A stretch of 64,000 nucleotides of DNA from Hexactinellida sp. DTS-2022 (lineage: Eukaryota > Porifera > Hexactinellida): assembly GCA_028753945.1 (NCBI GenBank), contig JAPNXP010000016.1, positions 1,954,001 through 2,018,000 on the forward strand. The letters are read 5' to 3'. This document shows positions 1 to 64,000 of this stretch, piece by piece (position 1 is the stretch's first letter; each line of letters starts with the position of its first letter). Below the pieces are notes generated by a model. That model had not been told where the DNA came from and made no database searches. It worked only from the letters and a program-made list of their open reading frames with translations. The translations under genes and the position numbers were made by a program.

Positions 1-1
1 A

Positions 2-1180
2 ATAAATTTGGAGAACTGTAGAATACCTAAAGAGAGACTGGAACTAACTCCCTCAATGCGAGACGGACTCGATTACAAGATTGAGCATCAATTGAGAATT
101 CTCTGTTGTGAGAACCTACAGTACTCGGGGCTGTTACTAAAACTTCCCCAAGTAGCCATGGCTAATGCTCAGGTGTTGTTCCAGCGATATTACTTCTCAA
201 AGTCATTCGTAGTGTACGACTTCCAGCACGTGTCCATAGCCTGTCTCTATCTGGCCAGCAAGATAGAGGAGTGCTACCGGAAGCTGAGGGACATTATCAA
301 CGTGTTCCACTACGTCACACAGAAGAAGAGTGGCCTCATTCCGGAGCCGCTAGACTACGTAGGAGAGCATTATTTCCAAGTGAAGAATGAGGTCATCAAG
401 ATGGAGCGACGCATCCTGAAAGAGCTAGGGTTCTGTGTCCACGTGAAACACCCACACAAGATTATAGTCGTGTATCTGAGATTCCTAGAGATGGACCAGA
501 ACAGAGCTTTCGTTCAGCGCGCATGGAACAATATGAACGACAGTCTACGCACTACTGTATTCCTGCGCTACTCGCCCGAGACAATAGCCGCGGCCTGTAT
601 CTTCCTAGCCGCGAGAGTTCTCAGCATCCCGCTGCCCAAGAGCCCCGGCTGGTGGGAGGTGTTTGGGTGCTGCATCGAGGAAATAGAAGCCATCAGTCTG
701 TCCATCCTGGAGCTGTACCAGACCCGGCTGCCCTCCACGGAGGAAATGAAGCAGGAGGTCAGCAGGGCGCGGGAGGCTCTCGACGAGAAGAAGAGCAGCG
801 AGAAACACCACGTGACAGACTCCAGCAACAACTCCCCCTACCCGCACTCCCCCCGACACACTCAGACAGCGCAGAGAACTCAGAACTCCAGCGACAACCC
901 GACCCGGGCATCCACTGCCAAGCGGCTGCTCGGGGACACAGAGGGTAAGTACGAGAGAGCCAAGTACAAGCGCTCCCCCGAGTCCAGCCCCTCCTCGGGC
1001 CCTCACCACAAGTACAAGCGGAGAAGCAGTCCCCTCTCGCGACAAAGACGCAGCCGATCTAAGTCCTCCTCGAGCTCCTCCCCGGACGGCAGGTACCGCT
1101 CCTCCAGCCAGGAGAGAGTCCACAGGGGCAGCAGAGCGCGCAGGAGCGGGAAGCCCAAGAGAGATCACTACAAGAATTAA
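2..1180 (+). CDS. CCNL: Cyclin L, 5'-truncated by window edge
   Basis: Cyclin L is the regulatory partner of CDK11/CDK12-type kinases and acts in nuclear speckles in transcription and pre-mRNA splicing. The reading frame is already open at base 2 (I-N-L-E-N-C...), matching the I-x-LENC stretch of the family, so the true start lies upstream; the in-frame TTG at 8 is a leucine, not a start. The two cyclin boxes run over roughly residues 15-230, with family signatures LPQVAMA, VLFQRYY, SKIEE, RRILKELGF, HVKHPHKI and NMNDSLRT. The C-terminus is low-complexity and rich in Arg-Ser (about residues 310-385), the RS domain expected for speckle targeting. The segment contains no intron. An AATAAA lies at 1233-1238, about 50 bases after the stop. 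The paralogue (L1 or L2) cannot be assigned. Confidence 0.95.
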   Translation: MNLENCRIPKERLELTPSMRDGLDYKIEHQLRILCCENLQYSGLLLKLPQVAMANAQVLFQRYYFSKSFVVYDFQHVSIACLYLASKIEECYRKLRDIINVFHYVTQKKSGLIPEPLDYVGEHYFQVKNEVIKMERRILKELGFCVHVKHPHKIIVVYLRFLEMDQNRAFVQRAWNNMNDSLRTTVFLRYSPETIAAACIFLAARVLSIPLPKSPGWWEVFGCCIEEIEAISLSILELYQTRLPSTEEMKQEVSRAREALDEKKSSEKHHVTDSSNNSPYPHSPRHTQTAQRTQNSSDNPTRASTAKRLLGDTEGKYERAKYKRSPESSPSSGPHHKYKRRSSPLSRQRRSRSKSSSSSSPDGRYRSSSQERVHRGSRARRSGKPKRDHYKN

Positions 1181-1253
1181 ACTAGATATTTAGTACCCAT
1201 TGTTGTATGAATTATTAATTAGTCTCATTGTTAATAAATAAAATGGGTCTGAC

Positions 1254-1438
1254 CAGGGTTTTATCCAGGCGTATGCGACGCGCCTTCAGGCGCGTAATTT
1301 AAAAAGAAAACTTTTCTAGGCGCGTGAAAATCAAGAGTTGCTCCCATAGACGTAATACAAATTGATCATTTTAGGCGCGTGTGATCGAGCTCAATCTTAA
1401 TCTAGGCGCGCGGGAAATTTTGCCTGGATGAAAGCCTG
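1254..1438. mobile_element. hAT-type MITE with 8-bp target duplication
   Basis: A 185-bp non-autonomous element. The ends are inverted repeats (cagggttttatccagg against cctggatgaaagcctg). The flanks carry the direct repeat ggtctgac (1246-1253 and 1439-1446), an 8-bp duplication as made by hAT transposases. Inside are several copies of aggcgcg, probably subterminal binding repeats. A relative of one end is present near 24438-24472. Confidence 0.85.
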
Positions 1439-1770
1439 GGTCTGACACAAACACAGTACCTCTAATGATAACTGTGTGCGGAAATTCAATGGAGGTTATT
1501 TGTCATGAATTTGATTTCAAAGAGATTCTGTTTTACACGGAATTATTAGTCTTTCAGCCATAACGATACAATTATTATTTGAAAGCTTATTTAAATTTGT
1601 ATCCACGGTTCCTTTGAGTAATTATTGTTCTCGATGGGATTATGTTTCATTTGTATAATTGTATCTATAGTTAATAAGTTGGTTTAGTAAGATTATTATT
1701 CTAATCTTTAGGTTCACATGAAAATATTTACATTTTAATTTGTAAAAATATTTAATTCTTACTTATTCGT

Positions 1771-1866
1771 TCCCCAGTAGCTCAGTCGGTTAGAGCGTCG
1801 TACTTATATGCAGTATTGGCGTGCTGAGAAATGCGAAGGTCGAGAGTTCGAGACTCTCCTGGGGAA
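1771..1866 (+). tRNA. tRNA-Ile(UAU) with 22-nt intron
   Basis: A complete cloverleaf can be drawn. The acceptor stem pairs 1771-1777 with 1859-1865 and the discriminator is A1866. The D stem pairs 1780-1783 with 1793-1796. The anticodon stem pairs 1798-1802 with 1832-1836, including one G-U pair. The T stem pairs 1842-1846 with 1854-1858 around a TTCGAGA loop. The anticodon TAT is at 1805-1807. An intron of about 22 nt (1809-1830) sits after position 37, the canonical eukaryotic place, and tRNA-Ile(UAU) is one of the isoacceptors that typically carries an intron. No CCA is encoded. Confidence 0.93.
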
Positions 1867-2172
1867 TATGCTTTTTGGTTACTTTTTGGGATTTATTGTC
1901 ACATTTCAAGTCCAGTTGCGGAATAATAAACTCGACTTGGGGCCTGAGGCTAAATGCTTTGGGGCCCTCTCATTTATTCGAAATATACGCACTTGAACAG
2001 TGTGGTTTTTCTACATTCTTGTGCACCAAGCAAAATTTGTATCTAGGATATTAGATTGATTGAGATACAAGCATCATAAGATGAACATAAGCGTGGTAAA
2101 CCGTAAACCCCAGCAGTAGAATAAAGTCCTGTTAGCACGGGCTCCCGGCTAACTCCTGTGTAAGCGCGTTTT

Positions 2173-2318
2173 GGGGACCCAGCGTCTTTGAGCCCGTCCC
2201 TAAAGCGCTAGCGTTTTGCGTCCCCCATCCCCATATCGCTAGTGTTTTATACCCCCGTCCCCCGGGGGACCAAACGCTTACGATTTAGGGACGGGGATCT
2301 AAAACGCTGGGGGTCCCC
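2173..2318. repeat. Imperfect inverted-repeat element, GC-rich
   Basis: The left arm, starting ggggacccagcg and running through cccgtccctaaa, reappears inverted at 2281-2318 (tttagggacgggg ... cgctgggggtcccc). A palindromic core tcccccggggga lies between the arms. This looks like a degraded foldback MITE. Downstream (2325-2420) are short irregular repeats of ttggtccc. No target duplication was recognised. Confidence 0.55.
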
Positions 2319-2509
2319 ATGGCCCTGTCACGGAAATTTTGGTCCCTTTGGGAAATTGGTCCCGGGGGATCAAAGTTTTCATTGAAATTTGGTCCGTCTG
2401 TGGAAAATTGGTCCCTCTGAGGTTTGTGTTTATTTAGTTGCCTTATTTACTAGAATAGTAGCCTAGGCGATTTTTCGTCTAATTGGGACCAAAAAGTTTT
2501 ATGAATAAG

Positions 2510-2612
2510 CCTTCTTTGGAGGCACTATAAAATCATCAACCACCAAATATATTGGGATCAAATGAACATGCTGTCGGCACAGGTGTAATTTTAGATTTTA
2601 ACTTTAGTAGAT
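2510..2612 (+). pseudogene. Duplicated upstream segment of the NHL-gene family
   Basis: This stretch resembles the region just upstream of the intact NHL gene (near 11775-11825) and a further copy near 10745-10815. All three share gcactata/ctgcacag-type landmarks and a close match around tgctgtcggcacag. It is a duplicated 5' flank without coding potential and marks the start of a decayed NHL-gene copy whose coding remnant is at 3180-3250. Confidence 0.5.
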
Positions 2613-3179
2613 TTATCAAATGTACAGTATCGCTCGTTAACACGAACACCAGTGTTCCGTTGAAATATTTCGTACTATTCGGAATTCGTATTATTGCAAT
2701 CATAGGCGCCGACCCCTGGATTTTTACTGTCCAATTGAACTCGGTTGAATATACCTGGGGTTTTCATAATATATGAGACTCAGCCCCCTTGCAATTCTCA
2801 TAGCCCCACCCACTATCTCTTTCTGGCTACAGGACTGGAGCATGGTGACCAGGTGTCCTATTTTAGAATGACAGTGATTAATACTATATCATTCATTATT
2901 TAGGAATTTTTCCGCATTTATAGCTTACTGTAGCCTATGAATGATCAATACCTTCGGCAAATCAATTATAGCCCTGGTTATTATTTGAAGAAAAATATTG
3001 TACATAATTTTATTCTTAAAATCGATTATACTTGGTTGTTGTCAAACCAAAGTAGTTGAAAAGTTTCTAGCCCCCTCAGTTTAGGACTTTTTAAAGTTTT
3101 AGGACTTTTTTACAAGATCCTCTTTCCATTGTAACCATATCCATTACGGATTTGTTTTGTATACAAATTCCCATTTTTT

Positions 3180-3950
3180 TAGATCCCACGAGGCTCTACA
3201 TTCGAGGGAGAGCTTGCTTTTCTCTCGTCTCGACCAGATTCAGACAGAATTAGGGCTTACAATCCCGGACATATTTTGCAATCCCGGGATTTCGGGATTG
3301 ACTTTTTTTTCTAATCCCGGGATTCCGGGATTAGACAAGGAAACCCAAGGGTCCCTTATAAACCACCTTCACACTTTAATATTTTGTTACATGCTTTGCA
3401 TTGAGCCAGCTTACTACATACAGATCTCAGAAAATGTTTCCATTTTTCTGCACCAGTAAAATTTTGAAATTTAGTACTTTCAGCCATAAAACATAGAATA
3501 TAGAATTTAGGTAGATAATTTCTTATTTATAGAATTCTATAATATTAGTCATAAATTAATCAAATAGGAATCTTCGAGTCATCGTTTGTTAAATTTTAAC
3601 AACAATGACCACAAAGATTATCATTTAAAGCTGAATCCAAATAAGAGTTGATATGAAATTATATGCATCCTACAAGTGGATGATTGTTTGTCTAGCTAGG
3701 GAATCTAATTAAATATGTTTGGATCATACAAACAAACCTGTCCCATTCTTTGACTGCAATTAAAGCCATTAGATACCAATTTCGGAATCCCGGGATTGAG
3801 AAATAATCCCGGGATTGGAAATCGGAATCGGGATTTAAAAAACAAATCCCGGGATATAATCCCGGAGGTGAAATGGATCGGGATCCCGGGATTGTAAGCC
3901 CTAGACAGAATACAATATAAAAGATACGTAATTAATTACGTAAATCATTG
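3180..3950 (+). pseudogene. NHL-gene 5' fragment interrupted by a hAT element
   Basis: Bases 3180-3250 closely match codons 24-46 of the intact NHL gene (about 12006-12075: S-H-E-A-L ... S-R-L-D-Q-I). The match stops at a transposon (3251-3903) and resumes at 3904 for a short distance (cagaatacaata against cagaatataatc). No NHL repeats follow, so this is a dead 5' fragment. The open frame through 3157-3459 is partly transposon and should not be treated as a gene. Confidence 0.75.
3251..3903. mobile_element. hAT-type non-autonomous element, 653 bp
   Basis: Perfect 18-bp terminal inverted repeats (tagggcttacaatcccgg at the left, its reverse complement at the right) are bounded by the 8-bp direct repeat gacagaat (3243-3250 and 3904-3911). 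Both ends carry many copies of the palindrome aatcccgggatt, presumably subterminal transposase sites. There is no transposase frame, so mobility would depend on an autonomous relative elsewhere. The insertion splits an NHL pseudogene. Confidence 0.93.
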
Positions 3951-4010
3951 ATATACGTAGTAAATACTGAAGTTAATTAAAAATATATGTATATTGTATA
4001 AGGATAAATA

Positions 4011-4415
4011 TTAAATTATTTTTTGGCTCGTGAAAAAAGATTGAGTTGACCATTTTTCACCAGTTGCACAAAAGTTTGCGAAATGTTCACAATTTTTATT
4101 CAAGTAATGATAGTCAGCCCAATATTTCACTCCTTCTTCCATGTAGTAAAATTCTAGAGCTTTTAAAGCTGTATTTCGTTTTGAACATCTTTTTATAGGA
4201 AATTTGGTTTGGATGGATACAACGCAGCCGTTAGCGAATGCTTCCAAAGTATCTCTCTGTATAAGTCCTTCCTCATCTGGTCCCTGTGTATAGTGGATTA
4301 CTTCATTCTTTCCGACATAAACTCCGTAATGGCAGTAGTTAACCAATCCTGCTAAACCAGGTAACTGCCTGTATAGTATATCTCCTGCTGCATACTTTGA
4401 ATTTGATGATCCCAT
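4011..4415 (-). CDS. LRAT-domain protein (NlpC/P60-like), 134 aa
   Basis: A compact single-domain member of the LRAT/PLAAT superfamily, whose known animal members are thiol acyltransferases or phospholipase A1/A2-type enzymes acting on membrane lipids. The domain spans almost the whole protein. The expected catalytic set is present: His29 in CHYGVYVG, second His41 in VIHY, and Cys109 in NCEHF. The 12-residue His-His spacing is that of the family. It starts MGSSNS, fitting the N-myristoylation pattern M-G-x-x-x-[S/T]. There is no C-terminal membrane helix, unlike human PLAATs, so an N-terminal lipid may be the anchor. Single exon. Related copies lie at 5164-5709, 8892-9502 and 17822-18616. The substrate cannot be told. 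Confidence 0.85.
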   Translation of the reverse strand: MGSSNSKYAAGDILYRQLPGLAGLVNYCHYGVYVGKNEVIHYTQGPDEEGLIQRDTLEAFANGCVVSIQTKFPIKRCSKRNTALKALEFYYMEEGVKYWADYHYLNKNCEHFANFCATGEKWSTQSFFTSQKII

Positions 4416-4684
4416 TTAATGGATATGCTCATCAGATTCTATTTGTGAATAGTTTTGCAAGAGAGCATTATTCAGTTTAATAATTATTTCCAAATTAGGC
4501 CAGATAAAATAAATTAATTGTTTAATATCATCCATATATTTTCTGAAAACACGGACGGCGGACGGGATTTTATTTTTTATTTCCAATAATGTGCAAATAA
4601 CATTATTCTATGCATTCTAGTTTATCCTATAATTAAATTTATAAACTGGTCTTCTATTATTTTGGCCTTCTCGGTGACATACAC

Positions 4685-4797
4685 GGCCGTATATTAAGTA
4701 GGCCATGATCCGTTTCAATCATTATTCGTTCAAACGACTATTCGTTTGGAAACGAATGAATATTCGGTATAATCGTTTCAGCCCTAAAAACAATTAC
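4685..4797. repeat. hAT end fragment (tttcagccctaa type)
   Basis: Irregular repeats of attcgttt end in gtttcagccctaa. Read in reverse this is tagggctgaaac, a common hAT terminus, and it also occurs at 54074. Only this end was recognised. Confidence 0.5.
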
Positions 4798-4889
4798 TAA
4801 TTTATTATTCAGTTTTTACACTAAGTATCTTTATTTACAAACAAATCTTCTCTGATAAGAATTGAATAAAGGACTTAATAACTTTAGTT

Positions 4890-5060
4890 ATTAACACACC
4901 ATGGAACCGTAGAAATATGTTCGTATTTTCCGGAATTCGTATTAGCCAGACTCGCTTGCACGCGTTTGCATAAGCTAGGGGATTTAAACTTTGTACTTCA
5001 TAACCAATACTGCCTTATCCGTGTACATATTAACGCGAGTGTAGGTATTAACTACCAGAG
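4890..5060. repeat. Degraded pogo-like MITE (CAGTAGA family)
   Basis: The interior matches the element at 52150-52325: ttcgtatt, ggaattcgtatta, a ttgcat/aaactagggg core and a following tacttc/aacc segment. The terminal repeats are worn. Confidence 0.5.
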
Positions 5061-5163
5061 GATTACCCCTGGATTATGTATTCCAAAACAAACATTACAA
5101 TCAAAGAAAAGGAACCAATAATTATCACTAAGTCACTAACTAATCTGTCCAAAATGGCAATAT

Positions 5164-5709
5164 CTAAGATATTTTAATTGTTTTCTTCTTACTATTCGAT
5201 TGTTTCGAATATTTGACACCGGTGGCACAAAGGTTAGCAAAATGTTCGCAGTTGTTTGACATCATAACATAAGTTGTCCAATCTTTATTATCCTCATCGA
5301 ATTGGTATATTTCTATCGCTTTCATGGCTGTATCTTTCTTTGAACGTCTATTGTGTGATGAAAAGTCTGTTTGGATACCTACTTGCTTACCATCCAAAAA
5401 TACTTTCAAGCTAACCTTCTCCAACAGACCTTTATCTCCTCCAGTCATTGTAAAATGGATTACTTCCCCCTTACCGATATACACTCCATAATGGCAGTAG
5501 TTAGCCCATCCTGCTACACCAGGTAGTGGCCTGTATATTATATCTCCAAACACCATCTCAGCTATTCCATTTCCAGTAAATGTATTGTGACCTGTTGATC
5601 CTTGAATAATGCGGTCGCTTGCTGATGCTCCAGATGCGCTAACACCCCCCACTGAAGCTACACCTAAACCTGTAGAGGCTACACTTTCAGAGGTGAGGCT
5701 TGAACCCAT
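5164..5709 (-). CDS. LRAT-domain protein, 181 aa, Ser/Gly-rich N-terminus
   Basis: LRAT/PLAAT-fold enzyme paralogous to the 4011-4415 gene. It has an extra N-terminal stretch of about 50 residues rich in Ser, Ala and Gly. The catalytic set is complete: His73 (CHYGVYIG), His85 (VIHF) and Cys154 (NCEHF), followed by the family's ANLCATG. It begins MGSSLT, again a myristoylation-type N-terminus. The C-terminal tail is lysine-rich (SNSKKKTIK). Single exon. The nearest relative is the 8892-9502 copy, to which it is very similar along the whole length including the N-terminal extension. Expected action: acyl transfer or hydrolysis on membrane lipids; the exact substrate is unknown. Confidence 0.85.
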   Translation of the reverse strand: MGSSLTSESVASTGLGVASVGGVSASGASASDRIIQGSTGHNTFTGNGIAEMVFGDIIYRPLPGVAGWANYCHYGVYIGKGEVIHFTMTGGDKGLLEKVSLKVFLDGKQVGIQTDFSSHNRRSKKDTAMKAIEIYQFDEDNKDWTTYVMMSNNCEHFANLCATGVKYSKQSNSKKKTIKIS

Positions 5710-6780
5710 TCTTCTACTACGCTAAACGGAAAAGTTAAATTGGTATAAAAACTGAAGCTGAGATAATCAACCTATAAATTACTCTTAACTTAATTGAGCA
5801 ATTCATGATGCGTACGAAGCATATAACCTCACGAGGGTGATATTATATTATACATTTTATCACATGATATATTGAACATATTAGATATCATATTGCATTT
5901 TGGATTCATAAGTTAGTACATTGGATTGGAAGCTGCTTAATCGGGACAGCAGTATAATGGGTACGATTTTTGGAAACTAATTCGTGTCGAATAGTATAAT
6001 TTACACCGGATAATCGAGATAACTTATTGTCTACTTCTATGGCGCACTGTATATCCCAAAGGATGAGACAGCTCTTAATATTAATTCCATTATCTGGGCT
6101 TTGCTTATAGCGCAGCAGTAGATAAACACTTGCAGTTGATATTTTTGGAAAATCTTTATTTATATTGAATAATGTTACTTAATTAATGTCAGACTACAGA
6201 GTTAATTATTTCTGCAAAAGATTCATTCAAATTTGATACGCAATAGATTTGAGAGTTGTAGAAGATTATACGTATTACAGGCAATGAATATTAAATGATT
6301 TAAATTTTCTGATAAATAAGTTAATTTATTTAAAAGTAAATTTCTGTCGTTATAACTTGTAACTCTAGAGTTTAGAGCAGTTAATGAATTTTGTTGTCTC
6401 CATCAACCGAGCAACATCTTAATTAACATTAGTATGCTAAAACTACTATTCTTTTTTATACGTATAAAAATGTGTAAGATTTGAATTCTGAGTTTTACAT
6501 TGGATTCCCCAGATAATTTGGAACAATCCTTGCACAATTTCAAAGTTCTAACTTATCGGATGAGTGTTTTAATTAAACGTAAATAGACTAAATCTGTATA
6601 TTCTATCCGCATTTACGCATAAATTGGTGGACAAAATTGTATAGCTTCATACGAGATAAAGACATCATCTATTTTGCATGACAATTTACAAAAAAATTGT
6701 CTAGAGACAATTTTAATTAACATAAGTATTAGCTGACCTGTCGATTTTCATTTTAAAGGATAGGTTTAGCTTTCTAACAA
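5710..6780. other. AT-rich intergenic, nothing recognised
   Basis: About 1.07 kb of AT-rich sequence between the second LRAT gene and the chimeric duplicated fragment. I see no convincing coding region, RNA gene or structured repeat on either strand. Confidence 0.5.
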
Positions 6781-6784
6781 TTGC

Positions 6785-7130
6785 ATTACTTTTGTAAATT
6801 TAATAAGTTCTCATGCAAAGTTGTCCTCAACAAATGGCCAGTATTAAATTAGGAAATTTGGTTTGGATGGATACAACGCAGCCGTTAGCGAATGCTTCCA
6901 AACTATCTCTGTATAAGTCCTTCCTCATCTGGATCTGGTCCCTGTGTATAGTGGATTACTTCATTCTTTCCGACATAAACTCCGTAATGGCAGTAGTTAA
7001 CCAATCCTGCTATACCAGGTAACTGCCTGTATAGTATATCTCCTGCTGCATACTTTGAATTTGATGATCCCATTTAATGGATAAGCTCATCAGATTAGAT
7101 TTGTGAATACACGTAGTTATGTAGGAGAGC
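6785..7130. pseudogene. Chimeric duplicate: NHL 5' end joined to antisense LRAT 5' part
   Basis: Bases about 6790-6854 match the start region of the intact NHL gene (11900-11950, including the start codon and ATGGCxAGTATTAAATT). From about 6857 to 7110 the sequence is a near-identical copy of 4199-4450, the minus-strand LRAT gene's N-terminal half and upstream flank. The LRAT part has small indels (loss near 6905, a 6-bp gain near 6930). The join lies in aggaaattt. No intact product is possible. Confidence 0.8.
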
Positions 7131-7466
7131 TATTCTTCAGTATAATTCCAATTTAATTATTTAAGATTTTAAACGATGAATATTTTTTACTCGGTTCTTG
7201 TTTATTATAAAAAACCTGCTTTCCCCTAAGTCAGATTGAAAATTTAATCAATGAGTTAGTGATATGCAGAGATGGTCAATATGCTGTTTTTGGCCACCAA
7301 ATGAGAACAGAGCTTAGCTGTTATTTGAGCTGTTAACAGCACATTAGAGCTGTTGCCTCCAGTGTTCAAGTTCAATGACTGTCTAAGTGAGATAATGTAC
7401 AAATGTGACAACATTTATTAGTAGGCAAGCAAGTTATATTGTGAAAACAAAACGAATTTCAAACTA

Positions 7467-7562
7467 CAGTAGGGTTTTTTATTATGGACATTCAGGAGAC
7501 CAATAATATTTTTGTTGAGTTCGCTTCATAATAAGCGAACTCAACATAATACAAACCCTATG
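7467..7562. repeat. Pogo-like MITE remnant (cttattatgaa family)
   Basis: Starts cagtaggg and contains gttcgcttcataataagcgaac, related to the element at 54310-54510 (gttcgcttattatgaa). Shorter and rearranged relative to that copy. Confidence 0.5.
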
Positions 7563-7599
7563 TAAGTTGTTATTAAATTGGGACCATATGGCTTGTTCA

Positions 7600-8420
7600 T
7601 AATCTTCATATCTCGTTCGCTTCGAGACAGGTGCTACGCGGTCTCGCTTTTACTATTTGTAAACAACAACTATAAATATTCATTTTAGAAATTGTAATTT
7701 CGATATCATTTCAATTTTCATTAATTTGTTACCTACATACTTTGAAAATAACAACAATAAATATTCATTTTAGAAATTGTAATTTCGATATCATTTGAAT
7801 TTTCATTAATTTGTTACCTACATACTTTGAAAATAACAACAATAAATATTCATTTTTAAGTGCTATTTTCGAAATCAGCATACATGTTTACATATAATAC
7901 CCGTTGGAAGTTAGCCTCTAGGTTTATTTAGAATTTTCAATAATTTGTTTACCGTGGTGTTCGCCTAATATCAATTGCTCTAATAGCAATTTTGCTTTAT
8001 TAGCAAGTTATTTTCGGTCCCCAAGCGAGTATTTATTGTTAATTCTGTTCCTCTAATATAGCAAGTTTGCCTATTAGCAAGAAAATTTCGACAAAATGTC
8101 GAAACAATGCCTATATGATTTCAAAGCGTTAGCAATTTGGAAAGCTTTAGCAATTTGTGTTGAGAATTTGAAACGACAAATAAAAAGAAATTTTGAATGA
8201 TTAAATCAAAACCGCTTAGGTTGAGTAATCCGTCGAAAAGCGACCGAGACCGAGGGGATCGTTCAGACACATAGTTAAATTTAAATGATAGGAGAGATAG
8301 AAAAGAGTATAATTAGCACTAATATTTTCTGTTAAGAATGTAGCTGTTTCCATCCCATCTTAAACATCGAATCCTTTCGGTCTCGGTTGCCGCCCTAATA
8401 CTATCTTTCGATTTTCATGC
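7600..8420. repeat. Copy of the foldback/tandem repeat family seen at 42168
   Basis: Contains two full and one partial tandem units of about 86 bp (7663-7860) starting acaacaataaatattcat and including cattaatttgttaccta. Further on are inverted segments with the words gcgaccgagaccga (about 8238) and ttcggtctcggt (about 8377). The same words and unit type build the large element at 42168-43588 and the fragment at 56430-56830. An embedded piece at 7951-8085 belongs to the family at 54798-54933. Confidence 0.65.
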
Positions 8421-8885
8421 GCCTAGAAATGTTTTCCTTCAAATTTACGCCCCTTGATGAAACCTGCTTAAGTCTAATTTTATGTTGTCTTGACAACTAA
8501 AATCGTGGCGGATCGGACTCAAACTTATTCCCAAATACATATATACTTTCAGACGTAATAATTTTAGAATTATGATGAATTTTAGAAAATCAACCTATCG
8601 TTGTCAGTGTGTAAAATCACCCCTCCATGAAATTTTTTAGGTTTCTAGAGCATTTAATTAGTACTTATTATTCTGAACAAATAACAAACAAACAAACGCA
8701 GAACAATTGTGTTTTCATTATATAGATACCGTTTAAATAAATTTAGGGGTTTACTTCTACGACTAATTTTATTCTGTTATTATGTAATGTATTACAAAAT
8801 AATCACTCATACAAACTAAAGATGCAAAGGAACTAATAATACTATACTAATCTGTACTATGCCTGCCTATAAAAAAATATAATTA
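8421..8885. other. AT-rich intergenic, nothing recognised
   Basis: Sequence downstream of the third LRAT copy. No coding, RNA or repeat signal that I can support. Confidence 0.4.
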
Positions 8886-8891
8886 TTTTTC

Positions 8892-9502
8892 CTACTTACT
8901 ATTCGACTGTTTCGAAAATTTGACACCGGTGGCACAAAAGTTAGCAAAATGTGCGCAGTTGTTTGACATCATATCATATGTTGTCCAATCTTTAATATCC
9001 TCATCTAATTGGTAAATTTCCATAGCTTTCATGGCTGTATCTTTCTTTGAACGTCTATTGTGTGGTGAAAAATCTGTTTGGATACTTACTTGCTTACCAC
9101 CCAAAAATACTTCTAAGCTAACCTTCTTCACGGAACCTTTATCTCCTCCAGTCGTTGTAAAATGGATTACTTCCCCCCTACCAATATACACTCCATAATG
9201 GCAGTAGTTAACACATCCTGCTTTATCAGGTAGTGGCCTGTATATTATATCTCCTCTCTCCATTTCAGCTGTTCCATTTCCAGGAAATGTATTGTGACCT
9301 GTTGATCCTTTAATAATGCTTGCTGATACGCCAGATGCGCTAACACCCCCACTGAACCTACACCTGCACTTGTAGTAGCGGCACTTTTAGAACTTGGGCT
9401 TGTAGAGGCGGCACTTTTAGAAAAAGCGGCACTTTTAGAACTTGGGCTTGTAGAAGCTGCACTTTTAGAACTTGGAGCTACAGAACTTAGGCTTGTACCC
9501 AT
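8892..9502 (-). pseudogene. LRAT-domain gene with a one-base frameshift
   Basis: A close paralogue of the 5164-5709 gene. The 5' part (9502 downwards, MGTSLSS...) encodes a Ser/Ala-rich leader with repeats of SSKSAA. The LRAT domain (CHYGVYIG, VIHF, NCAHF, FCATG) follows in another frame from about 9263. The break is at a C run: five Cs at 9346-9350 against six in the paralogue (5645-5650). Adding one C would join leader to domain without any other stop. It is therefore either a recent pseudogene, a polymorphism or a homopolymer sequencing error. The catalytic Cys is kept; the usual Glu after it is Ala (NCAHF). The N-terminus again has the myristoylation pattern. Confidence 0.8.
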
Positions 9503-10066
9503 TTCTTATATAACAAGGCTATAAGGAAATGAATATAAATATAATGCAAAATATAATGTTTATTCCCAGATAGCAAAACCTTCAATGACTTTATGACAAT
9601 ATGGAAAACTTTAGGTTCAAGGGTCTTAAGTTGTAAACGCTGCAAATGACAGTCTTGTTATATTTATGAACAACAACTAATGTGCCTATATGATATGTAA
9701 ATAGCTGAGTAACCACAGTTAATGAATTCATAAGTACGTGTATATATAATTAGCATTTAGCCTCACATGGATCATATTAATTTAATAATAGTTCAGGGAA
9801 ATTGGTTTTAATTATAATGAATTACGCGAGAACCATTGCACATAGATCAATGGTAGTTTAATTTTACAGTAAAACTGATATCAGGGACGGCGGAAACAGA
9901 TTGTTTATTGAACAAGACAGCGGTTGTATTGTTTGTATTTTAATGTAGTAAACTTCTATTATAACACAATATTATATATTATGTTGTTATCGTTCATTGA
10001 ATAAACAATATAATAGTCCGAAAGAGACATGATTTACCAAGATTAATAAATAAAGATTAATTAATT
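9503..10066. other. AT-rich intergenic, nothing recognised
   Basis: Upstream flank of the frameshifted LRAT copy. A TATA-like tatataattagc lies near 9740 but too far away to be assigned to a gene. No ORF or repeat that I can support. Confidence 0.35.
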
Positions 10067-10068
10067 GA

Positions 10069-10181
10069 TATATATATGTTACACGCAAATCGTGAAATTG
10101 CCCATTACAACCATTGAGCAATTTGTTTGCTCAATGCATGAAAGAGGCAATTTCACAATTTGCGTGTAACATATATATGTA
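10069..10181. repeat. Foldback MITE, about 113 bp
   Basis: Long arms pair almost perfectly: the left arm atatatgttacacgcaaat...gaaattgcc and the right arm ggcaatttcac...gtgtaacatatat. A second small palindrome (attgagcaa ... ttgctcaat) sits in the loop. Flanks are TA-rich, so the exact ends and duplication are uncertain. Confidence 0.8.
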
Positions 10182-10182
10182 T

Positions 10183-10740
10183 AAACTGTCGAAATCCCCA
10201 TAGAGCAATACAAAACTAACCTTCAGACGTACAAAATTCATACTCTAGTGACCTTGGGAATGTCTAATTATATTCCTGTATACTACTCTGTTGTTAATTA
10301 ATTAAGCTAACAACTACAACTTCCACCTTGATAGTGTTAGTCGTCGAAAGAAGGTCACTTGATTGGGTAGGGACTCTAGGAACACAATTTGAGAATGGAT
10401 GCATTCCAGCTTTGCTATAGAAAAATTATATGATAATGTGGTATATCAAATTGGTGGAAATTTATCGCTGAGTACAAGTATTGTGATTATAAGTTGATTA
10501 GATCTGATTTGAGAAAATTAGCCAGGGAATGTCGGCGATTTACTATGGAAAAAGCAGACACTGCCACCCGTATAATATTGTTTCCCCAAAACGGATTTTG
10601 GAAATGTTATTCTACGAAGAATGCGCTTTTAACGAACTAAAATTAGATTTGTACTAATTATTTCTATGTAGGAGTAGGACCCATTATTGGACTTCAACGA
10701 CCAGACTATATATTATATAATAAATTACAGCTGTGTTGAG
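10183..10740. other. AT-rich intergenic, nothing recognised
   Basis: No feature supported on either strand. Confidence 0.35.
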
Positions 10741-10830
10741 AGCACTTCTTTCGAGGCACTATATTTGAATCGTTGACTAATAATACCTCTACAGGAAAAT
10801 GCTGTCTGCACAGCAGTAATTTAGTGCTTT
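10741..10830 (+). pseudogene. Third copy of the NHL-gene upstream segment
   Basis: Resembles 2510-2612 and 11760-11825: cacttctttcgaggcactata, then aaatgctgtctgcacagc and gtaatttag. It has no coding content. It suggests another NHL copy once began here and was deleted or replaced. Confidence 0.45.
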
Positions 10831-10959
10831 TATCATTTCATTATCTCTATAAATGTACTAAACCATTTCAGAAAGGTGTTTCGGACGGTGACGATCATTT
10901 GGTGTGTTGCAAGTTACCTTTAAGACATTGCAGTTCCGAGTCTTTTGAGTTTAAGTAAG

Positions 10960-11620
10960 ATTAGGTGGTGATAAGTCAGCATTTTACTGATCCGAGTACT
11001 ATGTAGTGGGCCAGTTCAAATTTCACTGCTTTGGTATTTTCTTCCGTATCGCCTCCACATAACAGAGTTTACTATTAACTATGAGCCCAAATTTGGGTTG
11101 CAGATGTGCACCTGAGGTCACTATTTTATATTTATTTCTTGGACACAATTTATACTTGTTTAATTTCACAACAGGAACAATAAATAGTGCCCAATATTCA
11201 ATTATATGCACTCGATAGATAATTAATTATACACCTTTATTATAATTAATGTTATACCGTTATATTAAAGTAACCATTTAATGATTATGAAGTCTAAAAA
11301 ACAGCCAATCAAATAAGTACCATTCTGTCGTGTAACGTTTTGTCTATGTAACATTTTGTCGTGCAACATTTTGTCCAAGTAACATTCTGTCCGCAACGTC
11401 ATGTCGGTATTCCTTTTCACATTGCACGAATTTTTTGGCTTCTATTTGCTTCATTATTACGTTACTGCATTTAATTGTGGTTAAATTTCGCAAAACGGCT
11501 ATTAATTGAAGACCTCAGTCTCTAATACTTTATTCACTCAAAGCGTTAGATTATTATTAAGCAATCGATGAGATATCACAATCACAAACTTTTGACATCA
11601 AACCCTATTTTAGTTATTTT
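10960..11620. other. Intergenic with short tandem repeat at 11326-11405
   Basis: Mostly featureless. Around 11326-11405 there are five or six imperfect copies of a 14-16-bp unit, taacattttgtcgtg-like. Confidence 0.5.
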
Positions 11621-11931
11621 AAATTAAATGGTTGAATCTTTGCGAAAATAATTGTGCTTTCCAAGAATCATTTTTGGTTGTCTTGTTAGTGATACGTCAT
11701 TTAGGTTTGAGCTCCGCATCCGATTCGCGGATATGGAGGAATTCACATCCGTTCCATCCCTAAGATATAATACCTTCAAAGGAACATGCTGTCGGCACAG
11801 CTGTAGTTTTAGATTTTCTATCATGGTGAATCATCTCTAAACTCAGCCAATACGTCTCTATACGATAAATACAGTTATAACATTACTGTTGTAAATTTAA
11901 TAAGTTCTCATACAAAGTTGCTCTTCAACAA

Positions 11932-13077
11932 ATGGCAAGTATTAAATTGACAAACTTCACAGGACAGATAGAACAGACTCGTAGACACATTCAGTATAGC
12001 TTCCAAAGATCCCACGAGGCTCTACAGGCGAGGGAGAGTTTGCTTCTCTCTCGTCTCGACCAGATTCACACAGAATATAATCTGAAAAGCACACAAATAA
12101 CTAACTCATTGAACTCGCAAGAAGTCGATAAATCGATTGAGTTTATAATTGATCCTTCGTTTGAGGAAAGTATCTCTAGTCTTGGTACAATTAAACTTAT
12201 CGATACTGTTCTCAAACGCGTCCCTTCACATTCCAAACCTATCGTCCCTGACTACAAAGCCAAACAGTTCCCAACAGCTCACAGCTGTGGGAACTCCACA
12301 TCAAAAGGCGCAGGCGAGTTTAACTCTCCCCGCTGTCTGTCTGTCCACCGTAGGACTGGGAATGTCTACGTGGTGGATAGAGACAACAACAGGGTACAGG
12401 TGTTCTCACGCAGTCTGCTCTTCCTATTCATGTTCAGTGATGGCATGAATATGCCTCGCGGCATTTGCATTGGGAGAGATAAGGTGTTTGTATCGCAGCA
12501 TGATGGCCATTGCTTCAATGCATATAGTATAGAAGGGAAGCTATTAGGAAGTGTGGGCGTTAAAGGCAACGGGGAGGGTCAATTCAACTCTCCATTGGGA
12601 TTAGATACCTGCTCAACAACGAATAATATTTATGTCTGTGACAGATACAACAACAGAGTACAGATATTCACGAATGGTCTCAAATTCCATTCCATTCTTG
12701 GTAAATATATTTTTAAATCACCGCGAGATGTGAAAGTTAAACGAAACAAAGTTTTTGTGTTGGATTGTAGTGACCCGTGTATGTTTGTGTTTAATTCAGA
12801 ACACCAACTAACCAACAGACTCATTTCCCGAGGCGATGGCAAGCAAACTGAGAGCTCCTATTACTTCGACGTAGACCGCGTTTATAATATAATAATTAGT
12901 GACTATCAGGGGCACTGTGTGTACGTGTTTAACCAGGAGGGAGAGCAGCTGCATAGCATTGGGAAGGAGGGACAGGGGGTAGGCGAGTTCTGCTATCCGT
13001 TCGGTATAGCACTGGACAGCACGGGAGGCATTATTGTAGTGTGTGAGAAGCAAAACAGCTGTCTACAGATCTTCTAG
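11932..13077 (+). CDS. NHL-repeat protein, 381 aa
   Basis: A beta-propeller protein of the TRIM2/TRIM3-like NHL type, lacking RING and B-box. Residues 1-55 are helical (QTRRHIQYSFQRSHEAL...SRLDQIHTEY), resembling the coiled coil that precedes NHL propellers. NHL repeats run from about residue 107 to the end. The clearest copies are GEFNSPRCLSVH...VYVVDRDNNRVQVF, GQFNSPLGLD...IYVCDRYNNRVQIF and the last, GEFCYPFGIALD...CLQIF; the middle copies are weak. Without a RING it is unlikely to be an E3 ligase; a protein- or RNA-binding scaffold is more likely (inference). Single exon; the ATG follows tcaacaa. Broken relatives lie at 3180-3950 and 6785-6854, so the gene belongs to a local family mixed with LRAT genes. 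Confidence 0.85.
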   Translation: MASIKLTNFTGQIEQTRRHIQYSFQRSHEALQARESLLLSRLDQIHTEYNLKSTQITNSLNSQEVDKSIEFIIDPSFEESISSLGTIKLIDTVLKRVPSHSKPIVPDYKAKQFPTAHSCGNSTSKGAGEFNSPRCLSVHRRTGNVYVVDRDNNRVQVFSRSLLFLFMFSDGMNMPRGICIGRDKVFVSQHDGHCFNAYSIEGKLLGSVGVKGNGEGQFNSPLGLDTCSTTNNIYVCDRYNNRVQIFTNGLKFHSILGKYIFKSPRDVKVKRNKVFVLDCSDPCMFVFNSEHQLTNRLISRGDGKQTESSYYFDVDRVYNIIISDYQGHCVYVFNQEGEQLHSIGKEGQGVGEFCYPFGIALDSTGGIIVVCEKQNSCLQIF

Positions 13078-13248
13078 CTATTCACATATTCCTGATAACT
13101 TATTCATTCGTTTAGTAATTATTTGATTTCTGAGCATTTTGTTTGTATTATATTAGTGCGCGTACTCCACATTTTTGTATTTATTTTATACATACGTAAT
13201 ACTTAGTGAACTCAGTTTTTTATGAATTTAATATTCGATTTGTAATTA

Positions 13249-13372
13249 CAGTCAACATCCGTTAATTCAAACACTCAAGGGAATAATAAATTGGTCGAAT
13301 TTTCGAACGGATATTGTATGGGAGGGGCTTCCAAGGAAAAATAAATTTGTTCGAATTAACCGTTGTCGACTG
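13249..13372. mobile_element. Pogo-like MITE, TA target
   Basis: Ends cagtcaacatccgttaatt and aattaaccgttgtcgactg are inverted repeats flanked by TA on both sides. 124 bp. Sits between the NHL gene and the thioesterase gene. Confidence 0.75.
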
Positions 13373-13447
13373 TAATTATGATTTTATTATTGAATTTGTC
13401 GAGAATTAATTTACATCTGTTTTGCATTATTATACTCCCGCTACAGT

Positions 13448-16400
13448 ATGGCTAGCGTATCACACAGCCACGGTATCTCTAGCGTGGCACACAGCGTCGC
13501 TCTGTCTCGCGGCTCTCTCTCCCTGGAGGAGCAGCGGAACGACACGCTGGTGACCATGCAGGAGCTGATCCCCTCCCAGGCGGGGTCCCCCATAGAGGTG
13601 GAGTCTGGGATCATTCTTAAGCTGCTGGACATAGCTTCCTGTCTGAGCGCAGAGAAGCACGCGAGGAAGCCCTGCGTCACTGTCGCACTGGATGACCTCA
13701 TATTCGAGAGCAGGGTCTCTCCTGGGGACATAGTGCTATTCACTGCTAAGGTAATATGAGTCACAAACCTCTTCGATACATTCCGTGGTATTATTGCATA
13801 AAATCGGCGGATTTGGGATTTTCATTGCTAAATTTCTTACAATTGATATACTCTACTATCATTTATTTTACACTTTATATTCTAACTTGGGCAGGGCCGC
13901 CAAGATGGGGGGGCAGGGGGGACAGTTGCCCCGGGGCCCGTGGATCTAAGGGGCCCGTGAAAATAAGGAAATCGTGTAAAAATGAACATTTGGGTTTGGG
14001 AAAGGTTCCAGAGAGGCCCATCATTATTGTTTTGCCCCGGGGCCCGCAAAGCCTCTGGTAATCCTCTCGGCGGCCCTGAACTTGGGTTATTCTAACTATA
14101 TTAGTGATGTAATCTCTTGTAAGAAATTCTAGCATACTAGTATTTTTCACCGGATTTTTCTTACTATTTTTATCTGAAAAGAAATGGTTAGAAAAACCGG
14201 TTTCAACTGTATTTAATTAATGTTCATTAATTTGTATCGTAATGCATATGTACGTATCAAGAAAATCTAAGCCAATATAAATGCTCTAAACCCACTGATT
14301 TGGCATGGAAAATCTCGAGTCAGTGGGAGTCCCTGGATTTTTTATATATCCCTCAATATATTGAATAAGTTCGAAATTCCTGGAGTTATCAAGTACGATT
14401 AATATAGCACTCAGTATGTCTGTATTATTCCCATGCGTGCAGGTATCTCGCGCGTTCACGACTAGCATGGAGGTGTGCACGGGTGTGGAGGTGGAGGCTC
14501 CTAGCACGGGGCTCCGACAGCGGGTCTGCAGGGCCTACTTCACTTACGTCACGCAGACCGAGCAGGGGGGAAAGCAACCGCTGCCTCCCGTCTATCCTAG
14601 CAACCCGGTTGAGCTAAAGGAATTCCTGCTAGCCTCCGAGAGGAGGAGAGGGAGACTCACTAGAAAGGCGAGTTTTATAGCACAAGCATACTGTGTTTAT
14701 TATTATAGAAATGTTCTTTTTGCGTTACAGTCGACCCAGCTTATTAGAGTCACTGGTTAACAGATTTCTCCGCTTAATCGGGTCAAAATTTCACAGGATT
14801 TATAGGACGGAATTACATTTTGGCTTAAATTATTTTCGGTTATATATTTCTCAGCTTAATCGGGTCAAAGCAACCTGGTGCCGAGGTGACTATTAAGCGG
14901 AGTCGACTGTATATTTATATTTTTTGCACATTTACTATTTTACTATATTCAGTAAACTCAGTTATACAGTACCTGAGTAAGTACGTACTTCGGCTTAGTA
15001 TGTACTATTTATAACCAAGTTTAACAACTCGATTAGTACACTCGAATAATCTATACTTAATTCCCATTCCCGAGGTGGTACGTTATACAGTGATACCGGT
15101 TATAAGACATCGTCGGGAACTGCACTTAATGTTCTTATAACCGACATCTACTATACCCTCTTTATACTCTTGTTACCACTGCCTACTACTATACCGCAGG
15201 TGTCTATCCAAGAGAAGAAGCAGGCCCCGGGTGCCCAGTCCTCGCCCGGTCTCCAGTCAGCTGACTGCTCTCCGCCCGCCTACGCAGAGACCGTTAAGCT
15301 GGTGCTCCCGCCGCACGCCAACCACCACGGGACCACCTTCGGGGGCCAGCTCATGGAGTGGATGGCTTCCACGGCCATGATAGCAGCTCTGCGCTTCTCG
15401 CACAATCCTCCCGTCCTCTTAGGTAACCATGGTACCCATGTCCGCACACTGAAATGTGTATAGTAGACCTGTCTAATCCGACACTGTTGGGACAGAAAAT
15501 ATGTCGGGTTAAGGAGAATTCCGGATTATAGAGTGAAATTTCCATTCTTCAGCGCTCATTGGGAACGGAAATTGTTTCGGATTAAGGCGAATTTCGGGTT
15601 ATAGGGAGTCGTTAACGCAGGTTCTACAGGTTCAATCTAATGCAAACTCTATCTAAGTTATTAAATTGGTACCATAGGGGGCTTGTTCATAAACGAAAGA
15701 TCTCCATATACAGCAAACGAAATGTTATTCACGAAAACAGACCGGACTATGTTTTACGAACCCAATCTATACGTATACCTTACGACCTGATAGGGGTTAC
15801 TGCTCTACACACGTATAACTAGTCCCCTTTAGCTGTGGACTCCATCCACTTCAGAGCGCCCTCCCGCGTGGGGGACAAGATATGTCTCCGCTCCTCAGTT
15901 AACAACGTGTTTGACACGAGCATGGAAGTGGGCGTTAGACTCACAGCATACACCATGGATGAGCCGGAGAGACACATCTCCTCCGCCTACTTCTACATGG
16001 GGGTTCGAGGAGAGGACAACAAACTTGTTTCTCTCAGAAAGCTGACTCCAGCCACTGAGGCTGAGAAGAAGCGAGCAGCAGAGGCATACGGCAGGTACCA
16101 CCTGAGACTCGACAGGAGAACATTTGTTAACGATAAGCGCACTCCACAGCTGGACCCCGCCCGCAAGGAGCAGTTCCTACCTCTGGTATACACCAACATA
16201 TCCAGTCTGATGCGGCTATACACGCTCACAGGTAGGCTTATAGCACACAGACACTCCCCTTATAACAACTCTGTATAATAACCCGCTTGTAACGAAGTTA
16301 TATACAGTCGACTCCGCTTAATAGAGTCACCTCGGGACCAGGTTGCTTTGACCCGATTAAGCGGAGAAATCTATTCACCGAAAAGATTTTAATGCCAAAA

Positions 16401-17610
16401 TATAATTCCGTCCTATTAATCCTGTGAAATGTTGACCCGATTAAGCAGTTAAATCTATTAACCAGTGGCTCTATTAAGCGGACTGTATATTATATTCCCC
16501 ATACGGGTAATTTAGTTGATTTACTCGTCTCTATCAAATAATCCATTGGACTTACTTATAACGGGAGTTTATAAATACAGTAGAAGCTCGTTAGTACGAA
16601 CACCAGGGGACCGTCAAAATGCGTTTGCCTTATCCAGAATTCTTATTAGCCATTATCATTAGTAATGGGAAGGCTTTGAAGGGGACTGAATTAGTCTTCG
16701 TATTACCGTAATTTAGTATTAACAGTGTTCGTACTAACTACTAACGAGGTTCTACTGAGCTCTTTTTAGAGAAAATATGTTGTTTTAACTAGTATTGACT
16801 AGTGCCAACTAATTATGACGTAATTCAATAGATTTTATTGGCAGTTAAATTAATACAGTAGATGTCGGTTATAAGAACATATCGGATATAAGAACACTAT
16901 GTTGGAAAACGGTTGCCATATATCCTATATAATTTATGTCGGTTATAAGAACATTAAGTGCAGTTCCCACGATGTGCTTATAACCGGCATACACTGTATT
17001 ATACTCTGTAGGCTGGCAGAAGTGCACCCAGAAGGAGAGCAGGTCCTGTGCTCTCTTCCAGTACGAAGACAGTCGGATGTTTGCGCTGAAGTGCGAGGGA
17101 GAAGTGTGTGGCGCCGGCGCGGAGACCGGATTCAAACTCCTGCAGCAGTCTCTGCTCTGCGACAGGACGCTATGGGACAAGCTGTGCGTCTCAGCTGACT
17201 CGCTCAAGTCTCTCACGAATGACGACACAATAATCAGACTCGTTATGAAGCCGCTAGACCACAGCGAGAAGATCAGAGACTTTGTACTCCTGGTCTCAAA
17301 GCGTTCCCCCATCCTATCCACCAGTATAGACCCGTACGCAGTGGCCTACAGTTCTGTGGAGCTAGACATAGTCCCGACAGACCCTTCGTATGAGAGGGGT
17401 CAGGTTATCTCATCTGGGTACGTCTGTAGTCAGATAGGCACTGACACAGACAGGTTTAATCTCTGCTATCTGCATCAGATCAGCAGCACTGTGCTGCCTT
17501 TCGTAGCCACTGACTTAATGGGGCTATCCAGTGTAGTGGAGATTGTATTTGTTGGTCTACAGAAGTATATATTGGGGTTGATTGATAAATCGAGGGAAGG
17601 AGATGCGTGA
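13448..17610 (+). CDS. ACOT11/12: Acyl-CoA thioesterase 11/12 (two HotDog domains + START)
   Basis: Hydrolyses acyl-CoA to free fatty acid and CoA; ACOT12 prefers acetyl-CoA and ACOT11 long-chain acyl-CoA. Five exons by my reading: 13448-13750, 14443-14667, 15200-15422, 15833-16231, 17012-17610, joining in frame to 582 aa (human paralogues are 555 and 607). HotDog 1 is in exons 1-2 (LLDIASCLSAEKHA, CVTVALDDL, then SMEV). HotDog 2 is in exons 3-4 (LVLPPHANHHGTTFGGQLMEW, FRAPSRVGD, SMEVGV). The START domain is in exon 5 (KIRDFVLLVS, SSGYVC). Intron 2 has an apparent GC-AG border (aag|gcgagt at 14667/14668). All introns contain MITEs. The paralogue cannot be settled. Confidence 0.93.
13892..14078. 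mobile_element. hAT-type MITE in thioesterase intron 1
   Basis: 187 bp. Terminal repeats cagggccgcc and ggcggccctg are flanked by the 8-bp repeat aacttggg (13884-13891, 14079-14086). The interior is GC-rich with an inverted ccccggggcccg theme. Confidence 0.93.
14090..14209. repeat. Pogo-like MITE (ccggtttttc family)
   Basis: Ends in ggttagaaaaaccggtttcaactg followed by TA. An inner caccggatttttcttact matches copies at 52378-52523 and 60118-60268. The left end is not precise. Confidence 0.55.
14728..14909. mobile_element. Pogo-like MITE (CAGTCGACTC family), copy 1
   Basis: 182 bp in thioesterase intron 2. Inverted ends cagtcgacccagcttatta and ttaagcggagtcgactg lie between TA dinucleotides. 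Subterminal cgcttaatcgggtcaa motifs occur. Same family as 16305-16485. Confidence 0.85.
14950..15085. repeat. MITE remnant (ataaccaagttt family)
   Basis: Words gtacgtacttcgg, tataaccaagttta and attcccattcccgaggt recur at 53100-53200, 53755-53835 and 59985-60310. Degraded, ends unclear. Confidence 0.5.
15088..15153. repeat. Short MITE (ccggttataag family)
   Basis: 66 bp from cagtgataccggttataag to ttataaccgacatctacta; a shortened relative of 57632-57803. Confidence 0.65.
15463..15627. repeat. MITE (gtctaatccgaca family) in thioesterase intron 3
   Basis: Inverted ends tagtagacctg and caggttcta enclose internal words gtcgggttaagg and ttccggattata. A related partial copy is at 55340-55445. Confidence 0.6.
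16305..16485. mobile_element. Pogo-like MITE (CAGTCGACTC family), copy 2
   Basis: 181 bp in thioesterase intron 4. Left end cagtcgactccgcttaatag, right end ctattaagcggactg, TA on both sides. The interior has acccgattaagcgg twice. Confidence 0.85.
16578..16757. mobile_element. Pogo-like MITE (CAGTAGAACCTCG family)
   Basis: Left end cagtagaagctcgttagtac, right end taacgaggttctactg. Internal ccaggggaccgtcaaaatg and ggactgaattag are shared with the other copies of this family in the window. Confidence 0.8.
16856..16996. mobile_element. MITE (ccggttataag family), copy 2
   Basis: 141 bp immediately before thioesterase exon 5, starting cagtagatgtcggttataag and ending ccggcatacactg, with TA flanks. 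Its right end lies 15 bp upstream of the exon 5 acceptor AG. Confidence 0.75.
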
Positions 17611-17821
17611 GTTATTAACATTATTTTTCTTGTAAATACTCCTGTATATGTTGCATCTGCTTTTTTCTTTATTTGTACTATATATCAAATTCAAACGCTG
17701 ATTTGTATATTTTATTATATTATATTTATTTTATTTTATATAAAAACACATTTTCCAGGCTTTATTTACAAATACTTTTAATATCACGTATTCACACACA
17801 GACTCTATTATGCAATATATC

Positions 17822-18616
17822 TTAAATTATAGCCTGTCTTGAGTACTTGTGTCCAGTGGCACAATAATTAGCAAAATGTTCACAGTTATTTCTCCTCCAA
17901 TTGTACTCGCTCCAATCCTCTAGCTCTTCGTCCAGCTGATAAATCTCGAAAGCTTTCTTACAAATTTCTTTTTTTTTCTTTGTCTCGAAACGGAATTTAG
18001 TTTGAATCCAAAGTTCTGTGTTTCCATCGAGAAATTCCTCCACACTCACTTTCTCTAATAGCCCTTCATTGCTGTTTGATTCGCTACACATGAACTGGAT
18101 TGTTTCATTCTTGCCAATATACACTCCATAGTGGTAGAACATTCCTTTGACCCCTTTAAGTCTCCTGTATAGAACATCTCCCGGTTGATACGTAACAGGT
18201 ACTGAGCTGTACCCTATATGCAGTAAGCTAGTCCCTATCTCGTTAACTGTTGCTAATAGCTCTTGTATTAAGAACTGATAGAAACTAACTGCTATCGCTA
18301 TACTTGATTCTATCATCTCTTTCGTTCTGTTAACCCCACTGCTCACTGAATACACCATTTTATCGCTACAAATACTTACACACGATTTTGTGTTTTGTAT
18401 TGCAAAGCTGCTACTCTCTCTGCACACGCTCTTTGCTACATTTATTCCTATTTTAAGCGCAGAAACAAAGCTGTATCTGATTGCTTTGATTATGAGCACA
18501 CTTGCATTAAGTGAACAGGTGGTGACACTATAAACTGCTAGGCTAGTCGCTACTGTAGGCATTCCTTTGACCCTGCTTAAGCTCCTAGGTGTTGATCTTG
18601 AGGCTGAGATCCCCAT
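17822..18616 (-). CDS. LRAT-domain protein, long form, second His replaced by Gln
   Basis: Fourth LRAT-fold gene. I choose the ATG at 18616 (MGISAS...) over the upstream in-frame ATG at 18664 because it gives the same M-G-x-S start as the three paralogues. That yields 264 aa. The N-terminal half (about 145 residues) has several hydrophobic or amphipathic stretches that the other copies lack. The LRAT domain is at the C-terminus. Counting from 18616, the first His is 162 (YHYGVYIG) and the Cys is 245 (NCEHF). The position of the second His, 12 residues after the first, is Gln174 (TIQF). This could alter or abolish enzyme activity. Single exon. Confidence 0.82.
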   Translation of the reverse strand: MGISASRSTPRSLSRVKGMPTVATSLAVYSVTTCSLNASVLIIKAIRYSFVSALKIGINVAKSVCRESSSFAIQNTKSCVSICSDKMVYSVSSGVNRTKEMIESSIAIAVSFYQFLIQELLATVNEIGTSLLHIGYSSVPVTYQPGDVLYRRLKGVKGMFYHYGVYIGKNETIQFMCSESNSNEGLLEKVSVEEFLDGNTELWIQTKFRFETKKKKEICKKAFEIYQLDEELEDWSEYNWRRNNCEHFANYCATGHKYSRQAII

Positions 18617-18664
18617 TATATTGTACGATCCGCTTCTTATAGAATTAATTGAGTTGATTATCAT

Positions 18665-19595
18665 TATCCTTCTTTTATACAGATTATTGAGGTTTGCATC
18701 CAGTTACAGTTACTCGTAATTGATAAGTAAAATGGAATGTTAACAAATCGTCATTTAAGATCATGCTATCCTAAGAGAATATTAATAGTAATTGAGCATC
18801 GGTGTATATTCTAATTTGGTCTGTTATGGCCTTATATTAGTTGGGCTATTGCGTGACCTTATTAGCGGATTTGTCAGTTTAAAACGTATTAATTAATAGA
18901 TATTTTATGATGTGTTATAGTCCATTTAACTTACCGTAGTTAGTATTTAGATGCATAATACAATGCTGTAAGGCATCATTATATCATTATGAATTGGGTA
19001 TTTATTGTAAAGTCTGTCACTTGTACTAATCTTTGAATTAATTATGCAATTGAATGTAGAGTGTGCAGTTAGTGGGTAAGTTGTTGTAATTAATATGAGA
19101 CTAATTATTCAGTTTATCCACGCAACTAAATTTATTCTTTTGAGTGATTTTTATTGAAAATTAGCGATTTACTTGCAGAGTTAATTTATTTATAGAATAT
19201 TTATCTTATGCAGTTCACATTACATTAAACTATATTATCAATAAATAAGATATTTCCCTTAGAAAGTATAGGAATTTAATTGAGATTTGTTATATGTCCA
19301 GAGGCGTGCAGGCCTCATATATTTGTAGTTTCTCATGAAAGTATACCGAAAATTAATTTAGCAATTTTGAATTAGCTATGATCCGTAAGTCTAGTGCCGA
19401 ATACGCAAGAAATAAATTTAGAGAGAAGTAAACCCAACGGAGGTGAAGTGGAAATCCTCCTCAACACATTCTTAATACAGAACTCGCAAATTGTATTTGT
19501 TCAGTTCTCAGTCAGGATGAAATTAATACCCTCTATGGACTTAAATGGCTTGAAAGAGACAATCGAATACTCGTTCTTATACATGTACTTGTAGG
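18665..19595. other. AT-rich intergenic, nothing recognised
   Basis: Over 900 bp upstream of the long LRAT gene. Very AT-rich, without supported coding, RNA or repeat features. Confidence 0.4.
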
Positions 19596-19598
19596 GGG

Positions 19599-19938
19599 CA
19601 GTGGCGGCGCGAGGGGGGGGCGCGGGGGGGCGGCCGCCCCCCCTGGCTTTTGATCCGCCCCCCTTGTGGGGGGCGGGAACTCGCTTGTCTGTTATAGGAG
19701 TACTTAATGTTAATGCGGAAATGCTAAATGCCCTGGACAGGGAGTTCATAATTTGCCGTTTTGCACCACCGTACACTATTATAGGACAGATTATTTTACC
19801 AAGTTTGTCATTAAAAATATCGATTTTGGTTTGAATTTGAATTTTGGAATGTTTACAACTATTGGGTTTGCCCCTCCAGTGCATTGGTCCGCCCCCCTTT
19901 CGCCCCCCCCCACTGGGGCTGTGCTGGCGCCGCCCCTG
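19599..19938. mobile_element. hAT-type element, 340 bp
   Basis: Terminal repeats cagtggcggcgc and ggcgccgcccctg are flanked by the 8-bp direct repeat gtaggggg (19591-19598, 19939-19946). GC-rich ends with runs of G or C surround an AT-rich middle. The ends resemble the widespread hAT terminus CAGNGGCGG. No transposase frame. Confidence 0.9.
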
Positions 19939-19946
19939 GTAGGGGG

Positions 19947-20865
19947 GCATCTTATAGAAAGGGAAGGGTACTGCTTAACAATATTTACACTATAAAGTTA
20001 CTACGTCACAAATTAACTGTGCATTTTTCACATCATTTGATCAAATTCAGTTTTAAATACAAGAAACTTCTATCTTCTAACATTCAAATAATATGTTACT
20101 AAACTCCAAAATTTCCCATACCTAACAAATCTGCATGTTTTGATGAAAATGGAGACCTTTATACAAACAATGCAGGAGGAGGTATTTATGTATTTCACAA
20201 TAATTGAAAGTAAAAAAACGACTATGTTTTACCTCCCCAATCATACAGAAATTTACTTTTTCATCATTAAAGCCAATACGATTAATCTACCAATACACAG
20301 AACATACTCGGTTATTTTATGTCAAAGTATCTAGTACACATATATCGACTATCGAGTTTGTTGTACTCCGAATCAATTAAATTTGTCTAACACCGTTTCC
20401 ATGGAATAAATGATATCTGCATTGATTGATTCAAAAAAAATATTATAACGATTCTATTGGTATTGTTGTATTCCAATCGATCCAACTTGATTACATAGAT
20501 ATAACTGCATTCATCTGACAGAAGATTCTCAATTGTACAGAATACAGATCCTGCATCATTGGGGAGTCCAGATATTCGAAATATTGATTTACATTTAATT
20601 GTTAATAAATTGCTATTAAACCTGCAGGCGATAGTGTTAATATTTATTTATTTGTTGTTTTAAGCATCCGGGCAGATTTGTTATAATTTCTTTAGTTTTT
20701 GGTATTGTAAATATTATACTGATTGAAATTGACAAAAGTTCAAAGTTATTATTTCACCCACTACTTAGTAGTCTGCTCAGTAAAATGTATACCATTAGCC
20801 ACATAGAAATTACACAGATTACATTCCCTCCACTCAATATGATTGTCCTTTATTACTTAGCTAAG
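19947..20865. other. AT-rich intergenic upstream of NCAPG2
   Basis: No supported gene. Small open frames here are AT-rich and unlike any family I know. It probably includes the promoter and 5' leader of the condensin gene. Confidence 0.35.
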
Positions 20866-23800
20866 ATGTCCACTACAAAGGCGAAGAAGCCAGAGAGAGA
20901 CGCCTTCCTAAAAGCTGTCTCAGAACTAAACACAAAGTCAACTGAACTTTCTACTTTCATAAACCGAGACAGGAATAAAATAGATACGTTTAACATAGCA
21001 GAGACATTGCAGACTTTGAACAAGAAACAACAGTTAACTCTGTGGACAGACATACACAGCACAACTGAGACTGTACTTAAGGAGCTTGAGGAATCTCATG
21101 GGAGAGAAGATTCTCCTTCTTTACCCGCTTTAGTCGGCAAACTGGACTGCATAGCGTCCATAGTCCATTCTGCTGTTATAAAGTCTACATCGGTACACCC
21201 GCGACTGAAAGAAGTAACTGCTCTCTTGTACTCGCTCCTTTTGTCGCTACCGGAGTCGCATCGCCAGATCTCCGATCTCATCGCGAAAATATGCATTTAT
21301 TGGTGGAAATCTGATCTCCCGGACAAACACAGATTCTACCCGAACTTGATTTCCTATCTGCTGGTTAAGACGCAGCAGTCTAAGGGCACCACGCTGCTGG
21401 TTATAAAGGAGATATACAGCGTGCGGAAGGGACTGCTCGAGATGGATCTCTCCGAGGAGCAGTGTAACTTCATGAAACCTTTCTTCCTAAAGCTGATGTC
21501 CTGTGGACACCAGCAGCTCAAGAATAGAGAGTGCTCTCAACTCCTGGCGTTCCTGTTCTCCATACACCCCTCATTCATACTGGACTTGCATCTGGCCATT
21601 ATAGGCATCGCGTCCGGCGCTGAGAAGAAGGTTATCGAGATTTACGGATCTGTGTACTTCAACGCGTGGAGACACTCGACTGGTATTTGCAGAGAGAAGA
21701 TTGAGAATGACTGCATACAAGACTTGCTATACAAAAGCATGCTGGCAGTTAAGCCTGCTATATTCAATACAGTATTCTTGCTGCTAGCAAAGTTCTTCGA
21801 CAACAAGCAAATGAACGGAGTTGATGAGATGCTGTATAGGATCCTAAATCCGTTTATCTGGCGGTTCCTAACTTGTCTCAATGCAGACGTACGGCTAAAC
21901 ACGACTGCTATATTCTTCCACTCATTCCCCATACACGACCCGGCCATGTCGCGAACAGCGCTGGACGAGACTCTGCAGAGACAGTTTGATATTATCCTGG
22001 AACTGTTGGTGGATGAATTCGCAGAGGTGCGAGCATCCGCGGTTACAAACACTTTTAAAGTAATAGCTGGATTCTGGGATTTCTTCCCTGGACACATCAA
22101 GAAATCTATCCTAGCACAGATAGTAACAGGCTTAGCATTCGATTCAAACTCCATTGCAGTTCGCGTTAGTGTTGTCACTGGGATAGGGAGTATGCTTAGC
22201 AACCAGTTCACACACTTGGCACTCCAGGCGCTGCTGCCTAACCTCTCAAACCACATACACGACACCTCGGAGCAGGTCCGTGTGGCTACAGTGGACCTCC
22301 TCATTAAGATTAAGCACTGTGATATTGATGTTAACTTCTGGGACATTGTCTCTGTGGAGCATCTGCTAGCGCGCATAGAGCTAGAGTCTACTGCCACTGT
22401 TATGAAGATCGTAGCTCTACTAATGTCGTCATTCCTACCCGTAGAGAAGCCAGGAGAATTCCAATTGTCCCGAGTGTTGTCAATGCTGAGCAGCAGTGGC
22501 ATAGTCGTAGCGCGGAAGTTCTACAGCTACGCGCACTGCTATATGACTCCCTCGCAAACGGTAAGCTTTATTTCCGTAATAGCAGTCACGCTTAGAAAGG
22601 AAATCGAGAAACGTTCCAACAACAACTCGAGTGATAGTCTCACGAATATAACGAACCAATCAGCTGACGTAAGCGAGTCTCTGGAAGACCTGTCTCTAGC
22701 GAGAGTTCAGAGCGACACGAGTATCTCCAGTGACCCCCTCCTTATACAGGGCCTGCTGGAGATAATAGTGTGCGTCTGGTACAGCGCTATAGACACGCTA
22801 ACACAAACAGAACACAAGGGTTTGTACAGTAAACTCATAAAGACGCTCTCCCAGTGTATTCCCGTGTTCTACAAAGATCCCGCCTCGAGATCAGCTGTGC
22901 TGCTGCTGGCTAGCTTGGTTCCCCCCGAGAAGATGCTCTTTCTCAGCTACAACCCTATGGACATCCTCTCCATGTACACTGCGGAGTCCCCGTCCGAGCA
23001 GTACATGCCTATGCTCATATGCACAGTCAGGTGGAAGCAGGGCAAACAGCTGATGCTGCTGTTCCTACAGAGCCTGGAGTGTCTGTTCGGGGAACAGAGA
23101 GGGAACAGGAAGGTGAGAACTCCTCAGCTCTCGTTTGGTATGTCTCTGCGGCTGTTGGAGGCTCTGTTTGAGGATCCGCTGGCGGATATCTTGTGTCTGG
23201 AAGAAACTCAGAAGGTATCTCGCTCTCTCGGAACTGTAACCAGCTCTATTGAGACATTTATCCGACGCGAGTGCGACAATACTAACCTAACTATTCCTAT
23301 CCTAACCGCAGCATTCAGAGTGCACTGCAAGCTCCTGGCTATCCTAACCCAGTCCCAAGACGGCCCCAGCCCTGACAGCACGGCCGCTAGCCTCCAACAT
23401 CTGGTGGCCTCTCTCAACTGGGCGAGGCTCCTTCCACAGGAACTAGCGCTCTCGACTGACATCACGGAGATACGCGTGACGTCACGAAGGAAGCGTAAGA
23501 ACATGCGCAGCCCCTCTGAGATCCAGTTGATCCTCCCGGGAGAGATGCACAGCTTCATTCTCTCTCTCCTCTCGGACGTTGTGGCTCTCACAGCTGATCT
23601 CATGCTGACTGGCATGCGACACTTGCCGGCGATAGAAGCCGCATGCCAACTGAACATAGAGGTATCTAGGGTGAAGGAATTTGAAAAGTTTTTCAACGAC
23701 CTTACCAAATTTGTTTACAATATAATCGCATCTTTTGATTTTGAAGAACAAATCACTTCATTCGGAGATATTTGGGATTTTTGCTGTCAGATACTCGGAA

Positions 23801-24231
23801 ATGCCTTGCAGCATATTTACGATATTTCAATGACAAAGTCCCTCCCCAGACAAGAGATTGGATTTCTCAGTCAATCGATAGAAATTGCAGTTAAACACAT
23901 AGACAGACTCAGGGCATCTGGAGAAGAGTCAATATTCGACACCAGTCAAGTTATCGTGCACACATTTATATCCGCTCTGTCGACCTGTGTTAACTCAATA
24001 CTCGTAGAGTCGATTCGAGCTCGGCTTATCTCTATGGACTTAGACGGGAGCAATATGGAACTTAAACCAGAGGTCTTACCAGAGTTCCAACAGTGGTTAT
24101 CTAAAGTAGTTAGGAAGCTAAATTCGCTAAAACTGGAGTGTATTTATCAGCTAGAGGCTACGGGCCCTCAAGATCCTATTCACACACAGGCAATTGCGCT
24201 CTGTAAGAAGTTATTAACTCTCGAGAAATAA
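20866..24231 (+). CDS. NCAPG2: Condensin-2 subunit G2 (HEAT repeats), 1121 aa
   Basis: A HEAT-repeat subunit of condensin II, the nuclear SMC complex that compacts chromosomes early in mitosis. Length (1121 aa from the chosen start) matches the human protein (about 1143). Family-like stretches are FIWRFLTCLNADVRLNTTAIFF, RQFDIILELLVDEFAEVRA, LLPNLSNHIHDTSEQVRVATVDLL, HLLARIE and ARKFYSYAH, between about residues 320 and 600. I prefer the ATG at 20866 (MSTTKAKK) because the frame's upstream extension to 20785 is hydrophobic and unlike the family. The last third is divergent. The whole coding region is one exon, unlike its many-exon vertebrate orthologue. It lies head-to-tail with UQCRC2. Confidence 0.92.
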   Translation: MSTTKAKKPERDAFLKAVSELNTKSTELSTFINRDRNKIDTFNIAETLQTLNKKQQLTLWTDIHSTTETVLKELEESHGREDSPSLPALVGKLDCIASIVHSAVIKSTSVHPRLKEVTALLYSLLLSLPESHRQISDLIAKICIYWWKSDLPDKHRFYPNLISYLLVKTQQSKGTTLLVIKEIYSVRKGLLEMDLSEEQCNFMKPFFLKLMSCGHQQLKNRECSQLLAFLFSIHPSFILDLHLAIIGIASGAEKKVIEIYGSVYFNAWRHSTGICREKIENDCIQDLLYKSMLAVKPAIFNTVFLLLAKFFDNKQMNGVDEMLYRILNPFIWRFLTCLNADVRLNTTAIFFHSFPIHDPAMSRTALDETLQRQFDIILELLVDEFAEVRASAVTNTFKVIAGFWDFFPGHIKKSILAQIVTGLAFDSNSIAVRVSVVTGIGSMLSNQFTHLALQALLPNLSNHIHDTSEQVRVATVDLLIKIKHCDIDVNFWDIVSVEHLLARIELESTATVMKIVALLMSSFLPVEKPGEFQLSRVLSMLSSSGIVVARKFYSYAHCYMTPSQTVSFISVIAVTLRKEIEKRSNNNSSDSLTNITNQSADVSESLEDLSLARVQSDTSISSDPLLIQGLLEIIVCVWYSAIDTLTQTEHKGLYSKLIKTLSQCIPVFYKDPASRSAVLLLASLVPPEKMLFLSYNPMDILSMYTAESPSEQYMPMLICTVRWKQGKQLMLLFLQSLECLFGEQRGNRKVRTPQLSFGMSLRLLEALFEDPLADILCLEETQKVSRSLGTVTSSIETFIRRECDNTNLTIPILTAAFRVHCKLLAILTQSQDGPSPDSTAASLQHLVASLNWARLLPQELALSTDITEIRVTSRRKRKNMRSPSEIQLILPGEMHSFILSLLSDVVALTADLMLTGMRHLPAIEAACQLNIEVSRVKEFEKFFNDLTKFVYNIIASFDFEEQITSFGDIWDFCCQILGNALQHIYDISMTKSLPRQEIGFLSQSIEIAVKHIDRLRASGEESIFDTSQVIVHTFISALSTCVNSILVESIRARLISMDLDGSNMELKPEVLPEFQQWLSKVVRKLNSLKLECIYQLEATGPQDPIHTQAIALCKKLLTLEK

Positions 24232-24437
24232 TAGCAACCCAATCACTACTGTGCTTTATATGGAATTAATTTTATTATTCACAATTCGAAAGAATTCAAG
24301 ACTTGCTGTATTCACACTGATTTATACTCATTAAACTGTTTGTCTAGTTAATTCGTGGTTATTAGTTTCCAGGGTATTATACAGGTCTAGAATTGAACAC
24401 TCCTAATTGTCCTAAGGTCACTATAGTATGAAGCCTC

Positions 24438-24472
24438 TAGGCGTATGGCGCGCTCCTGGATAAAACCCTGTT
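24438..24472. repeat. Solo end of the 1254-1438 MITE family
   Basis: The stretch ggcgtatggcgcgctcctggataaaaccctg is, in reverse, the left end of the element at 1254 (cagggttttatccagg followed by cgcg and tatgcg words). Only one end is seen. Confidence 0.5.
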
Positions 24473-24534
24473 AGTTCATATGAACATTCCTACGGGAACT
24501 ATATGACGTCACATTATCGGATAATTAGGTTTCT

Positions 24535-25917
24535 ATGTTTGCATTGCGGCTACTCCCACGCGCCGCCTCCCTCCCCTACCAAGCGCGTAGCTTCAGTTAC
24601 GAGTCGGTGTCCCTGTCCCACTCGATCTCCCTGCCCCCGATCCTCTCCACGCCCGCCGCGCCCCCCCTCTCCGAGGTTACCGTATCGCGCCTCAGGAATG
24701 GCGTTACCGTAGCGTCGAACAGCTGTTTCTCCCCCGTGTCCCAGATCTCTATAGTCGTGCGCGCGGGCTCTCGCTACCAGAGCGAGGACAACCTGGGCGT
24801 GGCGCACTTCCTGCTGCACAATGCGTTCCTCACAAACTCCGCCCGGACCGGCTTCCGCGTGACGCGCGAGTTGGAGAGAATGGGCGCCACTCTCCGCTGC
24901 GAGCTCACGCGGGAGCTGCTGGTGTTCTCCTCCGTATTCACTTCCGGCTGCGGGGAGGCGGTGCTGGAGAACCTGACCGCCGCCTACAACGGACCGGAGT
25001 TCCGGCGCTGGGAGGTCTCTAGGGAGCGGGTGCTGCTGGACCTGGACAGACTGCATGTGCACTTCGAGAGCATAGCAGACGACGCCACGCACAAGCTAGC
25101 GTACAGGACGGGGCTGGGGAGTCCCGTGTACACGCCCGAGTGTAGAGCAGCGCTGGTGGCGCCAGAGGACATGCTGGCGTTCTACAACTCCCGCGTTAAT
25201 GCGGAGAACACGTTTGTAGTGGGCACCGGCATGGAGCACAAGGAGCTGAGTCGCCTGGTTAGCGAGCTGCTGGTTCCTCCCAACAAGGCCGTGGCCTCCC
25301 CCGCCCCGCCCAGGTACTGCGGCAAAGGAGAGACGCACATCCGGCTCTACGGAGAGCTCACGCAGGCGCTGCTCACTGCCGAGGGAGCCAGCGCGGGCAG
25401 CGAGCAGCTGTCTAGCTATCTGGTGCTACAGCAGCTGCTGGGGACAGGGAATGCGGTGGAGAAAGGGGAGTCCGCGACTCGATTCGGTCGGTGTGCCTCC
25501 AAGGTTGCCGGCGCTGCTCTGAGAACTGTCAGCATTAACCACACGGACACTGGGCTGTTTGGCTTGCACGCCACTGCTCCTGGTAAGGAGATCAGGCGTC
25601 TGGTGGAAGCAGGTCTCTCTGTGACCAGGGACATCTCTAAGAATGGGGTCGGTAGCGAGGAGTTGGAAGCCTCTAAGAAGAGAGCTAAGAGCGCTGTTAT
25701 ATCTCAGCACGACGATCTGATGTGTCATCACGACGCCATGGTTCTACAGGTGGCAATGACAGGCGCGGTCCAGAGCGCTACTGATATTATAGACCGCATT
25801 GACAGGGTGAACTCTGGAGACATGGCGAGCTTAGCGAGGAAGATAACCAGTTCTAAACCTAATCTGGTCGTTACTGGCAATCTAGTGGACCCGCCCTATC
25901 TGGACGGACTCATTTAG
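24535..25917 (+). CDS. UQCRC2: Cytochrome bc1 complex core subunit 2
   Basis: Core 2 subunit of respiratory complex III in the mitochondrial inner membrane, facing the matrix; an M16 peptidase relative that normally lacks catalysis. The N-terminus (MFALRLLPRAASLPYQARSF) is Arg-rich and amphipathic, as expected of a mitochondrial presequence. M16-like halves follow: about residues 45-235 (VTVSRLRNGVTVAS, AGSRYQSEDNLGVAHFL, PEFRRWEV) and 255-455 (HIRLYG, YLVLQQLLGTG, DTGLFGLHA). PEFRRWEV is a strong UQCRC2 signature. The HxxEH zinc site is absent (HFLLH). 460 aa against 453 in human. Single exon and markedly GC-rich relative to its surroundings. Confidence 0.94.
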   Translation: MFALRLLPRAASLPYQARSFSYESVSLSHSISLPPILSTPAAPPLSEVTVSRLRNGVTVASNSCFSPVSQISIVVRAGSRYQSEDNLGVAHFLLHNAFLTNSARTGFRVTRELERMGATLRCELTRELLVFSSVFTSGCGEAVLENLTAAYNGPEFRRWEVSRERVLLDLDRLHVHFESIADDATHKLAYRTGLGSPVYTPECRAALVAPEDMLAFYNSRVNAENTFVVGTGMEHKELSRLVSELLVPPNKAVASPAPPRYCGKGETHIRLYGELTQALLTAEGASAGSEQLSSYLVLQQLLGTGNAVEKGESATRFGRCASKVAGAALRTVSINHTDTGLFGLHATAPGKEIRRLVEAGLSVTRDISKNGVGSEELEASKKRAKSAVISQHDDLMCHHDAMVLQVAMTGAVQSATDIIDRIDRVNSGDMASLARKITSSKPNLVVTGNLVDPPYLDGLI

Positions 25918-26099
25918 TAAGAATAAGTTTACAGTAATAGTACTTATTTGTTGTATGTCGAACTCTACGATAATGTATTATCCGATGAATTAAAACATTA
26001 ATAAATACGTAAATAAATCACTAATATGTATGCAAATGCACGTTAGATTACTATACGAAATATAGTACAAAAATTACTCTTTATTAAAAATTTGCAATA

Positions 26100-26258
26100 C
26101 AGTAGGACCTCGTTAGTACGAAGACGGTTATTACGAACACTAAATTTTCCAGTCCCCTTCAAAGCCTTTTCAATCCAAATAATTTGGTTAGTACAAATTC
26201 CAGATAAGGCGAACGCATTTTGACGGTCCCCTGGTATTCACACTAACGATGTTCTACT
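26100..26258. mobile_element. Pogo-like MITE just upstream of the SelU start
   Basis: CAGTAGAACCTCG-family copy: starts cagtaggacctcgttagtac and ends aacgatgttctacta. Its right end is about 40 bp before the SelU start codon, so it probably lies in the promoter or leader. Confidence 0.75.
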
Positions 26259-26298
26259 ATAATGGCTAGATACCTAACTGGATTAGTCCCTGCGATAA

Positions 26299-26829
26299 AT
26301 GGCGCATTTGCAAGGCGTCAGTTTGACGGACGCCCACACGAAGGAGAGCATAGCATCTGAGGAGCTCTGGAGAGAGCGGCCTGTCGTGATACAGGTCATC
26401 CGCCGGCCCGGGTGAGGCCTGTGTCGCGACGAGGCCGCACAGCTGGCCTTGTTGCGGCCGCAGCTGGAGGGCTTGGGGGTGGGGCTGGTGGGGGTTTGTC
26501 ATGAGTGGATAGGCGCCGCGGAATTCGCGACTTTCCTCGGAGGGAAAGTGTATGTGAACACCACGCGGGAGTTTTTTGGACCAAACTTGAGATGGATGCC
26601 AATTTCATTTATTTTGAAACCTAGCGTATTATCTAGTTTTATAACTTCTTGGAGGTACGGGCATTCTGGTAATGCGAACTTTAGAGGGGAGGGGAGACTG
26701 CTGGGAGGGGTGTACGTGGTGGGGACAGGGGACCAAGGTGTTGTGTACCGATTCGAGGAGCCACAGCCTGGCGTGTATGCGCCTATTGAAGATATCGTGA
26801 GAGCGGCAGATACTGTGAAGATAATATAG
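26299..26829 (+). CDS. SELENOU: Selenoprotein U (peroxiredoxin-like 2A family), UGA read as Sec
   Basis: Thioredoxin-fold protein of the SelU/PRXL2A (FAM213A) family, thought to act as a redox regulator. From the ATG at 26299 (an in-frame TAA lies directly upstream) the frame encodes 176 aa with a single internal TGA at 26413-26415 (codon 39). Its surroundings read RRPG-U-GLC-RDEA, aligning with the family's redox motif RRPG-C-x-x-C-REEA, so the TGA replaces the first Cys of CxxC (UxxC). Downstream family segments are GGKVYVN, EFFGP, GEGRLLGGVYVVGTG and QGVVYRFEE. A SECIS hairpin follows at 26854-26920. The usual N-terminal membrane helix is missing or lies on an unseen upstream exon; an AG at 26312-26313 could accept one. 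AATAAA lies at 27095-27100. Confidence 0.93.
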
Positions 26830-26853
26830 TTATTCGATAATTTAAATGCAGTG

Positions 26854-26920
26854 AGCAGTTGTGCATTATGATTATGTCATATTAAAGTCTATCTGGCATT
26901 TGATGTTAAAACATACTGCT
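26854..26920 (+). promoter_or_regulatory. SECIS element (form 1-like) in the SelU 3' UTR
   Basis: Starts 25 nt after the stop. Helix I: AGCAGT (26854-26859) and TGT (26860-26862) pair with ACTGCT (26915-26920) and ACA (26911-26913), with one bulged T. An internal loop follows (gcatta / gttaaa). The quartet TGAT (26869-26872) faces TGAT (26901-26904), giving the U-U, G-A, A-G, U-U non-Watson-Crick core. Helix II: ATGTCA (26874-26879) pairs with TGGCAT (26894-26899), extendable by two A-U pairs. The apical loop carries the conserved adenines at 26884-26886. ATGA-N12-AA spacing fits the consensus. Confidence 0.9.
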
Positions 26921-27805
26921 AACTGAATCTATTTGATTTAAAAAGATATTTTATATTTCAATTTTGCATACGTAATTATGTATTTATTCCAATTACAGTA
27001 ATTTAGTTTTAATGTAAGAAAGTCGCCAGATGGAAGTATAGCTCTATAGGTTATGTTACAATTAGTGTCGCTTATCGTCTGACAGAAATTATCTAATAAA
27101 GTACGTAGTATGTAATATTGTTGCTACATGAGATGCTTCGCTTGTTCACTATGTACCCTTATTGTTATGGATTTCCAACCTGAACACCACACAAATCACA
27201 TTTATTAAATATGACACAATATTAAACCCAAATATGCAAACGGTATACTGTTGTTGGTTTATAATTTGATTTGCATTATTCTATCATTTTAGAGACATTA
27301 ATTAACCTTACGGCTTAATTTGTAGCCATTTTTGGCTGCTTTACTGTTTTACTAATAATTCTGTTATAAACTCAAAGGTTTTAGACTTTTAGTCAATTGT
27401 ATTCACGTTAAACAGTGTTAATATCTAAATTCTAATATACTCATACGAATAGTGGGAAAGTCATTTATTACCAACATGAATTCGACCATAGCCTTGATTC
27501 GACCTATCTACGAAATGAATCCTGACTTGTTGGAATTCTCGTTCGGTTGTCAGTCTCTTATCTTGAATCATTCCACTTTGAGAGAATGAAAGCTCAAAGC
27601 TATTCAAATCCAATGGAACCCATACCAATCTGCACATCGTAACTCGATACGTACAAACTGTTAGGCTAAGTCCTTGATTCGACTAAAATCAACAGAGTAG
27701 ATACTTTTCAGTCCATCTACATTACATAACTCCAAAAAGCAGTATTCACGAATCATTTCCCACTAGTTATAAAAGCTACCAAATATAATTAAGGAGCAAT
27801 TACTA
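26921..27805. other. SelU 3' end and leader of the LRRK-like gene
   Basis: The first about 180 bp are SelU 3' UTR up to AATAAA at 27095-27100. The rest is AT-rich with no ORF, RNA or clear repeat. Irregular repeats of cttgattcgac (27492, 27673) are noted. Confidence 0.45.
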
Positions 27806-30800
27806 ATGCAGACACGATTAGACTCAGACTTGACTAATTTGGGCTGGTTTAAGAGCTACAAAAAGTGTTTAATTAACGCTCTAGAACAAGCTAATGCTGA
27901 ATACAACGATTCAACTCTTCTCGCCACTAAAGGAACAAACGCATTGCACATAGGCGCCAATATAGCTAACACTAACATTTTAATATTCGCTATAAAGTGT
28001 TTCATTACCCAACCAGGCATCGTGACATTCGAGCGTGTCAAATCGTTTGTAGATACTATCGATGAGAACGGTTTCACCGCACTGCATCTGGCTTCCATGG
28101 AAGGCGATTGGAAGTGCGCTAAGCTGCTCGCTCGCTACGGGGCAGACATGCACCTGACTTCTAACGGGAAAACCAACGCACTCGACCTAGCCAGGAGAAA
28201 CAGGACTGGCAATCACAAGGAGGTCAGCAGTGGCCTGGCTAAATTGGCTCAGGAATTAGAGCGCAATGGTTTTCTAATGGAACAGCTGGAGGCACAAATG
28301 GAGGTTATCTGTTCTCAGTCCATCAACAGTCCAGACGCTAATCAAGAGATCTCGAATCTAATTATAACCAGACACGTCGATATCAACTTCACTGATCCCA
28401 TTGGAGATACTCCCCTGCACTTGGCATGTCTCGCTAGTAACGAATATTTAATGATTAATCTACTGTTCTTCAAAGCTAACACTACCTGCATTCGCAACGA
28501 GAAAAGCCGCTCTTTATTACATTTCGCGTGCAAACATATGTTAAGCATCCGATTCTTCCTGGCTAGAAAGTTCCCCTATCTGTTGACTCTCCCTGACAGC
28601 AAGGGATGTCTGCCTATGCATATCTCTGCGAAAAAGGGAGATATGGAATTTCTCGTATTCCTATTCGACCGTGAGAGGTATCCTCTCGACGAACCGGAGC
28701 CTCGAGACGAAGACACTAACCAAGTTCCGCAGACGGATACGGAAGATTGCCCTCCCACTCGATTCGACTGCGTTAGACTAACTCAACACAGAATTTCAGA
28801 TCCTGGCGTCACAAGGCTACAGTTAAACGATTTTTTACGCAACCACGCAGATTCCCAAGCTAAGAAGAAGATCTCGCTAGCAGATAAATTCCGGTTTAGA
28901 AGTAGCAAGACGATTGTGACTAGTGAGGTTGAAAAGCCAGTGTTTGATGAAGAGTTTAAGAGCACGTACAAAGATCCTGAGCTTAAGGAAGAAGATGAGT
29001 TATCTCAGCAACTATCCGATATTTGCTACTGTATAAAGCGCCTCTCTCTGACTGATGAGACCATAGATGAGCGCTCTATGTTGCATTTTGCGATAGAAAA
29101 GGGGCATTTGCATATAGTGGAGTTTCTAATTGAGGTGTGTGACATACATGCCAGGTTTGCGAATCAAAATTGTTCGGTTGGTGACATTGTAAACAAAAGA
29201 ACTGAATTCGGTCTTTCTCCATTGGCCGAAGCGTTTAATTGCAATCGTATTGAAATTGCAGAGTTTCTATTGAGTCACAAAGCGAGCATGCTTAATACAT
29301 CATGTGAGATCCTGTCCAAGTTCTTGGAGGAAACAGATTCAGAGCAAGTCTTGTTATTCTTGCGCGAGCTAACCATGGATACCTTCAAGGATTTCTTGAG
29401 TGTATTCACAATTGAGCATGCCATAGACACACCGCAAACAACTTCTCTGCTCCATTCACTCATGAAAGAGGAACAGTTTAATCTCATCTCATTTCTACTC
29501 GCCAACAAAGTTAAGTTCAATATGGAGGCTCTCATAATCGCGTTCACACTCTGCATTGTGGAACTAAGAGTTGAACATTTGAAGTTACTTATTCAAGAAT
29601 TTCCTGAAATCAAATTGAACTCAGAAATCGTTACATTGAAGCAATTCCTCAATCAGACAAATATTAATCTTAGTTTCATTTACGAAGCAGTCAAAATGAA
29701 GGAAATTAAAATTCTTAAGTTGCTCCTCGATTCGGGGGCGGACCCTACGTTATACGAGCCGAATTCCTTAGGCCGCAATCTGTTGTACATAGCCTATAAG
29801 CACAGCTGCAAAGACAAGGGAGAGCTATTCCTGACTCTATTGGACTACGGAGTTAATATTAATTTGCAGGAAGCGATCGAAGGCGCGGGGAATTATGCGG
29901 ATTCCTTATGCATGATCTGGTTGCTAGTGTTGCATGTAATTGCAACGAATTTGCAGTCTCTCTCAATAAAACGCAGAGTGTCCCATGCGGAATTTGTAAG
30001 TGATCCGGATTTGGTTGTCTACAAGGGCTCTGTTTTGTGGGATGACTTTGGTTTCCATTTCGTTGAGCTGGAATGGATCGCAGCTTGTGCCTACATTGTC
30101 GATAACCTGGACGCAATTATAGGAGATTACCGCGTGGCTCACTCGTCTAGTTACCCCAAAGCTACAGACCATAAGTTCTACAAGTTTGTAGTTAGCCAAC
30201 TCAAATCCTCTAACATTCTAAAGTCTATCTCTCCCACGATTCTAAAGGAAACCTACATCGGCAAGCTTTCGTTCCAGAACAACAAACTCAACAATGTTCC
30301 CATTGAGATATTCGACCTCCCTCACCTTAAGGAGCTCAACTTGTCCGATAACCGCCTGGCCTACATCCCAGAGCGGAGAGCAGACTGCCAGCTGGAGACA
30401 GAGGAGGAGAGCATCAAGAGCAGGTACGGATGCAAGAGTCTTAAGATACTCGATGTGTCCAACAACGAGCTACAGAATCTCCCAGCTGATCTGTTCTACC
30501 TGCCTAAGATATCCGAGGTGGAAGCTAGCAACAACAGACTAAGCGTTCTCCCACCCGAGCTCTGGCTGGCTGAGAGCTTGACAACGCTAAAGCTCAATAG
30601 GAATCTGCTACGTCATCTCACCAAGTCAGATATAGAATCCCTCGAGAGTGGGTTTTGTTCCTCACTTAACCCCCGAGCTTCCTTCTTCATCAGAAAGAGA
30701 GTCGAGACGATGCCCATCCCAAATCTCCCTAACATCAAGGAACAAAACAAAGACGGAGAAAACTCAAGAAATCCCCTTGACTACTTACCCATATTCATAG

Positions 30801-33800
30801 ATGCGTACACTGCGGATATTTCTTCTCCCACCAATACCACATGTACAGGCACATGCACAGGTAATGGCACTGGCAGTGGGGACACAGGGTCTCCTCTCGA
30901 TCAGGGCAGGCGTCCCTCAGTCAGACACCCCCTCCCCATTCCTAACTGGACAGACTATTCGTCTCTGCAGACGATTGAACTCTCGTTCAATAAGTTCATG
31001 GTGTTCCCTCACGACCTGGCTTGCATCGCTCCAAAGCTTCAGAGACTCGACATGAGAAATAACAAACTGAAGAAAATGAATATTCTCCTGGATCTCCCAA
31101 AGTCCCTCCATCTAATACTATTCGACAACAACCAGATAACCACTCTGTTGGAGCAGTTAGATCCCTTCCCTTGCTGCAGTCCCTGCTGCTTGGCACTGCA
31201 GGACCGACACGACAAGAGCTCAAAGCCAAAGTGGTGCACTCACCACCAAATAGCGCCCTTTCCGCTTCTCCAGACAATCTCATTCAACAACAACCAGCTG
31301 ACTGACCTGCCTATAGAAAAGTTCTTGAAAGAGGAGCTGCCTCATGAGCTCATAAAGTCAGATAGCAACAGCAAAAAGTATTTTGTGCTTTTCCCTTCGA
31401 TCCTAGCGCTCTCCATCTCGGAGAACAGATTCACAGAAGTGCCTAAGGGAATATCCCTGCTTACTTCCATCACTTCTCTTAACCTCGCTTTTAACCACGA
31501 GATAAAGCAACTCCCACCCTCCCTAAAGTCCCTAAGCAACTTGTTCTACATCAATTTGGCTGGGCTTGAGATTGACGGGATTCCCGACTACATTCTAAAG
31601 GGACAAGCGCCCAGGCTGATTAGCTTCCTAGCTAGCCAATCGCAGGATACGAAATCACATCGTACTCTCAAGCTATTCTTCATGGGTGATGAAGGGAATG
31701 GCAAATCAACACTCATGAGTCATTTGGGGAAAGGCAAGATTTCCTTGTACGGACCTCAGTGCGCTGCTTCTACATTGAAGCCTAAGCAACTGCAGGAAGC
31801 GTACAGACCCACCACAGGCGTGGAGACTGGCGTGTGGGAGCTGAATCGGCCGCGGAGATGGGAGCACGGAGCCGCCAGCAACTCTCCGATCAGATTCATT
31901 TGTTGGAACTTTGCTGGGAAAGAGGAATACTTTCCTGCGTACCAAGGCTTCATGTGTCAGAGGTCTATTTATATAGTCGTGTGGGACATAACTGAGGGCG
32001 TTATTGGTGTCAAGGGACTCGAGAAATGGATACAATGCATTGAACAGAATGTGCCAGGAAGTTCTTGTTTTATTGTGGGTACTTTTCTAAACAAAGTTAA
32101 AATGAAGAAGTCAACCATTAAAGACATGACAGAACATATAAATGGCATATTTGACAAGTCAAAGTTCCTCTACCCCAAACTCCTTTCTATTCACTTCCTG
32201 GATTGTTTCGACGAAGAGAAGGTTTCGCACTTGAGAGAGCTTATATACTACGAGGCCACAAAACTGTCTTCCAAGGACAAATCGAACTCGGCTGCGACAC
32301 CAATTCTTGAAAAACTAATTCCTGTTAACCAGGTTCTTCTCTTGCAATACGTAACTCTAATCAAGGACAAATCTGAAGTGCAAGACAAGATCCGTATCCT
32401 ATCGAGTGAGCAATTCCGTGCTCTTGTCCAGAAGGTGTGGCAGGGCCAGTTTATGGAGGATCACGATTTCCACAACGCAGTCAAGTTCCTACACAGCACT
32501 GGGTATCTAATGCATTTCGAAGACGACCCTGAACTGATGGATCAGTACGTCATCAACATGGAATGGCTATGCAACAAGTTCGTTGCTGTGCTGAGGTCTC
32601 AAATCCCGCTCACAGAGCACCAGCAGATAATGAAGTGTGGAGTGGTACAAAAGCAAAAAGTGTTCGATAATCTAAAGATTCTCAAAGTGCATCCAAAGGA
32701 TTTCACCAAATTCATCGCTTTTATGAAAAAATTTGAGATTCTGATTGAGTTATCTGACAAGTTCTTTATTTTCCCGTCCCTTCTTCCTAAAAATAAGTCC
32801 CAAGCTACTCAACTGACTCTCAAATTCAATCTATACTCAAACGAGTCTTTCTCCCTCCCCAACTACATCGACTGTCCTCAGATCGAGTCGGACGCGGCAA
32901 ACTCTCTCTCCTCTGTCTCTTCCGCGCTTCTGTTAAACTTGCCAACTTTCCGAGTTGAGCCCGCTAAGATGACCAAGCCACACAAACGAGACTCGGCAAA
33001 CATAGCGTTCTCTCAATGGGTGCGCCTCTACCTGACTCCTTTAATCCCCAGCAATTTCTGGGCCCGTCTTCTGTCGAGAGTTATCGCTGATCAGAGCTAC
33101 CTGGCGACTCTACAGAACTACCTGGACATACACCTGAAGACATACCAAACGAGCGAAGTTGACAAAGTTATCAATGAGATAACCAATACTCTACAGTGGA
33201 AGGTTTGGAATAACGGACTAAGTTTGCATGTTGGGAACGATGAGATTCTGCAAGTTAGCTACCTGCTGCTTCCGAGTCTGCACTTCACAGATTTGTATCT
33301 CGTCGACCAGGATCCTAACGAGCTCTCCCCGAGCAAGGGGGAGTATTCAGGGGGCGTACATGTACTGGTTAGGGAATGGGAAGGAATTAAAGTCGACTCG
33401 AACAAACCTCCAATAAACACACCTGCAAAGTCTCCCAGTGGGCACTACCAGCTGACGAGTGACCCCAGCATTTCCCTGCAGCTGGCTACCTGGCTGTTAC
33501 AGAGGTCTGCCTACCACGTAGAAGAGGTGTTTGATGAATGGCAGGAAAAGCTGTATACCGTGCGTCGTAGCATATTTAATCCTGTCAGTCAGCACCTCAC
33601 GTGTTACATCCCGTGTCCCAAATGCTATCTCGCACTCAGCAAGCACATCGATCCGCTCGCGAAGGGGTCCCTCAGTAACCCTACTATCCTAGAGGATACT
33701 GATAGCGCAGAGCAGTTGGAACTCGAGACAATCAACGTAGAGGATAGGGAAGGGGAGATTGAGGTCATCAACGAGTTATTTGTCTACAGCATTATATACC

Positions 33801-36382
33801 TCTGCAGCCTGGCTCGAGACTGTAGACGGTTCAACTGCCCCACCCACGGTTCCATCGCCATAGCGCATCTAATCCCGGACATCCTGTTCCAGGACCTCCC
33901 TGGCAAGCGGGTATACGACATAGATTCAGTTAGGAAGTACAAGCTTATTGGGGAAGGCGGGTATGGTAAGGTGTTTCGCGGGAAAGTATTCTCGATGATA
34001 ACCTTACAGGAACAAGAGATCGCGCTTAAAGAGGTACGCGCGTCAGATGACTCTATAACGCATCCAGATAACGTGAATGAGAGGCACTTCCTGGTGTACA
34101 AGTCCTGTTCTGTGGAGGTGCGTGTGCTAGTACAGCTGAGACATGCCAACATACTCCAGATGGTAGGAGTAACCATATCTCCCTACTGCATTCTGATGGA
34201 AATAGCACCACAGGGGGACCTTAACAAAATGATAAAGCTGTACAACAAGGCCAAGTCATACATATCTTCATTCGCTATTACACTGACCTGCAAGCAGGTC
34301 GCCTCTGCTCTCGCCTACCTACACTCACTTCGCATTATATACAGAGACTTGAAGCCTAGCAACATATTGGTATTCGAGTATCCACAGCCCCTAACAGAGC
34401 AGAACCAGAAAGACACCAACAACGTACTCGTTAAGGTAGCAGACTATGGGATCAGTTCCTTCCTGGCTCCATACGGACTCAAGGGCGGGGCTGGGACTGA
34501 GAAGTACATGGCACCCGAGGTTCTGAAGAAGTCGGGAGAGCTCAGCAAGCCAGTCGATGTGTACGCGTTTGGACTTGTCTTGTACTGTCTGATTACGCTA
34601 GAGACCCCATTCGCTAACGATCCTATTCCCATCTCTAAGCATAAGACCCTCAAAGGCGCCCGTCCCGAGGTGCCTATAAAAGCCAGACCCAGAGCGATAT
34701 ACCTAATGGACCTCATGCGATGGTGCTGGGCGCATAACCCCAATGAAAGGCCTTCCTTCGTCCAAATAGAGGAAGCATGCTCGACCGAATCTTTCCAGCG
34801 ATTGCTATTCGCCTGCCAGGTAACGAGGAACAAGAAGAACCCAACTTGCGCATGTCTGGTCCAATCAAACCATAAACGTAAAATAGACCCCGCAACACCG
34901 TTACTTCGCAAACAGCGCAGTTCCACCGGAAATGTGTACAGAAAGAACTCTGCGGGCTCAGCTGATCCGCCCCACATAACTGCCAGCTGTTCCGCGGGGA
35001 ATCTCTCCGAGCAGCAGGAGAAACTGCTGGAGATTTGCGAGGAAACCAACACGTCACAGGAAGACGCGCCTGCAATAGATAAGAGGGCGGGCTGCTTGCT
35101 GCTGAACCTGAATGATATTTCCACGTTTAATACGTGCGGTGTCGATAGCTTGACAAGTGAGGACTCTCTTCCCATCACGCCGTTTGACGAGGACAGCATT
35201 CCAATGGACAGACAGTACACAGCTGTTACCTTCATGAAGCCAGTCGTCTCCATCGCATTCACTAACTCACAGCTCTGGTACGGCACTGGAGAAGGGAATC
35301 TTAACTTCTTTGAAGTTCTCGAGAAGGAATTTCGCGTTAAAGCCGCGCAGAAGTTTAACGGCTCTCGCATCCACTGCATGGTGAGTGCGGGTAACTACGT
35401 GTGGATCGGCACTGACAATACCGGACTGCATATATTCTCCATCAAGTCGCATAAGAAGGTGGGGACATGGATACAGAAAGAGGATTCGAATGGGCACCAT
35501 CACAGACAGATTCTCAGCCTATGCTACGTACAGGAATACGATTATATAATCGCCTCTTCCAGCTCTGGTTCCCTATTCGTGTTCGCACTAGCTTCCAACC
35601 CCCCTGAGACCGCAGTCCCTGTGTTCGTAGCGGAGCAGACACACGCGGGGGTGTGCATGGCGCTGGCTAGACTGCCGGGACGCGAGCTGCAGATGTGGTG
35701 CGGGGCTGACGAGTACAGGATCATACGGTACTCCTGCGATCCGAGTGGCACCCTCCTAGCGCACAACAACTTCACATTCCAGGGCCCCAAGCGCGGGAAG
35801 AGACCTAACATAGAACACATTTGGTCTTTCGAGGAGCGAGATAAGCTAATCTGCTCAGTGGGCTGTGGGCTGGGACAGCTGAGCCTCGCGGAGCCCGCGT
35901 GGATTCAGTACACGAGTTGCGCCAGGTTGCTAGGCTGCAGCGAGTACCAGGGCCGCATCACTGCTATGACGGGCTACCAACATCTGCTGTATATAGGCAC
36001 TGGGTACGGAGCCATCCTCATATTAGACCCGGAGAAACTCGTGCCTATCGGGAAGATACACGAGTACAATGAGCCTGTGCGTGTCTTGATTCCCACTGAG
36101 TCTAACTTTGGCAGACTGGTATCAAACCCCTCTACGACACGGCCGCACAACAAGCGAGGCTCCTACTGCGATCCACTGAAACAGAAGCCTCAGTCCCTGT
36201 TAGTTAGCATTGGACTGTCTTACCAAGGAATCACAAAGTCTGCTACGAACACTCCTAAGACGCTAGAACCGGTTGTCGAGTGGAGTTCTAATGATTACCA
36301 CGAACCGACAAAACCTAACACGGAAGATGGATATCTGTTGATATTCTCACTAAAGGGATGGGCTAGTCCAGCGGTACAATGA
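27806..36382 (+). CDS. LRRK: LRRK-type Roco protein: ANK-LRR-Roc-COR-kinase-WD40, 2858 aa
   Basis: Giant Roco-family Ser/Thr kinase. Domain order: ankyrin repeats (about 40-300 and 425-520, e.g. NGFTALHLASMEGD); LRRs (about 820-1285); Roc (about 1290-1480) with P-loop GDEGNGKS 1294-1301; COR (about 1490-1900); a Cys/His-rich linker (CPKC...NCPTHG, about 1935-2020); kinase (about 2040-2330) with GEGGYGKV 2049-2056, Lys2075, YRD (Asp2181), KPSN and DYG (Asp2213, Gly2215), all catalytic residues present; WD40-like C-terminus (about 2470-2770). YRD plus DYG is characteristic of LRRKs. In Roc, the G3 Asp is Asn1368 (WNFAG) and the G4 position reads GTFLN (Asn1429) where LRRKs have THLD, so guanine binding may be weak. 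Entire 8.6 kb is one exon. LRRK1 and LRRK2 cannot be told apart. Confidence 0.93.
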   Translation: MQTRLDSDLTNLGWFKSYKKCLINALEQANAEYNDSTLLATKGTNALHIGANIANTNILIFAIKCFITQPGIVTFERVKSFVDTIDENGFTALHLASMEGDWKCAKLLARYGADMHLTSNGKTNALDLARRNRTGNHKEVSSGLAKLAQELERNGFLMEQLEAQMEVICSQSINSPDANQEISNLIITRHVDINFTDPIGDTPLHLACLASNEYLMINLLFFKANTTCIRNEKSRSLLHFACKHMLSIRFFLARKFPYLLTLPDSKGCLPMHISAKKGDMEFLVFLFDRERYPLDEPEPRDEDTNQVPQTDTEDCPPTRFDCVRLTQHRISDPGVTRLQLNDFLRNHADSQAKKKISLADKFRFRSSKTIVTSEVEKPVFDEEFKSTYKDPELKEEDELSQQLSDICYCIKRLSLTDETIDERSMLHFAIEKGHLHIVEFLIEVCDIHARFANQNCSVGDIVNKRTEFGLSPLAEAFNCNRIEIAEFLLSHKASMLNTSCEILSKFLEETDSEQVLLFLRELTMDTFKDFLSVFTIEHAIDTPQTTSLLHSLMKEEQFNLISFLLANKVKFNMEALIIAFTLCIVELRVEHLKLLIQEFPEIKLNSEIVTLKQFLNQTNINLSFIYEAVKMKEIKILKLLLDSGADPTLYEPNSLGRNLLYIAYKHSCKDKGELFLTLLDYGVNINLQEAIEGAGNYADSLCMIWLLVLHVIATNLQSLSIKRRVSHAEFVSDPDLVVYKGSVLWDDFGFHFVELEWIAACAYIVDNLDAIIGDYRVAHSSSYPKATDHKFYKFVVSQLKSSNILKSISPTILKETYIGKLSFQNNKLNNVPIEIFDLPHLKELNLSDNRLAYIPERRADCQLETEEESIKSRYGCKSLKILDVSNNELQNLPADLFYLPKISEVEASNNRLSVLPPELWLAESLTTLKLNRNLLRHLTKSDIESLESGFCSSLNPRASFFIRKRVETMPIPNLPNIKEQNKDGENSRNPLDYLPIFIDAYTADISSPTNTTCTGTCTGNGTGSGDTGSPLDQGRRPSVRHPLPIPNWTDYSSLQTIELSFNKFMVFPHDLACIAPKLQRLDMRNNKLKKMNILLDLPKSLHLILFDNNQITTLLEQLDPFPCCSPCCLALQDRHDKSSKPKWCTHHQIAPFPLLQTISFNNNQLTDLPIEKFLKEELPHELIKSDSNSKKYFVLFPSILALSISENRFTEVPKGISLLTSITSLNLAFNHEIKQLPPSLKSLSNLFYINLAGLEIDGIPDYILKGQAPRLISFLASQSQDTKSHRTLKLFFMGDEGNGKSTLMSHLGKGKISLYGPQCAASTLKPKQLQEAYRPTTGVETGVWELNRPRRWEHGAASNSPIRFICWNFAGKEEYFPAYQGFMCQRSIYIVVWDITEGVIGVKGLEKWIQCIEQNVPGSSCFIVGTFLNKVKMKKSTIKDMTEHINGIFDKSKFLYPKLLSIHFLDCFDEEKVSHLRELIYYEATKLSSKDKSNSAATPILEKLIPVNQVLLLQYVTLIKDKSEVQDKIRILSSEQFRALVQKVWQGQFMEDHDFHNAVKFLHSTGYLMHFEDDPELMDQYVINMEWLCNKFVAVLRSQIPLTEHQQIMKCGVVQKQKVFDNLKILKVHPKDFTKFIAFMKKFEILIELSDKFFIFPSLLPKNKSQATQLTLKFNLYSNESFSLPNYIDCPQIESDAANSLSSVSSALLLNLPTFRVEPAKMTKPHKRDSANIAFSQWVRLYLTPLIPSNFWARLLSRVIADQSYLATLQNYLDIHLKTYQTSEVDKVINEITNTLQWKVWNNGLSLHVGNDEILQVSYLLLPSLHFTDLYLVDQDPNELSPSKGEYSGGVHVLVREWEGIKVDSNKPPINTPAKSPSGHYQLTSDPSISLQLATWLLQRSAYHVEEVFDEWQEKLYTVRRSIFNPVSQHLTCYIPCPKCYLALSKHIDPLAKGSLSNPTILEDTDSAEQLELETINVEDREGEIEVINELFVYSIIYLCSLARDCRRFNCPTHGSIAIAHLIPDILFQDLPGKRVYDIDSVRKYKLIGEGGYGKVFRGKVFSMITLQEQEIALKEVRASDDSITHPDNVNERHFLVYKSCSVEVRVLVQLRHANILQMVGVTISPYCILMEIAPQGDLNKMIKLYNKAKSYISSFAITLTCKQVASALAYLHSLRIIYRDLKPSNILVFEYPQPLTEQNQKDTNNVLVKVADYGISSFLAPYGLKGGAGTEKYMAPEVLKKSGELSKPVDVYAFGLVLYCLITLETPFANDPIPISKHKTLKGARPEVPIKARPRAIYLMDLMRWCWAHNPNERPSFVQIEEACSTESFQRLLFACQVTRNKKNPTCACLVQSNHKRKIDPATPLLRKQRSSTGNVYRKNSAGSADPPHITASCSAGNLSEQQEKLLEICEETNTSQEDAPAIDKRAGCLLLNLNDISTFNTCGVDSLTSEDSLPITPFDEDSIPMDRQYTAVTFMKPVVSIAFTNSQLWYGTGEGNLNFFEVLEKEFRVKAAQKFNGSRIHCMVSAGNYVWIGTDNTGLHIFSIKSHKKVGTWIQKEDSNGHHHRQILSLCYVQEYDYIIASSSSGSLFVFALASNPPETAVPVFVAEQTHAGVCMALARLPGRELQMWCGADEYRIIRYSCDPSGTLLAHNNFTFQGPKRGKRPNIEHIWSFEERDKLICSVGCGLGQLSLAEPAWIQYTSCARLLGCSEYQGRITAMTGYQHLLYIGTGYGAILILDPEKLVPIGKIHEYNEPVRVLIPTESNFGRLVSNPSTTRPHNKRGSYCDPLKQKPQSLLVSIGLSYQGITKSATNTPKTLEPVVEWSSNDYHEPTKPNTEDGYLLIFSLKGWASPAVQ

Positions 36383-36623
36383 TTCGCGCTTTTAATTAAG
36401 TACAAGTTAGCAGCTTGAGAGTGTTTACTTGTTTTATACACATATTGTTATTTTATATTCTATAGTTGTTGTATTTTGAATGTTTTATATAGTCTTTGTA
36501 TTCAAACTTGTCTGTAAATATAAAAAATTGAAGTATATTTCTCCACCAATTCGCATTGAAATTGAATTTTCAATACTTTTCACATTTAAGTTTAACACAG
36601 TATCCTAGTTAGTTGAGTCAATA

Positions 36624-37403
36624 ATGGCAACAAATGAACCCTCATTGAAGCCAGTATTTGGACCGGGAGACTCCTTTCTATTGGAATCGCTACCGCTAAA
36701 CACTCTGAATAGCATGCAGACTCTCGCAAAGCGACTGCACAACCCGACTCTCTACGTATTCCCTCCCGAGAGAGAAACCTTGGTATCTCTGGCAGAGACT
36801 ATTGCTACCCGCACTCTTCTCAAGGCTCTGGATATTCAATTCAAAGAGCAAGAGCGCTACAATGCTAACTACATGTCTCCAAACGGTCTGGTGCCACTGC
36901 TGTTCCAGGACCCGCTATTAGCAGGGGGCTATGAGAAGATATTGGATATTGTTAACAGCATGCATCCTAACCTACTAGCCGCCAGTACCGACACGCGGGC
37001 TAACTGCGAGCTTATATCTACCGTGGTGGCTCCCACACTGCAGTACTTCCAGTTTCTAACCAACGAGACTGTGAGACATGGCCCTGACATAATATCAGTT
37101 AGCCTCCCATTCCCGATTAACCATATTGTGCCTTTCCAAGAAACGCTTGGTTTGCGCATAAAGTACTACGGAACTTCCGAGAGGAAGATGCTACAGCAGC
37201 TAGATAATGGTTTGCATGCGCTGGACGAATTCACTGGCAAAGGAGTTTATCCTGAAGATAACAGGCATTTAGCTTTCAGCTGCTGTCTATACGGGTACTT
37301 GTGTGCTATGATTGAAGGGTTTAAGGAAGGAGGGAAAGTTAGAAATCTGCTGCAAGCGTATGCAAACTTGAATAGATTCTATAAAAGAATGAAAGAACCA
37401 TAA
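36624..37403 (+). CDS. MTX2: Metaxin-2-like mitochondrial outer-membrane protein
   Basis: Metaxins are GST-fold proteins on the outer mitochondrial membrane that work with the SAM complex in beta-barrel assembly and, in animals, in mitochondrial transport. Matches to metaxin 2 by memory: YNANYMSPNGLVPLL (the family has Y-M-S-P-S-G-K-V-P), LPFPINHIVPFQETLGLRIKYYG (PWPLNHILAYQ...), a C-terminal AYANLNRFYKRM (NLLAFCRRI). 259 aa against 263 in human. The middle is divergent, so the call rests on these anchors and the length. Single exon; starts 241 bp after the LRRK-like gene. Confidence 0.82.
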   Translation: MATNEPSLKPVFGPGDSFLLESLPLNTLNSMQTLAKRLHNPTLYVFPPERETLVSLAETIATRTLLKALDIQFKEQERYNANYMSPNGLVPLLFQDPLLAGGYEKILDIVNSMHPNLLAASTDTRANCELISTVVAPTLQYFQFLTNETVRHGPDIISVSLPFPINHIVPFQETLGLRIKYYGTSERKMLQQLDNGLHALDEFTGKGVYPEDNRHLAFSCCLYGYLCAMIEGFKEGGKVRNLLQAYANLNRFYKRMKEP

Positions 37404-37667
37404 ATTAACTATTTATTATACTACATATCCAAGTATACAAGATAAAATTTGAAATACCACTTTCTAGGACTTTATTTCTTAGCCGTAACTCTTAGGACTT
37501 AGGTATTAATTATTAGTTCCAATTAACGAGGCTACAAAGGTGATAACTTATAGACAAATCTGTTATAGACATGTCTGTTGTAGTCTGTTATAGGCGCGCG
37601 GTAAACAACCACTTTTAAGGCTGGGACACCTATGAATGCCCTCCCGTGAGGCTGGTTTTTTTTCTAA

Positions 37668-38190
37668 GTCCGTATTCACAAAAGTTCTTAGACAAATTCT
37701 AAGAATTTATGCCAATTCTTAGAAAAAAATTAAGTGAGCTCGAGACTTCACTTAACTCAATGTTTATTATTAGATCTCTCACTGCAATATTTCAATCCCA
37801 ACAAGCTTATACATTGATTACTTATTAATTATTGTCAAAGGTTTGTGGTTAAATTATTTAGAAATGAGAGGAGCTAAATGATTGTAGTAGATATATCATT
37901 CAAATTTCGACAGTATTTACACAAGAGCAAGTTAAAATTATACGTCCTTGAAGAACTCTACATCAATTCTAAGTATAAGTGGTAGAATTGAATGAATTCT
38001 TAGTCTAATTTTAAGAATTCAACAAATTATCAGAGAAATTCTTAGAAGATTTCTTAAATTTTATAGAATTAGAAATTTTTTAATTCTATACGAATTCAAA
38101 GAAATTATCAAGAATTCTTGAGTAGAATAATTCTTAGAATTAGATTATAATTAAATTAAGGATTTTCTTAGAATTTTAGTGAATAAGGCC
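37668..38190. mobile_element. MITE with ttcttagaatt repeats
   Basis: Terminal inverted repeats: gtccgtattcacaaaagttc at the left; the right end reads in reverse ggccttattcactaaaattc. The interior is full of ttcttagaatt-type palindromes. The exact target duplication was not resolved. Confidence 0.7.
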
Positions 38191-38493
38191 CCAGGTTTCC
38201 AATTCTTTAGAATTGAGAAAGTTTCTGGTAACATTTACAGGTTTCGTGGAACGCAAACACACTTTACACATATAAAACAAATATCTATACATTATCTAAA
38301 AATTTATAATGACAGATCTAGATCATCGACTAATTTACCACAAAATAAAATTCGAAGAAATCTTTCTGACAAAGAAGGACAACCTTCAATGCCGGATATG
38401 GCTTATTAGCAACGTATATTATTCCAACATGTATAATTTACTATATTTACTTTCTTCTACATATTATCTTTATAGTAATTAGTATAAGTTACC

Positions 38494-38912
38494 ACAAGGG
38501 TGGGATTGGTTAACCGATCTGAGGCTACGGTTACAATTCGATTTCTCGCCACGGTTAACCGGTTAACCGGTTAACCGCCCATCCTACTGAATTCAACAAA
38601 TCCTTTATAAAAATTTGATTATACTACAGAATATGAATAAAGTATAACCGCATAAGTATATTAACTGATACGTTTCGTGCTTTAGGTAAATATAAATCAA
38701 TGTTGTCCAATAAAATTTATTATGTGGTGATGAGAAATGGATTTAAGACTACATATTCTGATAAAATTCAAAAAATTTATTCCTATATACATTAATTTCC
38801 CAATAACTCTCCTGTTATTCAACAGACCGGTTAACTGGTTAATAAAATCTCTAACCGTTAACTGATGTCAGCAACGGTTAACCGGTTAGCCGGTTAACCA
38901 AATCCAGCCTTG
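38494..38912. mobile_element. Element with ggttaaccggttaacc termini
   Basis: Left end caagggtgggattggttaac; right end ggttaaccaaatccagcc followed by ttg. Both ends are loaded with ggttaaccggtt palindromes. The interior is AT-rich. No coding capacity and no target duplication recognised. Confidence 0.7.
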
Positions 38913-40297
38913 CTTGAGGCTGGCTGTTACTTACCAATTAGGTTTGTGTTCTAGCCTTGTCTAAAATGAATTATCAAGGTAGTAATAGAAACTCTCCCAA
39001 TACTACACTTTCCAAATCTGATTTTTGGAGTACAGGGGTAGCTTTTGGCCCCCGACAACAAGTTGAGGTCTCCACTCGAAATTTCCCCATCCTCGCCAAG
39101 TTTTGACGTTATTGTCACCTTTGGGAAGAGTGAAAATTCACTTAATCGCTCATAATTCGCGCCCTCTATGAGATAAATATCTGAAGATTAATAGATGTTT
39201 CGAACATGAACATGTAGGTCACACCTTACACAAATAAGTGTGCTGATTTCGAATTTGGCATTTATAGTACATTTCTGAATATAGAAAGGTTTAATTAGTA
39301 GCCCGTATACTAAATTATAATGCTTCAAAACTCGAACCTTCAAGGTAAATCTAATTCTGTTGTTCAAAATTACGAATGCCCTTATTTTGTAAGCTTATAA
39401 TTTAAAATAATATGTATGTGTAAAAAAATTGACTATCCAATTCGTCTATTTTATATTGCTGTCAGAAATTTGAATCAAAGCTGTGATGTTTTAGGCTGAA
39501 ACAATATAATTATTAATTACAGAGAACCGGAACAACTATATAAGCATTACATGTTGTAAGAAACATTTTTGGATCCTGTTTACTCAAAATGATTAAGAAA
39601 TCTCAAAGGTTTGAGTTTAATTAAGAGCTGTAATTTTCATGGGAAACAGAAAAGCGTTCGAGATAAAGGACATTTGAGATCGTAAAAAGTTTTATTATAC
39701 AAATCTTATAGTAGAATGGTGGGAAATAAGAATTCATTACCTCTGATAGTGTCATGATGTTTAGTAAAACAAGGTTATTGTAGTTAAATTCGATTTATAT
39801 ATACATTCGCATGAGGCTTAAATATTTCCATTGTCAAGTGGAATTGATAAATAATTTTAGGAATAGTTAACAGATGAATAAAACTGTAAAAGAGATGGTA
39901 AATAAAGAAGTGAATAAATAAAAAAGTATAAGAGTAGGCCTGTAGGGGAAACGGGAAAACTTAAAGAATAGGCTGGGAATACAAAACAATGATGTTGTCA
40001 ATTGATGTTGCTCTTGTCAATTACTCCCAACAGGCATTTCTAAAGAATAATCATATATTATTTCCAAATGCTCGCGATCATTAGATGTTATTATTGTTCT
40101 ATGCAGACTATCCTTCCTATGAATATAAACTGCAAGAGATTTACCTTTTGTCAAAACTTCCACCAAATTTCACTGTGATGTTTCCCATTTCCATTTCCAT
40201 TTCCATTCGATTCCACAACTTTCTACCCATTTATGCAGTTTTAACTTATTCCACAGAAATACAGCTCCTCAGATTTTAAATAGCGATTGTGTTTGTG
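38913..40297. other. AT-rich intergenic, nothing recognised
   Basis: About 1.4 kb with no supported gene, RNA or element on either strand. A small ccatttccatttcc microsatellite lies near 40190-40210. Confidence 0.4.
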
Positions 40298-40305
40298 GTT
40301 GTAAG

Positions 40306-40629
40306 CAGAGTGACCATGGGTCAACATTGGTGACCCATGACCCATCAAGTGACCCATTGACCTTTTTAAATATCTATTTTTAAATATCTAAACATTATGT
40401 AACACAATGCGACTTACAATATATGTATGATGCTTGTCAATCAATTAATTTTGGTAGACTTCTAATGCCAAAGAAATGCCCTATAATGTTTCTGGGTTAA
40501 TTTCAATCGTACTATAACTGGACGAACATCAAAATTCCAAATGGGTCATGGGTCATGGGTCACAGAGCCGTGATACATGACCCATCAATTTAAGTGACCC
40601 ATCGATCCATCGACCCATGGTCCACTCTG
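40306..40629. mobile_element. hAT-type element, 324 bp
   Basis: Terminal repeats cagagtgaccatgggtc and gacccatggtccactctg. Flanking near-duplication gttgtaag (40298-40305) against gttataag (40630-40637), 7 of 8 matching. Multiple tgacccat repeats occur at both ends. Confidence 0.82.
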
Positions 40630-40749
40630 GTTATAAGTATTTGATCATTTTAAGAATTCAAACATCAGCTGATCCATCCTCATTCAATTTAAGCAGGTTT
40701 CATAAAAGCTATAAATTAAATATGATTACAATTTATAGTATAATATGAG

Positions 40750-42065
40750 ATGAAATATCAAGAGCTCGCTACATACTTTGCCGTATTCTCAAGCTATATC
40801 GGAGTATTTTCAATTATATTCATCAGAGGATTTCCTTCCCCAACTCAGAAACAATTGATCGATGAAAAAATCCTAGATTACCAGACACTACCAATATTTG
40901 CCTCTATTTCACATTTGACTATAATCTTGGGTTTAATAGTGGCATCTCTGCTAGTTCAATTCAGTATTAATTTGCACACAGTCGCAACGATAAGTTGTTT
41001 AATTGGTGGATTGGGATATTTCTTTATTATTGTGAGCAATTCCGCATTGTATGTGATCATTGGTGTCGCCTTTGTTGGATTTTACACTGGTATTGTTGTT
41101 ATTTTCATATTTACATATATTGCAGAGATTACGTTGGTTAACCAAAGGCGAGTGTTAAGTGGAGGAATTGGCTTTTGTATAAGGATTGGATTATTCATAG
41201 CATATTTTGCAGGAATTTGGTTGTCATTTAGATGGTTGGCGGTTGTTGGTTTAATACAAATCAGTCTGTTTTGCATTTTGCTACAACTAAACCCTCTCTC
41301 TCCAGTATGGTATGTTCGACAGGGATTAGATGACAGAGCGAAAACAACACTACAGTATCTGCATGGTAGACAGTTTGATGCTGATACAGAAATAGAAAAG
41401 ATTAAGTCTCAGACACTCAGCAATAAAATAAGTTGGAAAGAGAGTTATAAAGATTTGAAGGACTGGAAAGTATTAAAGCCTATCTTATTAATGGGAGTTA
41501 TAGCATCATTTAAAGAGTTAGGAGGTCATGAAGCTATGGTGGCATTCTCCTCACACATTCTAGAGTCTCAACAAGCTATGGATCCCAAAGTAGCATCTCT
41601 CTTCTATCCAATATTCCTGATAGCGGGTGCAATCGTCTCTATCAGTATTCTTAACTACTGCAAGCTCAAATGGCTGCTAATATTCGCATCTGTCTTTCAA
41701 GCCATTTCTCACATTTCAATGGCAATCTATTTCCTAGTTTCTGAGAATTACTCCACTGTATGACAGAGTACTCGCACATATGTCACACAATATCATTCTG
41801 GCCAATATTAAATATTGCACTATTTGCATTCTCATTTGCACTTGGATGGGGTTTGGTGTATTACACAATGATTGGAATTATATTCACTGTGCATAGGGAA
41901 CTATCTGTCGCTATCACTGATATGATTGCAAACCTTTCATCATATATTGCTGTAATGGTGTTCTTTTATCTGCTTCACAGCATTGGAGGATTTGCAACAT
42001 TTCTTATCTTCGCCAGTGTTTACTTTGTTGCGATTGGTCTAGTGTATTTCATAATGAATATATAA
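40750..42065 (+). pseudogene. Sugar-porter-like MFS transporter with a frameshift
   Basis: Two overlapping frames, 40750-41763 and 41760-42065, together encode about 11-12 hydrophobic helices of an MFS sugar-transporter-like protein. The first covers helices 1-9 with a central hydrophilic loop (SPVWYVRQGLDDRAKTTLQYLHG, like the PESPRWL...A...L.. loop of GLUT and Tret1-type carriers). The second covers the last helices. They meet in tatgac, where the first ends TGA and the second opens ATG, so a single -1 shift would join them. Charged GR(R/K) motifs are poor. Either a decaying gene or one with a sequencing slip. No intron could repair the junction over so short a gap. Confidence 0.65.
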
Positions 42066-42167
42066 TGATCTAATTATTGCTATCAGCTCCAATTATTCCA
42101 AAAAATTGTTATCTTGAATATCCCCCTGTTTGATTATATTATTTAAAGTTAACTTAATTCATTTAAA

Positions 42168-43588
42168 AATCTCGATTGTTGTTTGTTTGTGTGTTTGTCC
42201 GGATTGTATTAAACTTTAATACAATCCGGACTTTAATAATTAAAGTAATAGGGGAATAGAAACAGCACTCAAAATTGAGATAGAGACCAACTTCCAAATG
42301 TTATAATAGGTAAACAAGTATCGGGTTTACAAATTTATATATGAATATTTATTGTTGTTGTTTGCAAAAAAACAAATTATGAAAATTCAAAATGAACCTA
42401 GAAGTTAGCTTTCAACGGGTATTATAGGTAAACAAGTAACTGAACACGAATTTCGATTTTAAAAAATTATAATATGAAAAACAAGTTCAAATTATATGAA
42501 AATCTTATAAAGTGAAGTACGTATATAACGTCCCTTGATACCATTTTCCATGGCAGAAAGGGTGAGGAGTAAGGCCGCACAGCGGCCGTTAACTTAAGGT
42601 GCGTAGCACCGATCCGTCGCAAAGCGACCGAGACCGAAAGGCTCGTTTAAATGAAATGTCGATCTCTCTCTTGGGGTACGTTTAACACGACCTAACACAC
42701 ATTTAGCAGATCCTACTATACAGCGTATATGTACATAGTAGGGAATCCCGACTTCTTTCAGCAGTCTAAGCAATATTATATATACGAGCCCTTCGGTCTC
42801 GGTCGCTTTGCGACAGATCGGTGCTACGCACCTCAAGTTAACGGCCGCTGTGCGGCCTTACTCCTCACATTTCTACCATGGAAATTGTAGATAGGGACGT
42901 TATGATTTTGATTTTCATTAATTTGTTTACCTATTTGTGTAAACAACAACAACAACAACAAAGACTCATATTAGAATATTATAAATGCGAAATTCGTATT
43001 CAGCACACTTGTTCACTTATAATACCTATTGAAAGTTAACTTCTAGGTTGATTTTGAATTTTCATTAAATTGTTTAGCTATTTTGAGTAAACAACAACAA
43101 CAACAACAAATATTCATATTAGAAAATTTTAACCGCGAAAATCGTGTTCAGCATACTTGTTTACCTATAATACCCGTTGAAAACTAACTTCTAGGTTGAT
43201 TTTGAATTTTCATTAATTTGTTTACCTATTTTGTGTAAACAACAACAACAAATATTCATATTAGAAAAATATAACCGCGAAAATCGTCTTCAGCATACTT
43301 GTTTACCTATAATACCCGTTGGAAGCTAACTTCTAGGTTGATTTGGAATTTTCATTAATTTGTTTACCTATTTTGTGTAAACAACAACAACAAATATTAA
43401 TATGAGAAATTTATAAACGCGAAATTCGTGTTCAGCATACTTGTTTACCTATTATAACAATTGTTTACCTATTATAACATTTGAAAGTTAGTTTATATCC
43501 CAATATTAATTGCGGTTTTTATTCCCCCATCACTTTAATATAATCCGGACAAACACACACACACACAAACAAACAACAATCGAGATTT
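42168..43588. mobile_element. Large foldback element with tandem units
   Basis: About 1.42 kb bounded by inverted repeats of roughly 45 bp (aaatctcgattgttgtttgt at the left, acaaacaacaatcgagattt at the right, each leading into gtccggatt). The right half has four direct units of about 148 bp beginning gtaaacaacaac (42939, 43087, 43235, 43377). Inverted copies of the same unit lie at about 42300-42440. Between them a near-perfect palindrome spans 42555-42880 (gtaaggccgcacagcggccg, gtgcgtagcaccgatc, gcgaccgagaccga and their complements). No protein is encoded. Relatives at 7600-8420 and 56430-56830. Confidence 0.8.
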
Positions 43589-44462
43589 AATAATATAGAT
43601 ATATTATATATTATATCCGTGGACCTCAGCTTTAGGTTTTTATAAGGACAAATATAATTATTTAGAATATTGTTATTGATATTGATATTGATGCTATGTA
43701 AACAGACAATCTTATAGATAAGCTTTTCCGTGTGTATACCAACTCCAAATATTGTAAATTAACGATCATTGAGGAACTGTACAACTCATTGAACCCAGAT
43801 GGGAAACAGTTATTGTATTGATTGGTAATTATTGGATGTCAAATAGACACAATGCAATGTTAGAAATATATGGCAAGACCATCCCTGCCAAATTTCAAGT
43901 CTGTAGCTCTTACCAGTTTCTCGATCAATTCTGAACAAAAAAAAATATGTCTGTTATAGACATGTCAGTACCATCACAGAATAGCTACATTTTTGTAATT
44001 AAAGTTTGGGTATACATTATCCCCGAACAGTTCCATTAATTAGATTTTGAAAAGTAAATAAGCATGAACATATTTTTATCTGAACTTTTATTATTAGTAT
44101 TGTGAAAAGTCCTAACTCGATAATCATTGGCGATAAACCTAAGTACCTTATTACAAAATTGTTATTTATGGGTTAGCATGGATATATTCATTTTACTAAA
44201 AGCAAACAAAACTGTCTTAAATGATGACTTTACGCGCACCCCATAAATTCCTTTTTTAACAGGGAAAAAATCCATCTATAAGTATCCATCAAAGAACCTT
44301 AATTTGTCCAAGTAATTGGGCGATAATTATCTAAAGAAAACAGGAGTTTTGACCTCAACTTATATACTTATATTAAAATGTAGTATAATTGTGTCCATTA
44401 ATCTATTTATACATGTATCTATGTATGTAAATAAGACATCCAGGTTTTTCCAGGTAAAAACA
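43589..44462. other. AT-rich intergenic, nothing recognised
   Basis: No supported feature apart from a short attgatattgatattgat repeat near 43670. Confidence 0.4.
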
Positions 44463-44840
44463 TCAATCATCAAATCCTTCTAGATCCGAGGAGGAATCTC
44501 CTGACAAGATTGTCTCGTCTGATCTTTGATTGGCTAACTCGTAGTCCCCATACCTCACTCTTCTCTTGAAGAATCCAAAGTTAATCTGTTTACACTTGTA
44601 CACACAATACCATGTGGTTAAAGGTATACATACACAGCTAACAACTAAACTACTTATTCCAATTCCAACTCCCAATCTTATCGTCACGCATGTACTGTTA
44701 CACGCGGTATCCTTATCTTCATAATGCTTCACATAGGAAGTGTACGAACCCGATTTACTTTCTGAGGCTAATACTGGCTGTATATAGCAAGAGAATAATA
44801 GAAAACCTGTTAATATTAAAATGATACTATACATTTTCAT
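44463..44840 (-). CDS. Small secreted/type I membrane protein, 125 aa, unrecognised
   Basis: I do not recognise the family. The N-terminus (MKMYSIILILTGFLLFSCYIQPVLAS) is a good signal peptide, with cleavage likely after LAS near residue 26. A short extracellular part follows (Cys at about 47 and 51, an N-glycosylation site NST). One hydrophobic segment spans about residues 54-80 (IRLGVGIGISSLVVSCVCIPL). Then comes a basic stop-transfer (KCK...FKRRVR) and an acidic, Ser/Asp-rich tail containing YGDYELA and ending DLEGFDD. The topology is coherent, which argues that it is real. It could be a single-exon orphan or a partial gene with further exons. Confidence 0.6.
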   Translation of the reverse strand: MKMYSIILILTGFLLFSCYIQPVLASESKSGSYTSYVKHYEDKDTACNSTCVTIRLGVGIGISSLVVSCVCIPLTTWYCVYKCKQINFGFFKRRVRYGDYELANQRSDETILSGDSSSDLEGFDD

Positions 44841-45210
44841 CTTTAGAATGGATTCATTGTATTTATAGCCACTTATGCTTTATAATCTATTCTATAAAAT
44901 GGTACAGTAATTTTAGTCGGCCTAATGTTAATTAAATAGTGACGAAATATATATTTGGTTAATTTCTGTGTATTTCATGGAAATCTACAAACTTAATTAG
45001 ATATAATTTTATTTGCTCATATGATCTCTAGACTACTTATTACTATAGTATAACTAAATTTAATAATTGGGGGCGATTGATAACGTTGTACGATGGATAA
45101 AAATGTGGTTGCAAATTCCTTAGGGATTTATCATTATGAATGGGCAGAATAATAATCTAATCTCAAATAATACATTCTACAGCACAAACCGTCAAATATT
45201 ATGAACAATA
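44841..45210. other. Intergenic, nothing recognised
   Basis: AT-rich spacer between the small membrane-protein gene and PGAP1, both on the minus strand. Confidence 0.4.
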
Positions 45211-47601
45211 TTACAACGCTTGTGTTATGGCAAATACCACGCTAACAATCATAGTGTACAACACTTCTGGTTCAGATAGCTTGTACATTGCATAGGAGTA
45301 CAATACAATTAGGCCTAGACTAACCACTCCATACGGCACGTGCAGGTTGGGAATAAGCGCTTCCTCCCCGCTGACATAGCGCATTAGCACGCCCACACTG
45401 CACACGGCCAGGTGCAGTTGGAATGTGTCGGACTGTAGCCTGCTCAGCCCAATGCGTCCTATCTGTCTCCACCATACAATCTGGGAAGGAATCGTTGTTG
45501 CTATTAGCCAAAGCAAGAGCACTAAACTCCAGCTTAGCAAGTTAGGGTACTTTAACTTGCAACCGATATAGGAAATGTGAGAGAGGAAGAACAGCAGCAC
45601 AAGTCCAAGGGGCGAGCAGAAATACGCCAAAACTGCAAGCACGAGAAATAATGTAGTGAATAGTAGAACTGGAAACTTTGTTTTGAACTTTGACCCCAAC
45701 TTGATAAGCCATAGGTTTACGAGCTGTAACAATTTCACGGACACACCAAACAATGAGAAAACTGCAAAATGGAATATCAACACTATTATCGACTCTAGCC
45801 CATACTGAAAGAACATGATGCATATGCATACAACCAGGGTTACCAGCTGTTCCTCCAGCTCTGAGAGGATATCTAAGCTCCACTGTATCACTATGGCCAG
45901 TAGGGCCCAGTGTGCTATCAGGTGCAGGTGTAGAATTGTAAAGTTTAATAGGGTCACCCACCAACTCGCGGTTATCTCAATCTTAAACTCACAATTATCT
46001 TCCAACATCCACAATGCAAGTTCAAACGTTGCAGGACTAAACCCTACCCTCTGTGAGCGTATGTAGAAGTCAATTGGTTGAGTTGTGTGTATCTGTTTAT
46101 CACTGACCCCGTCAGAAGTCTGTACTACAGTTAGTTTTTTAGATTTGCAGTTTTGTACTGTCACCTGGATTCTGTAGGCTATGTGCATCGGCCAGTTTGC
46201 TATCAGTTCTATGTTCGTGTTAATTGAGTGCGCTTTTATATTTAGTATACTTGAGTGTGCACCCAATGGGAAAGGTGTTGGTAGGATCTCAATGTGTTTG
46301 TCTGTATTCTGATTTCGTATCAGAGTCAACTCAGTTCCCAGATTTACATTGATGACGTACTTACGGTGTTCTATGGGAGTTAAATAGAATACCTTATAGT
46401 TAAGTCCAGATAGTGGGAGAATCTCGATCTGTTTAGACGGATGAAGTGTACAGTTATAATACTTATCTGTACAAACAATGAGAGTAGTATTAATGCTACG
46501 GGATACGAGAATGACGTCATATCCAGTGCCTAACACTTTGGGGCTCCAACATGTATTCCCAGATTCAATACTGAAACTTGTTCCGTAGGAATCTAACTGT
46601 TCATTGCAAGTGATTGTATTTGTTGATAGTTTTGGCGTTTTAAAACCGTATTTGATTTCATCTTGGAATATCTTTGCCACGGCTTGTGTATTCTTCATTT
46701 TCCCTGTCGAGCTATTGACACTGCCTACCAAACACTGTGCCAGCAGCACTTGCAGCTCTTTGCACCAAACGATACACTGATGATTCGCAACAGTCCACAC
46801 CCTAGGTATCTCCGTGGTTACGATTGAGAAGCTCCTGGCAAAGGAGCTCTCCAGCTGAATCAGATCGGAGGACACCTGCACATCGCTATAGCCGCCTCCA
46901 ATGGAGATTATAATAGGAATATCTGTACTCGGGTCTCGCCACACAGACTGCATTTGAATGTAGAACGCCTCCATCGAGCTGTCGAAGAGCAGCGGGGGCA
47001 CCAGGTGCGGCGTAGCCAGGGTTATTATAAGCGGAATGTCTTTGCTGGTCAGGTCACTCATCATTAGAATTCCCCGGGCAACTATTCCGCCCATCGAGTG
47101 ACCTACTATAATAACTTTATCGTGAATGGTGTTCTTGTAGAATTTATTTTTTAGGAATTTGATACATTCCGTAACGAATTGAGTTTGCGACCATAGATAG
47201 CCCCCGTGGAGCGCTGAAATCTCCTCGTTGAGATCTGCTGAGAAAAACGTGAAGCGAACTCTCTGTCCACTTGGCGATTGAGTTAGTCCTGCTAGATACA
47301 TTGTGTGTGTGGCTATAGACCTGACCTGTTCGTGGGACCCGCTGCTGCCGGGTATAAATAGGACTGGAGTGCCGAGGTTCTCGAGTGTATCGCGTCCCTT
47401 CTCCGTGTACAGGTACAGAGCGTAGTGCTTGAATTGCATACGGATTGTGTGGTCCAATGGGATCTGGTAGTAGCCAGGGCTCCCATACATATAGGACATG
47501 TCACATGTGAATTTGGTAGGCAGATAAGGTCGTTGGTCAACCCATATTAGAAATGCAAAGAATATTATTATGACAGTTTGCAATGGGAATATATTAGCCA
47601 T
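45211..47601 (-). CDS. PGAP1: GPI inositol-deacylase (PGAP1), 796 aa
   Basis: ER membrane lipase that removes the acyl chain from inositol of newly attached GPI anchors, needed for ER exit of GPI proteins. An N-terminal membrane anchor is at about residues 7-22. It is followed by the PGAP1 alpha/beta-hydrolase domain: VLFIPGSSGSHEQVRS (about 80-95) and the nucleophile elbow VGHSMGG with Ser169. The first third carries the signature CDMSYMYGSPGY. From about residue 550 there are six to eight hydrophobic helices, as in the family. Human PGAP1 is 922 aa, so the luminal middle is shorter here. Single exon, whereas vertebrate PGAP1 has many. Confidence 0.93.
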   Translation of the reverse strand: MANIFPLQTVIIIFFAFLIWVDQRPYLPTKFTCDMSYMYGSPGYYQIPLDHTIRMQFKHYALYLYTEKGRDTLENLGTPVLFIPGSSGSHEQVRSIATHTMYLAGLTQSPSGQRVRFTFFSADLNEEISALHGGYLWSQTQFVTECIKFLKNKFYKNTIHDKVIIVGHSMGGIVARGILMMSDLTSKDIPLIITLATPHLVPPLLFDSSMEAFYIQMQSVWRDPSTDIPIIISIGGGYSDVQVSSDLIQLESSFARSFSIVTTEIPRVWTVANHQCIVWCKELQVLLAQCLVGSVNSSTGKMKNTQAVAKIFQDEIKYGFKTPKLSTNTITCNEQLDSYGTSFSIESGNTCWSPKVLGTGYDVILVSRSINTTLIVCTDKYYNCTLHPSKQIEILPLSGLNYKVFYLTPIEHRKYVINVNLGTELTLIRNQNTDKHIEILPTPFPLGAHSSILNIKAHSINTNIELIANWPMHIAYRIQVTVQNCKSKKLTVVQTSDGVSDKQIHTTQPIDFYIRSQRVGFSPATFELALWMLEDNCEFKIEITASWWVTLLNFTILHLHLIAHWALLAIVIQWSLDILSELEEQLVTLVVCICIMFFQYGLESIIVLIFHFAVFSLFGVSVKLLQLVNLWLIKLGSKFKTKFPVLLFTTLFLVLAVLAYFCSPLGLVLLFFLSHISYIGCKLKYPNLLSWSLVLLLWLIATTIPSQIVWWRQIGRIGLSRLQSDTFQLHLAVCSVGVLMRYVSGEEALIPNLHVPYGVVSLGLIVLYSYAMYKLSEPEVLYTMIVSVVFAITQAL

Positions 47602-47814
47602 ATGTAATGGAGATGTAATTGAGAAATATATGAGGAGAAATATATAATGTGTTTCTTAAACCATAAGGTCTTATTTTAACTTGTTTGATCTTAAATATGG
47701 GACTGACTCATCCATTGTACCTTGTTATCTTGTTGGCCATTTTGAATTTTTGTCAAGTTATTTGATTATTACAATCTGGAATATGTTTGTTTTGTTATTT
47801 ACTAGGCTAGTTTA

Positions 47815-50441
47815 ATGGAGCCTATTCTTGAGACGAGAGAGAGTTTGGTTAAATCTTGGAATTATCTTCTGACTGAGAGTTTCAGCCTTGATTCATGGGG
47901 TCAGGTTATAGAGGCTTGTCAGGGCTACAAAATGTGAGTTGAGATTATCCTACTTCATGTATTGAAGTTATTTTACATTCTTTCTGTTGCCAGGTTATCT
48001 TGTAGTATTTCTGAGGCAATTAGCTATTCAGGACAGTTCTCTTACGAAGAAAAGGTAAGTACAGTCTGTTCCCTCTAATTGTCCACTTATTCACTTGTCC
48101 AAATAAACTATTTACTATATATCTGTAATAGTCCATATTCTCTAATAGTCCACTTTGGGCAAATGGCCCACTGGTGGACTATTAGAGAGAACAGTGTGAT
48201 GAGCTTCATGACACACAATATTATTATTACTTCGTCTCTTAGAAAGAGCTAGATCGATCGAGAGAAATTATTCAAGAGAGATCAAGAATATTAGAGGTAG
48301 CAGTGTTCTTATAGTATAATTCAATTGGTTTTTTGAATACATAATTCCTTCAGTTCGATGCTATAATTGTAGTGTACAGATCTGACAACGAATTCTTCAG
48401 AGAACCTAGATAGAATCAAATCTGTTATCCCTGGTATGTTATATACGTTTATACTTAAATTAATTCGAATACGGATAATGCGAAATATCAGTATACAAGG
48501 TTTATTCCCTTAGTCTATGCAAAGATGAAAATGTATACAAGACAATACAAATAATACGAATCGACGGTCCCCTGGTGTTCGAATTATCGAGAGTCTACTG
48601 AAGTTGTTTATTTCCTTATTGTTTATTGTAGTTTTTGAACAACTGGAGTTTGATCAACAAACAACTGATAACAATCAGTCAAATGAATTCTTGCAAGAAG
48701 AAACAATAAATAAATCCAAACCATCGACATTCCTTCAACACACATTGTAAGTATAATATGCCGGCAATGATGTGAGAATTATTTTTCAAATATTTATTGC
48801 TTTTTATACGCAACTCTACAGAGAATCTCAAAATACACAGCTGATACTCAATGAGGATAAAACACAAATAAGACAACATATTCACTTTAACAGTTAGTAC
48901 ACATTCATTCAGATTAACTGTACAGTAGAACCTCGTTAGTACGAACACTATTTCAGTCCCCTTCTAATTCAAAGCATTTCCAATGCAAATTTCACCGGTT
49001 AATACGAATTCGGGATAAGGTGAACGCATTTTGACGGTCCCCTGGTGTTCGTACTAACGTGGTTCTACTGTAATTATGTTGAACACCTATTTATACCATA
49101 TAACCAGAGGAGGGTCTAAACAGCTTATTGGCAGAGCCCACAGCAGAGCCTGGCATGTCCTATCTCAGTGTTAGAATAGAGAATATAGGACTCAAGAATG
49201 CGAAGTCTCTCACGGACCCTTATATCCTCATTTCTGTAAAAGGTAATACTATACTCATTATTTTGAACCTGTTCTATTCCTATTGGCTTATTTGCATACA
49301 AATTAACACTATTCCAAATGGCTTATTTGCATACAGATTAACACTATTCCTAATGGCTTATTTACATACAGATTAACACTATTCCAAATGGCTTATTTGC
49401 ATACAGATTATCTCTTTTCCATTAGATCGACTTGGACAGGACTTGAGTGCACCCCAGAGCACCCCGATCACTCACAATACAGACGTGTCTGCTCTCTTGT
49501 TCAACCAGACAGTTCATATACAGAGTAGCGTACAGGCTCTTGACAATGGTAATACAATATAGAATTAATTATTTGTATTTTAACATTCCATTGTTTCTAT
49601 TTGATATCCAATATACCAATCAACACGATTGTACAATTAATATACAGTAGAACATCGTTAGTACGAACACCAGAGAACCGTCAAAATACATTACCTTATC
49701 CGAAATTCGTATTAACCAATATCATTTGTATTGAAAAGGCTTTGAAGGAGACTGGAATAGTGTTCATATATTAACCTTGTTCTTATTAACGAGGTTCTAC
49801 TGTATATGTTGTCTAGAAGGGGGAATATACTTCATACTGCAGCACTTTAAGCCGAAGAGACGTAAGATTAGCACGAAGTGCTTCTCTATCCTAGAGCTGG
49901 ATGAGATCGAGGAGGGACCTGTTGCATTGGAAATGCAAGTTAAATTATTAACCGATTTACTAGAATAGTAGCCCCCCTAAAGTTTAACTTAATAATCGCG
50001 ATTAAATATATCTACACGTAACTAGGAAATCCAGGAATTTAATTAATTAATTATCATAGAACACCACACAACGTGAGGGGAGTTGGTAAATAGATTATTT
50101 GAATCTAGTGCATTTCCTCAAATAGCAGAGGCGTGCTGGGTCCAAGGGGTCCAGGCGGGATTATCTTCCAAAAGGGCCCGAAATTTTTTCGTGGGCACTA
50201 CGGGCCCACGGTAAGCAACTTTCCGGGTGGTCCGGTCGGGATTCCCGCCTACCATGTTTGGTAGGCGGGAATCCCGACTCAAATAATAGCCCCCTTAAGT
50301 AATACGGTTTACCAAATAGGTTTATATTTACTTATTTATTTTAGCTATAAGAAGCCTGTGGAGTATAAGAAAAAGAAATTATCTCTCCTCTCATCCAAGC
50401 CTCTCTACCTACATTTAACTCTACACATAACGCAGCATTAG
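47815..50441 (+). CDS. AIDA: AIDA (axin interactor, dorsalization-associated), 10 exons
   Basis: In vertebrates AIDA binds axin, blocks axin-driven JNK signalling and has a C-terminal C2-type lipid-binding domain. Exons: 47815-47933, 47994-48054, 48243-48296, 48373-48433, 48632-48746, 48822-48892, 49135-49242, 49426-49548, 49817-49934, 50345-50441. All phases agree and the product is 308 aa (human 306). N-terminal match: DSWGQVIEA. C2 part: EPGMSYLSVRIENIGLKNA, DPYILISVK, HFKPKRRKISTKCF, LELDEIEEGPVALEIYKKP, KPLYLHL. Intron 9 is an inferred GC-AG intron (aaat|gcaagt): only this border restores IYKKP. Exons 3-6 are short and weakly conserved, so exon 4 and 6 borders are less sure. Confidence 0.92.
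48062..48196. mobile_element. Pogo-like MITE abutting AIDA 5' splice site 2
   Basis: Starts cagtctgttccctctaatt and ends ctattagagagaacagtg, with a TA before it. It begins 7 bases into the intron, directly after GTAAGTA. Internal taatagtccac words. Confidence 0.75.
48923..49069. mobile_element. Pogo-like MITE (CAGTAGAACCTCG family), AIDA intron 6
   Basis: 147 bp with ends cagtagaacctcgttagtac and gtactaacgtggttctactg and TA on each side. One of the best-preserved copies. Confidence 0.9.
49274..49411. repeat. Tandem repeat, about 36-bp unit x 4, AIDA intron 7
   Basis: Unit aatggcttatttgcatacag + attaacactattcc, repeated about four times with small changes. Confidence 0.85.
49645..49802. mobile_element. 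Pogo-like MITE (CAGTAGAACCTCG family), AIDA intron 8
   Basis: 158 bp, ends cagtagaacatcgttagtac and taacgaggttctactg, TA on both sides; lies 14 bp before the exon 9 acceptor. Confidence 0.88.
50126..50278. repeat. Possible hAT-type element with terminal hairpin, AIDA intron 9
   Basis: Begins cagaggcgtgctgggtcc. The right part is a perfect hairpin (gtcgggattcccgcctacca ... its complement, 50235-50278). Flanks tcaaatag and tcaaataa match at 7 of 8 bases. The two ends do not match each other, so the boundaries are uncertain. Confidence 0.5.
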
Positions 50442-51814
50442 TTATAATACATTGATGTGCTATAGTGTGCGGTGAATAATTTGACTTTCTAATCAATTGA
50501 ATAAGAATATTCTAATTTTTTATGATTTATAAAAGAGGTGAATCCAGTTCTATTTAATACGTATCTTTGTTAAAAATAGTTTTCCTTATTAGGTATGATT
50601 TATACAATAATTATTCCTTGAATCGATATTGTAATTTGTAATAATTTCAAAGGTTAGAAACCCGATACCATTTCTTCTACACTACCCATTAGAAACTATA
50701 AACTGTTCTATTGTTCTCAAAACCACATTGCATATCTGTTTTATTCATTCGATTTACCATAGGAATTGTGCATGCCGAACTGCTGTTGAAATCTGAATAA
50801 GATATTCACATGATAATCTAAACCAATATGCTCACTATTATACATTTATGTTATATTTTAGTAATAAAATGTAAATTACTCCAACTAAGAACTTCTAACA
50901 CAGATATTTTATTGTTACTAGCTGTTCATTGTAAGGTAAATAACGTAGTATTTCGATTTACAAATATACCCACTTTGTATATTGCATCATTAATTAATGC
51001 CACTATAACGTATGTATTATCTTACATCAAAATATAATTATTTCTGACCTTTCTCCCATTACTGTTGTATTACATAACACAGTAATTTCAATGCCCAGCT
51101 CATTGAGCAAACAGCCCACACATCTGGATGATTTGTCATGTGAAAACGATGCTATTTTGAGATCAAAATAACATGCAATATATCCAGTTTCATGGACCCA
51201 ATAAACTATACAGCAGATTGTATTACTATTTCTATTAACAATTACTCGCTAATGTGATGTAGTATAAGATTGGCTGGCACACAGCTCCCTACCAGTCTAA
51301 TACCATTTCTCTTGTAGTATAAATTAAACTGGATTTAACTGATTAGTCGATACAACAAATATTGACGCTCCACAGTAGATTCTACTGTAGTTTTATTTGA
51401 AAAGTGAATACACACTTACTAATATTAAATTATGCAACCTATATTAATTAATTATAATAATTAATTCAATTATTAATTATTTAATTAATATTACTCTTGT
51501 CTTACACAAGAAAATAATCTGGTTAATGATCAACCGATTCCTTTTAAGGATTACGAACACTGCAATGATTTCATTCCCTTTATTACTAACGGCACTATGG
51601 TGCACTGTATATTCTACACAAGTATACCTACTATGTCTACATAGTAAGTTTGCAACCTTAGCAAGTCCGCAAATTTGCATGTATAAATATGCAGTGTGTG
51701 CTGTTCCATAGAAAAGCAGGGCTTCAATATTTCTACAAAATCCTAATCTCATAAGTTATAGCTAAGATACACAACTGAATATAATTATATTTACATTGAA
51801 TATTAGCTGTGTCA
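50442..51814. other. AT-rich intergenic between AIDA and PP1
   Basis: About 1.37 kb without supported genes or elements. A palindromic ttaattaattataataattaatt lies near 51445-51485. Confidence 0.4.
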
Positions 51815-55572
<3,758 letters not shown>

Positions 55573-55874
55573 CCTACTGATGTGTAATAAGTTTAGTTTG
55601 TCTGTTTTATATATATCGTGCCAAACCAACCTTTCCGAAAGGAGCTCATTAGAATTGGGCCTGTCTTGTATCCAATCTCCACAGCTGATTTTTAGCATAG
55701 CAGAGGTGTTATGTAGTTTGTACTATTTTAATTATTTGTTAAGGACTTAATTATATTCATACATCACATATACGTCATATATATCTGCGTTTGGTTATTC
55801 AGTTACTCGTGTATAGTTAGTTTTCTAAATTAAATTGTAATGGCTATTTATTGGTGTGTCATTTCCTTTTTACA
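55573..55874. other. PP1 3' flank
   Basis: AT-rich sequence after the PP1 stop; no other feature supported. Confidence 0.4.
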
Positions 55875-55882
55875 ATATAGGG

Positions 55883-56124
55883 CAGGGGGTTTTTTAAGGT
55901 TCAGACCTTGGTGCAACTCAGCGCGGCCTTGGTGTAACTCAAAACTGCAGAGGCCGCTGCCGACCCTTAATCGTGGTGTAATTCTACACTGCAGAGGCCG
56001 CTGCCGACCCTTAATCGTGGTGTAATTCTACACTGCAGAGGCCGCTGCCGACCCGAATCGTGGTGTAATTCCAAAAAATCTTGGTGCAAATTTTACACCA
56101 AGATCGGCCTTTAAAAAAACCCTG
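55883..56124. mobile_element. hAT-type element with internal tandem repeat
   Basis: 242 bp. Ends cagggggttttttaagg and cctttaaaaaaaccctg; 8-bp target duplication atataggg (55875-55882, 56125-56132). Internal units of about 54 bp (gcagaggccgctgccgaccc + ttaatcgtggtgtaattct) are repeated three times. Confidence 0.93.
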
Positions 56125-56172
56125 ATATAGGGATATGTGTAGTATTAGGAGAGATGGTAAAATAATTGAGTA

Positions 56173-56336
56173 CAGTAGAACCTTGTTAGTACGAACACCA
56201 GGAGACCGTCAAAATGCGTTCGCCTTATCCGGAATTCGTGTTAACCTCTGTATTTTGTATTGAAAAAGCTTTGAAGCTTGAGGGGGCTGAATAGTGGAAT
56301 TTCGTATTAACCGTGTTCGTACTAACGAGGTTATAC
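56173..56336. mobile_element. Pogo-like MITE (CAGTAGAACCTCG family), intergenic
   Basis: Left end cagtagaaccttgttagtac after TA; right end actaacgaggtta is truncated. The interior carries the family text (gaccgtcaaaatgcg, ggaattcgt). Confidence 0.8.
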
Positions 56337-56429
56337 ATATTTTCTTGTCTTTAATTAATAATTAGTGAACTAACTGCCTTGGTTAATATACTAGCAAGTA
56401 TGTCAAACTGGTAAACAGGATATCTATAA

Positions 56430-56830
56430 TTAGACCACCCTTCGGTCTCGGTCGCTTTGCGACGAATCGATGCTACACATCTCAAGTTAAAGGCCACTAT
56501 GCAGCCTTACTCCTCACTCTTTCTACCATGGGAAAGGGATATTATATACATCCCTTTCACTATTTGCCGTAGTTTTAACTTGTTTACCAATAATACCCGT
56601 GAAAGCTAACTTCTAGGCTGATTTTGAATTTTCATCAATTAATACAATCCGGACAAACAAACAAACACAAAAACATTCGAATTTTAATAATACAAGCCCT
56701 TCGGCCTCGGTCGCTTCGCAACGGAACACTCTCTCACAAATGCTGCCGTGAAGCGACCTTTGTTCGTTCGCGTTAGACACTACGTAGTACATTAACGGCC
56801 GCCTTTCGGCCTTCACCCACTTCAAAACAT
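56430..56830. repeat. Fragment of the 42168 foldback family
   Basis: Carries cttcggtctcggtcgctttg, catctcaagttaaaggccac, ctaacttctaggctgatttt, ttaatacaatccggacaaac and a second inverted cttcggcctcggtcgcttcg. These are the building blocks of the 42168-43588 element in a different order. Confidence 0.7.
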
Positions 56831-57121
56831 CACTAAATAATAAATAGATACCTAATGTTTTCAAATATATTTTGTCTAACAAATAAGAAATTTCCGTTCT
56901 ACATAAAATTAAACCACAATTGATATAGATAAAAGTGTCAAATAAGTTGGTATTTATATTCTGATTATGGTGGTGAATTTTAATGTACGATGCTATGATG
57001 GTTTATTTAAGTTTGTAAACATTTATGGGGTCCGAAATAAATGATTTCCGACTAAATTTCGAGACATAGTAAGTTAACATAGACATGGCTCTACACTAGT
57101 ATTAATCTCTGATTACAAGAG
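56831..57121. other. TRAX upstream region
   Basis: AT-rich leader and promoter candidate region. No distinct motif assigned. Confidence 0.35.
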
Positions 57122-58396
57122 ATGTCCAGGGAGAGCAAAGGCAAACGGAAGCGCGAGGATTTGGCGTCTGCTATGGCTAGATCTGTTACTTCTGAGTCGA
57201 ATCCTGACTCCTCTGTGATACAGTCCTTCCTTGGCTTCAGGACTGAGATGGATTCACATCAAGACAAGCATGAGAGGCTGTTTAAGATCAGCAGGGACAT
57301 TACAATCATCAGCAAAAGAATAATATTCAATCTGCACAGGACTGTGGGTGAGAGCCTATTATTATTATTATCCTATTCGACTCTCTTTAATAAGATTACA
57401 TGGATAATACGACGGTCCCTAGTGTTCAGTGTATCACACAGCCATTTCTAAATACGCTCCTAATCCTGGTCTGATCCAATTTATTTCGCCTAAATCACAA
57501 TTCAATGTTACGGTATCGGGGAAAATTCAAAATTTTCAAGCTCCTAATTAAAGTTTTCCACGCAAAAATCATTATCTAAAAGGAGCGTCTCGCGCTCCTG
57601 AATATTTCATCCCTTGCTTGTGTTCGTATTACAGTGGATGCCGGTTATAAGCACATCGTCGGGAACTGCACTTAATGTGCTTAACCGACATGTTCTTATA
57701 ACCGACATAAATTATACAGGGTATATGGCAACCGTTTTCCAACATAGTGTTCTTATATCCGATATGTTCTTATAACCGGTGTGCTTATATCCGACATCTA
57801 CTGTACTCGCTTTATGAGTTCGCGAATAGTAACACCTCTACTACTCACTAGGCAGTCCGGACAAGGAATCTATCCTCGCAGAGTGCCTAACCAAGTTCTC
57901 CTCCCTCTCTCCGCTCATCGGCTGCATACAGCTCGAGACGGAGGGGCTGGACCCACACCTCTACGCCAGGGCCTACACCAACGGGTACCAGGAGCTGGTG
58001 GAGGCGCTCAGCTTCTACCACTTCCTTCGCTTCTCTTCTCTCGTCAGCTTCCAGCACCTGGCGCCCTTCTTCAGAGGAACTCTCCTCGTGTTGGATTACG
58101 TACTGGGCGTGTTAGACCTGACAGGTGAGATCATGCGCGCCTGTATCGCCTCTGTCACAGCTGGGGACACAGACACACCACTCCGGGTGGCAGACTTCCT
58201 CTCTCAGATGGACTCACACCTCCAGCAGTTCCGCCCCTTCTCCCCGAAAGAGCTCTCCAGTAAGCTGAGAACGCTGAGTGCCAGTCTGCACAAGGTGGAG
58301 CGGGCCTGCTACAGCCTGCATCTGAGGGGCGGCGCTATCGCCCTCAGCGCTTTCGAGGACGAGGAGAGACCCGAGCAGGATACATACGAATATTAG
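57122..58396 (+). CDS. TSNAX: Translin-associated protein X (TRAX), 2 exons
   Basis: TRAX is the catalytic partner of translin in the C3PO endoribonuclease that helps remove passenger strands and process tRNA fragments. Exons 57122-57347 and 57852-58396 join in phase 1 to 256 aa (human 290). Exon 1 gives a basic N-terminus (KGKRKRED, nuclear localisation type), then DKHERLFKISRDITIISKRIIFNLHR, matching human [26 protein letters not shown]. Exon 2 has LVEALSFYHFL (EYVEAVSFQHF), VLDYVLGVLDLTGEIMRACI (YLLGVADLTGELMRMCI) and the acidic residues of the family's metal site. The C-terminus, after the KVERACYSLHLRG stretch, is acidic. The intron contains a pogo-like MITE. Confidence 0.94.
57632..57803. 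mobile_element. MITE (ccggttataag family), TRAX intron
   Basis: 172 bp; ends cagtggatgccggttataag and tatccgacatctactg with TA on both sides; internal gtcgggaactgcacttaatg. Best copy of this family; relatives at 15088 and 16856. Confidence 0.85.
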
Positions 58397-58825
58397 TATT
58401 AACACAGCTGTTATACGTATATACTATATAAGCACACGGAGTAGGGGGATTATCCGATTCACAACAATGTTATTTTCTATCCGATCATGCTGTATATGTA
58501 TTATAAAGACACCGTTTCTATTCTATTGGGTACAATTGCTCAATTATTATTATAAGACAGAGATTTAAAATATCTTAATTTATTCTCTATTGTACCATGT
58601 ATATGAGTACTACTTGCAGGTAGGATTATATGGGAATCTACGGTATATTGGATTAGGGTCAAAGTGATATTATTAATTAATTGCTAATTCCCTGGTCTCT
58701 CTATTGGAAGTCACTTTTTTCATGGTACACACTTGTAGGATTTGAGAAGCTATACTCTACATGCAGATAACATTAATATTCTCCTGTTTGCTAATTCCCA
58801 CAGTAGAATCTACAAACTTGTAATA
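58397..58825. other. TRAX 3' flank, AT-rich
   Basis: Nothing further recognised. Confidence 0.35.
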
Positions 58826-58827
58826 AG

Positions 58828-58936
58828 GCAACGATTCCCAACCTTTTAAAACCGTGGACCCCTAAAGGCAAATATTAGACATTCTGTAGATCCCCTCCAA
58901 TTGACCTTGTGGACCCCAGGTTGGGAACCACTGTAC
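58828..58936. repeat. hAT-type MITE (CAGTGGTTCCCAACC family)
   Basis: About 105 bp with inverted ends caacgattcccaacctttta and aggttgggaaccactg, and internal ggacccctaaa / gtggacccc. This terminus is widespread among animal hAT elements. No matching 8-bp flanks found. Confidence 0.65.
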
Positions 58937-59013
58937 CATTATACGAAGTGTAATAATACGAATGCGTTGCAGGCAAATGCTTTCTATTTGCTTACAAACT
59001 AGTATATACAGTA

Positions 59014-59188
59014 TAGTAGAACCTCATAGTACGAACACGGTTAATACGAAACTCAGGTTAATACGAATACTAATTTATCCCCTTTCTAAGCCTTTTCAAT
59101 ACAAATGACACCGGTTAATACGAATTCCGGATAAAAGGCGAACACATTTTAACAGTCCCCTTATATTCGTTCAACCGAGGTTCTACTC
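59014..59188. repeat. Pogo-like MITE (CAGTAGAACCTCG family), before ARPC3
   Basis: tagtagaacctcatagtacg to accgaggttctactc; about 30 bp upstream of the ARPC3 start codon. Confidence 0.75.
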
Positions 59189-59218
59189 TATCCCAATCCC
59201 ATTAGTATATAGCTCCCA

Positions 59219-59752
59219 ATGCCCGCTTACCACTCCAAGTTTAATGAGACAGGCGCTCGCTGTGTGGGCAACATGGCTCTGCTCCCGCTCAACACCTCCA
59301 TAAAGGGCCCCGCCCCCAGGGGGGATGGTCAAGAAGACATAATAGAAGAGACTATATACTTCTTCAAGGCAAACATATTCTTCAAGACGTACGAGATAAA
59401 GGGATCAGCTGATCGCGTGCTCATATACCTAACTCTCTACATAACTGAGTGCATAAAGAAACTAGCGAAGTGCGCAGATAAAAACGAAGGCAGCAAACAA
59501 ATGTATCAACTGGCTATTGCTTCGTTCGACATCCCTGGGGACCCAAAGTTCCCTCTTAACGCGATGTACACAAAGCCTAAGGACAAGGCAGAGACAGATC
59601 AGATGCGGGCGTACTTCCTACAGCTGAGACAGGAGACTGGGAATAGGGTGCTGGAGAAAGCGTTTGAGGGGTGCGATAAGCCGAGCAAGTGGTGGACATG
59701 TTTCGCGAAACGTAAGTTTATGGACAAGAGCCTGGCTTCTCCTGGGCAGTAG
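59219..59752 (+). CDS. ARPC3: Arp2/3 complex subunit 3
   Basis: The 21-kDa subunit of the Arp2/3 complex, which nucleates branched actin filaments. 177 aa against 178 in human, aligned end to end by memory: [10 protein letters not shown] (MPAYHSS), [95 protein letters not shown]. The start is fixed by MPAYHS. Single coding exon; a tatatag just before ctcccaATG could be the acceptor of a 5' UTR intron. Confidence 0.97.
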
Positions 59753-60117
59753 CAGTATGGTGTGTTTGTATAGAGACTTGTGTGTGTATTATACCATTTG
59801 TTTGGCTGAGTAGATAAATTATAAGTTATTTGGTGATCTAATTGGTAGAGAAGATTATTGGCTAGGATATTTACATTTATCATTAGGAGAGTTTTAGGCT
59901 TATATAATTATCTAGGCCAGTTTGGTTGAAAGCTACAGGGCACATATAGCACTATTGAGATATTTCGTTAATATAGTTTAACTTGGTTATAACATACTGG
60001 GTTAGTACATACTTCGGTTTACTACGTACTAATTTTCTAACCAAGTTTATAAAGCAGTATAACTAGTAACTACTATTCTATTAGACGTAATACACTTGAA
60101 TAATACAGTTTATTGTA
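59753..60117. other. ARPC3 3' flank with MITE remnant
   Basis: Includes an ataaccaagtt-family fragment around 59985-60060 (gttataacatactgggttag ... ctaaccaagtttataaagc). Confidence 0.5.
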
Positions 60118-60268
60118 TTATTCGAGTTTTTTCTAAATGATCGGTTTTAGGGGGTTTTTCTATTAATTCTAAATGTGTAAGAAATTTCAATTTTGTGTTT
60201 TTTCAATCGGATTTTTCTTACTGTATTTGCATGCAAAGAATTGGTTATAAAAAGCGGTTTCGACTACG
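60118..60268. repeat. MITE (ccggtttttc family), intergenic
   Basis: From ttctaaatgatcggttttag to ggttataaaaagcggtttcg, with internal aatgtgtaagaaatttc; relative of 52378-52523 and 14090-14209. Confidence 0.6.
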
Positions 60269-60330
60269 TACTTATTCCCATTCCCGAGTGGGCCGTTATA
60301 CCCGAGTACTCTGCATTCCATTAGCCCAGT

Positions 60331-60789
60331 ATGGCTGCTCCCGTTGAGTCCACTAGCGCTGAGCCTCCGCAACCCGATCCCTCCCTAACAACGCAACCGA
60401 CACACAACAATGCTAACATGTTCTTCAACCTGACTCAGCTGGGCCTGCTGGACCCCATAAAGTCCGTTCTGAAGCCAGACTCCCAATCCTCTCCCTCCTG
60501 TCTCGCGCACACGCTTTCCCCTAAGCCGCTGCCCGAGCACAATGGCTCCTACCGGAAGTACGTAGACATCATGCGTAAACACCAGCGTAATGCCAAGGGC
60601 CCCAATGACTTGTATATGCACACACTAACCAGCTCGCAGGAATACGGTAGGGTATTGGAGAACTCGCAGAGCGAGACGAGAGACGATTCCTGGATTAAGA
60701 ACCCAGGCAGGTTCTACCATAAGAATAGCCAGATGACCAGATTCGTAGATGACATGGCACTCACTAATAAGGACTTCAGTTTGTACTAA
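60331..60789 (+). CDS. Unrecognised protein, 152 aa
   Basis: I do not recognise this family with confidence. The first 30 residues are Pro/Ser/Thr-rich and probably disordered. Residues about 31-50 (MFFNLTQLGLLDPIKSVLKP) look structured. The second half contains YRKYVDIMRKHQRNAKGPNDLYMHTLTSSQEYG and ends GRFYHKNSQMTRFVDDMALTNKDFSLY. The T-S-S-x-x-Y-G motif and small Tyr/Pro-rich build recall ciliary microtubule-inner proteins, but this is only a resemblance. GC content and codon use are like the neighbouring real genes, and the ATG follows a clean leader, so I believe it is coding. Single exon. Confidence 0.7.
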   Translation: MAAPVESTSAEPPQPDPSLTTQPTHNNANMFFNLTQLGLLDPIKSVLKPDSQSSPSCLAHTLSPKPLPEHNGSYRKYVDIMRKHQRNAKGPNDLYMHTLTSSQEYGRVLENSQSETRDDSWIKNPGRFYHKNSQMTRFVDDMALTNKDFSLY

Positions 60790-61478
60790 CTTATCTCTCT
60801 AATTGTATTGTGATACTAATTGGTGGACTACAATATCATAACTATTCTATCTTATAATATTCATTGAGCGATTGTATGGATGGTAACTCACACCAGTGCA
60901 TAATCCATTATATCTATATATCCGTGGTAAATTAAAATGCAATCAAATCATCTCAAAGGTTACTAAAATGGATTGTTATACATTATCTACGCAATCTACA
61001 TAATCAATAAATGTATTTATACGTTATACATTATGTAGATTACAGTAGCCTGTAGGAATATCTTACACTGTAGCCTATACTCACAAGTAATCTTGATTAT
61101 TATAGGAACCACATACGATTCTAAGATATGGAATTAAACATAATAAGTCTCCATAATCTGCAATTCTGTACACGCAAATCAGTGAAATCACTGTATTACT
61201 TTTTAATCATTCCTTTATGCTGTATAATAAGCGAATAACAACTTTTAATCTGTTCAGTTTACTGCCACTTAATTGTTTTCATCCATTCTAACCATATACG
61301 TGAGTATAATTAATTACACTAACTAGTGGTTAACTTTAAAAAGCATCACTGCATTAAATTAGTAGAATCATATGGAATTGAATGCCAATTAATATTTCTA
61401 ACAAATATTTAATTAATTAAATATACAGCGTATAATAAGTGGTCAATAATATCCCAATTACATAATTCCAATTCACCA
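60790..61478. other. AT-rich intergenic
   Basis: No supported feature. A palindromic acattatgtagatta / tacacattatctacg-like repeat occurs around 60985-61045. Confidence 0.4.
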
Positions 61479-62720
61479 ATGTCTCTTACTGATTCCCCAA
61501 TTAACTATCGTAAGAGATTCCTTCCACACACGAATCTTAACGCAACACTCGATCCGTCCACCAATAGCACGGAATATGACGTCATTAAATGGAGCGATAT
61601 TCCCTTAGAAGAACTCTCTTTTGGGAAGTTCCTATTCCGGTCATCAGACGGCTACAATATATCTCTGCGCTATAGTGCGCTCACTGGCCTGTGTATTTGG
61701 GTGCACACTCACCAGTTAATGATATGCTATGTGTCCGTGCCTAATACCGGCATTAAAGCTGTTAATCTACAGATAAGTAGTAACGTGCCTGGGTCTCTCA
61801 CTTCAATGCATACCTCTCTGCTGCTAGAAGCTTGTCAGCCTCTCAACATTAGAGGGTCCCCCCACATGCCGTCTCACGTGCGTTACAGTCACAAACTGTT
61901 GCCGAACAAACGCTTTTATATCCTCAAAATACGCTCCGACCTCAAGTACACAGGGGATATACACAGGGTTCTGGTTGGGCTAAAAGATCCGTCTGTTGCC
62001 GCACAGAAAAACAGTCCTCTCTTCCAAGAGGGTCTCCCCTATTGGTCTGCTTATATCCCATCCTATGCCTACTCATTCCGCCTAAGGACTCTGATACAAC
62101 TAATTATTGCCGTCTATACGTACTTTAACATTATACTGGCTGTATGGCAGTTATACCGACATGTCGACCTCATTCACGATAGCATTCGTCCGTTCGTGGA
62201 ACTGTTTGATTATTACCTGCAGCACACAGCTGTACACATTAAAACTGTGTTTAATAATGTGGCACAATTTTGGTGGGACGTTTTCAAACCTATTCTGTTG
62301 CTGTATTATAACTATCAGGTGTTCGTGCGACTTTTCGCAATGTTCAAACCTCTGTTCATTCATTTAGACATTGCTTATTCGTGTTTTTCTTGCATCGGGA
62401 GGATTATACTGGGATTAATACATCCCATATGGTTTGTACTGTCACCTGTGTTACATGCCTTTGTCACGATTGGTAGTCAAGTAGTGAAACTAAAAATTCT
62501 ATTATTTCCTTTCAAAAGTGTGCTATCTTTCCTTTGGCAAACTCTACGTATATTCAACACGTATTCTCCCACAATTGAGATTGTTGTACGTAACTCTATG
62601 CGCTCTTTATTTGTTAATTCGATCAAAACTATATTTATGGGGATTTTCTATGCTTTTCAAAGGGTATGGCACTCATGGAGAGAAAAGACTGATCAGAAAA
62701 ATATTGCTAAAAAGCAATGA
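61479..62720 (+). CDS. Unrecognised multi-helix membrane protein, 413 aa
   Basis: I do not recognise the family. Residues 1-205 are soluble-looking (FGKFLFRSSDGYNISLRYSALTGLCIWV..., several predicted strands), with a lysine-rich LPNKRFYILKIRSDLKYTGDIHRVLVGLKDPS segment. Residues about 205-395 are strongly hydrophobic and aromatic, with at least four to six candidate membrane or amphipathic helices (LRTLIQLIIAVYTYFNIILAVWQLY; FWWDVFKPILLLYYNY; FVLSPVLHAFVTIGSQVV). A basic tail follows (WHSWREKTDQKNIAKKQ). The C-terminal KKQ might act as a weak ER-retrieval signal (inference). The long open frame in AT-rich DNA and the two-part architecture argue for a real gene. Single exon. Confidence 0.75.
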   Translation: MSLTDSPINYRKRFLPHTNLNATLDPSTNSTEYDVIKWSDIPLEELSFGKFLFRSSDGYNISLRYSALTGLCIWVHTHQLMICYVSVPNTGIKAVNLQISSNVPGSLTSMHTSLLLEACQPLNIRGSPHMPSHVRYSHKLLPNKRFYILKIRSDLKYTGDIHRVLVGLKDPSVAAQKNSPLFQEGLPYWSAYIPSYAYSFRLRTLIQLIIAVYTYFNIILAVWQLYRHVDLIHDSIRPFVELFDYYLQHTAVHIKTVFNNVAQFWWDVFKPILLLYYNYQVFVRLFAMFKPLFIHLDIAYSCFSCIGRIILGLIHPIWFVLSPVLHAFVTIGSQVVKLKILLFPFKSVLSFLWQTLRIFNTYSPTIEIVVRNSMRSLFVNSIKTIFMGIFYAFQRVWHSWREKTDQKNIAKKQ

Positions 62721-63102
62721 CATTATGTACTGTAGAACTGACAACGACATGAACATTTTGTATTTGTATATATTTTATGATTTACTGAACTGTTTGTAAC
62801 CTAATTTATCAGTTATTAAGTTCCAATCTTACTTTTTGCAATTAGTTATATTTTGAGAATCATTTAACTTTTATTGACAAATAGTTTAGCCATTCCTAAC
62901 CATTCACATGCCATCTTCAACGAAATGTGTTTTTGCTTTTAAACGAACTTTTAATTAGAGAACAAACTTAATACAATAATGTAATAAATTTATCAGTAAC
63001 AGTCAGAAATTCCGTTTGTGCGAATTTTTATTAATTAATTAATCAACAGTACTGTTAGAAGAAATGTGTAATAAGAGTTTTGAATTGTGAATTGTAACAC
63101 AG
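62721..63102. other. Convergent intergenic spacer
   Basis: AT-rich region between the convergent membrane-protein and EF-hand genes; presumably the two 3' UTRs. Confidence 0.4.
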
Positions 63103-63642
63103 TTAAAAAGTGCAAATCTCCTTTTTGTTGCAAACTTGATACGAGGAATTGGTGAAGAGAGTAATGTCATCTTCAATAGAGAGTATTTTTACGAACTCAA
63201 AGAAGTCTATCTGATTGTCTCCATTCATGTCTGCTTCGTCTATCATTTCCTCAATCACTTCGTCTGAGAAATTCTCTCCCAGACTCTGCATGACGGACCT
63301 CAGCTCTTGGGCAGAAATGTACCCATTCCCATCCTTGTCAAACAGCTGGAACATATCATAGATTGCTTTCCCTTCGTTAACTTTACGAACTTTCTCAACT
63401 ATTATCTGTATGAATTCGTTAAATTCCATCTCAGTTTCTCCTTCTAGCTCCAACTCTTCAGTTATTTTCCTTATCCCGCACTCCGTAGCGTCTAGGCCCA
63501 TCTCCATTAGAAACACTGTTATTTCCTCCACGCTTAGCGAGCCGAAAAGGTTCTCTTCGATCTGTTCTGAATTGATATCGCTAAAAGTTATATGTGACAT
63601 GCTGCTGAGTATTAATTTAATGGTTTGAGTGCTTAAACTCAA
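63103..63642 (-). CDS. EF-hand protein, calmodulin/troponin C-like, 179 aa
   Basis: Small calcium sensor. Two canonical EF-hand loops in the C-terminal lobe: [12 protein letters not shown] (about residues 100-111) and [12 protein letters not shown] (about 138-149), with acidic positions 1, 3, 5 and 12 filled. The N-terminal lobe keeps the helices ([29 protein letters not shown]), but its loops lack a canonical loop, so only two calcium sites are expected. The linker is like calmodulin's ([16 protein letters not shown]; calmodulin has EEEIREAFRVFDKDG). The start may be the ATG at 63642 or the in-frame one at 63600 ([16 protein letters not shown]), which fits the calmodulin length better. The C-terminal extension of about 25 residues is unique. 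Confidence 0.88.
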
Positions 63643-64000
63643 GTTGTTCTGGATCGCTTTTATACTTTTGGTGGCTAGTATTCTTATAGCGCTCCTTGCA
63701 TTATATTGAAACTACCTGCACACTTTGTCCAGCTATGAACTTTTTGTATCAGCTAACTCCCATTTCAATTACTTTCTGTAATTATATCTTGAAAGTCAAC
63801 TTCTTACTTATTAAAATAAGTAATTTGCTTTATTTCTGCTGCCTTTCCTAACAGTCTACAAATACTTTGTATAATAGGTGATTTCTCCCTAGCGTGTGTA
63901 AGATGCATTAACGTATGACTTACGAATTATACGTAGGAAACTGATAATTAAGCTACTTCTTTAGAATGTGGGAATTTAATGCATGATGGGTGAGAAATAA
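63643..64000. other. Upstream region of the EF-hand gene
   Basis: AT-rich; no gene seen up to the window edge. Confidence 0.35.

Follow-up and report, generated by a model that had tools for sequence, protein, structure and literature searches.

Results

The reading frame and its in-frame TGA

The window analysed here is the whole stretch of 64,000 nucleotides (G000:C8:1954001-2018000), and the genome searched alongside it comprises 112.4 Mb on 18 contigs. The window carries a predicted SelU/PRXL2-like selenoprotein gene, which is followed by a SECIS-type hairpin (Table 1). Its reading frame begins with an ATG at 26299, which a base-by-base check found to be immediately preceded by an in-frame TAA, and runs over 177 codons to a TAG at 26827-26829. 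The TGA at 26413-26415 is the sole internal stop. The original prediction had described the same frame of 177 codons broken by one TGA, and its coordinates match ours with no further stop. It had also expected routine annotation to truncate the gene. The active site is indeed lost from the product of a stop-to-stop ORF finder, but 50 codons are dropped, up to the TTG at 26449, and not the 39 that had been foreseen.

Table 1 The predicted selenoprotein gene, its surroundings and related loci of the same genome (positions refer to the window unless a contig is given)
Feature	Position	Strand	Remarks
MITE-like terminal-inverted-repeat element	26097..26261	+	not part of the gene; ends 37 nt before the ATG
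SelU/PRXL2-like selenoprotein CDS (predicted)	26299..26829	+	one uninterrupted exon, 176 residues, putative Sec39, stop TAG
In-frame TGA, codon 39	26413..26415	+	putative Sec; opens redox motif U-G-L-C
TGT, codon 42	26422..26424	+	second redox residue (Cys) of U-x-x-C
ORF-finder product (stop-to-stop)	26449..26829	+	126-residue fragment from TTG, without active-site Sec
SECIS-type hairpin, 3' UTR	26854..26920	+	helix I, quartet, helix II, apical AA; descriptor scan and folding
5' quartet strand TGAT	26869..26872	+	preceded by A
Apical AA	26884..26885	+	11 nt inside the quartet
3' quartet strand TGAT	26901..26904	+	
AATAAA	27095..27100	+	possible poly(A) signal, 3' of the hairpin
Two adjacent SBP2-like genes (L042, L043)	G000:C8:2209653-2213545		same strand, about 3.6 kb apart
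Second SelU gene (L013)	G000:C15:863254-863526		RRPG-U-FLC; hydrophobic N-terminal stretch (by eye)
SelL-like gene (L008)	G000:C4:4527978-4528304		motif U-HP-U
SelL-like cluster (L007, L010, L011, L012)	G000:C6:4873647-4878256		three on one strand, one on the other

Family and subfamily

Model PF13911 (AhpC-TSA_2) matches the window protein with 43.1 bits (E 6.3e-11, cut-off 27), which identifies an AhpC-TSA_2/PRXL2 domain. At E<=0.001, two PDB entries only are matched, and both are prostamide/prostaglandin F synthases (PRXL2B). The best of them, 9us9 (E 3.7e-14), can be aligned over window residues 8-168 and carries a cysteine facing the TGA codon as well as a cysteine at residue 42. This bears out two statements of the original prediction, namely that the TGA occupies the place of the first redox residue (RRPG-U-GLC) and that family sequence flanks it on both sides. 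Because the alignment includes residues upstream of the TGA, codons 8-38 represent coding sequence of the same family and not a chance open frame. The solved enzyme has Cys where the sponge protein is predicted to have Sec.

SelU1, SelU2 and SelU3 correspond to PRXL2A, PRXL2C and PRXL2B, respectively. The earlier assignment to SelU/PRXL2A stands at the level of the PRXL2/SelU family, but PRXL2A (SelU1) specifically is not settled because the PDB matches are exclusively PRXL2B. In the phylogenetic tree, which carries a long-branch warning, PRXL2B is represented by one row only and is set apart from the group of the window gene together with rows including several named PRXL2A (87/80), and the window gene itself groups with its six close homologues and P0053 (98/99). 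SelL is a related family, and five loci of the same genome match its model NF040769 (SelL_rel_redox); the window gene has one Sec codon, the motif U-G-L-C and 17.8 bits with this model against a cut-off of 120. With very high probability the window gene encodes selenoprotein U, with SelU1 and SelU3 both in play.

A SECIS-type hairpin behind the stop codon

The hairpin in the 3' UTR has the facing TGAT quartets and the apical AA of the original prediction; the gap that separates it from the stop codon is 24 nt and not 25. The 5' quartet lies 39 nt past the stop, and an ATTAAA at 26881 sits within the hairpin. When the 160 nt following the stop were dinucleotide-shuffled 1000 times, our final descriptor found no structure as good; among 798 160-nt window tiles (both strands), three were. 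Ranked solely by energy, the hairpin comes 7th among 106 window candidates, or 3rd among 26 when the pattern [AG]TGA..[TC]GA is demanded. Upon plain folding it reaches z = -1.74, and 13 of 200 shuffles fold equally well. Helix II is short with six firm pairs; the 3' quartet strand is base-paired in the minimum-energy fold and open in the centroid. The Rfam SECIS model matched neither at the gathering threshold in the whole window nor at E<=1 in 26200-27600. A SECIS-type structure, the absence of which had been named as evidence against the original prediction, is detected by our own descriptor only. Taken alone the hairpin is weak, and the case rests on its place and on the genome context.

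The final descriptor comprises a TGA quartet, a GA partner, AA or CC as apical bases, and helix energies. It went through three rules, the last of which was rewritten after hairpins had been spotted by eye in the family loci. Rule 1 recovered the hairpins of the window gene, L008 and L012, gave nothing for L007 and picked different sites at L010, L011 and L013; rule 2 gained L007, gave none for L010 and L013 and again another site for L011. Under the final rule, the 5' quartet lies 27-48 nt past the stop in all seven family genes, a count that stems from a partly tuned descriptor since the rule was rewritten after hairpins had been seen in these same loci. The seven hairpins have energies of -12.2 to -20.3 kcal/mol. 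The same rule places the quartet 55 nt past the stop in SPS2 and 83 nt in TGR, and finds no hairpin for GPx.

All controls were run under the final rule. Of 1000 shuffles, none was as good for six family genes and SPS2, and one was for L010. Among the 798 tiles, those as good numbered five for L013, one for L008, none for L007, 11 for L010, two each for L011 and L012, and one for SPS2. We also inspected the 160 nt past 18 TGA-free frames, six in fetched loci (machinery genes and the PRDX6-like gene included) and 12 in the window, some of whose ends may be exon ends rather than true stops. None of these 18 gave a hairpin at -12 kcal/mol or better; 16 had no candidate, and the other two reached 0.2 and -1.9 kcal/mol.

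MAFFT did not bring the seven family hairpins into one register. When the four hairpins of the SelL-like cluster were aligned, 40 of 40 cells were paired, all ten helix II pairs were kept and two pairs had changed on both sides. With four rows only, the covariation score was equalled in 21 of 500 shuffles, and the count of double-changed pairs in 102 of 500. The base preceding the 5' quartet is A in seven of the nine hairpins, G in one and T in one. For Amphimedon, the consulted part of the 2012 report gives 12 of 21 SECIS elements as GUGA (PMC3473315). With one in nine here, the GUGA form may not be a trait common to all sponges.

Selenocysteine machinery and further UGA genes

The genome encodes tRNA-Sec, eEFSec, SBP2, SecS and SPS2. 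The original prediction had staked the selenocysteine reading on a tRNA-Sec and had also pointed to EFsec and SBP2, and all three are present. One tRNA-Sec locus exceeds the cut-off (75.8 bits, anticodon TCA), and four weaker matches are tRNA-Ser. The eEFSec frame comprises 591 residues (E 1.6e-188 to 5izk); it is also the best of 23 genome matches to the selB family, none of which exceeds the cut-off (177.8 of 242 bits). Two SBP2-like frames of 722 and 492 codons have the L7Ae region in common, the shorter one being devoid of the N-terminal part of the longer. The 722-residue frame, the only one compared with PDB, matches 7zjw with E 5.6e-39.

SecS lies above the cut-off (506 bits, E 1.8e-150). 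SPS2 is seen as four exon matches on contig C17, each below the family cut-off; the first of them contains KLKG-U-GCKV and therewith a UGA of its own, and the further stops of this stretch sit in sequence that was read through as if coding. PSTK is probably present as well, with a candidate at 106 bits (cut-off 382, E 6.6e-29) in an uninterrupted 321-residue frame. TGR, ending with GGC-U-S, and GPx, with NVASA-U-G, are both found above their cut-offs.

TGA at the redox position of seven family loci

A genome search with PF13911, which looks at exons one at a time and may overlook members, yielded eight loci. All seven that exceed the AhpC-TSA_2 cut-off have a TGA at the redox position. In their frames, the internal stops are all TGA and all lie at the redox motif, and the terminators are TAA or TAG; for L008, as no start was found, reading set in at an arbitrary position within the exon. 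The eighth locus, below the cut-off and PRDX6-like by our own reading, has kept Cys and contains no internal stop.

Four of the seven family loci possess a second TGA three codons after the first. The spacing U-x-x-U is the hallmark of SelL. Five genes of this genome are SelL-like, and four of these are clustered in a stretch of about 5 kb. Each of the five is accompanied by a SECIS-like hairpin. Four have U-x-x-U and one has U-x-x-C, the motifs in the cluster being U-LP-U (L007), U-NP-U (L010), U-PF-U (L011) and U-IF-C (L012). The five loci match NF040769 with 86.3-115.8 bits (E 1.8e-24 to 1.6e-33), all below the curated cut-off of 120. According to the part of the 2012 report consulted, SelL has two Sec residues and the six invertebrates tabulated there have at most one SelL each (PMC3473315). 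It is likely that glass sponges possess an all-selenium, expanded PRXL2/SelL set, as suggested by the predicted Sec in seven of seven loci above the cut-off in this genome, five of them SelL-like, along with two adjacent SBP2-like genes. The all-Sec family, the pair of SBP2-like genes and the SelL cluster are more unusual than the window gene, and they belong to other parts of the genome. With U-x-x-U genes next to a U-x-x-C gene, the cluster provides a ready-made series in which to study the role of the second Sec.

Most listed database relatives begin past the predicted Sec site

A first homologue search at E<=1e-8 returned seven proteins. Six are close homologues of 111-118 aa with 64-83% identity, among them one of 118 aa from the glass sponge Oopsacas minuta, and every one of them starts past the Sec site. 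In a subsequent profile search, 8000 candidates were scored; the best 120 of 294 proteins are the top of a list and not a random sample. Of 125 proteins, four SelL relatives and the product of L013 itself were excluded, which left 120 SelU-type rows. Among these listed matches, 67 start one or two residues past the Sec site. A further 25 were divided by eye into 20 that start further downstream, so that 87 of 120 in all start past it, and five that appear joined around the site as if its exon had been skipped. Five rows have W at the site and 23 have C, the latter possibly including deposited U; the W rows probably reflect gene calling with UGA as Trp. Two proteins, P0071 and P0080, resemble truncated relatives of L013.

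Records that lack the site are expected where a UGA is conserved, and the truncation suggests, indirectly, that the relatives have a TGA there as well. Our reading restores the active site to a gene that ordinary ORF finding truncates, as apparently happened likewise in the records of its relatives. The wider lesson is one for the database census, as most of the SelU-type rows among the matches listed lack the Sec site.

Interpretation and alternative explanations

We consider it almost certain that 26299-26829 encodes a PRXL2 (SelU) selenoprotein in which the UGA of codon 39 is decoded via SECIS and which would act as a U-x-x-C reductase. The hairpin in the 3' UTR would be bound by SBP2, which would recruit eEFSec with Sec-tRNA(UCA), such that selenocysteine is inserted at the UGA. 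Translation would terminate at the TAG, and Sec39 and Cys42 would together make up the redox centre of the resulting thioredoxin-fold reductase. The frame, the family homology to either side of the TGA, the sequence of the hairpin and the genes of the decoding machinery are directly observed; transcription, Sec decoding and thiol/selenol redox function are what we infer from the nucleotide sequence. The decoding of the UGA as Sec, central to the original prediction, is strongly supported at this level by the presence of tRNA-Sec, eEFSec and SBP2, by the TGA in seven of seven family loci above the cut-off and by the hairpin.

A single internal stop within an otherwise complete frame is also what a young pseudogene looks like, the TGA having arisen from TGC or TGT by mutation or from a wrong base in the sequence. 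Against this, the TGA lies exactly on the redox position, where it is common to all seven family loci above the cut-off, four of which have a second TGA three codons further on. The paralogues by themselves make such decay very unlikely. Moreover, the protein downstream of the TGA shows 83% identity with P0001 in an alignment that covers 64% of the query, and a hairpin is in place after the stop. We regard a pseudogene or sequencing error as highly improbable here.

Should UGA serve as a sense codon such as Trp throughout the genome, a SECIS would not be needed, and the five database homologues with W at the site among the 120 listed could be cited in favour. But TGA is confined to the redox motif in the seven family frames, the solved homologue has Cys at the site, and the genome has tRNA-Sec, eEFSec and SBP2; the probability of a reassigned codon is close to nil. 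Finally, translation might stop at the UGA or restart downstream of it, the working product being the fragment listed in databases, as for the Oopsacas minuta protein. Such a product would be devoid of the conserved N-terminal part and of the active-site residue, it would leave the SECIS without a role, and it does not agree with the family homology kept at codons 8-38. We deem it very unlikely.

Relation to known sponge selenoproteins

For the demosponge Amphimedon queenslandica, Jiang et al. reported four SelU genes, at least one of them incomplete, one SelL and three sponge-specific AhpC-like selenoproteins in the part of their 2012 report consulted, which also records Sec-form SelU for Amphimedon and other invertebrates (PMC3473315). 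The window gene is accordingly of an already known type, and shares with Amphimedon SelU the PF13911 domain, a Sec (predicted here) at the first redox position and a SECIS past the stop. It differs from Amphimedon and invertebrate SelU, as far as described in that part, in that its coding sequence is a single exon, that no hydrophobic stretch is seen at the N terminus (by eye) and that the motif is U-GL-C, and it comes from what is probably another sponge class. Judging by the one named close homologue, from Oopsacas minuta, and by the style of the genome, the DNA is most likely that of a hexactinellid. In the sections consulted, glass-sponge genomes are described as small with many single-exon genes (PMC10282587, PMC10280926), and the Oopsacas genome paper lists a predicted selenocysteine tRNA (PMC10280926). 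The Aphrocallistes paper does not contain the string 'seleno' in its main text (PMC10282587), five sponge terms do not occur in PMC4561486, and we found no survey of glass-sponge selenoproteins among the open-licence papers listed. The window gene suggests that selenocysteine is used in a class of sponges on which these papers yielded no such survey.

A retrocopy was considered for the single exon and is not needed, because the Aphrocallistes paper, in the portion consulted, counts 19,578 genes and, alongside these, 12,409 transcripts of a single exon (PMC10282587).

Surroundings of the gene in the window

The MITE-like element upstream of the gene is repeated genome-wide, with 40 near-full-length copies scored (itself included) of 2263 first-look candidates. 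Ends similar to it also occur 3' of L007 and L012. Elsewhere in the window, a tRNA-Ile (TAT) at 1770-1867 is, with 98 bases, longer than usual and probably contains an intron. Two separate LRAT-domain frames reside on the minus strand (5164-5709 and 17822-18664). An LRRK2-like frame at 27806-36382 is uninterrupted over 2858 codons and comprises ankyrin, LRR, Roc-COR, kinase and LRRK2 beta-propeller regions.
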